Origin: Eubacteriales bacterium
Lineage (GTDB): Bacteria; Bacillota; Clostridia; Lachnospirales; Lachnospiraceae
Reading direction: 5' to 3'
NCBI GenBank assembly: GCA_030526005.1
Contig: JAUNDP010000005.1
Span: forward strand, 52,438 to 116,437
DNA: 64,000 bases
The notes under the pieces are model-generated. The model was not told the origin of the DNA. It ran no database searches and saw only the letters and a program-made list of their open reading frames with translations. Position numbers and translations under genes: made by a program. Of the stretch, positions 1 to 64,000 are shown in pieces (the first letter of the stretch is position 1; each line of letters begins with the position of its first letter).

Positions 1-3000
1 AGCGAAAGAGAGATGAAAATGAAAGTACCGGACTCTGCTTTTCTGGAAGAAAAACTGAAAGACTTAGTGAGAATTCTGGAAAAAATTTTCGATGACAGAT
101 GTGGATTCTCTGTACTGATTGATGCAGAGATCGAGAAAGCAGAGGAAAGTCTGGAAAAGAAAAACAGTCAGATTCAAATTGAGCAGGAAGTCGAGGCTGT
201 GATTGAGCAGGTAAAACAAAGACGAGCAGAAGCCCGGGAAGAGAAGAAAATCCAGCAGGAAGAAAAGGCAGAGCAGAAAGAAAATGTGCAGGAAAAATCA
301 AAGAATGGCAATAGTCTCAAATTTGAGCGGCGGGAGAAATATTATTCCAACGTAAAGAGATCGGATGATCCGGATGTAATTTACGGAAAAAGTTTTGATG
401 ATGAGATTATTCCGATGAAAAATATTCAGGGAGAGATGGGAGAAGTTGCAGTACACGGTCAAGTGCTTGAGTTGGAGACAAAAGCGATCAGAAATGAAAA
501 GACGATTGTAATCTTTCAACTTTCCGATTTTACCGATACGTTTATAATGAAAATTTTTGTCAAAAATGATCAATGCGAGGAGATTCTGTCGCACATCAAA
601 AAAGGCGCTTTTTTGAAAGTAAAGGGAGTGACAACCATTGACCGGTTTGACAGTCAGCTGACGATCGGCTCCCTTGTGGGAATCAAAAAGATTCAGGATT
701 TCCGTGTGGAACGAAAGGATACTTATGCAGAAAAGAGAGTGGAACTGCACTGCCATACAAAGATGAGCGATATGGATGGCGTATCTGACGTCAAAGATAT
801 CATCAAACGTGCAGCAAAATGGGGACATAAAGCGATCGCCATCACAGATCATGGCGTCGTTCAGGCGTTCACAGACGCCAACCATGCAGTCTCACCGGAT
901 GACGATTTTAAAGTGATTTACGGGACAGAAGCTTATCTGGTTGATGATCTGCAAAGTCTTGTAGAAAATTCCAAAAATCAGAGTCTGGATGGAACATTTG
1001 TCGTATTTGACCTGGAGACGACAGGATTTAGTCCTGTCCACAACAAGATTATTGAGATTGGCGCAGTGCGTGTGGAAAACGGAAAAATCACAGACCGATT
1101 CAGCACATTTGTAAATCCGAAAGTTCCAATTCCATTTCGGATTGAAGAGCTGACAGGAATCAATGATGCGATGGTGATGGACAGTGACACGATTGATGTC
1201 ATTTTGCCGCAGTTTTTAAAATTCTGTGAGGGAGCCGTCATGGTAGCGCATAACGCATCTTTTGATATGAGTTTTATTCTGGAGAACTGCAGAAGACAGA
1301 AAACAGAGAGCGCCTTTACAAGCATTGACACAGTCGCGCTTGCCAGAGTTCTGCTTCCGCAGCTCAATCGCTATAAACTGGATACAGTGGCGAAAACGCT
1401 GCAGATTTCACTGGAAAATCACCACCGTGCAGTTGATGACGCAGAATGTACGGCAGAGATTTTTTTGAAATTTATAAAAATGCTGAAAGACAGGGAAATT
1501 ACTTCTCTCGATCAGGTAAATGAACTTGGGGCAAATAATACGGATAAAATAAAAAAGATGCCGACCTACCATGCAATTTTGCTTGCCACAAATGATGTGG
1601 GGAGAATTAATCTGTATCGGCTGATTTCCTGCTCTCACCTTCAATATTATAACAGGAGACCGCGTATTCCAAAAAGTGAGTTCCTGAAAAACCGAGAGGG
1701 GCTTTTGATTGGATCAGCGTGTGAGGCAGGAGAGCTGTATCAGGCGATCCTGAATGATCGTCCTGAACAGGAAGTAGCGCGGCTTGCTGAATTTTATGAT
1801 TATTATGAAATTCAGCCTCTGGGAAATAATGGCTTTATGATCCGCAGCGAGAAATATCCGAACATCCAGTCAGAAGAAGATCTGATCCGCATTAACAAAA
1901 GAATTGTGAAGCTGGGAGAAGAGTTTCAAAAGATGGTGGTTGCGACATGCGATGTCCATTTCCTTGATCCAGAGGATGAAGTGTACCGCCGCATTATCAT
2001 GGCTGGGAAAGGATTTGATGATGCAGATGAGCAGGCTCCGTTGTATCTGCGCACGACGGAGGAGATGCTGAAAGAATTTTCCTATCTGGGCAGCGATAAG
2101 GCAAAAGAAGTTGTCATCACAAATACAAGAAAAATTGCGGATATGTGTGAAAAAATTTCACCTGTGCGTCCGGACAAATGTCCTCCTGTCATTGAAAACT
2201 CCGATCAGACGCTGCGTGATATCTGTTATAACAGAGCGCATGAAATATATGGAGAAGAATTGCCGGAAGTCGTAAAAGAACGGCTGGAGAGAGAACTCAA
2301 TTCCATTATTTCCAATGGATTTGCGGTGATGTATATCATTGCGCAGAAGCTTGTGTGGAAATCAAATGAGGACGGCTATCTTGTAGGTTCCAGAGGATCG
2401 GTAGGATCTTCATTTGTAGCTACAATGGCTGGAATTACAGAAGTAAATCCTCTGAGACCGCATTACTATTGCCCGCATTGCCATTACAGCGATTTTGATT
2501 CCGACTATGTAAAACCATATGTCGGAGGAGCAGGGTGCGATATGCCTGATATGGACTGCCCGAAATGTGGAAAACCTCTGAAAAAAGAAGGGTTTGACAT
2601 TCCATTTGAAACATTTTTGGGATTTAAGGGAAATAAAGAACCGGATATTGACTTGAACTTCTCAGGAGATTATCAGAGTAAGGCTCACAAATATACAGAA
2701 GTTATCTTTGGAGAAGGGCAGACGTTCCGCGCCGGAACGATCGGTACTCTGGCTGAGAAAACGGCATATGGCTATGTGAAAAATTATTTTGAGGAACATG
2801 GCGAGAGCAAAAGGGGATGTGAAGTAGCCAGAATTGCACAAGGCTGCGTTGGAGTCAGAAGAACAACCGGACAGCATCCGGGAGGAATCATTGTACTGCC
2901 TCATGGAGAAGAAATTTATTCCTTTACACCGGTGCAGCATCCGGCAAATGATATGACGACAGATATTATCACAACGCACTTTGATTATCATTCGATTGAC

Positions 3001-4077
3001 CATAACTTGCTGAAACTCGATATTCTCGGCCATGATGATCCGACGATGATCCGAATGCTGGAAGATCTCACAGGGATTGACGCAAAGACTATTCCTCTCG
3101 ATAATAAAGAAGTGATGTCTTTGTTTTTAAATACCTCTGCGTTGAAAATTACGCCGGAGGATATCGACGGCTGTCCGCTTGGAGCGCTTGGCATACCTGA
3201 ATTTGGAACAGACTTTGTTATTCAGATGCTTGTAGATACAAAGCCAAAATCTTTTTCTGACTTAGTGCGTATTTCGGGTCTGTCGCACGGCACGGATGTG
3301 TGGCTTGGAAATGCACAGGCATTGATTCAGGATGGAAAGGCGACGATTTCAACAGCGATCTGTACGCGAGATGATATCATGACATACCTGATCCATATGG
3401 GACTGGAGAGTGAACTGTCCTTTACAATCATGGAAAGCGTAAGAAAAGGAAAAGGACTGAAGCCGGAATGGGAAGAGGAAATGCTCAAACATGATGTTCC
3501 GGACTGGTATATCTGGTCCTGTAAAAAGATTAAATATATGTTCCCGAAAGCTCATGCGGCAGCATATGTCATGATGGCATTCCGCATTGCATGGTTTAAG
3601 ATTTTCTATCCGCTTGCCTACTATGCAGCTTATTTCAGTATTCGAGCTTCTTCTTTCAGCTATGAACTGATGTGTCAGGGACAGGCAAAATTGTTATATC
3701 ACATGGAAGAATACAAAAAAAGATATGATAAGCTGTCAAAAAAAGAACAAGATACCTATAAAGATATGAAAATTGTGCGTGAGATGTATGCCAGAGGCTT
3801 TACATTTCTGCCGATTGATCTGTACAAGGCTCAGGCGAGACGATTCCAGATCTTAGACGGTAAGCTGATGCCGGCTTTAAGTACAATCGAAGGACTTGGA
3901 GATAAGGCGGCGGACGCTGTGGTAGATGCGGCGAAAGAAGGCGCATTTCTATCAAAAGACGATTTTCGAGATCGGACAAAGGTCAGCAAGACAGTGATTG
4001 ATCTGATGAGCGAGCTGGGAATTTTAGATGGACTTCCAGAGTCGAATCAGTTATCGCTCTTTGATTTTCAGGGATAA
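1..4077 (+). CDS. polC: DNA polymerase III PolC-type alpha subunit (5' end outside window)
   Basis: Replicative polymerase of low-GC Gram-positives. The frame is open to base 1, so the gene starts upstream; about 1358 codons are visible against a usual 1430-1500, so roughly 100 N-terminal residues are missing. From the Met at base 13 the order is a coiled N-terminal region, an OB fold (about 145-240), the PHP domain (HCHTKMSDMDG near 245), a DnaQ-type 3'-5' exonuclease inserted in PHP (FDLETTGF near 335; HHRAVDDAE near 470), then the polymerase core. Visible core marks are a four-Cys zinc knuckle (CPHC...CPKC near 820-855), the catalytic PDIDLNFSG motif and RRTTGQHPGG. The insertion of the exonuclease inside PHP is diagnostic for PolC rather than DnaE. 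No terminator separates it from alaA, so they may share a transcript. Confidence 0.97.
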   Translation, partial: SEREMKMKVPDSAFLEEKLKDLVRILEKIFDDRCGFSVLIDAEIEKAEESLEKKNSQIQIEQEVEAVIEQVKQRRAEAREEKKIQQEEKAEQKENVQEKSKNGNSLKFERREKYYSNVKRSDDPDVIYGKSFDDEIIPMKNIQGEMGEVAVHGQVLELETKAIRNEKTIVIFQLSDFTDTFIMKIFVKNDQCEEILSHIKKGAFLKVKGVTTIDRFDSQLTIGSLVGIKKIQDFRVERKDTYAEKRVELHCHTKMSDMDGVSDVKDIIKRAAKWGHKAIAITDHGVVQAFTDANHAVSPDDDFKVIYGTEAYLVDDLQSLVENSKNQSLDGTFVVFDLETTGFSPVHNKIIEIGAVRVENGKITDRFSTFVNPKVPIPFRIEELTGINDAMVMDSDTIDVILPQFLKFCEGAVMVAHNASFDMSFILENCRRQKTESAFTSIDTVALARVLLPQLNRYKLDTVAKTLQISLENHHRAVDDAECTAEIFLKFIKMLKDREITSLDQVNELGANNTDKIKKMPTYHAILLATNDVGRINLYRLISCSHLQYYNRRPRIPKSEFLKNREGLLIGSACEAGELYQAILNDRPEQEVARLAEFYDYYEIQPLGNNGFMIRSEKYPNIQSEEDLIRINKRIVKLGEEFQKMVVATCDVHFLDPEDEVYRRIIMAGKGFDDADEQAPLYLRTTEEMLKEFSYLGSDKAKEVVITNTRKIADMCEKISPVRPDKCPPVIENSDQTLRDICYNRAHEIYGEELPEVVKERLERELNSIISNGFAVMYIIAQKLVWKSNEDGYLVGSRGSVGSSFVATMAGITEVNPLRPHYYCPHCHYSDFDSDYVKPYVGGAGCDMPDMDCPKCGKPLKKEGFDIPFETFLGFKGNKEPDIDLNFSGDYQSKAHKYTEVIFGEGQTFRAGTIGTLAEKTAYGYVKNYFEEHGESKRGCEVARIAQGCVGVRRTTGQHPGGIIVLPHGEEIYSFTPVQHPANDMTTDIITTHFDYHSIDHNLLKLDILGHDDPTMIRMLEDLTGIDAKTIPLDNKEVMSLFLNTSALKITPEDIDGCPLGALGIPEFGTDFVIQMLVDTKPKSFSDLVRISGLSHGTDVWLGNAQALIQDGKATISTAICTRDDIMTYLIHMGLESELSFTIMESVRKGKGLKPEWEEEMLKHDVPDWYIWSCKKIKYMFPKAHAAAYVMMAFRIAWFKIFYPLAYYAAYFSIRASSFSYELMCQGQAKLLYHMEEYKKRYDKLSKKEQDTYKDMKIVREMYARGFTFLPIDLYKAQARRFQILDGKLMPALSTIEGLGDKAADAVVDAAKEGAFLSKDDFRDRTKVSKTVIDLMSELGILDGLPESNQLSLFDFQG

Positions 4078-4103
4078 AGCAAAAAGAAGGGGGGACGCTT
4101 CGC

Positions 4104-5321
4104 ATGAAAAAATTTGAGAAGTCTGCAAAACTCGACAATGTGTGTTATGATGTACGAGGTCCTGTTGTGGAAGAAGCAGATCGCATGATAGAAAGCGGTA
4201 TTGATATTTTAAAGCTGAATATCGGAAATCCGGCTCCATTTGGATTTACGGCGCCAGAAGAAATTATTCTGGATATGATGCACAATTTAAGAGACTGTCA
4301 GGGATATTCCGATTCAAAAGGAATTTTTTCAGCCAGAAAAGCGATTATGCAATACTGTCAGTTAAAGGGAATTCACGATGTAGGAATCAATGACATCTAT
4401 ACAGGAAATGGCGTCAGTGAACTGATTGTGATGGCGATGCAGGGACTTTTAAACGACGGAGATGAAATTCTGATTCCGTCTCCAGATTATCCGCTCTGGA
4501 CAGGGGCGGCAAATCTGGCAGGAGGAAAACCTGTTCATTACATCTGTGATGAGCAGTCCGAATGGTATCCGGATTTAGATGATATCCGCAGCAAAATTAC
4601 AGACAGAACAAAAGGGATCGTTATCATTAATCCAAACAATCCTACGGGAGCCTTATATCCCAAAGAAGTGCTTCTCGATCTTGTGGAGATTGCAAGAGAA
4701 CATGGATTGATCATCTTTGCCGATGAAATTTATGACCGCCTGGTGATGGACGGAGAAAAACATATCTCGATTGCATCGCTTGCGCCGGATGTATTTTGCG
4801 TGACGATGAACGGACTTTCAAAGTCGCACCGGGTTGCCGGATTCCGCGTGGGCTGGATGTGTCTGAGCGGAAATAAGGCAGCGGCAAAGGGATATATTGA
4901 AGGGCTGAATATGCTCTCCTCGATGCGGCTTTGCTCGAATGTTCCGGCGCAGATGATTGTTCAGACGGCATTGGGAGGATATCAAAGCGCAGATGAGCTG
5001 CTGCTTCCAGGAGGAAGGATCTATGAGCAGAGGGAATTTATCTGTAAGGCGCTCAATGACATTCCGGGAGTTACAGCGGTAAAGCCAAAAGCAGCATTTT
5101 ATATTTTTCCAAAACTGGACACGGAGCGGTTTGGAATCTACGATGATGAAAAGTTTGTGCTGGATTTCTTAAAACAGGAAAAGGTACTGCTCGTTCATGG
5201 TAGGGGATTTAACTGGAGAGAGCCAGATCATTTTCGGATTGTATATCTGCCAAGACTGGAAGAGCTTGCGCGAGCAATGGAAAAACTGGAATATTTTTTG
5301 AGCAAATACAGACAGAGATAG
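4104..5321 (+). CDS. alaA: Alanine-synthesizing aminotransferase AlaA-like
   Basis: PLP-dependent class I aminotransferase, 405 residues, probably glutamate-pyruvate transaminase making alanine. The opening (KSAKLDNVCYDVRGPV), LNIGNPAPFGF, NPNNPTGA and FADEIYDRL match E. coli AlaA along the whole length, which is also 405 residues. The PLP-binding lysine falls at residue 240 in GLSKSHRVAGFR, the same position as in E. coli. The start ATG at 4104 follows a GGGGGGAC-type purine stretch 26 bp after polC. The next gene begins 9 bp downstream, so translation is likely linked to the patatin-like gene. Exact amino-donor preference cannot be read from sequence. Confidence 0.92.
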   Translation: MKKFEKSAKLDNVCYDVRGPVVEEADRMIESGIDILKLNIGNPAPFGFTAPEEIILDMMHNLRDCQGYSDSKGIFSARKAIMQYCQLKGIHDVGINDIYTGNGVSELIVMAMQGLLNDGDEILIPSPDYPLWTGAANLAGGKPVHYICDEQSEWYPDLDDIRSKITDRTKGIVIINPNNPTGALYPKEVLLDLVEIAREHGLIIFADEIYDRLVMDGEKHISIASLAPDVFCVTMNGLSKSHRVAGFRVGWMCLSGNKAAAKGYIEGLNMLSSMRLCSNVPAQMIVQTALGGYQSADELLLPGGRIYEQREFICKALNDIPGVTAVKPKAAFYIFPKLDTERFGIYDDEKFVLDFLKQEKVLLVHGRGFNWREPDHFRIVYLPRLEELARAMEKLEYFLSKYRQR

Positions 5322-5330
5322 GAGGAAGAT

Positions 5331-6209
5331 ATGCAGAAAGCTGCAATGATTTTAGAGGGCGGCGCAAACAGGGGGATTTTTACAGCAGGCGTATTGGATT
5401 ATCTGATGGAGCAGGAATTTTATATAGAATATGTATTGGGCGTCTCCATGGGAGCATGTAATGGCGTGGATTATGTTTCAAGACAGATCGGGCGCTCGAG
5501 AGAATGTGTAATCAGACAGAATAAAAAAGAAGAACGTCTCGATTTGAAAGGGATGTGGAAGAAAAAAAGTCTGTTTGATATGGATCGTCTGTTTGATGAT
5601 TATGCAAATACACTGATTCCGTTTGACTATGAGACGTTTTTTTCATCAGAGATCGAATTTGAAGCGGTTGTGACAAACTGTCTAAGCGGTCAGGCAGAGT
5701 ATATGGCGGAAAAACAGGACAGAAAAAGACTGATGGAGATCTGCCGCGCCTCCTGCAGTATGCCGATGGTGCTGCCGATCGTGGAGGTAGACAATCAGCC
5801 ATATCTGGACGGCGGAATTGCAGACTCTGTCCCTGTAAAAAGAGCTTTGGAAAAGGGATATCGAAAAATTATTGTAATATTGACAAGAAACAAAGGATAT
5901 CGAAAAGATACATCAAAGCGAGCGATGCGCTGTTATCAATTTGCGATGAGAAAGTATCCGAATCTGTCCAGGACAATGTGCCTGCGTGCCAGAAACTACA
6001 ATCGGACGATGGAGCAGATTGAAAAGCTGGAGGCGGAGGGAAAAATCTTTGTGATTCGTCCTCAGACAGAAGCAATCAAAAGACTGGAGCACGACCAGGA
6101 GCGACTGGAAGCTTTTTATCAGGACGGATATGACACGATGAAAGAGATGTACAGTAAACTTCTTGCATATATGAGAGAAAAGGAGCATAGAGGAGACAGA
6201 GATGTTTGA
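5331..6209 (+). CDS. Patatin-like phospholipase family protein
   Basis: Predicted cytosolic serine acyl hydrolase of the patatin family (RssA/YjjU type), 292 residues. The oxyanion-hole sequence EGGANRG (residues 9-15), the nucleophile elbow GVSMG with Ser39, and the catalytic DGG with Asp160 make a complete Ser-Asp dyad. There is no signal peptide or membrane segment. An AGGAGGAAG ribosome site sits just before the ATG. It overlaps the next gene by 8 bp and follows alaA by 9 bp, so it is an internal gene of the polC-efp run. The substrate is unknown; lysophospholipid or neutral lipid esters are usual for the family. Confidence 0.9.
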   Translation: MQKAAMILEGGANRGIFTAGVLDYLMEQEFYIEYVLGVSMGACNGVDYVSRQIGRSRECVIRQNKKEERLDLKGMWKKKSLFDMDRLFDDYANTLIPFDYETFFSSEIEFEAVVTNCLSGQAEYMAEKQDRKRLMEICRASCSMPMVLPIVEVDNQPYLDGGIADSVPVKRALEKGYRKIIVILTRNKGYRKDTSKRAMRCYQFAMRKYPNLSRTMCLRARNYNRTMEQIEKLEAEGKIFVIRPQTEAIKRLEHDQERLEAFYQDGYDTMKEMYSKLLAYMREKEHRGDRDV

Positions 6210-6708
6210 CCAATTTTTCCCAGATGAAGATGCAGATTCCACGTATCAGATCGACTTTGAAAAACTTTATCGGCAGGGATACAGAGGAATTCTGTTTGAT
6301 ATTGACAATACGCTTGTACCACATGGAGAGAAAGCGGATGAGCGGGCGGTGAATTTATTTGAAAAATTAAAAAAGACAGGGTTTCGATGCTGCCTGATTT
6401 CAAACAATAAAAGAGAGCGGGTGGAGATGTTCAATCGGGATATTCAAGTAAATTTTATTGAAGACGCACATAAGCCAAGCAAAAAGAGCTATATCCGTGC
6501 GATGCAGAGTTTAGGGACAGATACAAGAAATACAGTGTTTATAGGAGATCAGCTTTTTACCGATGTCTATGGAGCAAAGAGAGCTGGCATCCATACTATT
6601 TTAGTAAAACCGATTCATCCAAAAGAGGAAATTCAGATTGTGCTGAAACGGTATCTGGAAAAAATCGTGCTTCACTTTTACAGAAAGAAGAAAGGAAGAA
6701 AAAAATGA
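6202..6708 (+). CDS. yqeG: YqeG family HAD phosphatase
   Basis: Small HAD superfamily (subfamily IIIA) phosphatase of 168 residues, the usual YqeG length. Motif I FDIDNTLV near residues 30-38 contains the nucleophile and acid-base Asp pair; motif II is the Ser of LISNN; motif III/IV is the KPSKK lysine and the GDQLFTDVYGA acidic pair. In Firmicutes this family is close to phosphatidylglycerophosphate phosphatases, but a substrate is not proven. The start overlaps the patatin-like gene by 8 bp and the stop overlaps aroK by 4 bp (ATGA), so the three genes are very likely translationally coupled. Confidence 0.92.
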   Translation: MFDQFFPDEDADSTYQIDFEKLYRQGYRGILFDIDNTLVPHGEKADERAVNLFEKLKKTGFRCCLISNNKRERVEMFNRDIQVNFIEDAHKPSKKSYIRAMQSLGTDTRNTVFIGDQLFTDVYGAKRAGIHTILVKPIHPKEEIQIVLKRYLEKIVLHFYRKKKGRKK

Positions 6709-7208
6709 AGCATATCATTTTGATCGGATTTATGGGCAGCGGAAAGACTTCGGTGGGAGAAAAGCTTGCAGAGACGTTAAACTTATCTTTTCTGGACACG
6801 GATGAACAGATTGAAAGGACATCTGGAATGAAAATTTCAGATATCTTTGAAAAATATGGGGAAACGTATTTTCGCGGACTGGAGACAGAGACATTAAAAA
6901 ATCTGTTAAAAGATGGAGAACGAAAGGTAATATCCGTCGGAGGCGGACTTCCTGTTCAGGAGAAAAATCAGCCTTATTTAAAAGAACTGGGAACCGTTGT
7001 CTTTCTGGAGGCATCGGAAGAGACGCTAATCGAGAGGCTGGAAGGCGACACGACAAGACCAATGCTCAAAGGCGGAAACCTGAGAGAAAAAATTCATATG
7101 CTGATGGAACAGAGAAAAAAAGCATATGATAAAGTGGCAGACTGTCATATACAGACAGACAATAAAAATTTTGAAGAAATCATAGAGGGCATAAGAAATG
7201 AGATATAA
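6705..7208 (+). CDS. aroK: Shikimate kinase
   Basis: Phosphorylates shikimate with ATP to shikimate 3-phosphate in the chorismate pathway. At 167 residues it is the normal single-domain length. The P-loop GFMGSGKT is at residues 8-15, the shikimate-binding DTD at about 32-34 (LDTDEQIE), followed by FRGLETE and the GGG (SVGGGLPV) substrate-binding motif; the lid arginine region is TTRPML. It overlaps yqeG by 4 bp and the peptidase by 11 bp. No other aro gene is in the window, so it is detached from the rest of the pathway. Confidence 0.95.
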   Translation: MKHIILIGFMGSGKTSVGEKLAETLNLSFLDTDEQIERTSGMKISDIFEKYGETYFRGLETETLKNLLKDGERKVISVGGGLPVQEKNQPYLKELGTVVFLEASEETLIERLEGDTTRPMLKGGNLREKIHMLMEQRKKAYDKVADCHIQTDNKNFEEIIEGIRNEI

Positions 7209-8268
7209 TAGAGAAAAATTAACAGCAGTTATGGAACAGAACAATGTGGAGGCAATTATTGTATCAGATGAATACAATATGCGATATATCAGCCAGTTTC
7301 GCGGAGAAGGATATTTGTATCTGACAAAAAAACGCCAGGTTATTCTGACAGATTCCAGATATACGACACAGGCAAAAAAAGAAGCAGAAGAGTTTGAAGT
7401 GTTTGAGATCAGCAACACATGTGGATACGAGCAGCTTTTGAGACAGCTGATGGAAGAAGATCATATAGAGAGAGTAGGATTTGAAGATCAGCATATCGGA
7501 TATGCCGCATATGACAGATGGACAAAACAGATTCCTGGAAAAATCTGGACAGAGCTTGGAGAAAGCCTGAATAATCTGCGTGTCATCAAAGAGGCATGGG
7601 AGCTGGAACGTCTGGAAAAGGCAGAGGCAATCGGCGATATGGCATTTTCTCATATTTTAAACGTGATTAAGCCAGGAATGACAGAACTTGCGATTGCAGC
7701 TGAGATCGAATATTGTATGAAACAGAACGGAGCTTCTGGTACAAGCTTTGACACGATTGTAGCATCTGGAATTCACAGCGCAATGCCTCATGCGATTCCA
7801 AGTGACAAAAAAGTGGAAGTCGGAGATTTTGTTACAATGGATTTTGGATGCAAGTATGACGGATATTGCTCTGATATGACAAGAACGATTGTCATTGGAA
7901 AGGCATCTGACAAACAAAAAGAAATCTACAATGTTGTCTTAGAGGCACAGCTTGCGGCTTTGGAGGTTTTAAGAGCAGGTCTGGCAGGAAAAGAAGTGGA
8001 TCAGGTAGCCCGCGATATCATCACAAAAGCAGGATATGGAGCATATTTTGGACATGGTCTTGGTCACAGCGTAGGCCTGTATATCCATGAGGATCCTCGT
8101 CTGGCGCCAAAAGGAACAACAGTTCTGCAGGAAAATATGATTGAGACAGTGGAACCAGGCATCTATCTGCCTGAATTTGGCGGTGTGCGTATTGAAGATA
8201 TGGTTATTGTCACAAAAGACGGACACAAAAATCTTGCACATTCTAAAAAAGAGTTGATTGAACTGTAA
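7198..8268 (+). CDS. pepQ: M24 family Xaa-Pro peptidase (aminopeptidase P/prolidase type)
   Basis: Cytosolic metallopeptidase releasing N-terminal residues before proline or cutting X-Pro dipeptides. The 356 residues hold an N-terminal creatinase-like domain (1-125) and a C-terminal pita-bread catalytic domain. Metal ligands are visible in order: Asp in MDFGCKYDGYCSD (two Asp), His in GHGLGHSVGLYIHE, Glu in ETVEPGIY and Glu in GGVRIED. It overlaps aroK by 11 bp. The next gene, efp, is commonly adjacent to such a peptidase in Firmicutes, which fits translation of proline-rich proteins. Prolidase and aminopeptidase P cannot be separated by eye. Confidence 0.92.
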   Translation: MRYNREKLTAVMEQNNVEAIIVSDEYNMRYISQFRGEGYLYLTKKRQVILTDSRYTTQAKKEAEEFEVFEISNTCGYEQLLRQLMEEDHIERVGFEDQHIGYAAYDRWTKQIPGKIWTELGESLNNLRVIKEAWELERLEKAEAIGDMAFSHILNVIKPGMTELAIAAEIEYCMKQNGASGTSFDTIVASGIHSAMPHAIPSDKKVEVGDFVTMDFGCKYDGYCSDMTRTIVIGKASDKQKEIYNVVLEAQLAALEVLRAGLAGKEVDQVARDIITKAGYGAYFGHGLGHSVGLYIHEDPRLAPKGTTVLQENMIETVEPGIYLPEFGGVRIEDMVIVTKDGHKNLAHSKKELIEL

Positions 8269-8276
8269 AAAAAGAG

Positions 8277-8303
8277 TTGAAAAAGTGCAGATTTTATTAT
8301 AAA
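8277..8303 (+). promoter_or_regulatory. Possible promoter for efp
   Basis: TTGAAA at 8277-8282 and TATAAA at 8298-8303 with a short 15-bp spacer. The start codon of efp is 63 bp downstream. The spacing is suboptimal, so this is tentative; efp may also be read from upstream because there is no terminator after the peptidase gene. Confidence 0.35.
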
Positions 8304-8365
8304 ATGAAAGAAATTATGGGAATCACTTTTCCTATATGTGCAAAATTTAAGGAGGAATATCAAGA

Positions 8366-8923
8366 ATGATATCAGCAGGAGATTTTAGAAACGGCATCAC
8401 ATTGGAAATGGATAATGGAATTTTCCAGATTATTGAATTCCAGCATGTAAAACCGGGAAAAGGTGCTGCATTCGTGAGAACAAAATTAAAAAATATTATC
8501 AATGGCGGTGTAGTTGAAAAAACTTTCAGACCGACAGAGAAATTTCCACAGGCTCGTATCGAGAGAGTAGATATGCAGTACTTATATTCAGACGGTGATT
8601 TATATCACTTCATGAATGTAGAGACATACGACCAGATCGCTCTGAACGAAGAGACAATCGGCGATGCACTGAAATTTGTAAAAGAGAATGAAATGGTAAA
8701 AATGTGTTCTCATAACGGAAACGTATTTGCAGTAGAACCACCATTATTCGTAGAGCTGGAGATCAGCAATACAGAACCTGGATTCAAAGGGGATACTGCT
8801 CAGGGCGCTACAAAACCTGCAACAGTGGAGACAGGAGCAACAGTATATGTACCTCTGTTTGTAGAGACAGGCGATAAGATCAAGATTGATACAAGAACAG
8901 GAGAATATCTGTCTCGTGTTTAA
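8366..8923 (+). CDS. efp: Elongation factor P
   Basis: Ribosome-binding factor that relieves stalling at polyproline stretches. The 185 residues form the usual KOW-like N-terminal domain and two OB domains; the C-terminal signature [15 protein letters not shown] is intact. The loop tip PGKGAA carries Lys32, the residue at the P-site end. No EpmA/EpmB modification genes are in the window. The ATG is preceded by AAGGAGGAA. A strong hairpin with T run follows at 8951, ending the polC-efp gene run. Confidence 0.97.
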
Positions 8924-8950
8924 TTTCATCTGTGACATTTATTATTAAAA

Positions 8951-8987
8951 AAAAGCCATTATTCTTTAAGGGGAATAGTGGCTTTTT
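8951..8987 (+). terminator. Terminator after efp
   Basis: The 14-nt arm AAAAGCCATTATTC at 8951-8964 pairs with GAATAGTGGCTTTTT (from 8973) around an 8-nt loop (one G-T pair), and the T run follows directly. The A-rich left arm would also let it work in reverse. Confidence 0.88.
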
Positions 8988-9000
8988 AAATGAAAAAAGC

Positions 9001-9029
9001 TTGCAATTTAAAAAGAAAAATGATATAAT
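9001..9029 (+). promoter_or_regulatory. Sigma-A type promoter for the DUF5688 gene
   Basis: TTGCAA at 9001-9006 and a perfect TATAAT at 9024-9029, 17-bp spacer, with a TG one base before the -10 (extended -10). It lies about 185 bp upstream of the chosen start codon; the leader 9036-9213 shows no other clear element. Confidence 0.75.
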
Positions 9030-9213
9030 AAGTGATATAAAAAATCTAAAAGATACATTTCAAAGTGCAGATCGCACAAAATTTCCACAATGACAGACAA
9101 GTAAACAGAGAATGACATTTCAGCAATATGGTGAAGTATGGCTGCAGAGAGCAAAAAATAAAAGTTCTGGCCATTTTAATGCCCCAAGCAGCCGAATAAG
9201 AAAGGAAGGAATC

Positions 9214-10170
9214 ATGGACTACCAGGAATTTATAGAAAAATTAAGAGAACAGCTGCAAAAAAAGATGGGTGAAGAGACCTATATGAAAATTCATAAGGTA
9301 CAGAAAAATAATGGGATTTGTCTCGATGGCATCTCAATATGGAGAGAGGGGGAGAATGTGTCGCCGACAATTTACCTGAATCATTTTTATGAAAACTGTC
9401 AGGAAGGAAGAACAATCGAAGAAATTGCACAGCAAATAAAAGAATTATATGAGAGATATCGCATTGAAAGACCGATTGATCCGGCTTTTTACTGTGATTT
9501 TACAAATATATGGAGACATGTGTCCTGCAAGATCATCAATTATGAGAGAAATAGAGAACTGCTCAAAGACATTCCGCATCGTCGCTATCTGGATCTGGCG
9601 ATTGTTGCCTATTATCCTGTCAGTGACGGAGCAATGGGGGAAGGAATGATTCTGATTCGCAATAACCATCTGAAATTCTGGGATATCACAGCAGAAGAAC
9701 TGATTCATATTGCAAAGGAAAATACAAGAGAAAAGTTTTCATATGAATTGCTGGACATGATCGATCTTTTGCAGAATTATCCGGGAGAGGAAGAGGGAAT
9801 ACTGTCTGTAGAAGAGATTCCGGAGACGGAGGAGGCAATGCCAATGTATGTGCTGACAAACTGTGAGAAAAATCTGGGTGCAGTCTGCATCATCTATGAT
9901 TCTATTCTCAATCATGTGGGAGAAGAGTTAGAGGAAGACTATTATATACTGCCGAGCAGCATACATGAATGTATTATTATTCCAAAAAGAGAGGAATTTG
10001 ATGCAGAAGAGATTAAATTTATGGTGAGGGAGATCAATGAGACACAAGTACAGCCGGAAGAAGTGCTTTCTGATCAGATTTATCAGTATGAAAGAAAGTA
10101 TCACCGCCTGAGTATGGTTCTGGAGAATGAGGAAGAATATCCTTTTTTAGAGGCAGAAATCATGATCTAA
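9214..10170 (+). CDS. DUF5688 family protein
   Basis: Protein of unknown function, 318 residues from the Met at 9214, which is preceded by AGGAAGG at 9203-9209. The frame stays open to an ATG at 9112 but that one lacks a ribosome site and the extra 34 residues look non-coding. The composition is acidic and soluble with no membrane segment. The layout (MGEETYMKIHKVQKNNG opening, LYERYR, LAIVAYYPV in the middle and IHECIIIPKR near residue 255) matches a family common in Lachnospiraceae, often in several copies. It is a single-gene transcription unit with its own promoter and terminator. Confidence 0.8.
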   Translation: MDYQEFIEKLREQLQKKMGEETYMKIHKVQKNNGICLDGISIWREGENVSPTIYLNHFYENCQEGRTIEEIAQQIKELYERYRIERPIDPAFYCDFTNIWRHVSCKIINYERNRELLKDIPHRRYLDLAIVAYYPVSDGAMGEGMILIRNNHLKFWDITAEELIHIAKENTREKFSYELLDMIDLLQNYPGEEEGILSVEEIPETEEAMPMYVLTNCEKNLGAVCIIYDSILNHVGEELEEDYYILPSSIHECIIIPKREEFDAEEIKFMVREINETQVQPEEVLSDQIYQYERKYHRLSMVLENEEEYPFLEAEIMI

Positions 10171-10180
10171 GCGATACAGA

Positions 10181-10246
10181 AAATGACAGACCACAGATAA
10201 AACGGACATAAATCCGTGTCAATCTGTGGATTCTGTCATTTTTTTC
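10181..10246 (+). terminator. Terminator after the DUF5688 gene
   Basis: A long hairpin: AAATGACAG (10181-10189) with CTGTCATTT before a seven-T run at about 10239-10245, a middle stem CCACAGAT/ATCTGTGG and an apical ACGGA/TCCGT. Classic intrinsic terminator architecture. Confidence 0.88.
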
Positions 10247-10312
10247 ATCGGTCAGGAAAGAAGAAATTTATGTCTGTTTTGTGGTAAAATATACAAATAG
10301 AAGGGAAAAAAA

Positions 10313-10341
10313 TTGACAAAGCTTAGGAGATGTGATATCAT
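10313..10341 (+). promoter_or_regulatory. Promoter of the tRNA-Arg leader transcript
   Basis: Consensus TTGACA at 10313-10318, 17-bp spacer and TATCAT at 10336-10341 with a TG one base before the -10. It is about 150 bp upstream of the tRNA, an unusually long leader. Confidence 0.8.
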
Positions 10342-10349
10342 ACTATCGT

Positions 10350-10463
10350 TGTTTGGCACAGTTCTGCTTGAGAAGAGATTGCAGCTTGAAATATGAAAAG
10401 AGACAATCTTTTGATGACCGGAAGAGAGACAGAATACAGGAGTCTATGTGATATGCCCAAACA
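10350..10463 (+). ncRNA. Possible structured leader RNA before tRNA-Arg
   Basis: Between the promoter and the tRNA lie nested complementary segments: TGTTTGG (10350-10356) with CCAAACA (10457-10463), GTTCTG (10361-10366) with CAGAAT (10430-10435), and AAGAGATTG (10373-10381) with CAATCTTTT (10404-10412). Their nesting is consistent with one folded arm of about 115 nt. I do not recognise the family. The stems are short, so this may be a simple processed tRNA leader. Confidence 0.3.
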
Positions 10464-10494
10464 GCGTAAAGATAAATAGGCAATGGACGTATAC

Positions 10495-10567
10495 GCACTC
10501 GTAGCTCAGGGGATAGAGCAGTGGTTTCCGGTACCACGTGTCGGGGGTTCGAATCCCTCCGGGTGTG
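10495..10567 (+). tRNA. tRNA-Arg (anticodon CCG)
   Basis: The 73-nt cloverleaf has acceptor GCACTCG/CGGGTGT, D arm GCTC/GAGC, anticodon arm GTGGT-TTCCGGT-ACCAC giving anticodon CCG (reads CGG), variable GTGTC and T arm GGGGG-TTCGAAT-CCCTC. The 3' CCA is not encoded. No clear intrinsic terminator separates it from the SH3-domain gene; only a T-rich stretch follows. Confidence 0.95.
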
Positions 10568-10643
10568 TTTTTCTTTTATCTATTTAAATTGTCTGACAAT
10601 AGAGAAAGAAATGAAACATCAAACAGAAAAGGAGGTAACCAAA

Positions 10644-11582
10644 GTGGATAATTTCAGAGAATGGATTTCGGATAATCTAAGATATATCTTACTTGGTTTG
10701 GCAGGCATTCTGGTTCTTGTGATCGTAATCTTTGCGGCGCGTTGGATAAAAGATACGGTAGGGGGAAAAGATCCGAAAGATGAAAATGTGCAAGTGACAG
10801 AAAAGCAGTCTCAAACTTCAGACGATGGGGAAAAGAACAAAGAAACAGAGCAATCACAGACAGACAAGACGACAACAGATGGAGCACTGAAAAAGAATGA
10901 TCCGGCAATTTTAGCGATTGTGCAGAAATATTATAAAGCACACCAAGAGCATGATACAACGACACTGCAGCAGATTGTGAATCCGTACACGGAGGAGATG
11001 GAAAATGAGCTGAATAATGCTTCGATCGAAAGCTACAATAATCTGGAGACTTACTCTGAGACGGGACCGAAGGAAGATTCTTATCTGGTCTGTGTTTATT
11101 ATGAGCAGAAGATCAAAGATATTGAACCGATGATTCCGCAGCTGGCATTGTTGTATATGAGAACGGATGAAGAAGGATTCCTTTATATTGCTGATCCGAA
11201 CGAGGATGAGGAGACAAAGAAAGCCGTACAGGAATTTTCAGAGAAGAAAGAGATTGTTGAGATCATTGAAAAGACAAAAACAAAGACAAAAGAACTGAAA
11301 GATTCTGATGAGAGTGTAAAGAACTGGCTGCAGCAGATGGCCTCAGCAGAAGGTGAAAGTGAAGAGGAGACACAGCCGCAGCAGAATGGGGCAGTAACAA
11401 TGTATGCCAATGAAGAAGATATCAATGTGCGCGCCGAGGCAAATACAGATTCTGAAGTGTTAACGATGCTTGCTCAGGGAGATGAAGTGACTGTTTTAGG
11501 CGATGCTGGAAATGGATGGTCTGAGATTGAGGTTGGCGGAGTGACAGGATATGTCATGACGGAATTTTTATCAGCACAGTAA
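10644..11582 (+). CDS. Membrane-anchored SH3 domain protein
   Basis: The GTG at 10644 is chosen because AGGAGGT lies 8 bp before it; a longer frame begins inside the tRNA and is not credible. The 312 residues hold a short cytosolic N-terminus, one membrane helix (about 12-32, LLGLAGILVLVIVIFAARW), an acidic Gln/Thr-rich linker, a globular middle domain (about 85-220) and a C-terminal bacterial SH3 (SH3b) domain (about 245-310, INVRAEAN...VLGDAGNGWSEIEV...GYVMTEFL). With an N-in topology the SH3 domain is outside, where such domains bind peptidoglycan peptides. The precise role is unknown. Its transcript may begin at the tRNA-Arg promoter. Confidence 0.85.
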   Translation: MDNFREWISDNLRYILLGLAGILVLVIVIFAARWIKDTVGGKDPKDENVQVTEKQSQTSDDGEKNKETEQSQTDKTTTDGALKKNDPAILAIVQKYYKAHQEHDTTTLQQIVNPYTEEMENELNNASIESYNNLETYSETGPKEDSYLVCVYYEQKIKDIEPMIPQLALLYMRTDEEGFLYIADPNEDEETKKAVQEFSEKKEIVEIIEKTKTKTKELKDSDESVKNWLQQMASAEGESEEETQPQQNGAVTMYANEEDINVRAEANTDSEVLTMLAQGDEVTVLGDAGNGWSEIEVGGVTGYVMTEFLSAQ

Positions 11583-11589
11583 ATATAGC

Positions 11590-11620
11590 AGGATAGGGTG
11601 TAAAGCCTATCCTGTTTTCA
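11590..11620 (+). terminator. Terminator after the SH3 protein gene
   Basis: AGGATAGG (11590-11597) pairs with CCTATCCT (11606-11613), 8-nt loop, followed by GTTTTCATATTTT. Confidence 0.7.
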
Positions 11621-11707
11621 TATTTTATATAAAAATGATGGCTGTATATTTCACATTTTTTGTGATATACTAACAAAAGAAAAGAACTTTCAGGGGCGAT
11701 TTTCATC

Positions 11708-11736
11708 GTGACATCAATAAAAATATAGTGTATAAT
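11708..11736 (+). promoter_or_regulatory. Promoter of asnB
   Basis: GTGACA at 11708-11713, 17-bp spacer and perfect TATAAT at 11731-11736, 107 bp before the asnB start. A TCACA/TGTGA dyad near 11651-11666 lies just upstream. I looked for a T-box core in the leader and did not see one. Confidence 0.65.
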
Positions 11737-11843
11737 GAAGAAGTTATGGACAACAAAGACCGAGAGGCTGCAAAGGAAACAGACGGATTTGTTTTCATGG
11801 GCGGCTTTCCTACATAAACATAAGAAGAAATGAGGAACGAATT

Positions 11844-13685
11844 ATGTGTGGTATTTGTGGATTTATCGGGAAAAAGCAGAATCAGAGTGAGATCTTGACA
11901 AATATGATGAATGCAATCATCCATCGAGGTCCTGATTCAGCCGATCAGTATATTACAGAAGAAGCAGCGCTTGGGTTTCGCAGACTGAGCATTATTGATC
12001 TGGAAAATGGTTCTCAGCCTATGGTAAATGAGACAGGTGAAATGGCGCTGGTATTTAACGGAGAAATTTATAACTTTCAGGAACTGAGAAAAGAACTTGT
12101 AGATCATGGACATATTTTTAAAACACATACAGATTCTGAGGTATTGCTTCATGGATATGAACAGTGGGGGGAAAAACTGTTAGACCGTGTGCGGGGAATG
12201 TTTGCATTTTTAATCTGGGACAATGTAAAAAAGGAAATTTTTGCAGCACGCGACTTTTTTGGAATAAAACCATTTTATTATACCATTGTGGACGGCGTAT
12301 TCGTATTTGGTTCTGAAATCAAAAGCATTCTGGAATATCCAGGATACAAAAAAGAATTGAATGAAGAAGCTTTGGAACATTATCTTTCTTTTCAATATTC
12401 TGTGATGAATGAAACCTTTTTCAAAGGAATTTTTAAACTGGATCCAGGACATTTTCTGCGTTTTACAGATGGCAAAGTTTATAAGACGCAGTACTTTGAT
12501 CCTACACTTGATCCGAAATTAAACTTGTCTGATGAAGAACTGATTCAAAAACTGGATCAGGTAATTCAGGAATCTGTAAATGCCCATATGATTGCAGATG
12601 TGGAAGTTGGCGGATTTTTGTCAAGCGGTGTGGATTCCAGCCTTGTAGTCAGCGAGTTTTCTGCTGAGAAGACATTTACCGTCGGATTTATCAGCGAGAC
12701 AAGCAAGTATAACGAGGCATCTTATGCGAGAGAGCTGGCAGAACATCTTGGGTTGGAACATTATTCAAAACTGATCAGCAGAGAGGAATACTGGGACGCC
12801 ATTCCGAAAGTAATGTATTATTTGGATGAGCCTTCAGGAGATCCATCTGCGATTGCTCTGTATTTTGTTGCGCAGGAAGCAGCAAAGAAAGTAAAAGTTG
12901 TGACGTCAGGAGAAGGGGCAGATGAGCTTTTTGGAGGATATAATATTTATCTGGAGCCGGACTCTTTGAAATATTATCAGATGCTGCCGCGAGGACTGAG
13001 AAAGAAAATCGGCGCATGGGCGCAGAAACGTCCTCATGTAAAAGGCCGCAACTTCTTAATTCGCGGAAGCAAGACAGTAGAAGAACGTTTCATCGGAAAT
13101 GCCAATATGTTTTCTTATGAAGAGAGAAGAAAAATTTTAAAACATCCGACAAATGCACCATCACCGCAGGAAGTCTTAAAGAGCTGCTATGCAAAAGTTT
13201 CAGATTTAAACGACGCAAGCAAAATGCAGTATATTGACTTAAAGAACTGGCTTCCGGGAGATATTCTCCAGAAAGCGGACAAGATGAGTATGGCACATTC
13301 CCTGGAACTGCGCGTGCCATTTTTGGATAAAGAAGTATTCATGCTGGCAAGACAGCTTCAGCCGAAGGCAAAACAGAGAAAACGCGTGACAAAATATATT
13401 TTCAGAAAAACAGCAGAACTGCATTTGCCGCAGAAGACTTCAGACAAAAAGAAACTTGGATTCCCAGTGCCGATTCGTGTATGGCTGGCAGACGAAGAAG
13501 GATATACTCTGATGAAGAGAGAACTGGAAAGCGATCTGGCAAAGAAATTTTTCAATACAGAAGAGCTCGTAAAACTTCTGGATGATCATAAAGCGGGAAA
13601 AGACGACAACAGCAGAAAAATTTGGGTAGTCTATGCCTTTTTGGTATGGTATCGAGTTTTCTTTGAGAAAAAGAAAACAGCATAA
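11844..13685 (+). CDS. asnB: Asparagine synthase (glutamine-hydrolysing)
   Basis: Makes asparagine from aspartate, ATP and glutamine amide nitrogen. The 613 residues hold an N-terminal class II glutaminase domain starting MCGICGF, so Cys2 is the nucleophile after Met removal (IIHRGPDS and FNGEIYN also present), and a C-terminal synthetase domain with the PP-loop LSSGVDSS near residue 260 and GEGADELFGGY near 355. It has its own promoter and a strong terminator, so it is monocistronic. The length fits the AsnB group found in Firmicutes with wall-precursor amidation or asparagine synthesis roles; asparagine synthesis is the simpler reading. Confidence 0.94.
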   Translation: MCGICGFIGKKQNQSEILTNMMNAIIHRGPDSADQYITEEAALGFRRLSIIDLENGSQPMVNETGEMALVFNGEIYNFQELRKELVDHGHIFKTHTDSEVLLHGYEQWGEKLLDRVRGMFAFLIWDNVKKEIFAARDFFGIKPFYYTIVDGVFVFGSEIKSILEYPGYKKELNEEALEHYLSFQYSVMNETFFKGIFKLDPGHFLRFTDGKVYKTQYFDPTLDPKLNLSDEELIQKLDQVIQESVNAHMIADVEVGGFLSSGVDSSLVVSEFSAEKTFTVGFISETSKYNEASYARELAEHLGLEHYSKLISREEYWDAIPKVMYYLDEPSGDPSAIALYFVAQEAAKKVKVVTSGEGADELFGGYNIYLEPDSLKYYQMLPRGLRKKIGAWAQKRPHVKGRNFLIRGSKTVEERFIGNANMFSYEERRKILKHPTNAPSPQEVLKSCYAKVSDLNDASKMQYIDLKNWLPGDILQKADKMSMAHSLELRVPFLDKEVFMLARQLQPKAKQRKRVTKYIFRKTAELHLPQKTSDKKKLGFPVPIRVWLADEEGYTLMKRELESDLAKKFFNTEELVKLLDDHKAGKDDNSRKIWVVYAFLVWYRVFFEKKKTA

Positions 13686-13693
13686 AAAGAAAA

Positions 13694-13724
13694 GCGGACC
13701 TTGTCTTTGGGGTCCGCTTTCAAT
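13694..13724 (+). terminator. Terminator after asnB
   Basis: AGCGGACC at about 13693-13700 pairs with GGTCCGCT at 13711-13718; a short T run and TC follow. Confidence 0.8.
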
Positions 13725-13764
13725 TCTTATATTGATATGGCAGATAGAATGAGGAAAAAAGAAG

Positions 13765-16546
<2,782 letters not shown>

Positions 16547-16555
16547 GATGAGAAT

Positions 16556-18157
16556 ATGAGCAATAATTTTGAGTTTTCAAAGAAAACAACAGAACTTACA
16601 AAAAAGACAGTAGAAAAAGGAAAAAAAGGTCTGTTCAGCGTGGTTTTCGGAAGAACAGCGGTGGTTGTTCTTCTATTGCTGATCCAGATCGGAATTTTAA
16701 TCGCAGGAGTACAGCTGCTGGAAGAAAAATTAATCTATGTATACGGAGGAGTTACGCTTCTGACAGTATGTCTCGTTATTTTTATCATTAATAAAAGAGA
16801 AAATCCGGCATTTATGCTTGCATGGATTGTTCCTATGCTGTCAATTCCGATTTTTGGAACTCTTTTATATCTTTTTTGCGCTATTCAGCAGGAACCAAAA
16901 ATTTTGCGCAGAAGGCAGGAAAAGATGGATTGGGAAAACCGCAGTCTGAGCCAGCAAAAACCGGCTGTCATGGTCAGACTGGAAGAAGAAAGCCTGGAAC
17001 AGGCAAATCTTTCTCATTATCTCGGAAAAATGGGTTTTCCGACCTATCAGAATACATCGGTGAAATATTTTGCTTCCGGTGAAGAGAAATTTGAAGAGAT
17101 GAAGATTCAGCTGAGAAAAGCGAAGTCTTTTATCTTCATGGAATATTTTATTGTAGCAAAAGGATATATGTGGGAAAGCATTCTGGAAATTCTGGAACAG
17201 AAAGTAAAAGAGGGAGTGGAAGTCCGGTTCATGTACGATGGAATGTGCTGCCTGGCGCTTTTGCCTTACCACTATCCAGAAGAGATTCAGGAAAAAGGAA
17301 TTCAATGCAAAATGTTTTCACCAGTTCGCCCTGTTCTGTCAACCATACAGAATAACAGGGATCACAGAAAAATCTTAGTGATTGATGGACAGGTGGCATT
17401 TACAGGAGGAATCAATCTGGCCGATGAATATATTAACCAGAAAGAACGATTCGGACATTGGAAAGATACGGCAATCATGCTGGAGGGGGAAGCGGTGCGC
17501 AGTTTTACGCTGATGTTCTTAAAAATGTGGAATACAGACAAACGCATTGTCCAGGAAAATTTTGCAAAGTATGTCGATGTTCCTGTACGGCGCACACCGG
17601 AACCGGGAGACGGATATGTCGTTCCATACAGCGATATGCCGCTTGACGATGAAATTTTGGGAGAGCAGGTGTACATCGATATTCTTTTTAATGCAAAGAA
17701 ATATGTACATATCATGACGCCATATCTGATTCTGGACTATGAGATGCTCCATGCACTTACCTATGCGGCGAAGCGTGGAGTAGAAGTCATCATCATCATG
17801 CCTCACATACCAGACAAAAAGTATGCCTTTATTCTTGCAAAGACGTATTATGAAGAATTATTGGAGGCAGGTGTTCAGATCTATGAATATACGCCAGGAT
17901 TTGTACATGCAAAGGTATTTGTATCAGATGACTGCAAAGCTGTTGTGGGAACCATCAATCTGGATTACCGCAGCTTTTATCTGCATTTTGAGTGTGCAGC
18001 GATGATGTATAGAAATAAAGAGATTCCAAATATCGAGAAAGACTTCCAGGAAACATTAAAGAAATGCCAGAAAGTGATGCCGGGGGATGTCAGAAAACAG
18101 GGAGTCATGAATATTATTACAGGAAGAGTGCTGCGTTTGTTTGCGCCTCTGATGTGA
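16556..18157 (+). CDS. cls: Cardiolipin synthase
   Basis: Membrane phospholipase D-family enzyme that joins two phosphatidylglycerols to cardiolipin. The 533 residues include two N-terminal membrane helices (about 28-52 and 60-105) and two PLD domains with HxK motifs: HRKILVIDG with GGINLADEY near residue 272, and HAKVFVSDD with GTINLDYRS near 455. All His and Lys residues are present. The ATG at 16556 is 9 bp after ligA with GGATGAG before it. A second, more divergent PLD protein is encoded at 40637. Confidence 0.94.
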
Positions 18158-18204
18158 TTAGAGAAACAGAAAATATCTGTAAGTTCAGAAAAATTGTCTT
18201 TTGC

Positions 18205-18253
18205 AGGCGGACATCTGTGTTAAGAATTTATTCTTTTCATGCGATGTCCGCCT
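18205..18253. repeat. Nested inverted repeat upstream of metA
   Basis: AGGCGGACATC (18205-18215) is perfectly repeated in inverse as GATGTCCGCCT (18243-18253); between them a second small dyad AAGAA/TTCTT is nested. No T run follows on either strand, so it is not a standard terminator. The right arm lies inside the spacer of the metA promoter, so an operator or a transcript-end/leader structure is possible. Confidence 0.65.
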
Positions 18254-18263
18254 GTGATATAAT
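18234..18263 (+). promoter_or_regulatory. Probable metA promoter
   Basis: TATAAT at 18258-18263 with a weak TTTTCA at 18234-18239 (18-bp spacer). The start codon is 53 bp downstream. The inverted repeat right arm occupies the spacer. Confidence 0.55.
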
Positions 18264-18315
18264 AAACAGAAAGTATCTATGCAGGATAGAAAATAAGAGA
18301 AAAGAGGGTTTTCAT

Positions 18316-19236
18316 ATGCCGATTAAAATACAGGCAGATCTTCCGGCAAGGCAGATTCTGGAAAATGAAAATATTTTTGTAATGGATGAGACAAGGGCCA
18401 GCCATCAGGATATCCGGCCGATTCAGATTGTGATTTTAAACCTGATGCCTTTAAAAGAAGAAACGGAGCTTCAGCTTTTGCGCTCTCTGTCGAATACACC
18501 GCTTCAAGTGGATGTCACTTTTCTTCATGTCTGCTCTCATGAATCAAAGAATACGTCAACAAGCCATTTAAATAAATTTTATGTTACATTTAATGATATC
18601 AAAGATCAGGAGTTTGACGGGCTGATTATCACTGGCGCTCCGGTAGAGCAGATGCCGTTTGAAGAAGTAGACTACTGGGAAGAGCTGACGCAGATCATGG
18701 ATTGGAGCAAAAAAAATGTGACTTCCACAATGTATCTTTGCTGGGCGGCACAGGCAGGTCTTTACTATCATTTTGGCATTCAGAAAAGACCGCTTGAGAA
18801 AAAAATGTTCGGTCTGTTCTGGCATAAGGTAGAAAATAGAAAGTATCCGTTGGTCCGTGGATTTGATGATCTGTTTTTAGCACCGCATTCCAGACATACA
18901 GAATCTCCGAGAGAGGAAATTGCAGCGTGTGAGGATCTGATTATTTTAGCAGAATCAGAAGAGGCTGGTGTATTTCTTGCAATGACAAAGGATGGACGCC
19001 AGATTTTTGTGATGGGTCATCCGGAGTATGACAGAGTGACATTGGACGGTGAATATAAGAGAGATATGGGGAAAGGACTGCCGATTGAGCAACCGAAAAA
19101 TTATTATCCTGAAAATAATTCAGATGCTCGTCCGATGCTGATGTGGAGAGCACACGCAAATAACTTGTATACAAACTGGCTCAATTATTATGTTTATCAG
19201 ATTACACCGTATTCTTTGAATAAAAAATCACTCTGA
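18316..19236 (+). CDS. metA: Homoserine O-acetyltransferase MetA/MetAA type
   Basis: First committed step of methionine synthesis: acylation of homoserine. The ATG at 18316 gives 306 residues and places the catalytic residues exactly on the E. coli numbering: Cys142 in YLCWAAQAG, His235 and Glu237 in MGHPEYD. A longer open frame back into cls is rejected because it would add 84 unrelated residues. Residue 111 is Glu (GAPVEQMP); in this family Glu111 correlates with acetyl-CoA and Gly111 with succinyl-CoA, so acetyl transfer is predicted although databases often label it succinyltransferase. It is monocistronic with its own terminator. Confidence 0.93.
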
Positions 19237-19279
19237 TCAAAAAAGGATCGTTCTTTTTACAAAAAAGCGTAAGAAAAAG

Positions 19280-19325
19280 CCGCAGGAAATTTGCTTCCTG
19301 CGGTGATTTTTTGATTTTTTTACAA
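19280..19325 (+). terminator. Terminator after metA
   Basis: CCGCAGGAA (19280-19288), 6-nt loop, TTCCTGCGG (19295-19303), then TGATTTTTTGATTTTTTT. The convergent lysO pair ends 37 bp beyond it. Confidence 0.9.
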
Positions 19326-19339
19326 TTCATTTTTGTTCT

Positions 19340-19942
19340 TTATACCATATTGAGACAGAAAGAAATGAGAATAGGAACAAAAAAAGAACAGATCATACCA
19401 TTAAAGACAGAGAGCACGACGGTCTCTTCATTTGTATATTTCAAAATAACAGGAAGCGTCGTATCTTCGCTTGTCGCACCGGCGATGGCGATACAGGTAT
19501 ATTGATTCAGATGAAGCGCCAGGAAGGGGATGACGAAAAATGAAAAGATTTCTCTCATCAGATTGCTCATAAAAGCAATACTTCCAAGTTCTGCATCTGC
19601 CAGTTTGCTGATGGTTGCACCGGCAAGACTGTACCAGCCCATTCCGCTTGTGATCGCTGTGGCATACCCGGTCGGTATTCCAAGCAAAGCGGAACAAATC
19701 AGACCGCCCAGAAGAGATCCCAGAATAATTCCAAGAGGAATGATAAAAATTTTAAAATGATATTCTCGAATTTTTTTTAGGATGCCTTTTTGCATTCCGA
19801 TGCTGATGCCGACAGAGAACATAAGAATATATAACACAAGATCTGTATTTTGACTGATCGTAGAGATCAGAATATTTTCAATATCAAAAAGTCCGCAGGC
19901 AAGTCCTAAGACGAGAGATACAATCATGAGAACGACGATCAT
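19340..19942 (-). CDS. lysO: LysO family transporter, C-terminal half (lysine exporter subunit)
   Basis: Integral membrane protein of 200 residues with about six hydrophobic helices, matching the second half of LysO (YbjE), the lysine exporter. Family marks include the GSLLGG turn, TSGMGWYSLAGA near residue 105-118, and GATSEDTTLP near 155. It overlaps the upstream gene by 4 bp (TTCAT on the plus strand), so the two halves are translationally coupled and probably assemble into one transporter. In enterobacteria both halves are one polypeptide. The ATG is followed by hydrophobic residues immediately, as expected of a membrane insert. Confidence 0.85.
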   Translation of the reverse strand: MIVVLMIVSLVLGLACGLFDIENILISTISQNTDLVLYILMFSVGISIGMQKGILKKIREYHFKIFIIPLGIILGSLLGGLICSALLGIPTGYATAITSGMGWYSLAGATISKLADAELGSIAFMSNLMREIFSFFVIPFLALHLNQYTCIAIAGATSEDTTLPVILKYTNEETVVLSVFNGMICSFFVPILISFCLNMV

Positions 19943-20238
19943 TCTTCCAGCTCCTTTCCGCAGGATTCAGACTCCTCATTTTTCATGAAATGTTTTGTCA
20001 GAAAATAGACAGCTCCGATGGAACAGCCTGCCGGAATCAGAAAGAATAAAAAGCTGGAAAGACCCAAAGAAGATAATTCTTCAATAAAATTTTCTTTTTT
20101 GCCGAGCATCACGCCCATTGCGAAGATCAAAATAAAAGTACACAGGATAGAAACATATTCGTTGCCTTTTTTCAGACGAGGAGATACAAGGAAACGTCCT
20201 GCAAGAATCCCGATACACATGACAATAAGTATACCCAT
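19939..20238 (-). CDS. LysO family transporter, N-terminal half
   Basis: 99-residue membrane protein, the first gene of the minus-strand pair, corresponding to the N-terminal part of LysO. About three hydrophobic segments (2-18, 31-46, 62-80), with FILIFAMGVMLGKKENFIEEL typical of the family. GGAGC before its start (plus strand GCTCC at 20246) is the ribosome site. The split into two ORFs with a neat 4-bp overlap argues for an ancestral two-subunit form, not a frameshift. The likely role is to export excess lysine or the toxic analogue thialysine. Confidence 0.8.
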   Translation of the reverse strand: MGILIVMCIGILAGRFLVSPRLKKGNEYVSILCTFILIFAMGVMLGKKENFIEELSSLGLSSFLFFLIPAGCSIGAVYFLTKHFMKNEESESCGKELEE

Positions 20239-20413
20239 AATCAGTTGCTCCTTTCACTGCTTTAAAATTTTCAAACTTTGACTATTTTATCACAATATCG
20301 TTGTAAAGTCATCCATTTTTTTAAGTATTTGCGGATTTATATGATATGTCTGTTTCAGGGAGAAAGCAAAGCGGAATGGGCAGATAAATGGTTTTTAAGA
20401 AAGCGATATGGAG

Positions 20414-20442
20414 TTGAAAAAAAATATCCTTTGTGATATCAT
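20414..20442 (+). promoter_or_regulatory. Promoter of azlCD
   Basis: TTGAAA at 20414-20419, 17-bp spacer, TATCAT at 20437-20442 preceded by TGA (extended -10). It starts 54 bp before azlC. Confidence 0.7.
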
Positions 20443-20495
20443 AAGCACTATTCAATAGGGGAGAAAAAATAACACAGAAAAGAGTTACAGGAGAG

Positions 20496-21209
20496 ATGAA
20501 AAAGGAAGAATTTTTGCAGGGAATCCGCCATGGAATCCCGATCTGCCTTGGATATTTTTCCGTTTCGTTTGCATTTGGCATGACAGCAGTGATTCAGGGG
20601 CTTCCACTCTGGGCGGCTGTTCTGATTTCTTTGACAAATGTGACGAGCGCAGGGCAGTTTGCCGGATTAAATCTAATGATTGACGGAGGCAGTGCAGTGG
20701 AACTGGTGATGACTACATTGATTATCAACATCCGGTATTTTTTAATGTCGCTTTCCATTTCTCAGAAAGTGGAAGAAAAAATGACGATAAGACAGCGATG
20801 TGCCATTTCTTTTGGAATTACAGATGAAATTTTTGCTGTGGGAATGCAGTATCCGAAAGCGCTGAGCGCAGCTTATATGGCAGGACTGATCTGTACACCG
20901 GTGCTGGGATGGACACTTGGAACGCTGTGCGGAGGAGCGATCACTTCTCTGATGCCGCAGAGTCTGACAAATGCACTTGGGATTGCACTATATGGAATGT
21001 TTATTGCAATTATCGTTCCTCCTTTCAGAAAAAACAGAGCAGTATTGTTTACGGTTGTGCTCGCTGCTGTGATGAGTGGGCTGATTTCATGTATTTCGGC
21101 CCTTTCCTTCCTGAAAGGAGGATGGAGCATTATCATCATCACTGTTATAGTCAGTATCATAGCGGCGCTGTTATTTCCAGTGAAGGAAGAAGAGGGAGAA
21201 GGATCATGA
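20496..21209 (+). CDS. azlC: AzlC family branched-chain amino acid exporter, large subunit
   Basis: Polytopic membrane protein, 237 residues, with about seven hydrophobic helices. It opens with GIRHGIPICLGYFSVSFAFG, the AzlC signature, and has NIRYFLMSLS and FGITDEIFA in the middle. Together with AzlD it exports leucine and related amino acids or analogues. ACAGGAGAG precedes the ATG. The last codons overlap azlD by 4 bp (ATGA). It is divergent from the LysO pair, placing two amino acid export systems back to back across a 257-bp control region. Confidence 0.93.
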   Translation: MKKEEFLQGIRHGIPICLGYFSVSFAFGMTAVIQGLPLWAAVLISLTNVTSAGQFAGLNLMIDGGSAVELVMTTLIINIRYFLMSLSISQKVEEKMTIRQRCAISFGITDEIFAVGMQYPKALSAAYMAGLICTPVLGWTLGTLCGGAITSLMPQSLTNALGIALYGMFIAIIVPPFRKNRAVLFTVVLAAVMSGLISCISALSFLKGGWSIIIITVIVSIIAALLFPVKEEEGEGS

Positions 21210-21517
21210 ACACAGGAAAAATTTTATGCAGCATAGCAATTATGGCAGGCACAACATATTTGATTCGTGTGCTGCCGATGGTTATTTTCAGAAAAAAGAT
21301 TGAGAATCCGTTTATAAAATCTTTTTTAAATTATGTGCCGTATGCTGTGCTTTCAGCCATGACATTTCCAGCAATTTTTGAGAGCACGGGAAGCACAGCA
21401 AGTGCAGCTGTTGGATGTGCGACGGCAGTAGTACTGGCATATTTGGGAAAAGGTCTGTTGACAGTAGCTATTGGAGCGAGTGCAGCAGTGTTTGCGGCGC
21501 AGCTGATTGGGCTATAA
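21206..21517 (+). CDS. azlD: AzlD family small exporter subunit
   Basis: 103-residue membrane protein with about four helices, starting at the ATG at 21206 that overlaps the azlC stop. The TYLIRVLPMVIF motif at residues 17-28 and the alternating Ala-rich helices near the end are typical of AzlD. The frame extends upstream inside azlC but only as an out-of-frame shadow. A terminator follows immediately, so azlCD is a two-gene operon. Confidence 0.92.
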   Translation: MNTGKILCSIAIMAGTTYLIRVLPMVIFRKKIENPFIKSFLNYVPYAVLSAMTFPAIFESTGSTASAAVGCATAVVLAYLGKGLLTVAIGASAAVFAAQLIGL

Positions 21518-21520
21518 AAA

Positions 21521-21562
21521 AGGGGGGTGCTTCCCATAGCACCCTCTGATTTCATTTTCCCC
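21521..21562 (+). terminator. Terminator after azlD
   Basis: AGGGGGGTGC (21521-21530), TTCCCATA loop, GCACCCTCT (21539-21547), followed by GATTTCATTTT. Confidence 0.75.
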
Positions 21563-21646
21563 CAAAGTATTGAGAAAATGAGAGTCGTGTGATAGACTAT
21601 AAAAAATACTTAAGAGAAAAGATCTGGATAGGAGTAGGTGGAACGT

Positions 21647-22573
21647 ATGATCGTTACAGTAACAATGAATCCGGCGGTGGACCGCACTGTTTGGCTGGAT
21701 CATTTAGAAAAAGGCGGATTAAATCGAATTTTAAGCAAAAAGACAGACGTAGGAGGAAAGGGAATCAATGTCTCTAAGACCATCCATACTTTAGGCCTGA
21801 AAAGCATTGCTACTGGTCTGATCGGAGGAAAAAGCGGCAGAATGATTGAACGAGTGCTGCAGGAACAGGGAATACAGACGGATTTTGTGAAGATTGAGGG
21901 GAACAACCGCATCAACACAAAAGTGGCAGAGACAGATGGAAGCGTGACAGAATTAAACGAATTAGGACCGCATATTTCTGAGGAAGAACTAAATGATTTG
22001 CTTCAAAAACTGTATCAGTATGCCAGCGAAGATACGATGTTTGTTTTCTCCGGGAGTGTGCCGGACGGCGTGTCAGATGAATTTTATGAACTGGCAATCA
22101 AGATGGTTCATCAAAAAGGGGCAAAGGTATTTTTAGATGCCGACAGAATGCTCCTCAAGAGAGGATTAAAAGCCAAACCAGATTTTCTGAAAGTAAATCA
22201 AAAAGAACTGGAGACCCTGTGCGGCAAGAAGATATCGGATGCAAAAGAAGCGGCGCTTCTGGGAATGCAGCTGTTAGATGAAGGAGTTGGATTTATTGCC
22301 ATCTCTCTGGGGGCTCAAGGCGCTGTCTTTATCAGTCAGAACTTTTGTGTGAGATGTCCAGGGCTGAAAGTACCAATCGTTTCAACGGTGGGCGCCGGTG
22401 ACGGAATGGTAGGAGCATTGGCCAGTAGCTGGGAGGAAGGAATCAGCTTTGAGGCAGGAATCCGCCTGGCAATGGCTGTTTCTGCGGCGGCAGTGACGAC
22501 ACAGGGAACAAGACCGGCAGATCAGATAATGGTCATGAAGTTATATCAGAAAGTAAAATTTGAGCAGATATAG
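21647..22573 (+). CDS. 1-phosphofructokinase family hexose kinase
   Basis: PfkB-family sugar-phosphate kinase, 308 residues. The start ATG at 21647 is preferred over an in-frame GTG at 21638 because GGAGTAGGTGG lies right before it. Marks are TVTMNPAVDRT at the start, the substrate motif DVGGKGINVSKT (about 33-45) and the catalytic Asp in TVGAGDGMVGAL near residue 248. FruK (fructose 1-phosphate) and LacC (tagatose 6-phosphate) share these motifs. No PTS or fru regulator is next to it, so the substrate is not settled by context. It is followed by a phosphatase gene 17 bp downstream. Confidence 0.88.
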   Translation: MIVTVTMNPAVDRTVWLDHLEKGGLNRILSKKTDVGGKGINVSKTIHTLGLKSIATGLIGGKSGRMIERVLQEQGIQTDFVKIEGNNRINTKVAETDGSVTELNELGPHISEEELNDLLQKLYQYASEDTMFVFSGSVPDGVSDEFYELAIKMVHQKGAKVFLDADRMLLKRGLKAKPDFLKVNQKELETLCGKKISDAKEAALLGMQLLDEGVGFIAISLGAQGAVFISQNFCVRCPGLKVPIVSTVGAGDGMVGALASSWEEGISFEAGIRLAMAVSAAAVTTQGTRPADQIMVMKLYQKVKFEQI

Positions 22574-22590
22574 TAAAAGAGGGAAGAAAA

Positions 22591-23313
22591 ATGAGATTGA
22601 TTTTTATCCGTCACGGAGATCCGGATTATGAGAAAGATTCTCTGACAGAAAAAGGCTGGAAAGAGGCGGCGCTTTTGGCAGAACGAGCAGCGTCGTGGGA
22701 GATATCGGATATTTATTGCTCTCCTCTTGGAAGAGCAAAAGCAACGGCATCCTGTTTTTTAGAAAAATCAGGAAGAAAAGCGGAAGTTTGTGACTGGCTG
22801 CAGGAATTTCCGGTCAAAGTGTTTCGCGAAGATCTGGGCAGAATGAAAGTGCCTTGGGATATGAAGCCTTCCTATTGGACAAAAGAAGAAGCGTACTATG
22901 ACAAGGACAGATGGACAGAAGCGTCACTTATGAAGACTGCGCCGGTAAAAGAAGCATATGATGAAATCTGTAATGGGATGGATCAGCTTTTGCTGAAATA
23001 TGGCTATGAGAGACACGGCGGATATTATTTGCGGAACAATCCAGAGGAAGACGATCAGGAAAAAAACCTTGTCTTTTTCTGTCACCTTGGAGTGATGCTT
23101 GCCATCATGGGACATCTGACAGGAATCTCTCCGGCTGTGCTGTGGCATGGATTCTTTGTGGCGCCGACCTCTGTCACAGTTCTCGGATCTGAAGAAATGA
23201 AAAGAGGGGAAGCATATTTCCGATGTCAGGTTCTGGGAGATACAAGACATTTGTACGAGGGAAAAGAACCTGTTTCCCAGTCCGGATATTTTACAAAGCC
23301 ATTTCAAGGATGA
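22591..23313 (+). CDS. Histidine phosphatase family protein
   Basis: Phosphoglycerate-mutase-like phosphatase, 240 residues. The phosphohistidine loop is FIRHGDPDY at residues 5-13, the partner arginine is in SPLGRAKATA, and the second catalytic His is in FCHLGVML near residue 165. The domain is soluble. The interval from the kinase (17 bp) suggests one transcript with it. The length is longer than CobC/GpmB (about 200), with an inserted segment around residues 70-130 that is shared by a Lachnospiraceae group; substrate unknown. Confidence 0.87.
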   Translation: MRLIFIRHGDPDYEKDSLTEKGWKEAALLAERAASWEISDIYCSPLGRAKATASCFLEKSGRKAEVCDWLQEFPVKVFREDLGRMKVPWDMKPSYWTKEEAYYDKDRWTEASLMKTAPVKEAYDEICNGMDQLLLKYGYERHGGYYLRNNPEEDDQEKNLVFFCHLGVMLAIMGHLTGISPAVLWHGFFVAPTSVTVLGSEEMKRGEAYFRCQVLGDTRHLYEGKEPVSQSGYFTKPFQG

Positions 23314-23391
23314 GGAAAACAGAAGAAATCTGGAAAAAAGGTATGATAAAATAAAATCAGATAGAAAACTCATCTTGCAGGAGGGGAAGAT

Positions 23392-24768
23392 ATGAGAAGA
23401 AAAAAAAGCATTCTATGGATCAGCGCGGCAATTATGACCGCTTTTGGCATCACAGCAGTAGGCTATGCGCAGGAAAATGAAAAAGAAGAGAGAATTGAAA
23501 AGATACAGCGAACAGAAGAAGAGACGGCGCTGGAATATGTGAAACTGCTGGGAGAAAAAGCATACGATGATCTGATGACAAAGTTCTCTTACACAGAGGA
23601 AATGGAAGCCATGGTCAAAGACGGCAGTCTTCAAAAGAGCTATGAAAGTCTGATGGGAATGCTCAAGGGACTGAAAGAAGTAAAAACTCCATTTGTCATG
23701 GAACAGTATGGTTGCAAGACAGTCTGTGTGCCATGCCAGTTTGAAGTGCAGAATTTAAATCTGCAGATTTCTTTTCAGGATGGAAAGATTGCAGGCGTTC
23801 TGACGGCGCTTTATCAGGAAGTAGATCTGGAGGATGAAGAAAAAAAAGAATATGCAGAAAAAGAAATCAGCATTTCTATCGGTGAAGGAATGGAACTTCC
23901 AGGGACATTGACTCTTCCAGATGGGGAAGGACCATTTCCGCTTGTCGTCTTCGTACACGGATCCGGGCCGTCAGATCGAGATGAGACGATAAATGGAAAC
24001 AAACCATTTAAAGATTTGGCTGAGGGTCTGGCAGAAAAGGGAATTGCATCCTATCGATATGATAAACGGACGTATGTATATCAAAAAGAAGCAGCAATGG
24101 ACATCGGACTGACCGTAAAAGAAGAGACGGTCGATGATGCAGTGAGCGCAGTGAAAATGCTGAAGGAGATACCGGACATTAATCCAGAAGAAATTTTTGT
24201 GGCGGGTCACAGTCTCGGAGGATATGCGGTCCCTCTGATTGATGGAGAGCTGGAAGAGGGGGAAGCGGCAGGATATATTCTGCTTGCGGCTCCGGTGCAG
24301 GGATTGGCGGAACTTATGAAAGAACAGTATGATTTTCTATTTGAAATGGAGGCGAGTCCTTCTGATGCAGTCAAAGAGCAAAAGAAAATCATTGATGCGG
24401 AACTGGAAAAACTAGATCATCTTGATCAATATGAAGACAATGAACTGATTATGGGAGCGTATGTACCATATTGGAAGAATCTGGAGCAGTATGACATAGA
24501 GGAAGAGGCAAAAAAGATAGAAGAGCCATGTTTGATCCTGCAAGGGGAGGAAGACTATCAAGTGACCATGAGAGAGTTTGAATCGTGGAAAGAGATTTTT
24601 TCAGAAAAAATCAATGCACAGTTTGTATCTTTTCCGGGACTGACCCATCTGTTTATGGAAGGAAAGAAGGAGAATGGATCAAGAGACTATCAGAATATCC
24701 AGCATGTATCGCCTGAAGTGATCAGTGAGATAGCAGAGTTTGTGAAAGAAGAGAGAAAAAATGATTAG
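23392..24768 (+). CDS. Secreted alpha/beta hydrolase with N-terminal DUF3887-like domain
   Basis: 458 residues with a signal peptide (1-26, SILWISAAIMTAFGITAVGYAQ core), a DUF3887-like domain (about 40-150, ALEYVKLLGEKAYDDLMTKF) and an alpha/beta hydrolase domain (about 165-455). VVFVHGSGPSDRDE is the oxyanion region, GHSLGGYAVP carries the Ser nucleophile near residue 275, EEDYQV the Asp and GLTHLFM the His. Similar proteins cleave small esters or peptides outside the membrane. GGAGGGGA precedes the start. The stop overlaps the next small ORF by 8 bp. Confidence 0.88.
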   Translation: MRRKKSILWISAAIMTAFGITAVGYAQENEKEERIEKIQRTEEETALEYVKLLGEKAYDDLMTKFSYTEEMEAMVKDGSLQKSYESLMGMLKGLKEVKTPFVMEQYGCKTVCVPCQFEVQNLNLQISFQDGKIAGVLTALYQEVDLEDEEKKEYAEKEISISIGEGMELPGTLTLPDGEGPFPLVVFVHGSGPSDRDETINGNKPFKDLAEGLAEKGIASYRYDKRTYVYQKEAAMDIGLTVKEETVDDAVSAVKMLKEIPDINPEEIFVAGHSLGGYAVPLIDGELEEGEAAGYILLAAPVQGLAELMKEQYDFLFEMEASPSDAVKEQKKIIDAELEKLDHLDQYEDNELIMGAYVPYWKNLEQYDIEEEAKKIEEPCLILQGEEDYQVTMREFESWKEIFSEKINAQFVSFPGLTHLFMEGKKENGSRDYQNIQHVSPEVISEIAEFVKEERKND

Positions 24769-25045
24769 TTTAAAAGGATGGATTTCGATTCCTTTTTTAA
24801 AAAAGTCCGATTTTAAAGGCAGCTATTGTGGAATGCGTTACCGTCTGAGCAAAATCAGTGAGGAACAGAAAGATCAGATTCAGGTTCAGATCTGGAAAGG
24901 TCCAAAATCGTTTGATCAGACGGAAGAGAAAATGGAAACCGAACAGTTTCCATTTTCTGCGCAGGGAATAGAGGAAGCTGTTGTCTGGCTGAACGAAAAA
25001 TACAAAGAAAAAAAGGAAATTTGGGATCAGGTAACATATAGATGA
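24761..25045 (+). CDS. Small uncharacterized protein coupled to the hydrolase
   Basis: 94 residues, not recognised. It begins with ATG inside the last codons of the hydrolase gene (8-bp overlap) with AGAGAG before it, so it is likely made by coupled translation. The sequence is polar with several Lys/Glu, one CGMRYR stretch and a Trp-rich C-terminal half (AVVWLNEKY); it could be a small alpha/beta domain. No signal peptide. The AAA ATPase gene begins 26 bp after it, so it sits between the hydrolase and the ATPase. Confidence 0.6.
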   Translation: MISLKGWISIPFLKKSDFKGSYCGMRYRLSKISEEQKDQIQVQIWKGPKSFDQTEEKMETEQFPFSAQGIEEAVVWLNEKYKEKKEIWDQVTYR

Positions 25046-25071
25046 TTTGACAGGGGAGAAAGAAAAAAGTC

Positions 25072-26958
25072 ATGTTAATTAGAATAGAGGTTTCGTTTCG
25101 CAAAAAATTTCTGGAACGTGCGAAAAAAGAAGGGATTCTTCCACATGCAGAAATCAAAGAAAAACTAGATGAATTTGGAGAAATTCAAAAGCTGGAGATT
25201 GATCAGAAATGCTGCAAGATTTTGCTGGAGACAGAAGAAAAAGAAAAGGAAGTTCTGCAGACATTAGAGGAAAGCATTGCTGAGATGAGTCCTCAGAAAG
25301 ATGAGATTCATATTTCTATTGCAAAGTATGAACCTCTAAGCGAGATTCAGCAGGAAATTGAATCACTCAGCGGGGCGGCAGAATTTAAAGAACTGACAAG
25401 AGAGCTGGTGGGAATTGCAGATCGTATAAAAAAGATGAAGCTGATGAAAATCTATTTTGCTCAGAATTATTTATTTGCGGTCAACGATGGGTGCGGTTTG
25501 AGCACTTATTTGAAATTATTGTGGTGTCTTCTGGAGGCGCTGGGGTTGTTTGAGAAAGGGATGGGAGTGACAGAACTGAAAATTGAAGCGCCGACCTCCA
25601 TTTTAGATACGGCCCCTCTTGCAACATGTGTCAATGCGATTAAAAATAGCAAGAAAGGAATCGTATCTATTGACATTTCAGACTGGATCACCCATGTGAC
25701 AGAACTGCGCTTTAAACGACTGCTGCGTCAGATCAATCAATGGCAGGATGACTATATTTTTGTATTCCGTGTCCCTTTTCTGGAACGAAATATTCTGGAA
25801 CGCGTCAGAAAAGGGCTTATGGATCTTATGGTTGTGCGGCAGGTTTCGATCGTGCCATTTTCTCAGGAGGACTATAAAAGATATCTTGATGAACAAGTCT
25901 GTCTCTATGGGTTTGAGATGGCAGACGACACTTGGACAGTGATTGACGAGAAGATCAATGAAGAAAAAAAAGACGGCTATTTTTATGGATTTAATACCAT
26001 TCAAAAAATTGTAAATGAAGTGATTTATACGAAAGCCAAGAATTGTTTTCTGAGAGACAAAGACAGTAAACTCATTCATGCCGCAGACATTGCAGAGATT
26101 CTGCCTGAGCAGGCAGGACAGTTTGAAAAAAAAGGCGAAGAAATGTTGGATGAGTTGGAAGGGCTGGAAGAAGTCAAGAAAAAAGTCCGTGAAATTATTG
26201 CGCTGGCTGAAAACTGGAAATACTGCAGAGAACATGGAAAAGAACTGGAATATCCTTGTATGCACATGAAATTTCTGGGAAATCCAGGAACAGGAAAGAC
26301 GAGTATTGCGCGGATAGTAGGAAAGATTTTCTATGAGAAAGGAATTTTGAAAAAAGGAAGCTTCATCGAGATTTCAGGTCGGGAGCTGTGCGGACGCTAT
26401 ATCGGAGAGACTGCTCCAAAGACGATGGCAGTTTGCCGCGACGCATATGGATCGGTCTTATTTATCGATGAAGCGTATGCCTTGTACCAGGGAGAAGGGG
26501 AAAAAAATGATTATGGAAAAGAAGCATTATTGACTCTGATGACGGAAATGGAAAATCACAGGGATAATCTGATTGTGATTTTTGCAGGATATTCCGAAGA
26601 GATCGAAAATATGCTGGAGGCGAATCCTGGAATGAGAGATCGCATCCCTCACACTGTGCACTTCCCAAATTATTCAAGAGAAGAGCTGTTTTCTATTTTT
26701 ATGAAGATGGTGCAGAAAGATTTTGAATATGGGAAACGCTTTGAAGCAAAGGCAAAATCATTTTTTGGAAAGATACCAGATAAGGTTTACAGAGATAAGA
26801 AATTTGGAAATGTCCGGATGGTTCGGAACTTGTATGAGAGGGTGTGGAACAATGCTCTGACAAGACAGCAGTTCAGCACAAAAAAAGAATGGAAAGTTTC
26901 AGAAAAAGATTTTGAGGCGGCAATCAATGATGAAGAGTTTCGAAAATATCAGGAATGA
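25072..26958 (+). CDS. CbxX/CfxQ-type AAA ATPase with unknown N-terminal domain
   Basis: 628 residues. The C-terminal 270 form an AAA+ module of the CbxX/CfxQ/SpoVK class: Walker A GNPGTGKTS near 403-411, the pore-loop region around GRYIGET, Walker B VLFIDEAYAL near 461-470, sensor 1 in IVIFAGYSEE and an arginine finger in NPGMRDR. The first 370 residues are not recognised; they include a Glu/Lys-rich coil (30-110) and a folded region resembling a second degenerate nucleotide-binding or regulatory domain. Such ATPases remodel target proteins, for example rubisco activases; the target here is unknown. ATG at 25072 follows GGGGAGAA. Confidence 0.87.
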   Translation: MLIRIEVSFRKKFLERAKKEGILPHAEIKEKLDEFGEIQKLEIDQKCCKILLETEEKEKEVLQTLEESIAEMSPQKDEIHISIAKYEPLSEIQQEIESLSGAAEFKELTRELVGIADRIKKMKLMKIYFAQNYLFAVNDGCGLSTYLKLLWCLLEALGLFEKGMGVTELKIEAPTSILDTAPLATCVNAIKNSKKGIVSIDISDWITHVTELRFKRLLRQINQWQDDYIFVFRVPFLERNILERVRKGLMDLMVVRQVSIVPFSQEDYKRYLDEQVCLYGFEMADDTWTVIDEKINEEKKDGYFYGFNTIQKIVNEVIYTKAKNCFLRDKDSKLIHAADIAEILPEQAGQFEKKGEEMLDELEGLEEVKKKVREIIALAENWKYCREHGKELEYPCMHMKFLGNPGTGKTSIARIVGKIFYEKGILKKGSFIEISGRELCGRYIGETAPKTMAVCRDAYGSVLFIDEAYALYQGEGEKNDYGKEALLTLMTEMENHRDNLIVIFAGYSEEIENMLEANPGMRDRIPHTVHFPNYSREELFSIFMKMVQKDFEYGKRFEAKAKSFFGKIPDKVYRDKKFGNVRMVRNLYERVWNNALTRQQFSTKKEWKVSEKDFEAAINDEEFRKYQE

Positions 26959-27033
26959 TACAGAGAATGCCAGCGTATTTATTTTATAAGATGAAAAACC
27001 AGAAAGACTGAAAAAGAAGATGGAGGTAATAAC

Positions 27034-27864
27034 ATGTGGGAAATACTGCTGGATACGGCGGTAGATACATTAAAATTGATTCCGTTTTTATTTTTGACGT
27101 ATTTACTGATGGAATATTTGGAACATAAAACCGGTGAGAAAGCAAAACAGATGATCGGGCGTGCCGGAAGAATGGGACCTGTTGTGGGAGGAATTTTAGG
27201 AATCTTTCCGCAGTGCGGATTTTCCGCCGCAGCTTCTGGATTGTATTCCGGAAAAGTGATCACAATGGGAACGCTGATTGCAATTTATCTGTCCACCTCA
27301 GATGAAATGATTCCTGTAATGATCTCAGAAAAAGCTCCCGTCTCTTTTGTCATAAAAGTTTTGGCTCTGAAAATGATCATCGGAATCGCAGCCGGTATGG
27401 CGGTGGATCTGTTTGTGAAGAGACAAGCTGAAGAAAAGGGCAGGATAGAGGAAACAAACACACACTGCTGCGAACATGGAATTTTCTTAAGCGCGGTCAA
27501 TCATACGATTCAGATTGTAGCATTTATCTTTTTGATTTCTCTGGTGTTAAACGGGGTGATCAGCATGATCGGAGAGGATCAGATCTCTCAGTTAATGATG
27601 AACCGCCCTGTTGTTGGAGAATTTCTGGCAGGCCTTGTAGGGCTGATTCCAAACTGCGCTTCTTCTGTCGTCATCACACAGCTTTATTTAGAGGGAATGA
27701 TCAGTTTTGGAGCAATGATGTCAGGGGTCTTAGTGGGAGCAGGAATAGGTCTAGCAATTTTATTCCGTCTGAATACAGATAAAAAAGAATGTCTGAAAAT
27801 AGTAGGAATCTTGTATATCGTTGGCGTGGCAGCAGGAATAATTCTGGAATTTTTGCCTTTATAA
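27034..27864 (+). CDS. Putative manganese/heavy-metal exporter (ArsP_2 family)
   Basis: Membrane protein of 276 residues with about eight hydrophobic segments in two similar halves. The halves carry GIFPQCGFSAAASGLYSG and GLIPNCASSVVITQLYL, paired P-x-C motifs that line the path in this permease family, and a cytosolic His/Cys-rich linker (THCCEHG near 148) that could bind metal. Usually annotated as putative 10-TM manganese or arsenic exporter. It follows the ATPase by 75 bp with GATGGAGG before the ATG. No manganese riboswitch was seen in the short leader. Confidence 0.8.
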   Translation: MWEILLDTAVDTLKLIPFLFLTYLLMEYLEHKTGEKAKQMIGRAGRMGPVVGGILGIFPQCGFSAAASGLYSGKVITMGTLIAIYLSTSDEMIPVMISEKAPVSFVIKVLALKMIIGIAAGMAVDLFVKRQAEEKGRIEETNTHCCEHGIFLSAVNHTIQIVAFIFLISLVLNGVISMIGEDQISQLMMNRPVVGEFLAGLVGLIPNCASSVVITQLYLEGMISFGAMMSGVLVGAGIGLAILFRLNTDKKECLKIVGILYIVGVAAGIILEFLPL

Positions 27865-27898
27865 AGAAGGCAAGAACCATAATGACTTTTGACATGGG

Positions 27899-27929
27899 CA
27901 GTTCTATTTTTTGAGAAAAAATAGAACTG
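27899..27929. repeat. Perfect 14-bp inverted repeat after the metal exporter
   Basis: CAGTTCTATTTTTT and its exact complement AAAAAATAGAACTG surround a 3-nt loop GAG, then an A7-TTG-T6 stretch gives a second AT-rich dyad (27931-27946). It probably ends the exporter transcript, though there is no T run directly after the first stem. Confidence 0.6.
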
Positions 27930-27966
27930 GAAAAAAATTGTTTTTTACTGGAATTTTTGCTGTTTA

Positions 27967-27985
27967 TATGTTACAATTATGTTAC
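27967..27985 (+). promoter_or_regulatory. Direct repeats over the nitroreductase promoter
   Basis: TATGTTAC occurs at 27967-27974 and 27978-27985, 11 bp apart, i.e. on one face of the helix. An extended -10 (TGT-TACAAT at 27972-27977) is overlapped by them. They look like an operator for a regulator not in the window. Confidence 0.45.
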
Positions 27986-28008
27986 GAAATAATTAAAAGG
28001 TGATCAAA

Positions 28009-28776
28009 ATGAATTTATATGAGTCCATTTACGTTAGAAAATCCGTTCGTCATTACAAAACAGAAGAATTAAACCAGAAAACAATCGAGGAATTAAAAAA
28101 TTTTATCGACCATCTGGAACCTCTGTTTCCGGAAATCAAAATAAAAATAGAAATCTTAAATAATATCAGTGAGAAAGAGAGATTAAAAGGGTTGTTTGTG
28201 CCAAATGCTCCGTACTATCTGGCATTTTATTCGGAAGAGAAAGAAAAACATGATTTAAATGCCGGATATATTTTGGAACAGATTTCTCTTTATATGACAT
28301 CAAAAGGAATCGGAAGCTGCTTTTTAGGGATGACAAAAGCTGCAAAAAAGAGAGAGGAAGAAAACTTGCATTTTGTGATAGGAATGGCATTTGGGATTCC
28401 AAAAGGTGAGGCAGTGCGCCATGATTATGAGGCCAATCGTCTGAGCATGGATGAGCTTTGTGTCTTTAAGGAGAAACCAAAGGCATGGGTCAATGAAATT
28501 CTGGAGGCAGCTCGTCTGGCGCCGTCCAGTCTGAACAGTCAGCCGTGGCGCTTTGTCATATATGAAAATCGCATTCATGTTTTTTCCAAAAAACCGACTT
28601 CTACAGGAAAAAGTTGGGGAAAATTCAATGAGTTTAACTTTGGAGTGATGCTTGCCAATGTCAGTATCGCGGCAGATGAGATATGGGTAGATTTGGATTT
28701 GATTAAATTAAATAATATTACTCATAAGACAATCCCAAACAATCAATATATGATCAGCATTTTAACAAAACAATGA
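28009..28776 (+). CDS. Nitroreductase family protein
   Basis: FMN-dependent oxidoreductase of the nitroreductase (TM nitroreductase) type, 255 residues. The ATG at 28009 is preferred over a GTG at 28000 because AAAGGTG is placed 6 bp before it. Family marks: IYVRKSVRHYK at the N-terminus (phosphate-binding Arg/Lys), an EEQ-type middle, and the ARLAPSSLNSQPWRFVIY motif near residue 168-185, which contacts FMN. No iron-sulfur or extra domain. It is monocistronic under a promoter with direct repeats. Substrate unknown. Confidence 0.88.
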   Translation: MNLYESIYVRKSVRHYKTEELNQKTIEELKNFIDHLEPLFPEIKIKIEILNNISEKERLKGLFVPNAPYYLAFYSEEKEKHDLNAGYILEQISLYMTSKGIGSCFLGMTKAAKKREEENLHFVIGMAFGIPKGEAVRHDYEANRLSMDELCVFKEKPKAWVNEILEAARLAPSSLNSQPWRFVIYENRIHVFSKKPTSTGKSWGKFNEFNFGVMLANVSIAADEIWVDLDLIKLNNITHKTIPNNQYMISILTKQ

Positions 28777-28813
28777 AATGAATAAAATTTTTCAACAATT
28801 TGGAAAATAGTCG

Positions 28814-28842
28814 TTGACAAAAAAGAAGAAATATAGTATAGT
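28814..28842 (+). promoter_or_regulatory. Promoter of tRNA-Gly
   Basis: Consensus TTGACA at 28814-28819, 17-bp spacer and TATAGT at 28837-28842, 36 bp before the tRNA. Confidence 0.85.
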
Positions 28843-28877
28843 AACTATTGTTAAGAGAAATTGAAATACAATAGTTT

Positions 28878-28949
28878 GCACGAGTGGCTCAGTGGTGGAG
28901 TATCGCCTTGCCAAGGCGAGGGTCGCGGGTTCGAATCCCGTCTCGTGCT
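28878..28949 (+). tRNA. tRNA-Gly (anticodon GCC)
   Basis: 72-nt cloverleaf with acceptor GCACGAG/CTCGTGC, D arm GCTC...GAGT, anticodon arm TCGCC-TTGCCAA-GGCGA giving anticodon GCC, and T arm GCGGG-TTCGAAT-CCCGT. CCA is not encoded. The unit has its own promoter and terminator. Confidence 0.96.
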
Positions 28950-28955
28950 TATCTT

Positions 28956-28990
28956 CCAGGTGTTGCAGATGCGATCACCTGGTTTTTTTT
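28956..28990 (+). terminator. Terminator of tRNA-Gly
   Basis: CCAGGTG (28956-28962) and CACCTGG (28976-28982) with a 13-nt loop, then eight T. Confidence 0.92.
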
Positions 28991-29122
28991 CTTGCTTAAA
29001 ATGGCAGGCTTTTGTCAATAGAGTAAATTTCAAATTTTTTCGAACTATACAGAAAAGTAAGACATCCATACGTTAGATTTTCAGGATAGAGAAAAAGAAA
29101 AAAAGATGAAAGTGAGATTTTT

Positions 29123-29830
29123 ATGAAACAATCAGAAAAAAGAAACCGTCCGGAAGAAGTTGCTTCGTTCTTGAGAGGAAAAATTTTTAATGGCACATTA
29201 AAACCAGGAGAACGTTTGATAGAGGCGGAGATTGCCAAGAAATTAAGTATGAGCAGAGGACCTGTCAGAGATGCGCTTTTAATGCTGGAATATGAAGGGC
29301 TTGTAACAGCAGAACCGAACAAAGGCTGTACAGTGACCCGATTGTCAGGGGAAGATGCATATGAAATTTTTTATCTCAGAGGGATGCTGGAAAAGGAAGC
29401 GTTAAAAAAGTGCGGCGGAAAACTGATGGACAGCAGTATCTTTACAATGAAAAATATCATTGATGAAATGAGAGAGGCGCAGGAAGAAAACAGGCCATTT
29501 GAGGTTCTTGTGGAATGTGACGAGCGTTTTCATGAGGAAATTTTAAAATCAGGCAAGATGAAGCGGCTGCTCCATCTGTGGAAAACGATGAGTCCGTTAA
29601 ACAGTGCAATGTTTTTGAAAGTAGAACAGAGCTATGAATATCGGAAAGAAGTGTTAAGAAGACAACGGGTATGGGAATATCATCTGGATATATTGCAGAT
29701 ATTGGAAAAAGGAAATTTAGAGGAATCCATGAGAGCGATTGACTATCACTATGTGAATACGGGAGAACGAATCTGGCGCTGCGAAAAACAGCGGGAACAG
29801 ATATTTGTCTCTGATAGGAAAAGGAAATAA
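29123..29830 (+). CDS. GntR family regulator with FCD domain
   Basis: DNA-binding repressor or activator, 235 residues. The winged HTH is at about 10-75 (SFLRGKIFNGTLKPGERLIEAEIAKKLSMSRGPVRDAL, shown by the L..GP.RDAL recognition helix) and the C-terminal FCD ligand domain is about 85-225 with metal-ligand-like Asp (CDERFHE) and His (DILQI, DYHYVNTG). It lies upstream of the opp/dpp locus and a palindrome ATTGTTAACAAT sits between the two divergent promoters there, so control of peptide uptake is a reasonable guess. The ligand is unknown. Confidence 0.87.
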   Translation: MKQSEKRNRPEEVASFLRGKIFNGTLKPGERLIEAEIAKKLSMSRGPVRDALLMLEYEGLVTAEPNKGCTVTRLSGEDAYEIFYLRGMLEKEALKKCGGKLMDSSIFTMKNIIDEMREAQEENRPFEVLVECDERFHEEILKSGKMKRLLHLWKTMSPLNSAMFLKVEQSYEYRKEVLRRQRVWEYHLDILQILEKGNLEESMRAIDYHYVNTGERIWRCEKQREQIFVSDRKRK

Positions 29831-29878
29831 AAATGGTCTGTGTGCGATAAAAATTTTGCCGCATACAGACCATTTTTT
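29831..29878. terminator. Bidirectional terminator between gntR and the DegT-like gene
   Basis: AATGGTCTGTGTGCG pairs with CGCATACAGACCATT (one G-T) around a 13-nt loop at 29832-29874, with A-rich left and T-rich right flanks, so it can end both convergent transcripts. Confidence 0.88.
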
Positions 29879-29911
29879 GTATGAAAATACAGAGAAACAG
29901 GAAAGAAAACG

Positions 29912-30982
29912 TCAGCAGAGATGGTTTAACACATCGCAGACTTCCAGCATCTGGATTTCATCATATCTCTGATCACAGGGAATGGAAATTACATGATCAT
30001 AAATATATTGGGCATTCGGATGTCCGTCCAGATCGACAAGAGGACCGACAGGCCAATAGATGGTACTGCCGATTTCATGTGCGGCAAGAGCCGCGCGCAG
30101 GGCTTCCCGATCCTTTGCAAATAAAGTAAAATGACTTGGAACAGTTCCAGATGGAAGCGTTGGGAAAACAATACGGAATTGATCGGATGTTTTCACATGA
30201 TCAAGCAGATACTGATAATTTGAGCGGCGTTTTTCCATAAGCTGTCTGACAGGATAGTGTTGCATGATATGGATAGACTCTGGATCGCTTCCAAAAGAAT
30301 CGAAGATCTGGCGGAGCATTATCTCTGCATCCCAAAACAGATCATCTCCTTTTTTTAACACATTTTCACGCTCTTCACAGGAAAGATCATCAAGATGCTT
30401 CTTCAAATCGAGACACTGTTTGCGAATGGAAAGATGCTGTCTGTCTGGTTCCTTTGGATCTGATAAAAACTTGCCTTTTGTTTTGATTGCAAATCCGCCG
30501 GCGGCAACACCGATCCATTTTCGCAGACTTCCTGCAATATAATCGCAATGTGGGTCGATTCCATCAGAAGAAAAAATCGAATGGGTCGTATCTTCGATGA
30601 TACAGATACCACGTCTGGAACATTCGGCGACAAATTCACGGCTATAGGAAGAAAATCCATAATAACCGCAGATAGAGATGACAGAAATCTGATCCAGAAC
30701 AGCAGGATCAAAGACAGGATTCATATCCATGTCAAAGTCGTAGAAAAGAAGCGTGTATCCTGCTTTGTGAAACGGTGCAAGAACCGTCTCGCATGTATAG
30801 ATGGGAACGTATGCGACACGACGTGAATCTGCATTTTTATAATCTTCTAGTGCATAATAAATCGCACATCTTCCTGACATGAGATACCGCAGATCACCGG
30901 TGTCCGGGCAGAGACTTTCCAGAAAATTATTTTTTTCCGGCAAAAGTGCTTCATAGGGAAAATAACCGCCTATTTTTTTCAT
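29912..30982 (-). CDS. DegT/DnrJ/EryC1-like PLP-dependent protein
   Basis: 356 residues on the minus strand, divergent from the opp operon. Fold-type I aminotransferase of the sugar-aminotransferase (DegT) type. RYLMSGRCAIYYALEDY near residue 34 is a PLP phosphate motif, IIEDTTHSIFS near 148 holds the Asp that pairs with the pyridine N, and SLRKWIGVAAGGF contains the candidate Schiff-base Lys at about 171. AAGGAGG lies before the ATG on the minus strand. No nucleotide-sugar or glycan genes are nearby, so it may act on an amino or lipid metabolite instead. The reaction is unknown. Confidence 0.8.
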   Translation of the reverse strand: MKKIGGYFPYEALLPEKNNFLESLCPDTGDLRYLMSGRCAIYYALEDYKNADSRRVAYVPIYTCETVLAPFHKAGYTLLFYDFDMDMNPVFDPAVLDQISVISICGYYGFSSYSREFVAECSRRGICIIEDTTHSIFSSDGIDPHCDYIAGSLRKWIGVAAGGFAIKTKGKFLSDPKEPDRQHLSIRKQCLDLKKHLDDLSCEERENVLKKGDDLFWDAEIMLRQIFDSFGSDPESIHIMQHYPVRQLMEKRRSNYQYLLDHVKTSDQFRIVFPTLPSGTVPSHFTLFAKDREALRAALAAHEIGSTIYWPVGPLVDLDGHPNAQYIYDHVISIPCDQRYDEIQMLEVCDVLNHLC

Positions 30983-31035
30983 TTCAAAAACCTCCTTGGT
31001 AAAAATAACTAAAAAATAACCTTAAATTTAGAAAA

Positions 31036-31064
31036 ATTATAGCATAAAAATAGACAGAATACAA
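31036..31064 (-). promoter_or_regulatory. Promoter of the DegT-like gene
   Basis: Read on the minus strand: TTGTAT (plus 31059-31064), 17-bp spacer, TATAAT (plus 31036-31041), 54 bp before the start codon. Confidence 0.75.
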
Positions 31065-31067
31065 GAA

Positions 31068-31079
31068 ATTGTTAACAAT
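31068..31079. promoter_or_regulatory. Palindromic operator candidate between divergent promoters
   Basis: ATTGTTAACAAT is a perfect 12-bp palindrome lying between the -35 boxes of the minus-strand gene (31059-31064) and the opp operon (31092-31097). Palindromes of this size are typical of FCD-type GntR sites, and a gntR gene is just beyond. Confidence 0.55.
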
Positions 31080-31091
31080 ATCAAAAAAAAG

Positions 31092-31120
31092 TTGACTGTA
31101 GAAAGAATTCAAGTTATAAT
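31092..31120 (+). promoter_or_regulatory. Promoter of the opp/dpp operon
   Basis: TTGACT at 31092-31097, 17-bp spacer, perfect TATAAT at 31115-31120. The first gene starts 85 bp downstream. Confidence 0.85.
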
Positions 31121-31205
31121 CAATTAAAGCAATACAGCTTTGAAATCGGAGGTAATTTTTAAAGAGAAAGCGAGAAAAACAAAAAATAGGTAAGGAGAGG
31201 ACAAA

Positions 31206-32150
31206 ATGTATAAGTATGTGTTGAAAAGAATTTTGATGCTGATCCCGGTATTGCTTGGTGTAACATTCATTGTATTTTTTATCCTGAATCTATCACCGGG
31301 GGATCCGGCAGCGATGATTCTGGGGGATCAGGCATCGGCAGAAGCATTAGAAATGAAAAGAGAAGAATTGGGGCTGAATGATCCTTTGCTGGTCAGATAC
31401 GGAAATTATATCTGGGATATGCTCCATGGGGACTTAGGAGTATCCTACAAAAATAATTTAAGCGTATGGGATCAGGTAATCGAACGTTTTCCAAACACAG
31501 CGATTCTGGCCGTCGCCGGTATTCTAGTTGCCTTGCTGATCGGTATTCCGACCGGTATCATCTCGGCGAAAAAGCAATATACGGCGGTTGACAACTGTTC
31601 CATGGTACTTGCCTTGATTGGTGTCGCGATGCCAAACTTCTGGTTTGGATTGCTAATGGTAATCATTTTTTCGTTAACTTTGGGGTGGCTGCCGTCGCAA
31701 GGTATGGGAGCAGGAGGAATCGACCTTCTGAAGAGCCTGGTGTTGCCGGCACTGACACTTGGAACAGGTTCCGCTGCGATGATTACGCGTATGACACGTT
31801 CCTCCATGCTGGAAGTAATCCGTCAGGATTATATCAGCACAGCAAGGGCAAAAGGTGTATCAGAAAAAACGATTACATATCGCCATATGCTTAGAAATGC
31901 AATGATTCCGATTATTACAGCTGTAGGACTTCAGTTCGGAACACTGCTCGGGGGAGCGATGCTGACAGAGACAGTATTTTCGTGGCCGGGTCTTGGAAGA
32001 TTGATGGTAGATTCCATTAAATCAAAAGATATTCCGATGGTACTCGGTTCCGTTATCTTTTTAGCAATTATGTTTACTGTGGTCAATTTGATTGTGGATT
32101 TAATTTATGCTTTTATTGATCCGCGTATCAAATCACAGTATAAGAAATAG
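31206..32150 (+). CDS. dppB: Peptide ABC transporter permease, OppB/DppB type
   Basis: Polytopic permease of 314 residues, first gene of a dipeptide/oligopeptide importer. An N-terminal helix (YVLKRILMLIPVLLGVTFIVFFILNL region) is followed by the characteristic NLSPGDPAAMILG segment, six membrane helices in all, and the EAA loop around TARAKGVSEKTITYRHMLRNAMIPI near residue 212-236 that contacts the ATPases. GGAGAGG precedes the ATG. The next gene is 12 bp downstream. Whether the cargo is di- or oligopeptide is not readable from this subunit. Confidence 0.95.
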   Translation: MYKYVLKRILMLIPVLLGVTFIVFFILNLSPGDPAAMILGDQASAEALEMKREELGLNDPLLVRYGNYIWDMLHGDLGVSYKNNLSVWDQVIERFPNTAILAVAGILVALLIGIPTGIISAKKQYTAVDNCSMVLALIGVAMPNFWFGLLMVIIFSLTLGWLPSQGMGAGGIDLLKSLVLPALTLGTGSAAMITRMTRSSMLEVIRQDYISTARAKGVSEKTITYRHMLRNAMIPIITAVGLQFGTLLGGAMLTETVFSWPGLGRLMVDSIKSKDIPMVLGSVIFLAIMFTVVNLIVDLIYAFIDPRIKSQYKK

Positions 32151-32162
32151 CAGGAGGGACTT

Positions 32163-33074
32163 ATGAAAAAACTGAAATCAGAACAGATGGTCGCCGATGC
32201 AGGAAGACAGAGAAGTCTTTGGGAGGAAACCTGGAGAAGATTTAAAAAGAATAAACTTGCGATGGCAGGTATGATCTTTATGTTGATTCTGGTAGTTCTT
32301 GCTGTTGCGACGCTTATCATTGACTTAGTGACAAATAAATCGATTTATAATACTTATGTAATTAAACAGGACTTAAGAGGAAGATTACAGCCGCCAAGTC
32401 TGGCGCATCCGTTTGGACTTGATGAATTTGGACGCGATATGCTCTTCCGTATGATTTGGGGAATCCGTTATTCTTTATTCATGGGAACGATTGCAATCGC
32501 AATCTCCTGCCTGGTGGGAGGATTTTTAGGAGCCATTGCGGGATACTATGGCGGAATCGTGGACAATGTGATCATGCGTATTATGGACGTTCTGCTTGCA
32601 ATTCCATCTATGCTGCTTGCGATTGCCATCGTTGCAGCAATGGGATCCAGCATCACAAACCTTTTGATTGCGATTGCGATTGCGTATATACCAACATTTG
32701 CGCGTACGGTGCGAGCCCCGATTTTGACGATCAAGGATCAGGAGTTTGTCGAGGCGGGAAAAGCAGTGGGAGCCAGCGATTTGCGTATTATATTTAAATA
32801 TATTATTCCAAACTCTATGGCGCCGATTATTGTGCAGGCGACTCTTGGTGTTGCAGGTGCAATCCTTTCCATCGCCGGGCTTTCTTTCTTAGGACTTGGT
32901 ATTCAGCCGCCAATACCGGAATGGGGCGCAATGCTTTCCAACGCAAGAACATATATCCGTGATTCCTGGCACATCACCGTTATTCCAGGACTTGGCATTA
33001 TGCTGACAATTCTTGCACTGAACGTGATCGGTGACGGTTTGCGTGACGCACTTGACCCGAAACTGAAAAACTAG
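32163..33074 (+). CDS. dppC: Peptide ABC transporter permease, OppC/DppC type
   Basis: Second permease, 303 residues, six helices. It has the N-terminal OppC cap (SLWEETWRRFKKNKLAM), the HPFGLDEFGRDMLFRMIWGIRYSL motif near 80-105, and the EAA loop VEAGKAVGASDLRIIFKYIIPNSMAPI near 196-222. Pairs with the OppB-type permease to form the channel. AGGAGGGAC precedes the ATG, 12 bp from the first gene. Confidence 0.95.
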   Translation: MKKLKSEQMVADAGRQRSLWEETWRRFKKNKLAMAGMIFMLILVVLAVATLIIDLVTNKSIYNTYVIKQDLRGRLQPPSLAHPFGLDEFGRDMLFRMIWGIRYSLFMGTIAIAISCLVGGFLGAIAGYYGGIVDNVIMRIMDVLLAIPSMLLAIAIVAAMGSSITNLLIAIAIAYIPTFARTVRAPILTIKDQEFVEAGKAVGASDLRIIFKYIIPNSMAPIIVQATLGVAGAILSIAGLSFLGLGIQPPIPEWGAMLSNARTYIRDSWHITVIPGLGIMLTILALNVIGDGLRDALDPKLKN

Positions 33075-33097
33075 GAACAGCATACGAGGAGGAACAT

Positions 33098-34075
33098 ATG
33101 TCAGAAGAGAAGAAAATTTTGCTGGATGTCAAAGATTTGGTCATCCGCTATGAGACAGATGATGGCATCGTGGAAGCATTAAATGGTGTCAGCATCCAGA
33201 TAGAAGAAGGAAAAACACTTGGCCTTGTAGGAGAGACAGGCGCCGGAAAGACGACTCTGGCAAGAGGAATCATGCGTCTGATTCAGAGTCCGCCGGGAAG
33301 AATTGTAAGCGGAGAAGTATACTATGATGGAAAAGATCTGCTGAAATTGAGCGAAGAGGAAATGCAGGGAATCAGAGGGGAGCATATCTCAATGATTTTC
33401 CAGGATCCGATGACTTCTTTAAATCCTGTTATGACAGTAGGAGAGCAGATCATGGAAGTTATTCTGCGCCATAATAAAATCAGCAAAAAAGAAGCAAGAG
33501 AAAAAGCAGAACAGATGTTGGAGCTTGTAGGAATCACAAAAGGCCGTTTTGACAACTATCCGCATCAATTTTCAGGCGGTATGAAACAGAGAGTAATCAT
33601 TGCAATCGCACTGGCGTGTCAGCCAAAACTGCTGATTGCAGACGAGCCGACGACAGCACTTGATGTGACGATTCAGGCTCAGATTCTGGAATTAATCCGA
33701 AAGTTAAAAAACAGAGATAATACCTCCATGCTGCTGATCACGCACGATCTTGGCGTTGTGGCTCAAAACTGTGATTATGTAGGAATTATTTATGCGGGAG
33801 AACTGGTGGAGTATGGAACAATCAGAGAGGTGTATAAAAATCCATCTCATCCATATACAAAAGGATTGCTTGCTTCTATACCAAATCTTGTCACACACGT
33901 CAGACGTCTTCAGGCGATTGACGGTCTGATGCCGGACCCGACAAAACTGGCAAAGGGATGTAAGTTTGAAGAACGATGCAAATGTGCAACACCAAAATGT
34001 AAAGAAAAAGTTCCAGAATTTATTCATCTGGGCGGAGAACACGTTGCACGCTGCGTCTGTCTGGAACAGAAATAG
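33098..34075 (+). CDS. dppD: Peptide ABC transporter ATPase, OppD/DppD type
   Basis: 325-residue ATPase driving peptide import. Walker A is GETGAGKTT near 42-50, the signature FSGGMKQR near 152 and Walker B LLIADEPTTALD near 172-183, then the H-loop in LITHDLG. The C-terminal oligopeptide domain has a Cys cluster (CKFEERCKCATPKCK), which in DppD binds an iron-sulfur cluster. GAGGAGG precedes the ATG. It pairs with the OppF-type ATPase 9 bp downstream. Confidence 0.96.
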   Translation: MSEEKKILLDVKDLVIRYETDDGIVEALNGVSIQIEEGKTLGLVGETGAGKTTLARGIMRLIQSPPGRIVSGEVYYDGKDLLKLSEEEMQGIRGEHISMIFQDPMTSLNPVMTVGEQIMEVILRHNKISKKEAREKAEQMLELVGITKGRFDNYPHQFSGGMKQRVIIAIALACQPKLLIADEPTTALDVTIQAQILELIRKLKNRDNTSMLLITHDLGVVAQNCDYVGIIYAGELVEYGTIREVYKNPSHPYTKGLLASIPNLVTHVRRLQAIDGLMPDPTKLAKGCKFEERCKCATPKCKEKVPEFIHLGGEHVARCVCLEQK

Positions 34076-34084
34076 GAGGAGAGC

Positions 34085-35050
34085 ATGGAAGAGAAGAAAG
34101 AAATCCTTCGGGTAGAAAATCTGAAGAAATACTTTTACACACCGGGAGGTGTCCTTCATGCAGTGGACGATATCTCCTTTACAATCAAAGAAGGTGAGAC
34201 GTTAGGAGTCGTAGGTGAGTCCGGATGTGGAAAATCAACGATGGGACGTACTATTTTGAGATTGCATGAGAAAACAGACGGAAAAGTATTTTTTCAGGGA
34301 AATAATATTTTTGACTATAACAAACAGCAGATGAAGGCATTGAGAAAAGATATGCAGATTATCTTTCAGGACCCGTTTGCTTCTTTAAACCCAAGAATGA
34401 CAGTCAGCGAGGCGATTGCAGAGCCTCTGCTGATTCAGAAAGTATTCAGTAAAAAACAAAAAGAAGAATTGAAAAAACGTGTGGATGAGCTGATGGAACT
34501 GGTAGGTCTTGCCAAACGTCTTGTCAATTCTTATCCTCATGAATTGGATGGAGGAAGAAGACAGAGAATCGGAATTGCAAGAGCGCTTGCATTGAATCCG
34601 AAATTTGTGGTATGTGACGAGCCGGTATCTGCGCTTGATGTTTCAATCCAAGCACAGATTCTGAATCTGATGCAGGATCTTCAGGATGAACTGGGACTGA
34701 CCTATCTGTTTATCACACATGATTTATCCGTGGTAAAACATTTTTCCAATGATATTTTAGTTATGTATCTGGGACAGATGGTAGAGAAGGCGCCGGCAGA
34801 AGTATTATTCGAGCATCCATGTCACCCATATACAAAAGCTCTTTTGTCAGCCATTCCAATTCCTGATCCGGACTATCCGATTGAACGGATACCGATGGAG
34901 GGAGAGATCACTTCACCGATTGATCCTCCGAAAGGATGCCGTTTTGCTAAAAGATGTCCGTATGCAGACAGCAAATGTGTAGGAGAAGATTTGGAGTTAA
35001 GAGAAATCGAGCCAGGACATTTTGTATCTTGCTGTCACGCAGCATTATAA
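34085..35050 (+). CDS. dppF: Peptide ABC transporter ATPase, OppF/DppF type
   Basis: Second ATPase, 321 residues. Walker A GESGCGKST near 41-49, Walker B FVVCDEPVSALD near 176-187, and a C-terminal oligopeptide domain with GCRFAKRCP and a Cys-Cys ending (CCHAAL). The signature reads LDGGRRQR instead of LSGGQ, a variant seen in many clostridial OppF proteins. A decayed second copy of the Walker-B and C-terminal parts lies at 36676-36822. AGGAGGAG precedes the ATG. Confidence 0.96.
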   Translation: MEEKKEILRVENLKKYFYTPGGVLHAVDDISFTIKEGETLGVVGESGCGKSTMGRTILRLHEKTDGKVFFQGNNIFDYNKQQMKALRKDMQIIFQDPFASLNPRMTVSEAIAEPLLIQKVFSKKQKEELKKRVDELMELVGLAKRLVNSYPHELDGGRRQRIGIARALALNPKFVVCDEPVSALDVSIQAQILNLMQDLQDELGLTYLFITHDLSVVKHFSNDILVMYLGQMVEKAPAEVLFEHPCHPYTKALLSAIPIPDPDYPIERIPMEGEITSPIDPPKGCRFAKRCPYADSKCVGEDLELREIEPGHFVSCCHAAL

Positions 35051-35142
35051 GAGAAAGATAGAAAACACAGAAGGACGAGAAAGGAAATAAATATTTTGCA
35101 TAGGAATGAGATCAAATATTGAATTGAAGAGGAGGAAATGAA

Positions 35143-36660
35143 ATGAAAAATGTAGTAAAAAAAGGACTTGTTCTGTCTATGACAGCAGCGATGCTCTGTT
35201 CTATGAGCGTATCCGCAGAGGGAGAATACAAAGACACACTTATTTGGGGTCAGGGAGCGGACGTGACATCCATGGATCCTCATCAGGGAAAAGAAACGCC
35301 AGCCGTAGAAGTAACGGATCAGATCTTTGACACCCTGCTTGTGGTAAATCCAGAGACAAACGAACTGGAGCCTCAGATTGCAGAATCATGGGAGCAGACA
35401 TCGGATACTTCCTATACATTTAAGATTCGACAGGGAATCAAATTCCATGACGGATCAGAACTGACAGCAGAAGATGTAAAATTTTCTCTGGAAAGAGCCA
35501 TCAATTCACCGGCAGTTTCCTATGTAATTGATTTTGTTGACACAGTTGAAGTGGTAGATCCGTATACTGTGACTGTGAATTTAAAAGCTCCATATGCGCC
35601 GGCGCTGCGTAACTTATCTGTTCCATTTACAGCAATCGTTCCAAAGGCAGTTGTGGAAGCGGATGAGGAAGCATTCCGCCTTCATCCGATTGGATCCGGC
35701 CCATACAAATTTGTAGAGTGGAAGCAGGGAGACTCTGTGACACTGGAAGGATTTGACGAGTATTATGCAGGAGCGCCGGCTACAAAGAATCTGATTATGA
35801 GAGTAATCCCAGAAGCGGCACAGAGAACGATCGCTCTGGAGACAGGGGAAATTGATCTGGCTTACGATATTCTGCCGAATGATATTGCAAGAGTAGAAGA
35901 AAATGAAGATCTCACACTTTATGATGTTCCGTCTTTGACATGCAACTATTTTTCTATGAATATGAATAAAGAGCCATTCAACATCCCGGAAGTCAGAGAA
36001 GCCATCAACCTTGCAATCGACCGTCAGCTGATTATTGATACGATCGTAAGCGGGGCAGGCCAGCCGGCAGATGCTATTATTGCTCCGGCAGTATTTGGAT
36101 ATACAAGCCCTGGCGCTTATGAGTATGACCCGGAGAAGGCAAGAGAGTTACTGGCAGAAGCAGGATATGAAAATGGATTTGAGACAAGCATCTGGGTAAA
36201 TGATAACCAAGCCAGAATCGAAGTTTGTCAGACGATTCAGGCGATGCTGATGGATATCGGAATCACATGCAACGTAGAAGTTATGGAATTTGGAAGCTTT
36301 ATTCAGTCTACTTCCAACGGAGAACATGATATGGGATATTTTGGATGGACAACTTCCACAACCGATGCAGACTACACCTATTATTCACTGGAGCACTCCA
36401 GCCAGCAGGGAGCAGCAGGAAACCGTTCCTTCATCAATGATCCTGAAGTAGATGCTTTGATTGAAGCAGGCCGCCAGAGCACAGATGAAGCAACGAGAAT
36501 GGAAGCTTATGGCGAATTAGCAGTAAAATTAAAAGAGATCAACAACAACGTGCCAATTTATTACAGCAATCTTACAGCAGGATCAAGCAACAAAGTAGAA
36601 AACTTTGTGATGGATGCGAATGGATACCATAAATTGGATAGAGTAAAAGTATTGCAGTAA
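35143..36660 (+). CDS. Peptide-binding protein, copy 1 (SBP family 5)
   Basis: 505 residues, extracytoplasmic binding protein for the Opp/Dpp transporter. Signal peptide 1-25 (LVLSMTAAMLCSMSVSA); Cys19 is not in a good lipobox, so release or another anchor is possible. The family-5 pattern follows: a start near IWGQGADVTSMDPHQG, YTFKIRQGIKFHDGSELTAEDVKFSLER, and the C-terminal lobes. The gene is 92 bp after oppF with AGGAGG before it. A second copy starts 1777 bp further on, differing at nine residues only. A terminator-like hairpin follows the stop. Confidence 0.94.
   Translation: MKNVVKKGLVLSMTAAMLCSMSVSAEGEYKDTLIWGQGADVTSMDPHQGKETPAVEVTDQIFDTLLVVNPETNELEPQIAESWEQTSDTSYTFKIRQGIKFHDGSELTAEDVKFSLERAINSPAVSYVIDFVDTVEVVDPYTVTVNLKAPYAPALRNLSVPFTAIVPKAVVEADEEAFRLHPIGSGPYKFVEWKQGDSVTLEGFDEYYAGAPATKNLIMRVIPEAAQRTIALETGEIDLAYDILPNDIARVEENEDLTLYDVPSLTCNYFSMNMNKEPFNIPEVREAINLAIDRQLIIDTIVSGAGQPADAIIAPAVFGYTSPGAYEYDPEKARELLAEAGYENGFETSIWVNDNQARIEVCQTIQAMLMDIGITCNVEVMEFGSFIQSTSNGEHDMGYFGWTTSTTDADYTYYSLEHSSQQGAAGNRSFINDPEVDALIEAGRQSTDEATRMEAYGELAVKLKEINNNVPIYYSNLTAGSSNKVENFVMDANGYHKLDRVKVLQ
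35278..36449 (+). repeat. Identical 1172-bp core, first copy
   Basis: This stretch equals 37055-38226 base for base (offset 1777). It ends on both sides at synonymous differences (GAT/GAC at 35277 and GTA/GTG at 36450). Identical repeats of this size in tandem invite deletion of one copy by recombination. Confidence 0.85.
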
Positions 36661-36675
36661 TACTGTTTAGATTAG

Positions 36676-36822
36676 CCGGTATCAGTCCTTGACATTTCCA
36701 TTCGGGCACAGATTCTGTATCAGATTCAGAGAATAATCCCTGAATCTGGTGCAGAATTTTCAAAATGCCCGGAGACTGAGAGACTGAGTCGAAAAACGTA
36801 TCATGTTACCGTGGGACTCTGT
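36676..36822 (+). pseudogene. Decayed OppF-type ATPase fragment
   Basis: Right after a stop codon, the frame from 36676 reads PVSVLDISIRAQIL, the match of PVSALDVSIQAQIL just past Walker B of the OppF protein encoded at 34085. About nine codons on, GAEFSKCP matches the GCRFAKRCP motif of the OppF C-terminal domain. The roughly 95 residues between the two motifs in OppF are lost, and the Walker A half is absent. This is a relic of an oppF copy carried along with the binding-protein duplication, then deleted and mutated. The reading is by eye. Confidence 0.7.
36713..36760 (+). terminator. Hairpin between the two binding-protein genes
   Basis: TTCTGTATCAGATTCAG (36713-36729) pairs with CTGAATCTGGTGCAGAA (36740-36756) with a few G-T pairs around a 10-nt loop, then TTTTC. 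It could attenuate transcription into copy 2. The left arm is inside the oppF relic, so its origin is odd. Confidence 0.55.
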
Positions 36823-36919
36823 AAAAAGAAAGATGGAAACCGTAGAAGAGCAAGAAGAGGAAACAGAATAAGTACTCTGCATACGGTTGATATAAAACCA
36901 TTAAAGAGGAGGAAATGAA

Positions 36920-38437
36920 ATGAAAAACGTAGTAAAAAAAGGATTGGCGCTGTCTATGACAGCAGCGATGCTCTGTTCTATGAGCGTATCAGCGGAGGGA
37001 GAATATAAAGATACACTTGTTTGGGGTCAGGGAGCGGACGTGACATCCATGGACCCTCATCAGGGAAAAGAAACGCCAGCCGTAGAAGTAACGGATCAGA
37101 TCTTTGACACCCTGCTTGTGGTAAATCCAGAGACAAACGAACTGGAGCCTCAGATTGCAGAATCATGGGAGCAGACATCGGATACTTCCTATACATTTAA
37201 GATTCGACAGGGAATCAAATTCCATGACGGATCAGAACTGACAGCAGAAGATGTAAAATTTTCTCTGGAAAGAGCCATCAATTCACCGGCAGTTTCCTAT
37301 GTAATTGATTTTGTTGACACAGTTGAAGTGGTAGATCCGTATACTGTGACTGTGAATTTAAAAGCTCCATATGCGCCGGCGCTGCGTAACTTATCTGTTC
37401 CATTTACAGCAATCGTTCCAAAGGCAGTTGTGGAAGCGGATGAGGAAGCATTCCGCCTTCATCCGATTGGATCCGGCCCATACAAATTTGTAGAGTGGAA
37501 GCAGGGAGACTCTGTGACACTGGAAGGATTTGACGAGTATTATGCAGGAGCGCCGGCTACAAAGAATCTGATTATGAGAGTAATCCCAGAAGCGGCACAG
37601 AGAACGATCGCTCTGGAGACAGGGGAAATTGATCTGGCTTACGATATTCTGCCGAATGATATTGCAAGAGTAGAAGAAAATGAAGATCTCACACTTTATG
37701 ATGTTCCGTCTTTGACATGCAACTATTTTTCTATGAATATGAATAAAGAGCCATTCAACATCCCGGAAGTCAGAGAAGCCATCAACCTTGCAATCGACCG
37801 TCAGCTGATTATTGATACGATCGTAAGCGGGGCAGGCCAGCCGGCAGATGCTATTATTGCTCCGGCAGTATTTGGATATACAAGCCCTGGCGCTTATGAG
37901 TATGACCCGGAGAAGGCAAGAGAGTTACTGGCAGAAGCAGGATATGAAAATGGATTTGAGACAAGCATCTGGGTAAATGATAACCAAGCCAGAATCGAAG
38001 TTTGTCAGACGATTCAGGCGATGCTGATGGATATCGGAATCACATGCAACGTAGAAGTTATGGAATTTGGAAGCTTTATTCAGTCTACTTCCAACGGAGA
38101 ACATGATATGGGATATTTTGGATGGACAACTTCCACAACCGATGCAGACTACACCTATTATTCACTGGAGCACTCCAGCCAGCAGGGAGCAGCAGGAAAC
38201 CGTTCCTTCATCAATGATCCTGAAGTGGATGCTTTAATCGAGAAAGGCCGCCAGAGCACAGATGAAGCAACGAGAATGGAAGCTTATAGCGAATTAGCAG
38301 TAAAATTAAAAGAGATCAACAACAACGCACCGATTTACTACAGCAATATTACAGCCGGAGCAAGCAACAAAGTAGAAAACTTTGTGATGGATGCGAATGG
38401 ATATCATAAACTGGACAAAGTAAAAGTATTAGAGTAA
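36920..38437 (+). CDS. Peptide-binding protein, copy 2 (SBP family 5)
   Basis: 505 residues, 98% identical in protein to copy 1; the differences are residues 10 and 34 and seven near the C-terminus (for example Glu-Ala to Glu-Lys, Leu to Ile, final Gln to Glu). The interior, corresponding to 35278-36449 and 37055-38226, is identical in DNA by my reading. The ribosome site and the 12 bp before the ATG are also the same. The differing flanks and uniform core suggest gene conversion between tandem copies. It belongs to the same operon as the creatininase (27 bp downstream). Signal peptide without a clear lipobox, as in copy 1. Confidence 0.94.
   Translation: MKNVVKKGLALSMTAAMLCSMSVSAEGEYKDTLVWGQGADVTSMDPHQGKETPAVEVTDQIFDTLLVVNPETNELEPQIAESWEQTSDTSYTFKIRQGIKFHDGSELTAEDVKFSLERAINSPAVSYVIDFVDTVEVVDPYTVTVNLKAPYAPALRNLSVPFTAIVPKAVVEADEEAFRLHPIGSGPYKFVEWKQGDSVTLEGFDEYYAGAPATKNLIMRVIPEAAQRTIALETGEIDLAYDILPNDIARVEENEDLTLYDVPSLTCNYFSMNMNKEPFNIPEVREAINLAIDRQLIIDTIVSGAGQPADAIIAPAVFGYTSPGAYEYDPEKARELLAEAGYENGFETSIWVNDNQARIEVCQTIQAMLMDIGITCNVEVMEFGSFIQSTSNGEHDMGYFGWTTSTTDADYTYYSLEHSSQQGAAGNRSFINDPEVDALIEKGRQSTDEATRMEAYSELAVKLKEINNNAPIYYSNITAGASNKVENFVMDANGYHKLDKVKVLE
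37055..38226 (+). repeat. Identical 1172-bp core, second copy
   Basis: Partner of 35278-36449; see the binding-protein entries. Copies read identical in a line-by-line comparison. Confidence 0.85.
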
Positions 38438-38464
38438 TATATAGAAGAAAGAAGGATAACAGGC

Positions 38465-39226
38465 ATGAGACTAGAGAACATTACATGGCCAAGAGCGGAA
38501 AAATATTTTAAAGAGAGTGACATGGTACTGCTTCCGATCGGAAGTATTGAGTGCCATGGACGCCATATGCCGCTTGGAACAGATACTTTAATTCCAAATA
38601 AGATTGTGGAATTGCTGGAAGAAAAAAGTGATATCTTAATTGCGCCGACCATTCCATATGGCGCATGTGAATCACTGGCTCCATATCCGGGAACCATCAA
38701 TATCGGAACAGAAATCTTATATCAGTTCTTATACAAAGTGGTAGAAAATCTGTATGATCACGGAGCAAGAAAAATTTTGATTTTAAATGGTCATGGCGGA
38801 AATATCAAGACGATTGAACGCGTTGGTCTGGAATTTGAAAAGAAAGGCGCTCTGGTAGTTATGCTGAACTGGTGGCTGATGGCATGGGATATGGACCCGG
38901 CATGGAAAGGCGGCCATGGCGGCGGAGAAGAGACAGCCGGCGTGATGGGCGTAAATCCGGATCTGATTGACTATGACGAGCTGACAGATGAGCCTTTAAA
39001 ATTAAAAGATTTATCCGAAAATCTGGTTGCAACAGGATTCCGAACCGTGAAATTTAAAGGCGTGGAAGTAGAGATCTTAAGATCAACACCAAATGTCACA
39101 GACAATGGATGGATCGGACCGGATCATCCAAAGACTGCAACAATCGAATGGGGTCAGAAAATGCTTCAGACAACAGCAGATTATATTGCAGATTTTATTG
39201 AGGAATTCCGCAAAGTACAGCTGTAA
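38465..39226 (+). CDS. Creatininase family amidohydrolase
   Basis: 253 residues. Metal-dependent hydrolase of the creatininase/formamide hydrolase family. The metal ligands are visible: Glu and His two residues later in GSIECHGRHM, Asp eleven residues after that Glu (GTDTLIP), the ILNGHGGN turn, and GGHGGGEETAG with the second His and Glu. It lies in the peptide-uptake operon between the second binding protein and an M42 peptidase. Candidate substrates are cyclic or amide-containing peptides or creatinine-like compounds; none is proven. AAGGATAAC precedes the ATG. Confidence 0.87.
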   Translation: MRLENITWPRAEKYFKESDMVLLPIGSIECHGRHMPLGTDTLIPNKIVELLEEKSDILIAPTIPYGACESLAPYPGTINIGTEILYQFLYKVVENLYDHGARKILILNGHGGNIKTIERVGLEFEKKGALVVMLNWWLMAWDMDPAWKGGHGGGEETAGVMGVNPDLIDYDELTDEPLKLKDLSENLVATGFRTVKFKGVEVEILRSTPNVTDNGWIGPDHPKTATIEWGQKMLQTTADYIADFIEEFRKVQL

Positions 39227-39258
39227 TGAAATACAGCTGTATCAGCAAAAACCAAACA

Positions 39259-39292
39259 TAGGAAGGCGGATTGGAAAATCCGCTTTCCTTAT
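39259..39292 (+). terminator. Possible terminator after the creatininase gene
   Basis: AGGCGGATT (39262-39270) and AATCCGCTT (39275-39283) around a GGAA loop, extended by AAGG/CCTT on the outside, followed by ATTTG. Weak T run. It may only reduce transcription into the M42 peptidase gene. Confidence 0.5.
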
Positions 39293-39375
39293 TTGCGGCA
39301 TACAAACAGTGGAATCGGCGAGCCGCAGTCGGTTTAACAGTGAAAAATTTTGACAGACGTAAGGGGAATACTGAT

Positions 39376-40452
39376 ATGAAAAAAGAACAAAGCTTACAGA
39401 TGATTGCAGAGATTTCAAATGCAAATGGTGCGCCGGGATTTGAAGACGAAGTGGTAGAAGTATTTCGTAAATATGCAGATGGACTGGGTACATTAAAAGA
39501 AGACCATTTAAGAAATTTTTATGTATATCGCGAAGAAAATAAAGGAAATAGACCGGTTGTGCAGCTGGACGGACACAGCGATGAAGTTGCTTTCATGGTT
39601 CAGGCAATCAAACCAGATGGAACACTTCGTTTTATCCCTCTTGGAGGATGGGTGACATCCAATGTACCTGCGCATAAAGTGTGGGTGCGCAATGCAGACG
39701 GAGAGTATATTCCGGGGATTGTAGCAAGCAAACCGCCGCACTATATGACAGAGGCAGAGAGAAAAGCGCCGTTAGAGTTCTCAAATATGTCTGTGGATGT
39801 AGGGGCAGTCTCAAGAGAAGATGCGATCGAAAACTTCCATATTCGCATTGGAGAGCCGATCGTTCCGGATGTTACATTCCGTTACGATGAAAAACATGAC
39901 CTGATGGTTGGAAAGAGCTTTGACTGCCGGCTTGGATGCGCATCTGTTCTGGAGACATTGAAAGAACTTCATGGAGAAGAACTGAATGTGGACATTGTAG
40001 GAGCGTGCTGTGTTCAGGAAGAAGTGGGAACGAGAGGCTCTGTAATCACTTCTCGTGTGATTCAGCCAGATCTTGCGATTGTATTTGAAGGATGTCCGGC
40101 AGATGATACTTGTGTAGAACCTTATATGGTTCAGACTGCAATCAAAAAAGGACCGATGCTGCGCCATGTAGACGCCAGAATGATCACAAATCCTCGTTTC
40201 CAGAGATATGCTCTTTCTATGGCAGCGGAAAAAGGAATCATGGTCCAGGAAGCTGTCAGAAGCGGCGGAAGCACAAACGGAGCCAATATTCATCTGACAG
40301 GCGAAGGCGTTCCGACGATTGTAATTGGAATTCCTGTTCGCTATGCACATACTCATTATGGAATTTCTGCTTATGCAGACTATGAAAGCGGAATTAAACT
40401 GGCATGTGAAATTCTGCGGGCGATTGACAAAGACATTATCCAATCCTTTTAA
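39376..40452 (+). CDS. M42 family glutamyl aminopeptidase/endoglucanase-type peptidase
   Basis: Cytosolic dinuclear zinc aminopeptidase of the tetrahedral type, 358 residues from the Met at 39376 (AAGGGGAA before it). A longer frame upstream lacks a ribosome site. Metal ligands: His in LDGHSDEVAFM, Asp in SFDCRLG, Glu-Glu in VQEEVGTRG, Asp/Glu in FEGCP, His in YAHTHYG. M42 enzymes trim short peptides, so the gene fits the role of digesting imported peptides. It is the last gene of the locus; a strong terminator follows. Confidence 0.9.
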   Translation: MKKEQSLQMIAEISNANGAPGFEDEVVEVFRKYADGLGTLKEDHLRNFYVYREENKGNRPVVQLDGHSDEVAFMVQAIKPDGTLRFIPLGGWVTSNVPAHKVWVRNADGEYIPGIVASKPPHYMTEAERKAPLEFSNMSVDVGAVSREDAIENFHIRIGEPIVPDVTFRYDEKHDLMVGKSFDCRLGCASVLETLKELHGEELNVDIVGACCVQEEVGTRGSVITSRVIQPDLAIVFEGCPADDTCVEPYMVQTAIKKGPMLRHVDARMITNPRFQRYALSMAAEKGIMVQEAVRSGGSTNGANIHLTGEGVPTIVIGIPVRYAHTHYGISAYADYESGIKLACEILRAIDKDIIQSF

Positions 40453-40455
40453 TTT

Positions 40456-40497
40456 TTGACGGAAGTTTTCCTGACGGGAGACTTCCGTCAATTTTTT
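40456..40497 (+). terminator. Terminator after the M42 peptidase
   Basis: TTGACGGAAGT (40456-40466) and ACTTCCGTCAA (40481-40491) with a 14-nt loop, then a T run. Confidence 0.92.
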
Positions 40498-40566
40498 GTT
40501 CCGAAAAGTATCACAAAAATTTAATAATATTTTAAAAAACTTTTAGATAGAGCGGATGTTTTTAAA

Positions 40567-40602
40567 GATACAATATGATACAATAAAAAAATATGATACA
40601 AT
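40567..40602 (+). repeat. Three GATACAAT direct repeats
   Basis: GATACAAT is present at 40567, 40577 and 40595, each within TATGATACAATA or similar, just upstream of the PLD-like gene. They may be overlapping -10 elements or an operator. Confidence 0.45.
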
Positions 40603-40636
40603 AAGAAACAAACAAAAGAAAAGAAGGGGAACGAAA

Positions 40637-42046
40637 GTGAAAGGAATGTTAAAAATCGTATTGATCTGTTTTGGATGTTTTCTCATCTATATAATTCTGG
40701 GAGCAATTCTGCCTTTTGCATTTGCAAAAAGTAAAACAGGAAGTATGACGCATGAGATTGCTTCTTTTTATGAACCATCCAATTTAAACGAACGTGCGGC
40801 GCTGGTGGAGGAAAATGAAGATGCACTTTTGACACGATTGAGCATGATTGAGGAGGCAAAAGAAGAGATTATACTGTCTACATTTGATATCCGTACTGGG
40901 AAGAGTACAACCGATATTTTTTCTGCTCTTGTGGCAGCAGCCGACAGAGGGGTAAAAGTGAAGGTCTATGTAGATGGACTATATGGAATGATTCATATGA
41001 CAGGGCAGACTATTTTTGAAGCAGCAGGCTCTCATGAGAATCTGGAGATCCGCTATTACAATGAGCCAAACGTACTGATGCCGTGGACGGCGAATGGCAG
41101 AATGCACGATAAATATTTAATTGTAGATAACCGTATGGTTTTGCTTGGCGGGCGCAATACATTTGACTATTTTATAGGAAATTATACGCCGAACAGTGTA
41201 GGATATGACAGAGAAGTGCTGATCTGGCAGGGAAAAGAAGACAAAAATGGAATAGGAACAGTCGCACAGGTTAAATCTTATTTTCAGAAAAATTGGGATG
41301 AAAAATATAGTAAGACAGTATTTGATAAACACCATGGAGAAAAGATAGAAGAAGAGCTGAAACGTTTGAGAGATCACTATAAAGAGATGAAAGACAGCAA
41401 AAAATTCCCTGTCTCAGAAAACTGGGAAGAGCGGACAGTGGAGATTGAAAATGCAGTGCTTGTCACAAATCCGACTCACATTATGAAAAAGAGCCCAGAT
41501 GTCTGGTATACTTTATATGAGTTGATGAGAAATGCAAAAGAGTCTGTGATTATCCAGACACCATATGCCGTCTTTTCAAAGGATATGTACGAGGGAATAG
41601 AAGAGATTGCAAAAGAAGTTCCCGACACAAAGATGCTTATTAATTCCAGAGCAGTCGGCGACAATGTGGTGGCGTCGTCCGATTACACGAAAAACTGGAA
41701 AAAAGTAGTTGGAACAGGAATGCCGGTGTATGAATATCAGGGGGATCACTCATGCCATGGAAAATCGGTTCTGATTGACGACCAGTTATCTGTCATCGGT
41801 TCTTATAATTTCGATATGCGAAGCACCTATATTGATACAGAGACGATGCTTGTGATCAATGGAAAAGAGTTTCAGAAATTGCTTCGCACAGAAGTAGAAA
41901 AAATAGAAGAGGATTCCCTGCTGCGCAAAACAGACGGGGGATATGAGGCAAAAGAAGGAGTAGAAGAAAAACAGCTGAGCAGCGGCAGAGAGATTTTCTA
42001 TAAAGCTGCTTCCTGGATAATTCAGCCGTTCCGTTATTTGGTATAG
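40637..42046 (+). CDS. Phospholipase D-like family protein
   Basis: 469 residues from the GTG at 40637 (GAAGGGGAA before it). A membrane helix at 5-28 (IVLICFGCFLIYIILGAILPF) anchors the protein; two PLD domains follow with HDKYLIVDN and GGRNTFDYF near 160, and HGKSVLIDD with GSYNFDMRS near 378. The layout is like Cls but with a single membrane helix and a different inter-domain region. It may act as a phosphatidyl transferase or a phosphodiesterase. It is followed by an MBL-fold gene at 16 bp. The true cardiolipin synthase is the gene at 16556. Confidence 0.86.
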   Translation: MKGMLKIVLICFGCFLIYIILGAILPFAFAKSKTGSMTHEIASFYEPSNLNERAALVEENEDALLTRLSMIEEAKEEIILSTFDIRTGKSTTDIFSALVAAADRGVKVKVYVDGLYGMIHMTGQTIFEAAGSHENLEIRYYNEPNVLMPWTANGRMHDKYLIVDNRMVLLGGRNTFDYFIGNYTPNSVGYDREVLIWQGKEDKNGIGTVAQVKSYFQKNWDEKYSKTVFDKHHGEKIEEELKRLRDHYKEMKDSKKFPVSENWEERTVEIENAVLVTNPTHIMKKSPDVWYTLYELMRNAKESVIIQTPYAVFSKDMYEGIEEIAKEVPDTKMLINSRAVGDNVVASSDYTKNWKKVVGTGMPVYEYQGDHSCHGKSVLIDDQLSVIGSYNFDMRSTYIDTETMLVINGKEFQKLLRTEVEKIEEDSLLRKTDGGYEAKEGVEEKQLSSGREIFYKAASWIIQPFRYLV

Positions 42047-42062
42047 AAATGGATGGAGGAAA

Positions 42063-42881
42063 GTGGAAAAGTTGAAAATTACGGTATTAAATGAAAATCA
42101 TGTGACAAGAAGAGGACTGTTGGCAGAACATGGATTGTCGCTGCTTCTGGAAGAAGAAGGAGAGCGCTGGCTGTTTGATACAGGGCAGAGCGATGTGTAC
42201 ATAAAAAATGCACAGATTTTGGGGGAACGCCTTTCTGATTTAGATGGGATCATTCTAAGCCATGGCCATTATGACCACTGCGGAGGACTACAGTATTTGA
42301 ATGAAAAAATGCCCAGAGTGTATGTGCGAGAAAAAGCATTCTGCCGGAAATTTTCTGTGAAAGAGAGAAATCAGCTCTGTGATATCGGCATTCCATGGAA
42401 AAAAGAGCAATTCCAAGAAAAGCTGACTTTTACAGAAACTGTTCAACAGATCAGAGAAAACTGGTTTTTGCTTGGAGGCGTTCCGCAATATCCTCAGTTA
42501 GAAGAAAAACCACATGGTTTTTTGTATGAGGATGGAGATGAGACAAGACAGGACTGCATGGAAGATGAACAGTTTTTGGCTGTGAAAACAAAAAAAGGAA
42601 TCATCTTAATCATTGGATGCGCTCATATGGGAATTTTAAACTGTATATCCTATGCAAAGGAGATTTTTCCAGGAGAAAAAATCCGTGGAATTTTTGCCGG
42701 AATGCACCTGAAAGATGCGGAGGATAAAAGAATTTCTTTTACAATCGAGAAGCTGATGCAGGAAAATCTGGAATTTGTGGCAGCAGCACATTGCACCGGA
42801 CAGAGAGCAATTTCAAAAATGGCGGAAGCATTCGGAGAAAAATTTTTATTTTGTGAGACAGGAAAAATATTTGAGTTTTAA
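42063..42881 (+). CDS. MBL fold metallo-hydrolase
   Basis: 272 residues with the start GTG at 42063 (GGAGGAAA before it). The metallo-beta-lactamase motif LSHGHYDHCGGL is near 66-77 and other ligands are in GCAHMGIL and AAHCTG. Its layout (FDTGQSDVYIKNAQILG) resembles the archaeal/bacterial ribofuranosyl-aminobenzene phosphate synthase-like MBL group, which often act on phosphodiester or phosphonate-type substrates. The PLD-like gene is 16 bp upstream and probably in the same transcript. Substrate unknown. Confidence 0.85.
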   Translation: MEKLKITVLNENHVTRRGLLAEHGLSLLLEEEGERWLFDTGQSDVYIKNAQILGERLSDLDGIILSHGHYDHCGGLQYLNEKMPRVYVREKAFCRKFSVKERNQLCDIGIPWKKEQFQEKLTFTETVQQIRENWFLLGGVPQYPQLEEKPHGFLYEDGDETRQDCMEDEQFLAVKTKKGIILIIGCAHMGILNCISYAKEIFPGEKIRGIFAGMHLKDAEDKRISFTIEKLMQENLEFVAAAHCTGQRAISKMAEAFGEKFLFCETGKIFEF

Positions 42882-42889
42882 GAAAAATG

Positions 42890-42929
42890 AGCGGAAACTG
42901 GTCAGGAGAGGAACAGTTTCCGCTTTTTT
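42890..42929 (+). terminator. Terminator after the MBL gene
   Basis: AGCGGAAACTG (42890-42900) with CAGTTTCCGCT (42914-42924) and a six-T run. Confidence 0.92.
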
Positions 42930-42987
42930 GGTTTTTTCTTAAATTTGATTGAAAAAAAGAATAGGGGTGGGCAAATTTTCAATTTTC

Positions 42988-42996
42988 TGTTATAAT
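42988..42996 (+). promoter_or_regulatory. Extended -10 promoter of the nucleoside salvage block
   Basis: TGT-TATAAT at 42988-42996 with no good -35 (TGGGCA at 42968). A small TTACAG/CTGTAA hairpin lies at 43013-43030. The rest of the 140-bp leader is A-rich. I looked for a purine riboswitch core and did not find one. Confidence 0.5.
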
Positions 42997-43134
42997 TAAT
43001 ACGGCGAAAAAATTACAGGTTTATCTGTAAGATGAAAGCTATTTTCTTATTTTTTAAATTAGAATACCGATAAAAAACAGAAGAATATGAGATTGACAGA
43101 AAAAGATAATTTTATATGAATAAAGGAGGACGCA

Positions 43135-43977
43135 ATGAACCAGGTATACGAAAAATTAATGAAATGTTATGAGAGCGTGCGCAAAAAAGTGGATTTTGTT
43201 CCGAAAGTGGCATTGGTGCTGGGATCGGGACTTGGCGATTATGGAGACAGCATACAAATTGAACAAGTACTTGATTATCATGATATTGACGGATTCCCAG
43301 TTTCAACCGTGCAGGGACATAAGGGGCGTTTTTTGTTTGGATATGTGGAAAATGTGCCGGTTGTCATTATGCAGGGAAGAGTCCATTATTATGAGGGATA
43401 TCCGATCAGCGATGTAGTTCTCCCGACGCGTTTAATGAAAATGATGGGAGCAGAAGTTCTGTTTTTGACAAATGCAGCCGGAGGTGTCAATTTTGATTTC
43501 CAGGCAGGCGACTTTATGATGATTACAGATCAGATCAGCAACTTTGTGCCGTCTCCTCTGATTGGACCAAATGAAGAAAAACTGGGAGTGCGTTTCCCTG
43601 ATATGAGCGAAATTTATGATAAAGATCTTCAAAGCGTGATCCGTACAGCAGCAGGAGAACTGGGCATTGCTTTAAAAGAAGGAACGTATGTACAGCTGTC
43701 AGGACCGAATTTTGAGACTCCGGCAGAAGTGCGGATGTGTCGGATCTTAGGCGGAGATGCAGTAGGAATGAGTACAGCTTGTGAAGCCGTTGCGGCAAAC
43801 CATATGGGCATGAAGATTTGTGGCATTTCCTGTATTTCAAATCTGGGATGCGGCATGACGGATCAGCCATTGACGCACATTGAAGTGCAGGAGACGGCAG
43901 ACCGTGTGGCGCCTCTGTTTAAAGCGCTTGTCACGAAAACAATCGTGGGAATAAACAAACTGTTAGATGAAAAATAA
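43135..43977 (+). CDS. punA: Purine-nucleoside phosphorylase, PNP-I trimeric type
   Basis: 280 residues; cleaves inosine, guanosine and related nucleosides with phosphate to ribose 1-phosphate and base. Family motifs are GSGLGDYG near 31-38, the phosphate-binding HGRVHYYEG (MQGRVHYYEGY near 80), TNAAGGVN near 116, the PNFETPAEVRM substrate loop and CEAVAANHMG near residue 222, SCISNLGCGM near 238. GGAGG precedes the ATG. First of the run of purine/nucleoside genes; the next gene starts 18 bp after it. Confidence 0.92.
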   Translation: MNQVYEKLMKCYESVRKKVDFVPKVALVLGSGLGDYGDSIQIEQVLDYHDIDGFPVSTVQGHKGRFLFGYVENVPVVIMQGRVHYYEGYPISDVVLPTRLMKMMGAEVLFLTNAAGGVNFDFQAGDFMMITDQISNFVPSPLIGPNEEKLGVRFPDMSEIYDKDLQSVIRTAAGELGIALKEGTYVQLSGPNFETPAEVRMCRILGGDAVGMSTACEAVAANHMGMKICGISCISNLGCGMTDQPLTHIEVQETADRVAPLFKALVTKTIVGINKLLDEK

Positions 43978-43995
43978 AAAGGAAGAAGGAAACAT

Positions 43996-44928
43996 ATGAA
44001 GGCGGTTTATTTTGACGGAACAAAAGCGACATTTCGAGACAATTTGGATAAACCGGTTCCAGAGGCAGGAGAGAGTCTTGTCCGGATTTTGATGAGCGCT
44101 GTGTGCAGTACGGATAAGGAGATATTGAGGGGATATAAGCCTGGATTTACCGGAGTAATGGGACATGAGTTTGTCGGTGTCGTAGAAGAATCAGATCAGG
44201 AACAGCTGATAGGAAAGCGTGTAGTTGGAGAGATCAATGCAGGATGCGGCCACTGTATCTACTGCAGAACCGGAAGAGAGAAACACTGTGAGGAGCGAAA
44301 AGTGCTCGGACTGGAACGAAAAGATGGATGTTTTGCAGAATATATGACGATTGCAACTCATCTGCTGCACATTGTGCCCTGGGATCTTCCGACAGAGCTT
44401 GCGGTTTTTACGGAACCGCTGGCTGCAGCTTTGGAAATCTTATCTCAGATCCATATCAGACCGGAAGAGCGCTGTGCAATTATTGGAGATGGAAGACTTG
44501 CATTTTTGATCGCTCAAGTTGTGGCTATGACAGGGGCAAGAGTCACTGTAATCGGACGCCATGAAGAAAAACTGGAAAAGTTTCGTCCGTATGCCGAGAT
44601 CACAATGGAGCCGGAGGATATATATGAGATCGTCATTGAAGCTTCAGGAAAAAAAGAAGGAATTTTGCTGGCAAAAGAGATTGTAAGGCATCAGGGAACG
44701 ATTGTGCTGAAAAGTACATATGCAGGTGAAGTGTCCATCAATTTAAGTGATCTGACTGTACATGAAATTACAATAAAGGGAAGCAGATGCGGTCCTTTTG
44801 AACCGGCGCTTCACTTGCTGAGAAAGAGAAAAATCGAACTGCCGGAAATCGAACTGCACCGGCTGGAAGATTTTGAAAAAGCATTTTCTTCAAATGCTTT
44901 CAAAGCAGGATTTTCGATCTCTGAGTAA
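43996..44928 (+). CDS. MDR zinc-dependent alcohol dehydrogenase-like protein
   Basis: 310-residue medium-chain dehydrogenase/reductase. The catalytic zinc ligands Cys (AVCSTDKE), His-Glu (GHEFVG) and a later Glu (FTEPLAAA) are intact, as is the structural four-Cys zinc (GCGHCIYCRTGREKHC). The Rossmann glycine motif is IIGDGRLAFLIAQ near 160. A standalone sugar- or polyol-phosphate oxidoreductase is the usual function. Between PNP and MtnA it may act on a 5-modified pentose phosphate. The start is 18 bp after punA with GGAAGAAGG before it. Confidence 0.85.
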   Translation: MKAVYFDGTKATFRDNLDKPVPEAGESLVRILMSAVCSTDKEILRGYKPGFTGVMGHEFVGVVEESDQEQLIGKRVVGEINAGCGHCIYCRTGREKHCEERKVLGLERKDGCFAEYMTIATHLLHIVPWDLPTELAVFTEPLAAALEILSQIHIRPEERCAIIGDGRLAFLIAQVVAMTGARVTVIGRHEEKLEKFRPYAEITMEPEDIYEIVIEASGKKEGILLAKEIVRHQGTIVLKSTYAGEVSINLSDLTVHEITIKGSRCGPFEPALHLLRKRKIELPEIELHRLEDFEKAFSSNAFKAGFSISE

Positions 44929-44967
44929 AAGAATCATTGGATAAAACTATGTTTTTTGGAGGAAGAT

Positions 44968-46062
44968 ATGACAAACGAATTTGGAACAGAAAATGTGCTT
45001 CTTGGAAAAGAGGAAAAGAGTGTGCTGATCATTGACCAGACGAAACTGCCGAATGTGACGGAGTATCTGGAGCTTGAGACATTGAAGCAGATGTACGATG
45101 CCATTTTTGAACTGAAAGTCAGAGGAGCACCGGCGATTGGAATTTGCGCGGCATATTGTTATTACTGTCTGGCAAAGGCAAAAGAGGAAAAGCCGATGGA
45201 ATTATTTGAAAAGGAGATGGGAGAAGAAAAAGAATACTTAAATTCTTCCAGACCGACAGCGGTGAATCTGAGCTGGGCTTTGAACAGAATGGAACGGACA
45301 CTTCTGGCAAACAGAGAAAAAAGTGTGCCGGAAGTGGTAGAAATCCTGAAGCAGGAAGCAAAAAAAATCCAGCGGGAAGATATTGAAATGTGCAGAAAGA
45401 TTTCTGAGTATGGACTGTCTCTGCTCAAAGATGGAGACGGCATTTTGACACATTGCAATGCCGGACCTCTTGCTACATCAAAATATGGAACAGCGCTGGG
45501 ACCATTGTTTTTAGGGAAAGAAAAAGGAATGAACTTCCATGTGTTTGCGGATGAGACAAGACCTCTGCTGCAGGGAGCCCGCCTGACATCATATGAGCTG
45601 CACAAAGGCGGTATAGACGTGACTTTGATCTGCGATAATATGGCAAGCATCGTGATGAAAAACGGATGGGTTCAGGCTTGCCTTGTCGGATGTGATCGAA
45701 TTGCTGAAAATGGAGATACTGCAAATAAAATCGGAACAAGCGGAGTTGCAATTTTAGCAAAACATTATGGAATTCCATTCTATGTTTTGGGACCGACTTC
45801 CACGATTGACCTGACATGCAAAACAGGAGACGACATTGTGATTGAACAGCGCAGCATGGAAGAGATAAAGAGTAAATTTTACAAAGAGCCGATGGCGCTG
45901 GATGAAGTCAAATGCTATAATCCGGCATTTGATGTGACGGATCATAATTTGATCAGCGCAATTGTGACGGAGTATGGAATCTGCCGCGCTCCTTATGAGG
46001 TAAGTCTTGCAGAAGCAAAGAGAAAGTCTGCTTTACAGATTGATGGAAACGTAGTACAATAA
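44968..46062 (+). CDS. mtnA: S-methyl-5-thioribose-1-phosphate isomerase
   Basis: 364 residues from the ATG at 44968 (GGAGGAAG before it). Converts 5-methylthioribose 1-phosphate (and 5-deoxyribose 1-phosphate) to the ribulose 1-phosphate. The eIF2B-like fold is marked by RGAPAIG; the catalytic pair is Cys163 ([10 protein letters not shown]) and Asp243 ([10 protein letters not shown]). These match Cys160/Asp240 of the Bacillus enzyme. No MtnK, MtnB or MtnW is in the window, so the classical Yang cycle is not complete here; a PNP and a deaminase are. Confidence 0.94.
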
Positions 46063-46129
46063 AAGTGTTTGTACAAGGGATTTCCCTGCATTGGAATGTG
46101 CCATCCGGCACAAAAAAGGAGGATTATTC

Positions 46130-47320
46130 ATGAAGAAGAAATTAGTGAGTGTATTGCTTTGTGTATCCATGGTTGCTGCTATGACAGCAGGCTGCGGAAA
46201 AGACGAGAAGGAAACAGAAAAGCAGACAGAAGCAACAGAAGCTGCTACAGTCAAAGAAAATGAGAACGAGACAACAAAATCCGGCGAAGGATTAAAAATT
46301 GCGATTGTCAGCAGTCCATCCGGTGTGGATGACGGAAGTTTTAACCAGAACAACTATGAAGGAATTTTAAGCTTTATTGAATCTCATCCGGATGCAACCG
46401 TACAGGCTGTCAAAGAAGAGACAGGAGACGTAGCGGCAGCGATTCAGGCAGTAGCGGACATCGTAGCAGATTATGATGTGATTGTATGCTGTGGTTTCCA
46501 GTTTGCAGGAATCGGAAGTATTGCACAGGATAATCCGGATGTGAAATTTATCCTGGTAGATTCCAATCCAACTGATGCAGAGGGAGCAGAAGTAGAGCTT
46601 GAAAATGTATATGCAATGACATTTGCAGAGCAGGAGAGCGGCTTCTTTGCGGGAGTTGCAGCAGCTCTTGAGACAGAGACAAATAAAGTAGCAGTTGTAA
46701 ATGGTATTGCTTATCCTTCTAACGTAAACTATCAGTATGGATTTGAATCCGGTGTCAATTATGCAAATGCAAAATTAGGAGCAGATGCAGAAATCGTAGA
46801 ACTGCCATCCTATGCGGGAACAGACGTGACAAATGCAGAAATCGGTGGAAACTATGTTGGAAGCTTTGCAGATGAAGCTACAGGAAAAATTGTCGGAAGC
46901 ACATTGATCTCTGAAGGCGTTGACATTATGTTCGTAGCAGCAGGCGGATCAGGAAACGGTGTATTTACAGCAGCAAAAGAAGCAGAAGGTGTAAAAGTAA
47001 TCGGATGCGATGTTGACCAGTATGACGATGGAGTAAACGGCGACACAAACATCATCTTGACATCCGCATTAAAAGTAATGGATGTAAACGTAGAAAAACA
47101 GCTGAATGCAATCGTAGAGGGAACATTTAAAGGTGAAAATGCGCTGCTGAAAGCAGATACAGATTCTACCGGATATGTAAAAGAGGAAGGAAGACACCAG
47201 CTTTCTGAAGATACACTGGAAAAACTGGACGAGGTTTATCCATTGGTAAAAGACGGCACAATCGTACCGGCTGCAAACTTTAACGGATATACTCCAGAAG
47301 ACTTTCCAGGACTGAATTAA
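46130..47320 (+). CDS. BMP family nucleoside-binding lipoprotein
   Basis: 396 residues from the ATG at 46130 (AAAGGAGG before it). N-terminal lipoprotein signal with lipobox TAGC at about residue 19-22 (AAMTAGCGKDEKE), then the Bmp/PnrA fold: DDGSFNQNNYEGI near 70, FAEQESGFFAGVAAAL near 185 and GNGVFTAAKE near 287. It binds nucleosides at the outer face of the membrane. A terminator-like hairpin follows, and the transporter genes come next, so the binding protein is likely made in excess over the ABC subunits. Confidence 0.93.
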   Translation: MKKKLVSVLLCVSMVAAMTAGCGKDEKETEKQTEATEAATVKENENETTKSGEGLKIAIVSSPSGVDDGSFNQNNYEGILSFIESHPDATVQAVKEETGDVAAAIQAVADIVADYDVIVCCGFQFAGIGSIAQDNPDVKFILVDSNPTDAEGAEVELENVYAMTFAEQESGFFAGVAAALETETNKVAVVNGIAYPSNVNYQYGFESGVNYANAKLGADAEIVELPSYAGTDVTNAEIGGNYVGSFADEATGKIVGSTLISEGVDIMFVAAGGSGNGVFTAAKEAEGVKVIGCDVDQYDDGVNGDTNIILTSALKVMDVNVEKQLNAIVEGTFKGENALLKADTDSTGYVKEEGRHQLSEDTLEKLDEVYPLVKDGTIVPAANFNGYTPEDFPGLN

Positions 47321-47330
47321 TACAGGAAAT

Positions 47331-47392
47331 AAGGGCTGTCTCAAAACAAAGAATTTACAGTTTGGATTGTTTTGTGACAGTCCTTTCTTTTC
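47331..47392 (+). terminator. Partial terminator after the binding-protein gene
   Basis: AGGGCTGTC-AAAACAA pairs with TTGTTTT-GACAGTCCT at 47331-47386, followed by TTCTTTTC. It probably sets the ratio between binding protein and transporter. Confidence 0.75.
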
Positions 47393-47466
47393 TTAGTAAG
47401 GAAAATTTGCCAAAATTATAAGTGCCGGGAGGCAGAGATCAGGAAAAATAAGGAGAAGATAAATAT

Positions 47467-49011
47467 ATGCAGGAAGAGTACATTGTGGAGATGAGGCATA
47501 TTACAAAGCGTTTCCCCGGGATTGTAGCCAACAGTGATGTATCGATACAGATCAAAAAAGGTGAAATCTATGCACTTCTGGGAGAAAATGGCGCCGGCAA
47601 ATCGACTTTGATGAGTATGTTGTTTGGAATGTATGAGCCGGATGAAGGGGAAATTTATATTCATGGAAAGAAAGAAAAAATTGCTTCTCCGACATATGCC
47701 ACAAAACTGAGCATCGGAATGGTACATCAGCATTTTAAATTAGTGCAGGATTATACAATCGCAGAGAATATTATTATGGGGATTGAGCCGCAAAAAAAAT
47801 TTTTAGGTTTGTTTCCTTATGTAGACAAAAAAGGAGCCAATGAGAAAATTGTAGCGCTTTCCAAACAATATGGTCTGGAAGTAGATCCCACAAAAAAGAT
47901 CAGTGAAGTCAATGTTTCGATTCAGCAGCGTGTAGAAATTCTAAAGATGTTATATCGGGAGGCAGAAATTTTAATTTTTGATGAACCGACAGCTGTTCTG
48001 ACACCGCAGGAGATTGAATTTCTGCTGGAAATCATAAAAGGACTGCGTGACAACGGCAAGACGATCATTTTAATTACACATAAACTGGAAGAGATAAAAA
48101 AAGTAGCGGACCGCTGCGCAATTTTGTGCAGAGGAAAACTGGTGGATGTGCTGGATGTAAAGACGACATCCACAAAACAGATGGCAAACTTGATGGTTGG
48201 AAGGGAAGTTACGTTTGAGGTAGAAAAAAAGGAGCCTGATTTTAAAGAGGTTGTGCTCCAGGTGGAAAATCTCTGTGTTGAAAATGAAAACCATTTTCAG
48301 GTTGTAAAAAATGTTTCTTTTTCAATCCGTGCGGGAGAAATTCTGGCAATCGCAGGGGTATCCGGAAACGGACAGGTGGAGATTGCAGATGCAATCGCAG
48401 GACTGCTCCCCGCATCAGAAGGACGAATTTTATTAAACGGAAAAGATATCACTCATGAAAGTATTCGCAAAAGAACACTGGAAGGGATTTCGTATATACC
48501 GGAAGACAGACAAAGATATGGTCTGGTTCTGGACTTTACGTTGGAAGAAAATATGGGGATGAAGAGTTATTTTAAGGAACCATTTTCTAAAAACGGAATT
48601 TTAAAACAGGAAGAATTTTCAAAATATAGCTCTGAACTGATTGAAAAATATGACGTGCGGAGCGGACAGGGCAATAAAACCGTTGTTCGGTCCATGAGCG
48701 GCGGAAATCAGCAAAAAGCAATCATTGCACGCGAGATCGAGATGGATTCTTCCCTGCTGATTTTTGTTCAGCCGACGCGAGGGCTGGATATAGGAGCAAT
48801 CGAAAAGATTCATAAGCAGATTATCGGGGAGAGAGACAAAGGAAAGGCAATTTTGCTGATTTCTCTGGAGCTGGATGAGATTATGAATTGTGCCGATACC
48901 ATTGCCGTAATCTATAACGGAGAGATTCAGAAAATTGCAGATGCAAAATCTCTCACAACACATGAAGTAGGAGAATTTATGATGGGGGTAAAACAGCATG
49001 AAAAGAGATAA
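47467..49011 (+). CDS. nupO: Nucleoside ABC transporter ATPase (double domain)
   Basis: 514 residues with two nucleotide-binding domains. The first has Walker A GENGAGKST near 38-46 and Walker B IFDEPTAVL; its signature reads VNVSIQQR, a change from the usual LSVGLQQR. The second domain has a degenerate P-loop (GVSGNGQVE) but a good signature (MSGGNQQK) and Walker B-like IFVQPTRGLD, typical of RbsA/NupO-type importers. It overlaps the next permease by 14 bp. Confidence 0.93.
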   Translation: MQEEYIVEMRHITKRFPGIVANSDVSIQIKKGEIYALLGENGAGKSTLMSMLFGMYEPDEGEIYIHGKKEKIASPTYATKLSIGMVHQHFKLVQDYTIAENIIMGIEPQKKFLGLFPYVDKKGANEKIVALSKQYGLEVDPTKKISEVNVSIQQRVEILKMLYREAEILIFDEPTAVLTPQEIEFLLEIIKGLRDNGKTIILITHKLEEIKKVADRCAILCRGKLVDVLDVKTTSTKQMANLMVGREVTFEVEKKEPDFKEVVLQVENLCVENENHFQVVKNVSFSIRAGEILAIAGVSGNGQVEIADAIAGLLPASEGRILLNGKDITHESIRKRTLEGISYIPEDRQRYGLVLDFTLEENMGMKSYFKEPFSKNGILKQEEFSKYSSELIEKYDVRSGQGNKTVVRSMSGGNQQKAIIAREIEMDSSLLIFVQPTRGLDIGAIEKIHKQIIGERDKGKAILLISLELDEIMNCADTIAVIYNGEIQKIADAKSLTTHEVGEFMMGVKQHEKR

Positions 49012-50092
49012 TTTGTTGAGTAATGATAAGACAGCTCCGATCGCCGTACCTCTGTTTGCCGTTCTGATCGGTTTGCTTGCAGGCGCTTTGATTATGGCCT
49101 GTCTGGGATACAATCCGCTTACTGCCTATATGAATCTGCTGCAGGGATGCGGACTTCTGCCCAAGCCTACCTATGCAGGATATAAGAGTATGCTGACGGA
49201 CTTTACAAGTTTTTTAAATGCACTGACGCCGATGATTTTTGCAGCGCTTTCCGTGGCAGTGGCATTTAAGGCAGGACTGTTTAATATTGGTGTTTCAGGA
49301 CAGATGCTTACAGCAGGATTTATATCCACTTTGATTGTAGGATACAGCAGCCTTTCAGCCGGGATTGCAAAACCTCTGGCTCTGCTGATCGGTCTTGTTG
49401 TAGGAGCTGTTGTAGGAGGCTTGATTGGTTTTCTGAAATATAAGTTTAATATCAATGAGGTAGTTTCCTCCATTATGTTGAACTATATTGCACAGTATAT
49501 CATCAGCTTTTTTATCAAGACACAGTATGTCGATCCGATTTCCAGACAGTCGAGAGCAATCAGCGCTGATTCACGGTGGACAATGATGAATACGGAGATC
49601 GGAAATTTAAAAATTGATATACCGCTTGCATTTCCGCTTGCGGTGATTATTGCTGTATGTATCTACTTTTTAGTGAAGAAGACGACACTTGGATATGAGC
49701 TCAAGACCGTTGGCATGAGCAGAACAGCAGCACAGTATGCCGGCATTAAGGTTGGAAAGACAATGATTCTGTCCATGGTAATCTCAGGAGCGCTTGCAGG
49801 ACTTGCAGGAATTACCTATTATATGGGATACTATGGCTCCATCCAGCCGGGAGTTCTGCCGAGTATGGGATTTGATGCGATCGCTGTATCCCTTTTAGGA
49901 AACAGCAATCCGATCGGAATTCTATTTTCTTCTTTCATGATCACAACGATCAGCAAGGGAAGCACTTATATGAGTTCCACATCCGGCGTACAGGCAGAGA
50001 TTGTATCTGTTATCACAGGAATCATTCTGCTGTTCAGCGCCTGCAGCGCATATATTCGTTATGTTGCAAAGAGAAGAAAGGAGGACAAATAA
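48998..50092 (+). CDS. nupP: Nucleoside ABC transporter permease, NupP type
   Basis: 364 residues, about ten membrane helices; the larger permease of the BMP-linked nucleoside importer. It opens with a cytosolic stretch, then LFAVLIGLLAGALIMACLGYNP and a FKAGLFNIGVSGQM motif near 86-99 shared by the family; a central loop 175-200 is polar. The ATG lies 14 bp inside the upstream ATPase gene. It meets the next permease with no gap. Confidence 0.93.
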   Translation: MKRDNLLSNDKTAPIAVPLFAVLIGLLAGALIMACLGYNPLTAYMNLLQGCGLLPKPTYAGYKSMLTDFTSFLNALTPMIFAALSVAVAFKAGLFNIGVSGQMLTAGFISTLIVGYSSLSAGIAKPLALLIGLVVGAVVGGLIGFLKYKFNINEVVSSIMLNYIAQYIISFFIKTQYVDPISRQSRAISADSRWTMMNTEIGNLKIDIPLAFPLAVIIAVCIYFLVKKTTLGYELKTVGMSRTAAQYAGIKVGKTMILSMVISGALAGLAGITYYMGYYGSIQPGVLPSMGFDAIAVSLLGNSNPIGILFSSFMITTISKGSTYMSSTSGVQAEIVSVITGIILLFSACSAYIRYVAKRRKEDK

Positions 50093-51052
50093 ATGAATAC
50101 GATTTTTATTGACGGTCTTTCTTTTGCACTGCCTTTATTTATTATGGCAATCGGAGGCATTTATTCAGAGAGAAGTGGAATTACCAACCTGGCGCTGGAA
50201 GGATTGCAGGGGGTAGGCGCATTTGTCGGAGCGCTTTCCGCAGTTTTTATGATGCAGTGGCTGGGGGCAAGTTCTCAGATCCCATTTTATGCAGCGCTGC
50301 TCTTTGCAATGCTGGGAGGTATGGTTTATGCAATGCTTCATGCACTCCTTTGCATTAAATTTAAAGCGAATCAGGTTATCAGCGGCGTTGTAATTAACAT
50401 TTTGGGAATGGCGCTGACTGCATTTTTGACAAAAGCAATCAACAAAAGTGTATTTGGAGCAACATCAGATAAATTTGTACTGGGTGTCTCTGAACGAATT
50501 ACAATCCCGGTACTTTCTGAAATTCCTGTAATCGGAGGTATTTTTCAGCAGATTTATCCATTTGAGTTTATTATTATTATCGTAGCAGTGATTGCGTGGT
50601 ATGTGCTGTATAAGACGCGCTTCGGACTGCATTTAAGAGCGTGCGGCGATAATCCTCATGCCGTAGATGCAGCAGGAATTAATGTGGGAAGAGTCAGACT
50701 GATTGCTGTCATGGTATCAGGAGCATTGTCCGGACTTGCCGGCATCTGTTTTGCATATTCGATCTCGGCAAACTTCTCGTCCAGTATTTATGTGGGATAT
50801 GGATATTTGGCCATCGCTGCAATGATTTTTGGAAACTGGAAGATTCTTCCGACACTGGGAGCCGTTTTGATTTTTGGATTTGCAAGATCAGGCGGATATT
50901 TCCTTGTAAAACAGCTTCAAATGCCAAGCAGTTATTCTGATCTTGTGATGACACTGCCATATGTCATGACGCTGCTGCTGTTGATTTTCTTCTCAAAACA
51001 CAATCAGGCACCGCGTGCACTGGGAGAGATTTATGATAAAGGAAAACGGTAA
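50093..51052 (+). CDS. nupQ: Nucleoside ABC transporter permease, NupQ type
   Basis: 319 residues, about nine membrane helices. IGGIYSERSGITNLALEGLQ near 17-36 and ACGDNPHAVDAAGINV near 180-196 are the family marks. GGAGGACAA upstream and ATG directly after the nupP stop indicate coupling. It forms the channel with NupP. The next gene, the deaminase, is 25 bp downstream. Confidence 0.93.
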   Translation: MNTIFIDGLSFALPLFIMAIGGIYSERSGITNLALEGLQGVGAFVGALSAVFMMQWLGASSQIPFYAALLFAMLGGMVYAMLHALLCIKFKANQVISGVVINILGMALTAFLTKAINKSVFGATSDKFVLGVSERITIPVLSEIPVIGGIFQQIYPFEFIIIIVAVIAWYVLYKTRFGLHLRACGDNPHAVDAAGINVGRVRLIAVMVSGALSGLAGICFAYSISANFSSSIYVGYGYLAIAAMIFGNWKILPTLGAVLIFGFARSGGYFLVKQLQMPSSYSDLVMTLPYVMTLLLLIFFSKHNQAPRALGEIYDKGKR

Positions 51053-51077
51053 AAATAGGAGAAATGAGGCGTAAAAA

Positions 51078-52352
51078 ATGAATACACGTTTTTATAATGT
51101 CAAAATTTTGACGAAAGGACCGGAATTTGAGATCTTAGAAGGAGAAGTCTGGGTAGAAGGAAATCGCATCACATGCGTAGGAAAACCAAAAGAAGAAAAA
51201 GTGAAATTTGATCATGAGATTGACGGAAAAGGAAATCTGCTGATGCCTGGGTTTAAAAATGCGCATACACATTCAGCGATGACATTTCTGCGCTCCTATG
51301 CAGATGATCTGCCGCTTCTTGACTGGTTAAACAAACAGGTATTTCCGATGGAAGCAAAATTGACGCCAGATGATATTTATGATCTTTCCAAGCTGGCGAT
51401 CCTGGAATATCTGACAAGCGGAATTACTTCCAATTTTGATATGTATCTGACGCCGGAAACGATCGCACAGGCATCTGTGGATATGGGATTCCGGACCGTT
51501 ATGGTGGGTGGAGTAAATAACTTTTCACAGTCTGTGCAGGAATTAGAGAAATGGTATGAACACTATAATCATTTCCATGAATTAATCCGGTTTGAACTGG
51601 GACTTCATGCAGAATATACGGCTTCAGAACAACTGATGAGAGAGCTGGCTGAACTGGCAGAGACGTACCATGCGCCGGTATACACGCATATGTCTGAGAC
51701 AGAAGAAGAGACAAAAGGATGTATCGAACGGCATGGCAAGACACCGACCGCTTATCTGGACAGCTTAGGAATGTTTAACTATGGCGGCGGCGGATATCAC
51801 TGTGTCTGGGTCAATGAAGAAGACATGAAAATCTTTAAAGAAAGAGGAATGTCTGTCGTGACGAATCCAGGATCCAATACAAAGCTGGCAAGCGGAATCG
51901 CACCGATCCGCCAGATGATGGAGATGGGCATCAATATTGGAATCGGAACAGATGGACCGGCAAGCAATAACTGTCTTGATATGTTCCGTGAGATGTTTCT
52001 GACGACCGGACTTGCAAAATTAAGAGAAAAAGATGCTTCCTGCGTGGATGCAGATCAGGTTCTGTTTATGGCGACAACAGGCAGTGCAAAAGCAATGCGG
52101 CTGTTTGACTGTGATACAGTGGCAGAAGGCAAGCTGGCGGATTTGATTTTGATCGATCTGCATCAGCCAAATATGCAGCCAATCAATAATCTGACAAAAA
52201 ATCTTGTCTACAGCGGAAGCAAACAAAATGTGGCATTAACTATGGTAAATGGCAAGATTCTTTATCAGAACGGACAGTTCTCTGTTGGAGAAGATCCGGA
52301 AAAAATTTATGAAAAAGCAAATCAAATTGCAAAAAGATGCAAAGAGAGTTAA
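51078..52352 (+). CDS. mtaD: Amidohydrolase, MTA/SAH deaminase type
   Basis: 424 residues; deaminates purine nucleosides with 5' modifications (methylthioadenosine, S-adenosylhomocysteine, 5'-deoxyadenosine). The metal ligands are His-x-His (NAHTHSAM near 56), His (GLHAEY near 178), His (YTHMSETEEE near 205) and Asp (GTDGPASNN near 294). The deamination product would be the inosine analogue, a substrate for the PNP coded at 43135. AGGAGAAATGAGG precedes the ATG. The MotA-like gene starts 33 bp later with no terminator. Confidence 0.88.
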   Translation: MNTRFYNVKILTKGPEFEILEGEVWVEGNRITCVGKPKEEKVKFDHEIDGKGNLLMPGFKNAHTHSAMTFLRSYADDLPLLDWLNKQVFPMEAKLTPDDIYDLSKLAILEYLTSGITSNFDMYLTPETIAQASVDMGFRTVMVGGVNNFSQSVQELEKWYEHYNHFHELIRFELGLHAEYTASEQLMRELAELAETYHAPVYTHMSETEEETKGCIERHGKTPTAYLDSLGMFNYGGGGYHCVWVNEEDMKIFKERGMSVVTNPGSNTKLASGIAPIRQMMEMGINIGIGTDGPASNNCLDMFREMFLTTGLAKLREKDASCVDADQVLFMATTGSAKAMRLFDCDTVAEGKLADLILIDLHQPNMQPINNLTKNLVYSGSKQNVALTMVNGKILYQNGQFSVGEDPEKIYEKANQIAKRCKES

Positions 52353-52385
52353 AAAAAGGAAAGGACAAAGGAGAGGAGTGATAAC

Positions 52386-54155
52386 ATGGGGCATAGAGTG
52401 TTCGGAGGAGTGCTGTTTGTTGCTGTCATCGCAGCGTGTATAGGACTGACGCTGTTTGTTGGAACAGATGCAGCATTTTCTATGATGGTATATAACTTTG
52501 GATTTTTAGGAGTTATGATTTTAATCTGTATCGTGGCAGTAGCCCGTGGTCTGGTCCGTATGGGACAGATGAATACTGCGCTCGATATGGCTTCAGGAAA
52601 ACTGGAGCAGATTAAAGAGGAAAATCAGGAAGAAAAGAAAAATCGTTTTCAGAGTCTGGGAAGAATTTTTTCTTACAAAGGCTTAAAAGAAAGAATGGAA
52701 AAATTTCTGCATGACTGGTATCGAAGCAAAGTTGGCGTGTGCGACATAGAAGACTATATCAATGCAGACGAGATTGATGGCATGGTTCAGAAAAGAATGT
52801 TGGAGATGGTTCCTGATATTCTGACCAGTATGGGTATTCTTGGAACGTTCGTGGGACTTGTATGGGGACTTCGAGATTTTGAACCTTCCAACTATGAGGC
52901 GATGACAACTTCTGTCGTCTCCTTGGTAGAAGGAATCAAAGTAGCATTTTTGACATCCATTTATGGATTGTCTCTGTCTGTATCGTATTCCTATTGTATG
53001 AAATCAGAATATTCAGATCTTATGATGACACTGCAGCGTTTTTTGGATATTTTCCACAGACATGTCGTTCCTTCAGCAGAAGCAGAGTCCAGAAATACGA
53101 TGCTTGCTTATCAGCAGGAACAGACAAAGATGATGCAGAACATGGCTCAGGAGTTTTCAAAACAGCTTGTAAGCAGTTTTGAGACGACCATTACACCGGC
53201 TTTTCAAAAGATGAATGAGTCGCTCGATGTCATGCTGTCTACGATTTCAAAGAGCCAAAAAGAAGTTTTGGACGAGTTGGTAGGACAATTCCTAAAGCAG
53301 TTGCGAGAATCTTTCCACATAGAATTTGCAGGCTTTAATGCAGCTGTCGAAGAGATGGCAAGCTCACAGAAGAGAAATGTGCTGTACACAGAAAAACTGT
53401 TCCAGCAGCTGAGCGTGGAATTAAACAATTCTTTCTTAAAAGAAGATCATTCCATGAGACAGATTGTCAAGGAAATGACAGATATTCAGAAGCAGTATAC
53501 ACAGGCAATGACAGAGACGATGCAGAAAAATCAGGAACTGGCAGAAGCACAGAACGAAAGCTGTCGCCGTACTGTATCCTATATGCAGGAAGCAGAAGAA
53601 AAATCAGCGAAATTCTGGGTGGCATGCAATCAGACAATGCAGAAATATCTTGACTCTGCTTCAAAAGCATTTGGAGATATTCAGGAAATCGGAAAGACAA
53701 ATGTAAATCTGCTGAAAGGATATGAGGATTCTCAGAAAGATCTGATGGCAAGTCTGGAAGCATTAAAAGAAGAATTTATCGACAGAGAAGGAAAAGTATA
53801 TACTGCATTTGAAGAGCTATATAAAGCAAACGAGAAATTGATTCTCAACTATAACCAGAGAGTTGGAGAATTTGTAGATGCGCAGAATATGATTTTCACT
53901 GTCCTGCGCAATATGGAAGATTTACTGAATCAGATTGAGGTATCTGGCGCAGCAGACCGTGTACAGTTAGGAAAAGAGACTGCCGCAGCCAAGGAAGAAA
54001 TGCCAGAGTTTAATTCTCAGATCATCAAGCATTTAGAGCAAGTGCTTGAAGAAGAGGGCGAGAGACAGAGTGAACTGATTGAGGAATTGAACAGTATCAT
54101 GAGAGAATTTGTGAAAGCAATTCAAAAGAATGGAAAGTTTTCACTCTTTAGATAG
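52386..54155 (+). CDS. ZorA-like MotA/TolQ/ExbB proton channel protein with long coiled tail
   Basis: 589 residues. Two N-terminal helices (8-28, 34-58), a cytosolic part, then the MotA/ExbB channel pair: SMGILGTFVGLVWGL near 146-160 and EGIKVAFLTSIYGLSLSVSYS near 181-201. From about 230 to 570 the protein is a long coiled-coil tail, as in ZorA of Zorya defence. In contrast to MotA it has no flagellar features. GAGGAGTG precedes the ATG. With the following gene it would form a proton-driven stator complex. The family role outside Zorya is poorly known, and no ZorC, ZorD or ZorE gene is next to it. Confidence 0.8.
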   Translation: MGHRVFGGVLFVAVIAACIGLTLFVGTDAAFSMMVYNFGFLGVMILICIVAVARGLVRMGQMNTALDMASGKLEQIKEENQEEKKNRFQSLGRIFSYKGLKERMEKFLHDWYRSKVGVCDIEDYINADEIDGMVQKRMLEMVPDILTSMGILGTFVGLVWGLRDFEPSNYEAMTTSVVSLVEGIKVAFLTSIYGLSLSVSYSYCMKSEYSDLMMTLQRFLDIFHRHVVPSAEAESRNTMLAYQQEQTKMMQNMAQEFSKQLVSSFETTITPAFQKMNESLDVMLSTISKSQKEVLDELVGQFLKQLRESFHIEFAGFNAAVEEMASSQKRNVLYTEKLFQQLSVELNNSFLKEDHSMRQIVKEMTDIQKQYTQAMTETMQKNQELAEAQNESCRRTVSYMQEAEEKSAKFWVACNQTMQKYLDSASKAFGDIQEIGKTNVNLLKGYEDSQKDLMASLEALKEEFIDREGKVYTAFEELYKANEKLILNYNQRVGEFVDAQNMIFTVLRNMEDLLNQIEVSGAADRVQLGKETAAAKEEMPEFNSQIIKHLEQVLEEEGERQSELIEELNSIMREFVKAIQKNGKFSLFR

Positions 54156-54178
54156 GAAGATCAGAAAGGAATGGTAAG

Positions 54179-55261
54179 ATGTCCAAACGCAGAGAGTCAA
54201 ACAATTTTAATGTATGGCGTTCCTATTCTGACATGATGGCCGGACTTTTGATGCTGTTTGTATTAATTATGTGTGTAACTTTGTTTCAGGCGCAAAAAAA
54301 TTATGATGAAAAAATTGCAGAGCAGGAAGAACGAATGGCGATGCAGGCGCAGTACACAAATGAGCTGGATCAGCAGAAACTGACCGTGGAACAGCAGGAA
54401 GCACTTTTAAAAAGCCAAGATGAGCTGTTAGCTTCCCAGAAAACAAAACTGGAGGAACAGGCAGCTAAGCTGGCAGAACAGCAGGCGACGCTGAAGACAC
54501 AGGAAGAAAAGCTGACTCAACAGCAGACTTCGCTGAAGGAACAACAGACAACACTGGCAGAGCAGGAAAAGAAGCTGGCAGAGCAGCAGGCGACATTAAA
54601 GACACAGGAAGGCCAGATTACAGAGCAAAAGGCAGCTCTGAAAGAGCAGAAAGGAAAACTTGCCGAACAGCAAAGCGCATTGGAAGAACAGACTGCAAAA
54701 GTGAAAGAAAAGCAGGCACAGCTCGATAAGATTATCGGAGTGAAGGCAGATGTCATAGAGGCGCTGCGAAATGAATTTACAAATCACAATATCAATGTTG
54801 ACATTGATCCGCAGACAGGAGCTTTGCTTCTGGACTCTAATGTCCTGTTTGAATTTGACGATACCACACTGCTGAAAGAAGGCGAGGAAGTCTTGCAGCA
54901 GGTATTGCCGATTTACTGTGAGGTATTGCTGGGAGAAGAATACCGTGACAATGTGGCAGAGATTATTATTGATGGCTATACAGACACAAATGGAACGTAT
55001 GATTACAATCTGGAATTGTCGCAGAAACGATCTTTAGCTGTTGCACAGTACCTTTTGGGGATAGATGAACAGTTTCTGGATGAACAGCAGATGCAGATGC
55101 TTCAGGAAAAACTGACAGTAAACGGACATTCCATGAGCAATCCGATCTTGAATGAGGACGGAACGGTAAATATGGAGGCATCAAGACGTGTGGAAGTAAA
55201 ATTCCGCCTGAAAGATGAAGACATGATTTCGGAGATGTCAAAGATCGTAGCGGAGGAATAA
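54179..55261 (+). CDS. ZorB/MotB-like protein with coiled coil and OmpA domain
   Basis: 360 residues. A short cytosolic N-terminus, one membrane helix (about 16-40) opening with SYSDMMAGLLMLF, where Asp18 is the expected proton carrier, then a Gln-rich coiled coil (45-185) made of repeats like LAEQQATLKTQ, and an OmpA/MotB peptidoglycan-binding domain (about 190-350, FEFDDTTLL, IIIDGYTDTNG, SQKRSLAVAQYL, EASRRVEVKF). The long coil between helix and OmpA domain is unusual for ZorB or MotB and would extend the wall contact. It follows the ZorA-like gene by 23 bp. Confidence 0.85.
   Translation: MSKRRESNNFNVWRSYSDMMAGLLMLFVLIMCVTLFQAQKNYDEKIAEQEERMAMQAQYTNELDQQKLTVEQQEALLKSQDELLASQKTKLEEQAAKLAEQQATLKTQEEKLTQQQTSLKEQQTTLAEQEKKLAEQQATLKTQEGQITEQKAALKEQKGKLAEQQSALEEQTAKVKEKQAQLDKIIGVKADVIEALRNEFTNHNINVDIDPQTGALLLDSNVLFEFDDTTLLKEGEEVLQQVLPIYCEVLLGEEYRDNVAEIIIDGYTDTNGTYDYNLELSQKRSLAVAQYLLGIDEQFLDEQQMQMLQEKLTVNGHSMSNPILNEDGTVNMEASRRVEVKFRLKDEDMISEMSKIVAEE
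54370..54735 (+). repeat. Degenerate tandem repeats coding the coiled coil
   Basis: Units with CTGGCAGAGCAGCAGGC or similar recur about every 42 bp (14 residues, LAEQQATLKTQEEK type), giving the Gln/Glu/Lys coil of the MotB-like protein. Repeat number may vary between strains. Confidence 0.7.
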
Positions 55262-55298
55262 GAGTTAAGAAACAAATTGGAAAATAAAGGTGACAAAT

Positions 55299-56774
55299 AT
55301 GAAGAAATTAATAAGAAAGGTAGCTTTGATTGCAGGCGTATTCCTGCTGGGAACATGCACAATCCAGAAAGCAGATACCGTACAGGCAGCACAGGTCAGA
55401 CAGATCAAAGATGGATTCGGATCAGAAAATGGCCATACGGTATATTGGAAAAACGGAAAGAAAGTCAGAAGCCAATTTCTGACCATAGGAAGCGATACTT
55501 GGTATTTTGACGGGAATGGATATATGGTGACCGGATACCAGAAAATAGAGGGAAAATCTTATTACTTCCGAAGAGAGGGATCAGAGCATTACGGCGCTAT
55601 GATTAAAAGTCGGTTCATGAAGCTGGGAAACAATACTCTGTATTTTTGCAAGACAGGCGATGCCATTGTAAATAAGGTAGTAAATATTAACGGAAAATAT
55701 TTCGGATTTAATGAAAGAGGATACCGCCAGACAAACATGTTCCGTGATTACAACGGCGGAACGTATTATCTGGGACCAGATGGAAGAGCTTATACAAACG
55801 GTGTGTATGAAATTAACGGAAAACGGTATTGCTTTGCCTCCAATGGAAGATGCTATAAAAATGTAGTCAAGACAGTTGGAAAAAATACATACTATTTTAA
55901 TGCAAAAGGAGAAGCCGAAAGAGGACTTCGTTCCTATAAAGGAGACCGCTATTATATTTGCAAAGATTACACATTACTGAAAAGCAGATGGAAAGTTATC
56001 AATGGAAAAACATTCTATTTCTTAAAGACAGGAAAAGCCGCAAAAGGTGTAGTCAGCATTGGAGGAAAGAAATATCTGTTCCAGAGCGACGGAATCCGTA
56101 TAAACGGACCTGGATTTAAAACATTAAACAGCCAGAAATATCTGTTGGATTCCAACTCAGCAGTTCTGACAGGATGGCAGAATTATGGCGGAGAAACATA
56201 CTATTTCTCTTCTAATGGAACGATGGTGGTCAGCCGTTTTATGACCAGAAATGGAAAGAAATGTTATCTGACCTCAAAAGGTACTCTGGCAAAAGGATGG
56301 GTCGTTTTAGGGGAAGATCGGTATTATTTCTTAAAAGACGGCTCCATGGCTACAAACCGTGTTTTAGGCAGCGACTATGTGGGATCTGACGGAAAGTCCG
56401 CATGTTATCAGATGCTTGCTGCAATCAATGATGAGAGAGAAAAAGCAGGGGTTGCACCGCTGAAAATGAATAAGTATCTGCTGAGCGCTGCAGCAGTGCG
56501 TAGTCCGGAAATCACAATTTTATTTGATCATGTAAGACCAAACGGTCAGATGTGCTTTACAGCTGTCAGCCCGGCATATGTAGGAGCGCTGGGAGAAAAT
56601 ATTGCATGTGCACCTTCACCGCTGCCGTTGATCGACAATATTGTCAATATGTGGATGAACTCACCGGGACATCGTGAAAATATCCTGAGAAGCGAGTTCA
56701 AAGGTACAGGAATTGGTCTTTCCTATAAAAATGGCGTATGGTACTGGGTACAGATGTTTGGATCAGTCAGATAA
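55299..56774 (+). CDS. Secreted wall-binding CAP/SCP domain protein
   Basis: 491 residues from the ATG at 55299 (AAAGGTG before it). Signal peptide 1-30 (KVALIAGVFLLGTCTIQKADTVQAA part), then about 12 glucan/choline-binding-type repeats (YYF, YFNAKGE and W-containing units, 45-355), and a C-terminal CAP/SCP domain (about 365-490) with FDHVRPNG, ENIACAPS and NSPGHRENILRSEF, which hold the His and Glu of the CAP cleft. It follows the ZorA/B-like pair by 37 bp. The repeats should bind wall or exopolysaccharide. CAP domains may act as a protease or bind ligands; here unproven. Confidence 0.87.
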   Translation: MKKLIRKVALIAGVFLLGTCTIQKADTVQAAQVRQIKDGFGSENGHTVYWKNGKKVRSQFLTIGSDTWYFDGNGYMVTGYQKIEGKSYYFRREGSEHYGAMIKSRFMKLGNNTLYFCKTGDAIVNKVVNINGKYFGFNERGYRQTNMFRDYNGGTYYLGPDGRAYTNGVYEINGKRYCFASNGRCYKNVVKTVGKNTYYFNAKGEAERGLRSYKGDRYYICKDYTLLKSRWKVINGKTFYFLKTGKAAKGVVSIGGKKYLFQSDGIRINGPGFKTLNSQKYLLDSNSAVLTGWQNYGGETYYFSSNGTMVVSRFMTRNGKKCYLTSKGTLAKGWVVLGEDRYYFLKDGSMATNRVLGSDYVGSDGKSACYQMLAAINDEREKAGVAPLKMNKYLLSAAAVRSPEITILFDHVRPNGQMCFTAVSPAYVGALGENIACAPSPLPLIDNIVNMWMNSPGHRENILRSEFKGTGIGLSYKNGVWYWVQMFGSVR

Positions 56775-56814
56775 GCAGAATGCAAAAGATATAGGATAAA
56801 GAGAGAATAGAGAG

Positions 56815-56897
56815 AAAAGGATATCTCAAAAGATGAAAATAAGAAGCCTGCGCTGCAGGAACTTAAAAATTCTTTTGCGGTATCCTTTTTCGATCTT
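56815..56897 (+). terminator. Long nested hairpin/terminator after the CAP gene
   Basis: AAAAGGATA pairs with TATCCTTTT at the outside, TCTCAAAAGA with TCTTTTGCGG nearby, and CCTGC/GCAGG at the tip; a T run follows at 56886-56890. Longer than a normal terminator. Confidence 0.65.
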
Positions 56898-56913
56898 ATG
56901 TTCTATTTTTTAC

Positions 56914-56943
56914 TTGCTTTTTTCTAGGAACTGTTGTTATAAT
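56914..56943 (+). promoter_or_regulatory. Promoter of parEC
   Basis: TTGCTT at 56914-56919, 18-bp spacer, perfect TATAAT at 56938-56943, 71 bp before parE. Confidence 0.75.
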
Positions 56944-57013
56944 AGCGGTTAGACCTGACAGCCTGAATGGCTGTTAAGTAGATGAGCCAACTTATATTGC
57001 AGTAGAAAGGAAA

Positions 57014-58942
57014 ATGGATATGACAAAGCAGGTAACGTATGATGCAAGCAGTATCGCTGTTTTGGAAGGTCTGGAAGCGGTGCGGAAGCGCCCGGGTATG
57101 TATATTGGAAGCGTTTCCAGAAAAGGATTAAACCATTTAATATATGAAATCGTAGATAATTCAGTAGATGAACATCTGGCTGGATTTTGCAGCAGAATAG
57201 AAGTGACACTGGAAAAAGACGGATCGGCAACGATTCAGGATAATGGAAGAGGAATTCCGGTTGGGATGCACGAAAAAGGAATCTCTGCCGAGCGGCTTGT
57301 ATTTACAACACTTCATGCAGGCGGAAAATTTGATAACTCTGTCTATAAGACCAGCGGAGGACTTCACGGAGTAGGTTCTTCGGTGGTCAATGCTTTATCA
57401 AAGCGTCTGGAAATCTGGGTCAGCAGAGAAGGCGCCATTCATTATGATTCCTATGAGAGAGGCGTGCCTGTGGCAGAACTGGAGGAAGGACTGCTTCCGA
57501 TTGTGGGAAAGACGAGAAAGACAGGGACAAAAATTAACTTTTTGCCAGATGATGAAATTTTTGAGAAGACAAGCTTTTCAGCGACAGAGGTAAAAAGCAG
57601 GCTCCATGAAACGGCATATTTAAATCCGGAGCTGACGATCTCGTTTTGCGATAAAAGAGAAGGAAAAGAGGAAGAACTGGAATTTCATGAACCGGATGGC
57701 ATTATCGGATTTGTAAAAGATTTAAACCGAAAGAAAGAAGTTCTGCATGAGCCTGTCTATCTGAGAGGTGAAAATGAAGGAATTACAGTGGAATGTGCAT
57801 TTCAGTATGTCAATGAGTTTCATGAAAATGTGCTGGGATTCTGCAATAATATCTATAATGCGGAGGGCGGAACACATCTGACTGGATTTAAAACCATTTT
57901 TACGACAGTCATGAATACGTATGCGAGAGAATTAGGAATTTTAAAAGAGAAAGATGCGAATTTTACAGGCGCTGATATCCGAAATGGATTGACGGCAGTG
58001 ATTTCCGTGAAACATCCTGCACCACGCTTTGAAGGTCAGACAAAGACGAAGCTGGACAATCAGGATGCGGCAAAGGCGGCAAGTAAGATTATTGGGGAAG
58101 AGGCAGTCCGTTATTTTGACCGAAATCTGGAGACATTAAAGACGGTACTTGGCTGTGCGGAGAAAGCCGCAAAAATCAGAAAGACTGAAGAAAAAGCAAA
58201 GACGAATATGCTGACGCGCCAGAAATATTCATTTGACTCCAATGGAAAATTGGCAAACTGTGAAAGCCGCGACGTATCCCAGTGCGAGATTTTTATCGTG
58301 GAAGGAGATTCAGCCGGGGGGTCTGCCAAAACGGCGAGAGACAGAAATTTTCAGGCTATTTTGCCGATTCGCGGAAAAATTTTAAATGTGGAAAAGGCAA
58401 GCATTGATAAAGTTCTTGCAAACGCAGAGATTAAGACGATGATCAATGCGTTTGGATGCGGATTTTCAGAAGGATATGGGAACGATTTTGATATCACGAA
58501 GCTGCGCTATGACAAGATTATTATTATGGCAGATGCGGATGTCGACGGAGCGCATATCTGTACGCTGCTTTTGACATTATTTTATCGCTTTATGCCGGAT
58601 TTGATTTATGAAGGACATATTTATATTGCGATGCCGCCGCTGTATAAAGTGATGCCAGCCCGTGGGAAAGAAGAATATCTGTACGATGACAAGGCATTGG
58701 AAAAGTATCGAAAGACGCATAAAGGAAGCTTTACGCTTCAGAGGTATAAAGGATTGGGTGAAATGGACCCGGAACAGCTTTGGGAGACAACGCTTGACCC
58801 GAATACTCGTATCTTAAAGCAAGTAGAGATTGAAGATGCAAGAATCGCATCAGACGTAACGGAGATGTTGATGGGAAACGATGTTCCTCCGAGAAAAGCA
58901 TTTATCTACGAACATGCAAATGATGCAGAACTGGATATATAA
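57014..58942 (+). CDS. parE: DNA topoisomerase IV subunit B (ParE)
   Basis: 642 residues, ATP-driven strand-passage subunit. GHKL ATPase marks (VLEGLEAVRKRPGMYIG, DNSVDEHLAG, DNGRGIPVG, GGLHGVGSSVVNALS) and Toprim marks (EGDSAGGSA, MADADVDGAHI) are intact. GyrB and ParE are close, but the partner gene downstream lacks a GyrA box, so this pair is read as topoisomerase IV. AGAAAGGAAA precedes the ATG. 11 bp to the next gene. Confidence 0.88.
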   Translation: MDMTKQVTYDASSIAVLEGLEAVRKRPGMYIGSVSRKGLNHLIYEIVDNSVDEHLAGFCSRIEVTLEKDGSATIQDNGRGIPVGMHEKGISAERLVFTTLHAGGKFDNSVYKTSGGLHGVGSSVVNALSKRLEIWVSREGAIHYDSYERGVPVAELEEGLLPIVGKTRKTGTKINFLPDDEIFEKTSFSATEVKSRLHETAYLNPELTISFCDKREGKEEELEFHEPDGIIGFVKDLNRKKEVLHEPVYLRGENEGITVECAFQYVNEFHENVLGFCNNIYNAEGGTHLTGFKTIFTTVMNTYARELGILKEKDANFTGADIRNGLTAVISVKHPAPRFEGQTKTKLDNQDAAKAASKIIGEEAVRYFDRNLETLKTVLGCAEKAAKIRKTEEKAKTNMLTRQKYSFDSNGKLANCESRDVSQCEIFIVEGDSAGGSAKTARDRNFQAILPIRGKILNVEKASIDKVLANAEIKTMINAFGCGFSEGYGNDFDITKLRYDKIIIMADADVDGAHICTLLLTLFYRFMPDLIYEGHIYIAMPPLYKVMPARGKEEYLYDDKALEKYRKTHKGSFTLQRYKGLGEMDPEQLWETTLDPNTRILKQVEIEDARIASDVTEMLMGNDVPPRKAFIYEHANDAELDI

Positions 58943-58953
58943 AGGAGCAGAAA

Positions 58954-61194
58954 ATGGAAGAGCAGATTTTACGAACCGAGTATGCAGATATTATGCAGAA
59001 ATCATATATAGATTATGCGATGAGCGTAATCGTTGCAAGAGCGCTACCGGATATCAGGGATGGATTAAAACCTGTACAAAGAAGAACACTATATGATATG
59101 TATGAGCTTGGAATCAAATATGACAAGCCATATCGTAAATGTGCCAGAATTGTCGGAGATACAATGGGAAAATATCATCCGCATGGGGACAGTTCTATTT
59201 ATGAAGCGCTTGTCGTGATGGCGCAGGAATTTAAAAAAGGAATGCCGCTCGTAGATGGACATGGAAATTTTGGCTCCATCGAGGGAGATGGCGCAGCAGC
59301 AATGCGTTATACAGAAGCACGTCTGCAGAAAGTAACGCAGGAAGTATTTTTAAAAGATATCGATCAGGATGTTGTGGACTTTATTCCAAATTTTGACGCG
59401 ACAGGAAAGGAACCGGAAGTGCTTCCGGTACGTCTGCCGAATCTGCTGGTCAATGGATCAGAGGGAATCGCAGTCGGAATGGTTACAAGCATTCCGCCAC
59501 ATAATCTGGGGGAAGTGCTGGATGGCGTAAAAGCAGTCATTCAGAACCGAGAGATCTCAACAGAAGAACTGATGCAATATGTGCAGGGTCCTGATTTTCC
59601 GACGGGAGGCATTGTAATCAATAAAGATGAACTGCTGCAAATCTATGAGAGAGGCACAGGAAAAATCCGTTTAAGGGGAAAAGTAGAAATAGAAAAAGTA
59701 AAGGGGCAAAAGCAACGAATTGTCATCACACAGATTCCGTATACGATGATGGGAGCAAACATCGGAAAGTTTTTGAACGATGTGGCAAATCTTGTGGAGA
59801 CAAAGAAAGCTCCTGAAATAGCAGACATCTCGAATCAATCTTCCAAAGACGGTATCCGCATTGTCATTGATCTGAAAAAAGATGCAGATGCCCAGAATAT
59901 TATCAATATGCTGTATAAAAAGACACGTCTGGAAGATACATTCAGCGTCAATATGCTGGCTGTCTGTGATGGAAAGCCCGAGACAATGGGGCTGAAAGAG
60001 ATTCTTGAACACCATGTAGATTTTCAGTTTGAACTTGCCGACAGAAAATACAAAAATCTGTTGGGAAAGGAATTAGAAAAAAAGGAGATTCAAGAAGGAC
60101 TGATTCGCGCATATGACGTGATTGATTTGATTATCGAGATTTTAAGAGGCAGCAAAAATCAGAAACAGGTGAAAGAATGTCTTGTGCATGGAACGACACA
60201 GGGAATTGCATTCCGAAAGAAAAGTTCAGAGAAAGAGGCATCAAAGCTGTGCTTTACGCAGAGACAGGCAGATGCTATTTTAGACATGCGTCTGTATAAA
60301 TTGATTGGATTGGAAATTGAAGAGCTGGAAAAAGACTACCGCAAGACACTGAAAAATATTGAGACGTATGAAGATATTCTGAACAATTATGATTCCATGG
60401 CAAAAGTAATCATAAAAGATATTGACAATCTGAAAAAAGAATACAGCGTACCAAGAAAAACGGTTATAGAAAATGCAGAGGAAGCTGTTTATCAGGAGAA
60501 ACAGCCGGAAAAAATGGAAGTTGCCTTTTTGATGGATCGTTTTGGCTATGCGAGAGTAATTGACCGAGCCGCATTTGAGAGAAATAGAGAAGCAGCAGAG
60601 AAAGAAAATAAATATGTCATTTTCTGTGACAGCACAGATAAGATCTGTATCTTTACGGATCAGGGAAAAGAACATTTGATTAAAATACAGGATCTTCCGT
60701 TTGGAAAATTCAGAGATAAAGGAATCCCGATTGATAATGTATGTAATTATAACAGTTCAGAAGAAGCAATTTTATATATAGAAGCGATGAAAAACATTGT
60801 GGATCTGCAAATATTATTTGCCACAAAACGCGGAATGGTAAAACTGACAGAAGGAATGGAATTTGAGGCGGCTAAACGTATGGTAACTGCCACTAAGCTG
60901 GCAGATGGCGACTGTCTGACAGCGCTTATGCCGGTGAAAGCAGGGGAAGATGTGGTACTGCAGACGAGAGAAGGATATTTTCTGCGCTTTGGGGCAGATG
61001 AGATTCCGATTAAGAAAAAAGCAGCCCTTGGCGTACGGGGAATGAAGATCGGAGAAAAGGACGAGCTGGAAGCAGTCTATGTACTCAGTGAAAATTCAGA
61101 GGCAGATGAAACAGCGCTTAGCCGGGATAAAGAAGTACATCTGAGAAGACTGAAACGCAATAAGCGAGACGTTAAAGGTACAAGGCCGCGCTGA
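58954..61194 (+). CDS. parC: DNA topoisomerase IV subunit A (ParC)
   Basis: 746 residues, DNA-cleaving subunit. The active-site Tyr is in MRYTEARLQ near 121; the quinolone-determining segment HPHGDSSIYEA near 76-86 has the wild-type Ser and Glu, so no resistance change is seen there. The C-terminal domain is shorter than in GyrA and has no QRRGGKG (GyrA) box, which points to ParC. The end is basic (KRNKRDVKG). The operon is parE-parC. Confidence 0.88.
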   Translation: MEEQILRTEYADIMQKSYIDYAMSVIVARALPDIRDGLKPVQRRTLYDMYELGIKYDKPYRKCARIVGDTMGKYHPHGDSSIYEALVVMAQEFKKGMPLVDGHGNFGSIEGDGAAAMRYTEARLQKVTQEVFLKDIDQDVVDFIPNFDATGKEPEVLPVRLPNLLVNGSEGIAVGMVTSIPPHNLGEVLDGVKAVIQNREISTEELMQYVQGPDFPTGGIVINKDELLQIYERGTGKIRLRGKVEIEKVKGQKQRIVITQIPYTMMGANIGKFLNDVANLVETKKAPEIADISNQSSKDGIRIVIDLKKDADAQNIINMLYKKTRLEDTFSVNMLAVCDGKPETMGLKEILEHHVDFQFELADRKYKNLLGKELEKKEIQEGLIRAYDVIDLIIEILRGSKNQKQVKECLVHGTTQGIAFRKKSSEKEASKLCFTQRQADAILDMRLYKLIGLEIEELEKDYRKTLKNIETYEDILNNYDSMAKVIIKDIDNLKKEYSVPRKTVIENAEEAVYQEKQPEKMEVAFLMDRFGYARVIDRAAFERNREAAEKENKYVIFCDSTDKICIFTDQGKEHLIKIQDLPFGKFRDKGIPIDNVCNYNSSEEAILYIEAMKNIVDLQILFATKRGMVKLTEGMEFEAAKRMVTATKLADGDCLTALMPVKAGEDVVLQTREGYFLRFGADEIPIKKKAALGVRGMKIGEKDELEAVYVLSENSEADETALSRDKEVHLRRLKRNKRDVKGTRPR

Positions 61195-61226
61195 CACAGA
61201 TAAAAGAGGAAAAGCCAAATTGGGGC

Positions 61227-61255
61227 TTGCAATCAATAAAAAACAGTGCTATAAT
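61227..61255 (+). promoter_or_regulatory. Promoter of the rimP-nusA-infB operon
   Basis: TTGCAA at 61227-61232, 17-bp spacer, TATAAT at 61250-61255; 147 bp upstream of rimP. Confidence 0.85.
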
Positions 61256-61284
61256 AACAATGATTAAGTGTACATGTTACTAGA

Positions 61285-61318
61285 CGAACGAGAGTGGACA
61301 AGTGTCCACTCTCGTTTG
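61285..61318 (+). promoter_or_regulatory. Perfect leader hairpin before rimP
   Basis: CGAACGAGAGTGGACA (61285-61300) and TGTCCACTCTCGTTTG (61303-61318) form a 16-bp stem (one G-T) with a tiny loop, about 30 nt into the transcript. Only a short TTT follows, so it is not an obvious terminator; a leader control or RNase site is possible. Confidence 0.7.
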
Positions 61319-61401
61319 CGCATAGCAGTAAAATCAGAGAAAAAAAGAATACTTTTATCACTGATGGAGCAAGAAAAATAAAATAGAGAGAGGCGGATTG
61401 G

Positions 61402-61869
61402 ATGACAAAAAAAGAGATATATGAGCAGAAAACAGAGGAGATCCTGAATCCTATGGTCGAAAAGCATGGATTTGAGCTGGTCGATGTGGAGTATGTCAAA
61501 GAAGGCGGAAACTGGTATTTGAGAGCTTATATTGACAAGCCAGGCGGAATTACTGTAGATGACTGTGAAGTAATCAGCAGAGAACTGAGTGATAAGCTGG
61601 ATGAAAAAGATTTTGTTGAGGAAGCTTATATATTGGAGGTCAGTTCGCCGGGACTTGGAAGACCGCTGAAGAAAGAAAAAGATTTTGCACGCAGTCTGGG
61701 AGAAGAAGTGGAAGTACGCACTTATCGCGCTGTCAACAGACAAAAGGAATTTACAGGCATTCTGAAAGCATATGATAAAGACAGCATTACGATTGAACTG
61801 GAAAATGAAGAAAAGATGACGTTTGCAAGAACTGACATTGCTCTGGTCAGACTTGCCTTCGACTTTTAA
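61402..61869 (+). CDS. rimP: Ribosome maturation factor RimP
   Basis: 155 residues, 30S assembly factor. Two-domain layout: an N-terminal alpha/beta domain with GFELVDVEYVKEGGNWYLRAYIDKPGGI-type core near 20-50, EVSSPGLGRPLK near 80, and a C-terminal SH3-like domain. First gene of the conserved rimP-nusA-ylxR-ylxQ-infB cluster, reading from a strong promoter. AGAGAGGCGG precedes the ATG. Confidence 0.95.
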   Translation: MTKKEIYEQKTEEILNPMVEKHGFELVDVEYVKEGGNWYLRAYIDKPGGITVDDCEVISRELSDKLDEKDFVEEAYILEVSSPGLGRPLKKEKDFARSLGEEVEVRTYRAVNRQKEFTGILKAYDKDSITIELENEEKMTFARTDIALVRLAFDF

Positions 61870-61894
61870 TGGATGAAGGAGGAAATATTAAATC

Positions 61895-63049
61895 ATGAAC
61901 AATGAATTGTTAGAGGCTTTGAACAGTCTGGAGAAAGAAAAAGATATCAGCAAAGATACTTTACTGGAGGCGATTGAGCAGTCGCTGATTCAGGCCTGTA
62001 AGAACCACTTTGGAAAATCAGATAATGTAAAAGTTTTTATTGATCCGCAGACTTGTGATTTCGGCGTCTATGCTGAAAAGACAGTTGTAGAAAAAGTGGA
62101 AGATGAGATTATGGAAATCAGTCTCACAAACGCAAAGCTGATGAATACAAAATACGAGCTGGGCGATGTTGTAAATGTAGAGATTAAATCAAAAGAATTT
62201 GGAAGAATTGCAACACAGAATGCAAAAAATGTGATTTTGCAAAAGATTCGAGAGGAAGAGAGAAAAGTACTGTATAAACAGTACTACGAAAAAGAAAAAG
62301 ATGTAGTTACCGGAATTGTGCAGCGTTATGTCGGAAAAAATGTCAGCATCAACATGGGAAAAGTAGATGCGATGTTAAATGAAAATGAACAGGTAAAAGG
62401 TGAAAAATTCCTGCCGACAGAGCGAATCAAAGTGTACGTTCTGGAAGTAAAAGATACGCCGAAAGGGCCAAAGATTCTTGTCTCCAGAACACATCCTGAA
62501 CTGGTAAAAAGATTATTTGAATCAGAAGTGACAGAAGTAAAAGACGGCGTAGTAGAGATTAAGAGTATTGCAAGAGAAGCTGGAAGCAGAACAAAAATTG
62601 CAGTCTGGTCAAACAACCCGGACGTAGATCCGGTTGGCGCATGTGTCGGACCGAATGGCTCCAGAGTGAATACGATTGTAAATGAACTGCGCGGAGAGAA
62701 AATTGATGTGATTAACTGGAGTGACAATTCCGCAGTTCTGATCGAAAATGCGTTAAGTCCTGCAAAAGTAATTTCTGTTATAGCAGAAGTTTCTGATGAC
62801 GGAGAAAAGACAGCAAAAGTTATTGTGCCGGATTATCAGCTTTCACTTGCAATCGGAAAAGAAGGACAGAATGCACGTCTTGCCGCGAGACTGACAGGAT
62901 TTAAGATTGATATCAAGAGCGAATCACAGGCAAGAGAGAGCGGAGAGCTGGAACAGCTGGATGAAGAAAAATATTTTGAAGAAGACCAGAATCAGGAAAA
63001 TGAAAATATCGAAAACTTGACAGAGGAAAGCAGCATAAGCGAGGAATAG
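61895..63049 (+). CDS. nusA: Transcription termination/antitermination factor NusA
   Basis: 384 residues. N-terminal RNA-polymerase-binding domain (1-130), S1 domain (about 133-200), and two KH domains (about 205-345, with VGACVGPNGSRVNTI and LAIGKEGQNARLAARL). The C-terminal acidic tail has no AR repeats, as in other Firmicutes. GGAGGAAAT precedes the ATG; ylxR starts 8 bp downstream. It shapes pausing and termination in the same cluster that makes translation factors. Confidence 0.96.
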   Translation: MNNELLEALNSLEKEKDISKDTLLEAIEQSLIQACKNHFGKSDNVKVFIDPQTCDFGVYAEKTVVEKVEDEIMEISLTNAKLMNTKYELGDVVNVEIKSKEFGRIATQNAKNVILQKIREEERKVLYKQYYEKEKDVVTGIVQRYVGKNVSINMGKVDAMLNENEQVKGEKFLPTERIKVYVLEVKDTPKGPKILVSRTHPELVKRLFESEVTEVKDGVVEIKSIAREAGSRTKIAVWSNNPDVDPVGACVGPNGSRVNTIVNELRGEKIDVINWSDNSAVLIENALSPAKVISVIAEVSDDGEKTAKVIVPDYQLSLAIGKEGQNARLAARLTGFKIDIKSESQARESGELEQLDEEKYFEEDQNQENENIENLTEESSISEE

Positions 63050-63057
63050 GAGAAAGA

Positions 63058-63336
63058 ATGGGTCAGGTAAAAAAAGTACCGATGCGAAAATGTATTGGAT
63101 GCCAGGAAATGAAAAATAAAAAGGAAATGATGAGAGTCCTGAAGACACCGGAAGGCGAGATTGTTATTGACCTGACAGGAAGAAAAAATGGCAGGGGTGC
63201 ATATCTGTGCTTTTCAAAGGAATGCCTTGAAAAGTCCATGAAAAACAAAGGACTGGAACGCTCCTTGAAGACAACAATTCCTGCATCGGTCTACGAGAAT
63301 TTAAAAGAGGAGATTGATCAGATTGAGTCAAAATAA
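63058..63336 (+). CDS. ylxR: YlxR (RnpM) family RNA-binding protein
   Basis: 92 residues. The YlxR fold is marked by CIGCQEMKNKKEMMR near 11-25 and GRKNGRGAYLC near 42-52. It is basic and probably binds RNA; the family member RnpM modulates RNase P. AGGAGAAAG precedes the ATG. It overlaps ylxQ by 14 bp when the latter starts at 63323. Confidence 0.92.
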   Translation: MGQVKKVPMRKCIGCQEMKNKKEMMRVLKTPEGEIVIDLTGRKNGRGAYLCFSKECLEKSMKNKGLERSLKTTIPASVYENLKEEIDQIESK

Positions 63337-63634
63337 AGTGTTATCTCTGATTGGGTTAGCGACAAAAGCAGGAAAAACTGCAGGAGGAGAATTTTCAACA
63401 GAAAAATCTGTGAAAACAGGTCATGCCTTTCTTGTGATCGTTTCAGAAGAAGCATCGGAAAATACAAAAAAGAAATTCCGGAATATGTGTGAATATTACC
63501 ATGTTCCAATCTATTTTTATGGAATGAAGGACGAACTGGGAAAAGCTATGGGAAAAGAAATGCGCGCATCCCTTGCAGTGCAGGATGCAGGATTTGCAAA
63601 GGCCATAGAGAAAATACTGAGCGACAATGCGTGA
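63323..63634 (+). CDS. ylxQ: YlxQ, L7Ae/L30e-family RNA-binding protein
   Basis: 103 residues with start TTG at 63323, preferred over TTG at 63314 because AGAGGAG ends about 10 bp before it. The L7Ae fold is seen in SLIGLATKAGKTAGGE near 8-22 and SVKTGHAFLVIVSEEAS. It is a probable kink-turn RNA binder. Rare TTG start and the overlap with ylxR fit coupled translation. infB begins 56 bp after. Confidence 0.88.
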   Translation: MSQNKVLSLIGLATKAGKTAGGEFSTEKSVKTGHAFLVIVSEEASENTKKKFRNMCEYYHVPIYFYGMKDELGKAMGKEMRASLAVQDAGFAKAIEKILSDNA

Positions 63635-63690
63635 GGCATAAGAGCAAAAGCCTCAGTCCCTTGTGGGATAAATAATGGAGGTGTAAGTAT

Positions 63691-64000
63691 ATGACCGGTA
63701 CAGTCAGAGTTTATGAGTTAGCAAAAGAGTTAGGCAGAGACAACAAGGAAATTATAAATTTTTTATTAGAAAAGGGAATTAGAGTAAAGAGCCATATGAG
63801 TACAGTTGAAGATAAGAATGTAGAAATGATTAAAGATGAATTAGAAAAGAAAGAAGGAGCTTTTGACGCTCCGAAAAAGAAGAATGTCACGCAGGTATTT
63901 CGTCCTCAAAACAGCAGAGGATCAGCGGGACGTCAGGGCGGCAGACCGCAGGGCGACAGAAATCAGAATGGCAGACCGCAAGGCGACCGAAACCAGGGCG
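63691..64000 (+). CDS. infB: Translation initiation factor IF-2, N-terminal part (3' end outside window)
   Basis: ATG at 63691 after AATGGAGGTG. The visible 103 codons start MTGTVRVYELAKELG, the IF-2 N-terminal domain (about 1-55: KEIINFLLEKGIRVKSHMSTV), then a Lys-rich segment and low-complexity repeats of RPQGDRNQN type. The GTPase domains lie beyond the window. Position after ylxQ is the conserved order. Confidence 0.95.
   Translation, partial: MTGTVRVYELAKELGRDNKEIINFLLEKGIRVKSHMSTVEDKNVEMIKDELEKKEGAFDAPKKKNVTQVFRPQNSRGSAGRQGGRPQGDRNQNGRPQGDRNQG

Follow-up and report, generated by a model that had tools for sequence, protein, structure and literature searches.

An effector-less ZorAB-type pair with a long-necked ZorB and a candidate role in the cell envelope of Lachnospiraceae

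Does a ZorA/ZorB-like gene pair that lies beside a gene for a secreted wall-repeat protein belong to a Zorya defence system, to a flagellum, or to another ion-driven machine of the cell envelope? In the window (the whole 64,000-nucleotide stretch of DNA that was analysed, from a gut-type Gram-positive bacterium), genes for a ZorA-like, a ZorB-like and a secreted wall-repeat/CAP protein were collinear, with gaps of 23 bp (zorA to zorB) and 37 bp (zorB to CAP), as the original prediction had described and as the ORFs, Pfam and PADLOC confirmed (Table 1). The 37-bp gap was obtained with ATG 55299, which is preceded by AAAGGTG, as the start of the CAP gene in place of the listed GTG. Gene order and surrounding synteny were identical in both other sampled members of the source genus, so the three genes are not a chance run of ORFs. 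Chance or decaying ORFs were rejected; dN/dS of the pairs came from NG86 only, with dS saturated or undefined. A promoter scan performed at chance level (11 found vs. 13.4 expected), and the inverted repeat 3' of the CAP gene was absent from the list of the hairpin scan, which permits loops of ≤8.

Table 1. Coordinates of the zorA-zorB-CAP locus and of the features discussed in the text.
Feature	Position	Strand	Basis or remark
zorA-like gene	52386..54155	+	589 aa; ORF listing, PADLOC ZorA1, PDB match
ZorA pore region, residues 145-198	52818..52979	+	T147, T190, S191 invariant in 25/25 orthologues
ZorA tail, residues 220-589, presumed cytoplasmic	53043..54152	+	tail length differs strongly among subgroups
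zorB-like gene	54179..55261	+	360 aa; TM helix, long neck, OmpA-type peptidoglycan-binding domain
Codon of presumed ion-carrier Asp18 of ZorB (WRSYSDMM)	54230..54232	+	invariant in 25/25
ZorB neck, residues 37-185	54287..54733	+	heptad pattern; continuous helix in model
OmpA-family domain of ZorB, residues 223-325	54845..55153	+	Pfam; structural match
Secreted choline-binding-repeat + CAP-domain protein gene	55299..56774	+	Pfam; listed ORF start GTG 55290
Possible terminator: imperfect inverted repeat, then T-run, 3' of CAP gene	56816..56890	+	by eye

Both proteins were homologous to the motor subunits of Zorya, with PADLOC matches to ZorA1 (7e-21) and ZorB1 (2e-67), and all NCBIfam Zorya cut-offs were missed. 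ZorA matched the PDB structure of ZorA (8vvn) at 3e-13 and scored 21.0 bits against Pfam MotA_ExbB by hmmscan, under the cut-off of 22.9; the genome search gave 24.9 bits. Hydropathy indicated four transmembrane segments (residues 5-23, 39-57, about 141-162 and 177-195) followed by a tail of ~370 residues; the AlphaFold model of ZorA had a mean pLDDT of 42.7, too low for use. An extra N-terminal transmembrane segment was rejected as a hallmark of the group, since both N-terminal segments were also present in two Clostridia type I Zorya ZorAs (L069 and L098), from which this feature does not set the pair apart. ZorB matched OmpA (PF00691) at 1.8e-10, and its best structural match was Zorya ZorB II. 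The pore motif, the Ser/Thr ring and the carrier Asp were invariant in 25/25 orthologous pairs, in keeping with the original expectation, and the predicted peptidoglycan-binding residues of the OmpA-type domain (T268, D269, L280, R284 and R336) were invariant among orthologues. The pair has in common with ZorA5B2 of Zorya types I and II (8vvn, 8vvi, 8qyd; PMC11890865) the channel motif, the carrier Asp, the OmpA-type peptidoglycan-binding domain and the long ZorA tail.

A flagellar stator was rejected for this genome, as had been anticipated, because FlhA was not found and only one MotA_ExbB match was present. FlhA gave no match in G000 (this genome), G001 or G002, and was present in 9 of the 24 pair-bearing genomes described below. 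A MotB from the same family scored 52 bits with the ZorB profile, vs. 91-214 for the scored Zorya-type ZorBs, and its MotA was unmatched. The orphan pair also differs from the flagellar stators MotAB and MotPS by its long ZorA tail.

The nearest solved relatives, ZorA and ZorB of Zorya, and the conservation of ion and peptidoglycan-binding residues required in Zorya defence favour a Zorya-derived defence system, in which an unrecognised effector would be encoded elsewhere, or the ZorA tail would recruit a host protein, and ZorB would sense wall damage by phage and signal inward. Predicted peptidoglycan binding by ZorB is not by itself evidence against such a role, because Zorya itself binds peptidoglycan via ZorB (PMC11890865). 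We examined the pair-bearing genomes for Zorya effectors, genes of a kind that is present in Zorya systems from other members of the phylum. Full-length ZorD was found in 0/24 of these genomes (two Zorya control genomes gave >1100 bits), with partial SNF2-type matches of 187-250 bits in seven of them; ZorE was found in 0/24 with one ZorE model, which matched the E. coli control. ZorC (EH_Signature) was likewise found in 0/24 in a search in which the control genomes gave no match either; in hmmscan, L069, L177 and L179 each had a ZorC-like protein that this model matched, and a weaker candidate in L176 was missed. No ZorC, ZorE, ZorF or ZorG came up with PADLOC (E ≤ 1e-10) when 104 proteins encoded around 23 of the loci were scored; this set comprised 104 of 113 listed proteins, with nine doubtful, mostly short ORFs omitted, and excluded proteins >900 aa or with internal stops. 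A complete Zorya system was rejected on these grounds, and the original observation that ZorC, ZorD and ZorE are missing was extended, as far as these searches detect ZorC, ZorE and full-length ZorD, to all 24 genomes. The pair differs from Zorya types I and II, which have ZorC, ZorD or ZorE, and, as judged from the 104 neighbour proteins, from type III, which according to an excerpt of PMC8565338 consists of ZorA, ZorB, ZorF and ZorG. The accompanying statement that ZorA and ZorB always occur with ZorC/D or ZorE did not hold, given type III and the effector-less pairs themselves. The same excerpt, citing Doron et al., reports that ZorAB alone is insufficient for defence. One locus (L061) carries an Mrr-like nuclease resembling the nuclease domain of ZorD three genes upstream of the pair, as a defence role might predict, whereas the neighbours of orphan pairs were largely housekeeping genes. 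The proposal of a Zorya-derived defence module with a new effector is weakened by these results, and we consider defence unlikely.

The effector-less group was present in 24 of 397 sampled Lachnospiraceae genomes, from 20 genera, and no paper on it in this family appeared among the literature matches listed. The 24 were kept from 227 genomes with any ZorB-profile match (E ≤ 0.001) and scored at least 243 bits, the next score being 159. The remaining matches were taken as MotB, OmpA-domain or coiled-coil proteins by score, span and ORF length, and six lower-scoring ones (L064-L068 and the MotB in L103) were inspected. Such sparse distribution favours defence and counts against an envelope motor, and in certain genera the pair was present in one sampled species and absent from another. 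Against defence, and unlike Zorya types I and II, the pair was kept almost as a core gene set in three genera (3/3, 12/13 and 17/19 genomes). A plasmid search with ZorB returned 35 records at 1e-5 (94 at 1e-3), none spanning 80% of the query, which were used as references only. In the ZorB tree, the 25 family rows fell into three supported subgroups (12, 7 and 6 rows), and the seven-row group around the window formed one supported branch within the 12-row subgroup. A single branch separating the 25 rows from all others had 0% bootstrap support; L095 and the ZorB1 of Klebsiella, whose branch is very long, sat in the same open fork. As the tree does not bring the 25 rows together as one clade, we do not call the orphan group sister to Zorya.

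Orphan ZorBs were set apart by their necks. The carrier Asp and the peptidoglycan-binding motif were separated by 172-276 residues in orphan ZorBs, compared to 114-133 in 11 Zorya-type ZorBs; effector genes were checked for nine of these references (all except L108, from a Burkholderia stretch, and L178) and were only weakly matched for L176. The effector-linked ZorBs examined in the same phylum had short necks, which argues further against defence. In the window, 19 of 21 residues at one heptad position of the neck were hydrophobic (18 Leu/Ile/Val and one Tyr), and AlphaFold modelled residues 10-202 as one continuous helix. Within each subgroup, neck lengths varied by whole heptads only, L159 aside; this divergent second copy in G808, with a neck distance of 214 (4 modulo 7), lies outside the class of its genus and was left out of that subgroup in the count. 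L171 was truncated, L151 and L163 missed the first pattern and were measured separately, and additional genus-sampling rows were placed by genus, not by tree. A null figure of 1.5e-12 for this pattern assumes independent distinct lengths and ignores 21-bp slippage, and is not usable as a probability. The neck coding region contains a 21-bp tandem repeat array (54469-54594), and heptad-step changes could come from slippage of such repeats without selection. A long straight helix with a conserved wall-binding domain would also suit a passive tether or stretch-gated channel, in which the neck joins membrane to wall and rotation of the ZorA/ZorB membrane part has been lost. A mere tether would have no need of the carrier Asp and pore polar residues that are invariant in 25/25 pairs, and we regard this reading as very improbable.

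Overall, we give a slightly better than even chance (roughly 0.52) that the pair is a ZorAB-type motor of 5:2 stoichiometry, driven by ions and held in the Gram-positive wall, that works in the envelope and serves neither flagellum nor defence. In such a motor, five ZorA subunits would form a membrane wheel with a cytoplasmic tail, and two ZorB subunits an axle with membrane-embedded Asp18. Outside the membrane, the 149 neck residues of the ZorB dimer would form a long, straight coiled coil of ~22 nm (0.15 nm per residue), setting the OmpA-type domain into the thick wall, beyond the reach of Zorya ZorB. ZorA and its tail would then be driven around the wall-fixed axle by ions passing Asp18 and the Ser/Thr ring; alternatively, wall engagement would gate the channel. 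Either way, the state of the wall would be coupled to a cytoplasmic partner. A setting without an outer membrane, as expected for this lineage, distinguishes the pair from the Tol-Pal and Ton motors (TolQR, ExbBD), as does the OmpA-type domain of its B subunit. PMC12204202 describes those as pentamer:dimer ion motors working on the envelope, an architecture that the pair would share. More tentatively, and with less confidence than in the motor itself, the pair might be a monoderm, non-defence counterpart in function to Tol-Pal, powering or gating secreted wall-remodelling enzymes and having a length-quantised coiled-coil axle that bridges the gap from membrane to wall; Zorya could be its defence offshoot, or the reverse.

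If the envelope-motor reading is true, ZorAB is not solely a defence motor, and relaxed defence finders, such as the two-gene 'other' class that an excerpt of PMC8565338 describes in PADLOC, may wrongly annotate genes of this kind as incomplete Zorya systems. An axle crossing the space beneath the Gram-positive wall would be a new coupling of ion flow to wall state. The measurable neck length, in its heptad steps, offers a direct handle on what sets the membrane-wall distance, and the short effector-linked and long orphan necks provide a natural contrast for shifts of a motor between envelope work and immunity.

The third protein of the window contained choline-binding repeats (1.7e-34), a CAP domain (5.6e-15; both Pfam) and an N-terminal hydrophobic segment. 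The CAP gene adjoined zorAB in only 3/25 loci, all in the source genus, and was not seen beside the other 22 pairs (at one of these, L009, the contig ends after zorB). A fixed three-gene ZorAB-CAP operon was therefore rejected, pairs without the CAP gene in most relatives being an outcome that the original prediction itself had named as refuting; of the proton-driven envelope machine first proposed, the envelope setting is still plausible and the obligate CAP partner is lost. The wall link itself is not without support, as a second lineage has another secreted choline-binding-repeat protein, with an NlpC/P60 domain, upstream of the pair. This gene was found in 14/14 loci with visible upstream sequence in one genus and 4/13 in another, with differing downstream neighbours. 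Both types of protein carry the same Pfam domains as known secreted choline-binding-repeat proteins and differ in their linkage to ZorAB. Four choline-binding-repeat neighbours were seen among the 104 proteins, compared to at most ~0.7 by chance (hand arithmetic), these four representing three genera, two with one common arrangement; perhaps the linkage had two independent origins. The CAP and NlpC/P60 proteins may be lineage-specific accessories that modify or mark the wall at the motor anchor. It is also conceivable, if doubtful, that they are bystanders and that a real motor serves another envelope process (division, septum or turgor sensing) with an unnamed cytoplasmic partner. Bystanders would fit the 19/25 loci with no choline-binding-repeat protein seen in the listed neighbourhood, a count that may make the link to the wall a secondary one, the pair-bearing genomes G340, G078, G405 and G105 with zero matches to the repeat family, and the position of the window's pair 33 bp after a nucleoside-type ABC transporter/amidohydrolase set. 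They would not account for NlpC/P60 linkage that persists while downstream genes differ, nor for the recurrence in the source genus of a like protein with another domain. A wall-type 3D domain was present in 2 of the 104 neighbour proteins.

Three ORFs follow one another on the plus strand with spacings of 23 and 37 bp, exactly as the original prediction had placed them (see table). The first two were matched by the PADLOC models for ZorA1 (7e-21) and ZorB1 (2e-67) and found ZorA 8vvn (3e-13) and ZorB 8qyd (2e-15), respectively, as top PDB matches; neither reached the NCBI Zorya cut-offs. The third encodes a protein with choline-binding repeats and a CAP domain. The zorA-like gene was the single MotA_ExbB match across the window genome, in which FlhA found no match. 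Genes for a nucleoside-type ABC transporter and an amidohydrolase (window 46091-52386) end 33 bp upstream of zorA in the same orientation, so all of these and the pair may form one transcript.

Coordinates of the three genes in the window
Feature	Position	Strand	Basis
ZorA-like ORF	52386-54155	+	ORF call, homology
ZorB-like ORF	54179-55261	+	ORF call, homology
CAP protein ORF	55290 (GTG) or 55299 (ATG) to 56774	+	ORF call, choline-binding repeats and CAP domain

Close matches of the window in a Robinsoniella MAG (L007) and two Lachnospiraceae MAGs (L008, L009) point to Lachnospiraceae as its family, and a protein search of 61 genomes recovered close relatives in both other sampled members of the genus, plus two distant ones. 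Among 397 genomes of the family, the ZorB profile gave 24 strong matches (≥ 243 bits; next score 159) in 20 genera; these genomes and L009 supplied the 25 aligned pairs. The ZorA pore motif with T147, T190 and S191 was invariant in all 25, as were ZorB Asp18 and, in the OmpA-type domain of ZorB, T268, D269, L280, R284, R336 and R337. By spacing, T268, L280, R284 and R336 (the last within one residue) would correspond to the Zorya I ZorB residues T187, L199, R203 and R254, which PMC11890865 links to peptidoglycan binding; the H186 position is Tyr267 in the window protein. By hydropathy, 24 of the 25 ZorAs have a pair of TM segments at the N-terminus; a type I ZorA from Klebsiella has a single one. 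This double segment was considered as a distinguishing mark of the group and rejected, because L069 and L098 encode type I ZorAs that likewise have two by hydropathy. At the ZorA C-terminus (window 54111-54152 and relatives), many tails end in a short basic-aromatic motif, e.g. RGLF or GKFSLF, and seven short-tailed ZorAs end in (M/T)R(x)(L/M)YE(K/E); the tip is possibly a docking site for a partner.

The pair is assigned here to the ZorAB kind, not to Zorya. None of the 24 pair-bearing genomes had ZorE (the E. coli control matched), full-length ZorD, or ZorC by EH_Signature, a search in which the control genomes also lacked a match; partial SNF2-type matches to the ZorD model occurred in seven of the 24, the window genome not among them. 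The effector models can detect Zorya genes in this phylum: ZorD exceeded 1100 bits in two genomes (G059 and G613), EH_Signature matched the ZorC-like genes of loci L069, L177 and L179 (at L176 only PADLOC gave a ZorC match, and a weak one), and ZorE is present at L099. Eight other genomes in a phylum-wide sample of 398 had ZorB at E ≤ 1e-30, every ORF being short (229-251 aa). Therefore, among the ZorBs examined, those linked to effectors have a short neck between TM helix and OmpA-type domain, and the effector-less group has a long one. A class-wide ZorA search of 391 genomes matched in 40 at E ≤ 0.001 and added more distant pairs, among which L095 and L102 are also long-necked (213 and 195 residues, respectively, from carrier Asp to peptidoglycan-binding motif). 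At L095 (176-5452), from another family in the class, ZorAB is followed by a 170-aa protein with no Pfam match and then an alpha/beta-hydrolase-type protein.

The pair was present in all three sampled genomes of the window genus and near-universal in two further genera (12/13 and 17/19 genomes). Synteny in the window genus runs from the nucleoside-transporter/amidohydrolase genes through to topoisomerase genes, ZorA identity among its three members (77-81%) is similar to that of the nearby parC-like gene (81-83%), and dN is low, with dS saturated or undefined. Because of this retention, synteny, identity level and low dN, a core gene fits better than a defence system, though the pair is sparse family-wide and some genera have one sampled species with it and another without. 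A defence system with an unrecognised effector is still a live rival. One genome (G808) has two ZorAB pairs (L157, L159), and the divergent L159 ZorB has a neck length outside the modulo-7 class of its genus.

Wall proteins lie beside the pair in some genera. A CAP gene follows zorB in 3 of the 25 loci, only in the window genus. Upstream in L045, L047 and L051 is a gene for a secreted protein that combines choline-binding repeats and an NlpC/P60 domain, and in L045 and L047 a secreted transglutaminase-like protein lies between that gene and the pair. These three loci belong to two genera, g94 and g166, for which all retrieved loci were compared. In g94, 14 of 17 loci have an NlpC/P60-repeat gene at most five ORFs upstream, or 14/14 with a visible upstream region (the other three contigs start at the pair). 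Genus g166 has this arrangement in 4 of 13 loci; three others have the transglutaminase-like gene only, one has an opposite-strand NlpC-type gene lacking repeats, and five have none. Downstream neighbours vary within both genera. All 17 NlpC/P60-repeat proteins inspected keep the catalytic-type Cys motif; in several of them, one His or both His failed to match the pattern. When 104 neighbour proteins of the pair at 23 loci were scanned, the Pfam family found most often was choline-binding repeats (four proteins; NlpC/P60, three), ZorC, ZorE, ZorF and ZorG were absent at 1e-10, and one protein, at L061, was ZorD-nuclease-like (Mrr). The 24 genomes, about 71 Mb in total, contain 467 repeat matches, which is an upper limit for the number of proteins; by hand arithmetic, no more than about 0.7 choline-binding-repeat neighbours would then be expected by chance among the 104. 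Because one arrangement is common to two of the three genera, this enrichment is no more than suggestive. No such neighbour is seen at 19 of the 25 loci.

The proposed mechanism is a ZorAB-type motor whose axle would extend to the Gram-positive wall. As an alpha-helix, the 149-residue window neck would span about 22 nm by hand arithmetic, comparable to the membrane-to-wall space of 20-odd nm in Gram-positive cells. By analogy with the published model of ZorAB (PMC11890865), ion flow would drive rotation, which might be coupled to wall enzymes or a cytoplasmic partner.

The ZorB tree had three supported subgroups and resolved no single clade apart from Zorya I. In PMC12505986, ZorAB figures as a remote homologue related to phage defence, and no description of a ZorAB group that lacks effectors and has long necks or adjoining wall enzymes was found in the partially covered literature (PMC11890865, PMC8565338, PMC12505986, PMC9389320, PMC12204202).

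Several other loci contained related genes. A second ZorAB-like set occurs in other Clostridia (L100 9296-11273, L102 9761-12273, L104 7896-9837, L106 6817-9472), with neighbours that by eye are seemingly housekeeping; ZorB starts with FWP(S/A/T)FTD in L100, L102 and L104. At L096 (9618-12152) and L097 (6768-9886), the gene after a ZorA-profile match encodes a protein with one TM segment and SpaA (prealbumin-like) domains, which in L097 also matches the ZorB profile weakly; the pair adjoins a gene with ParA/AAA_31-type matches, reminiscent of a Wzz/tyrosine-kinase, and perhaps represents a polysaccharide-locus motor of 5:2 type that bears pilin-like domains. At L069 (3339-17785), a type I Zorya (ZorA-ZorB-ZorC-ZorD) directly follows genes reminiscent of Wadjet JetABC, one for an SMC-like protein of 1470 aa and two smaller ones. 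At L105 (3425-15372), a ZorAB-like pair lies 3' of a protein with a weak, below-cut-off Tubulin_2 match and a 1170-aa gene. L064 (7567-10425) encodes a 952-aa protein that starts, by eye, like a Ser/Thr kinase; its match to the ZorB profile lies in the OmpA-type part.
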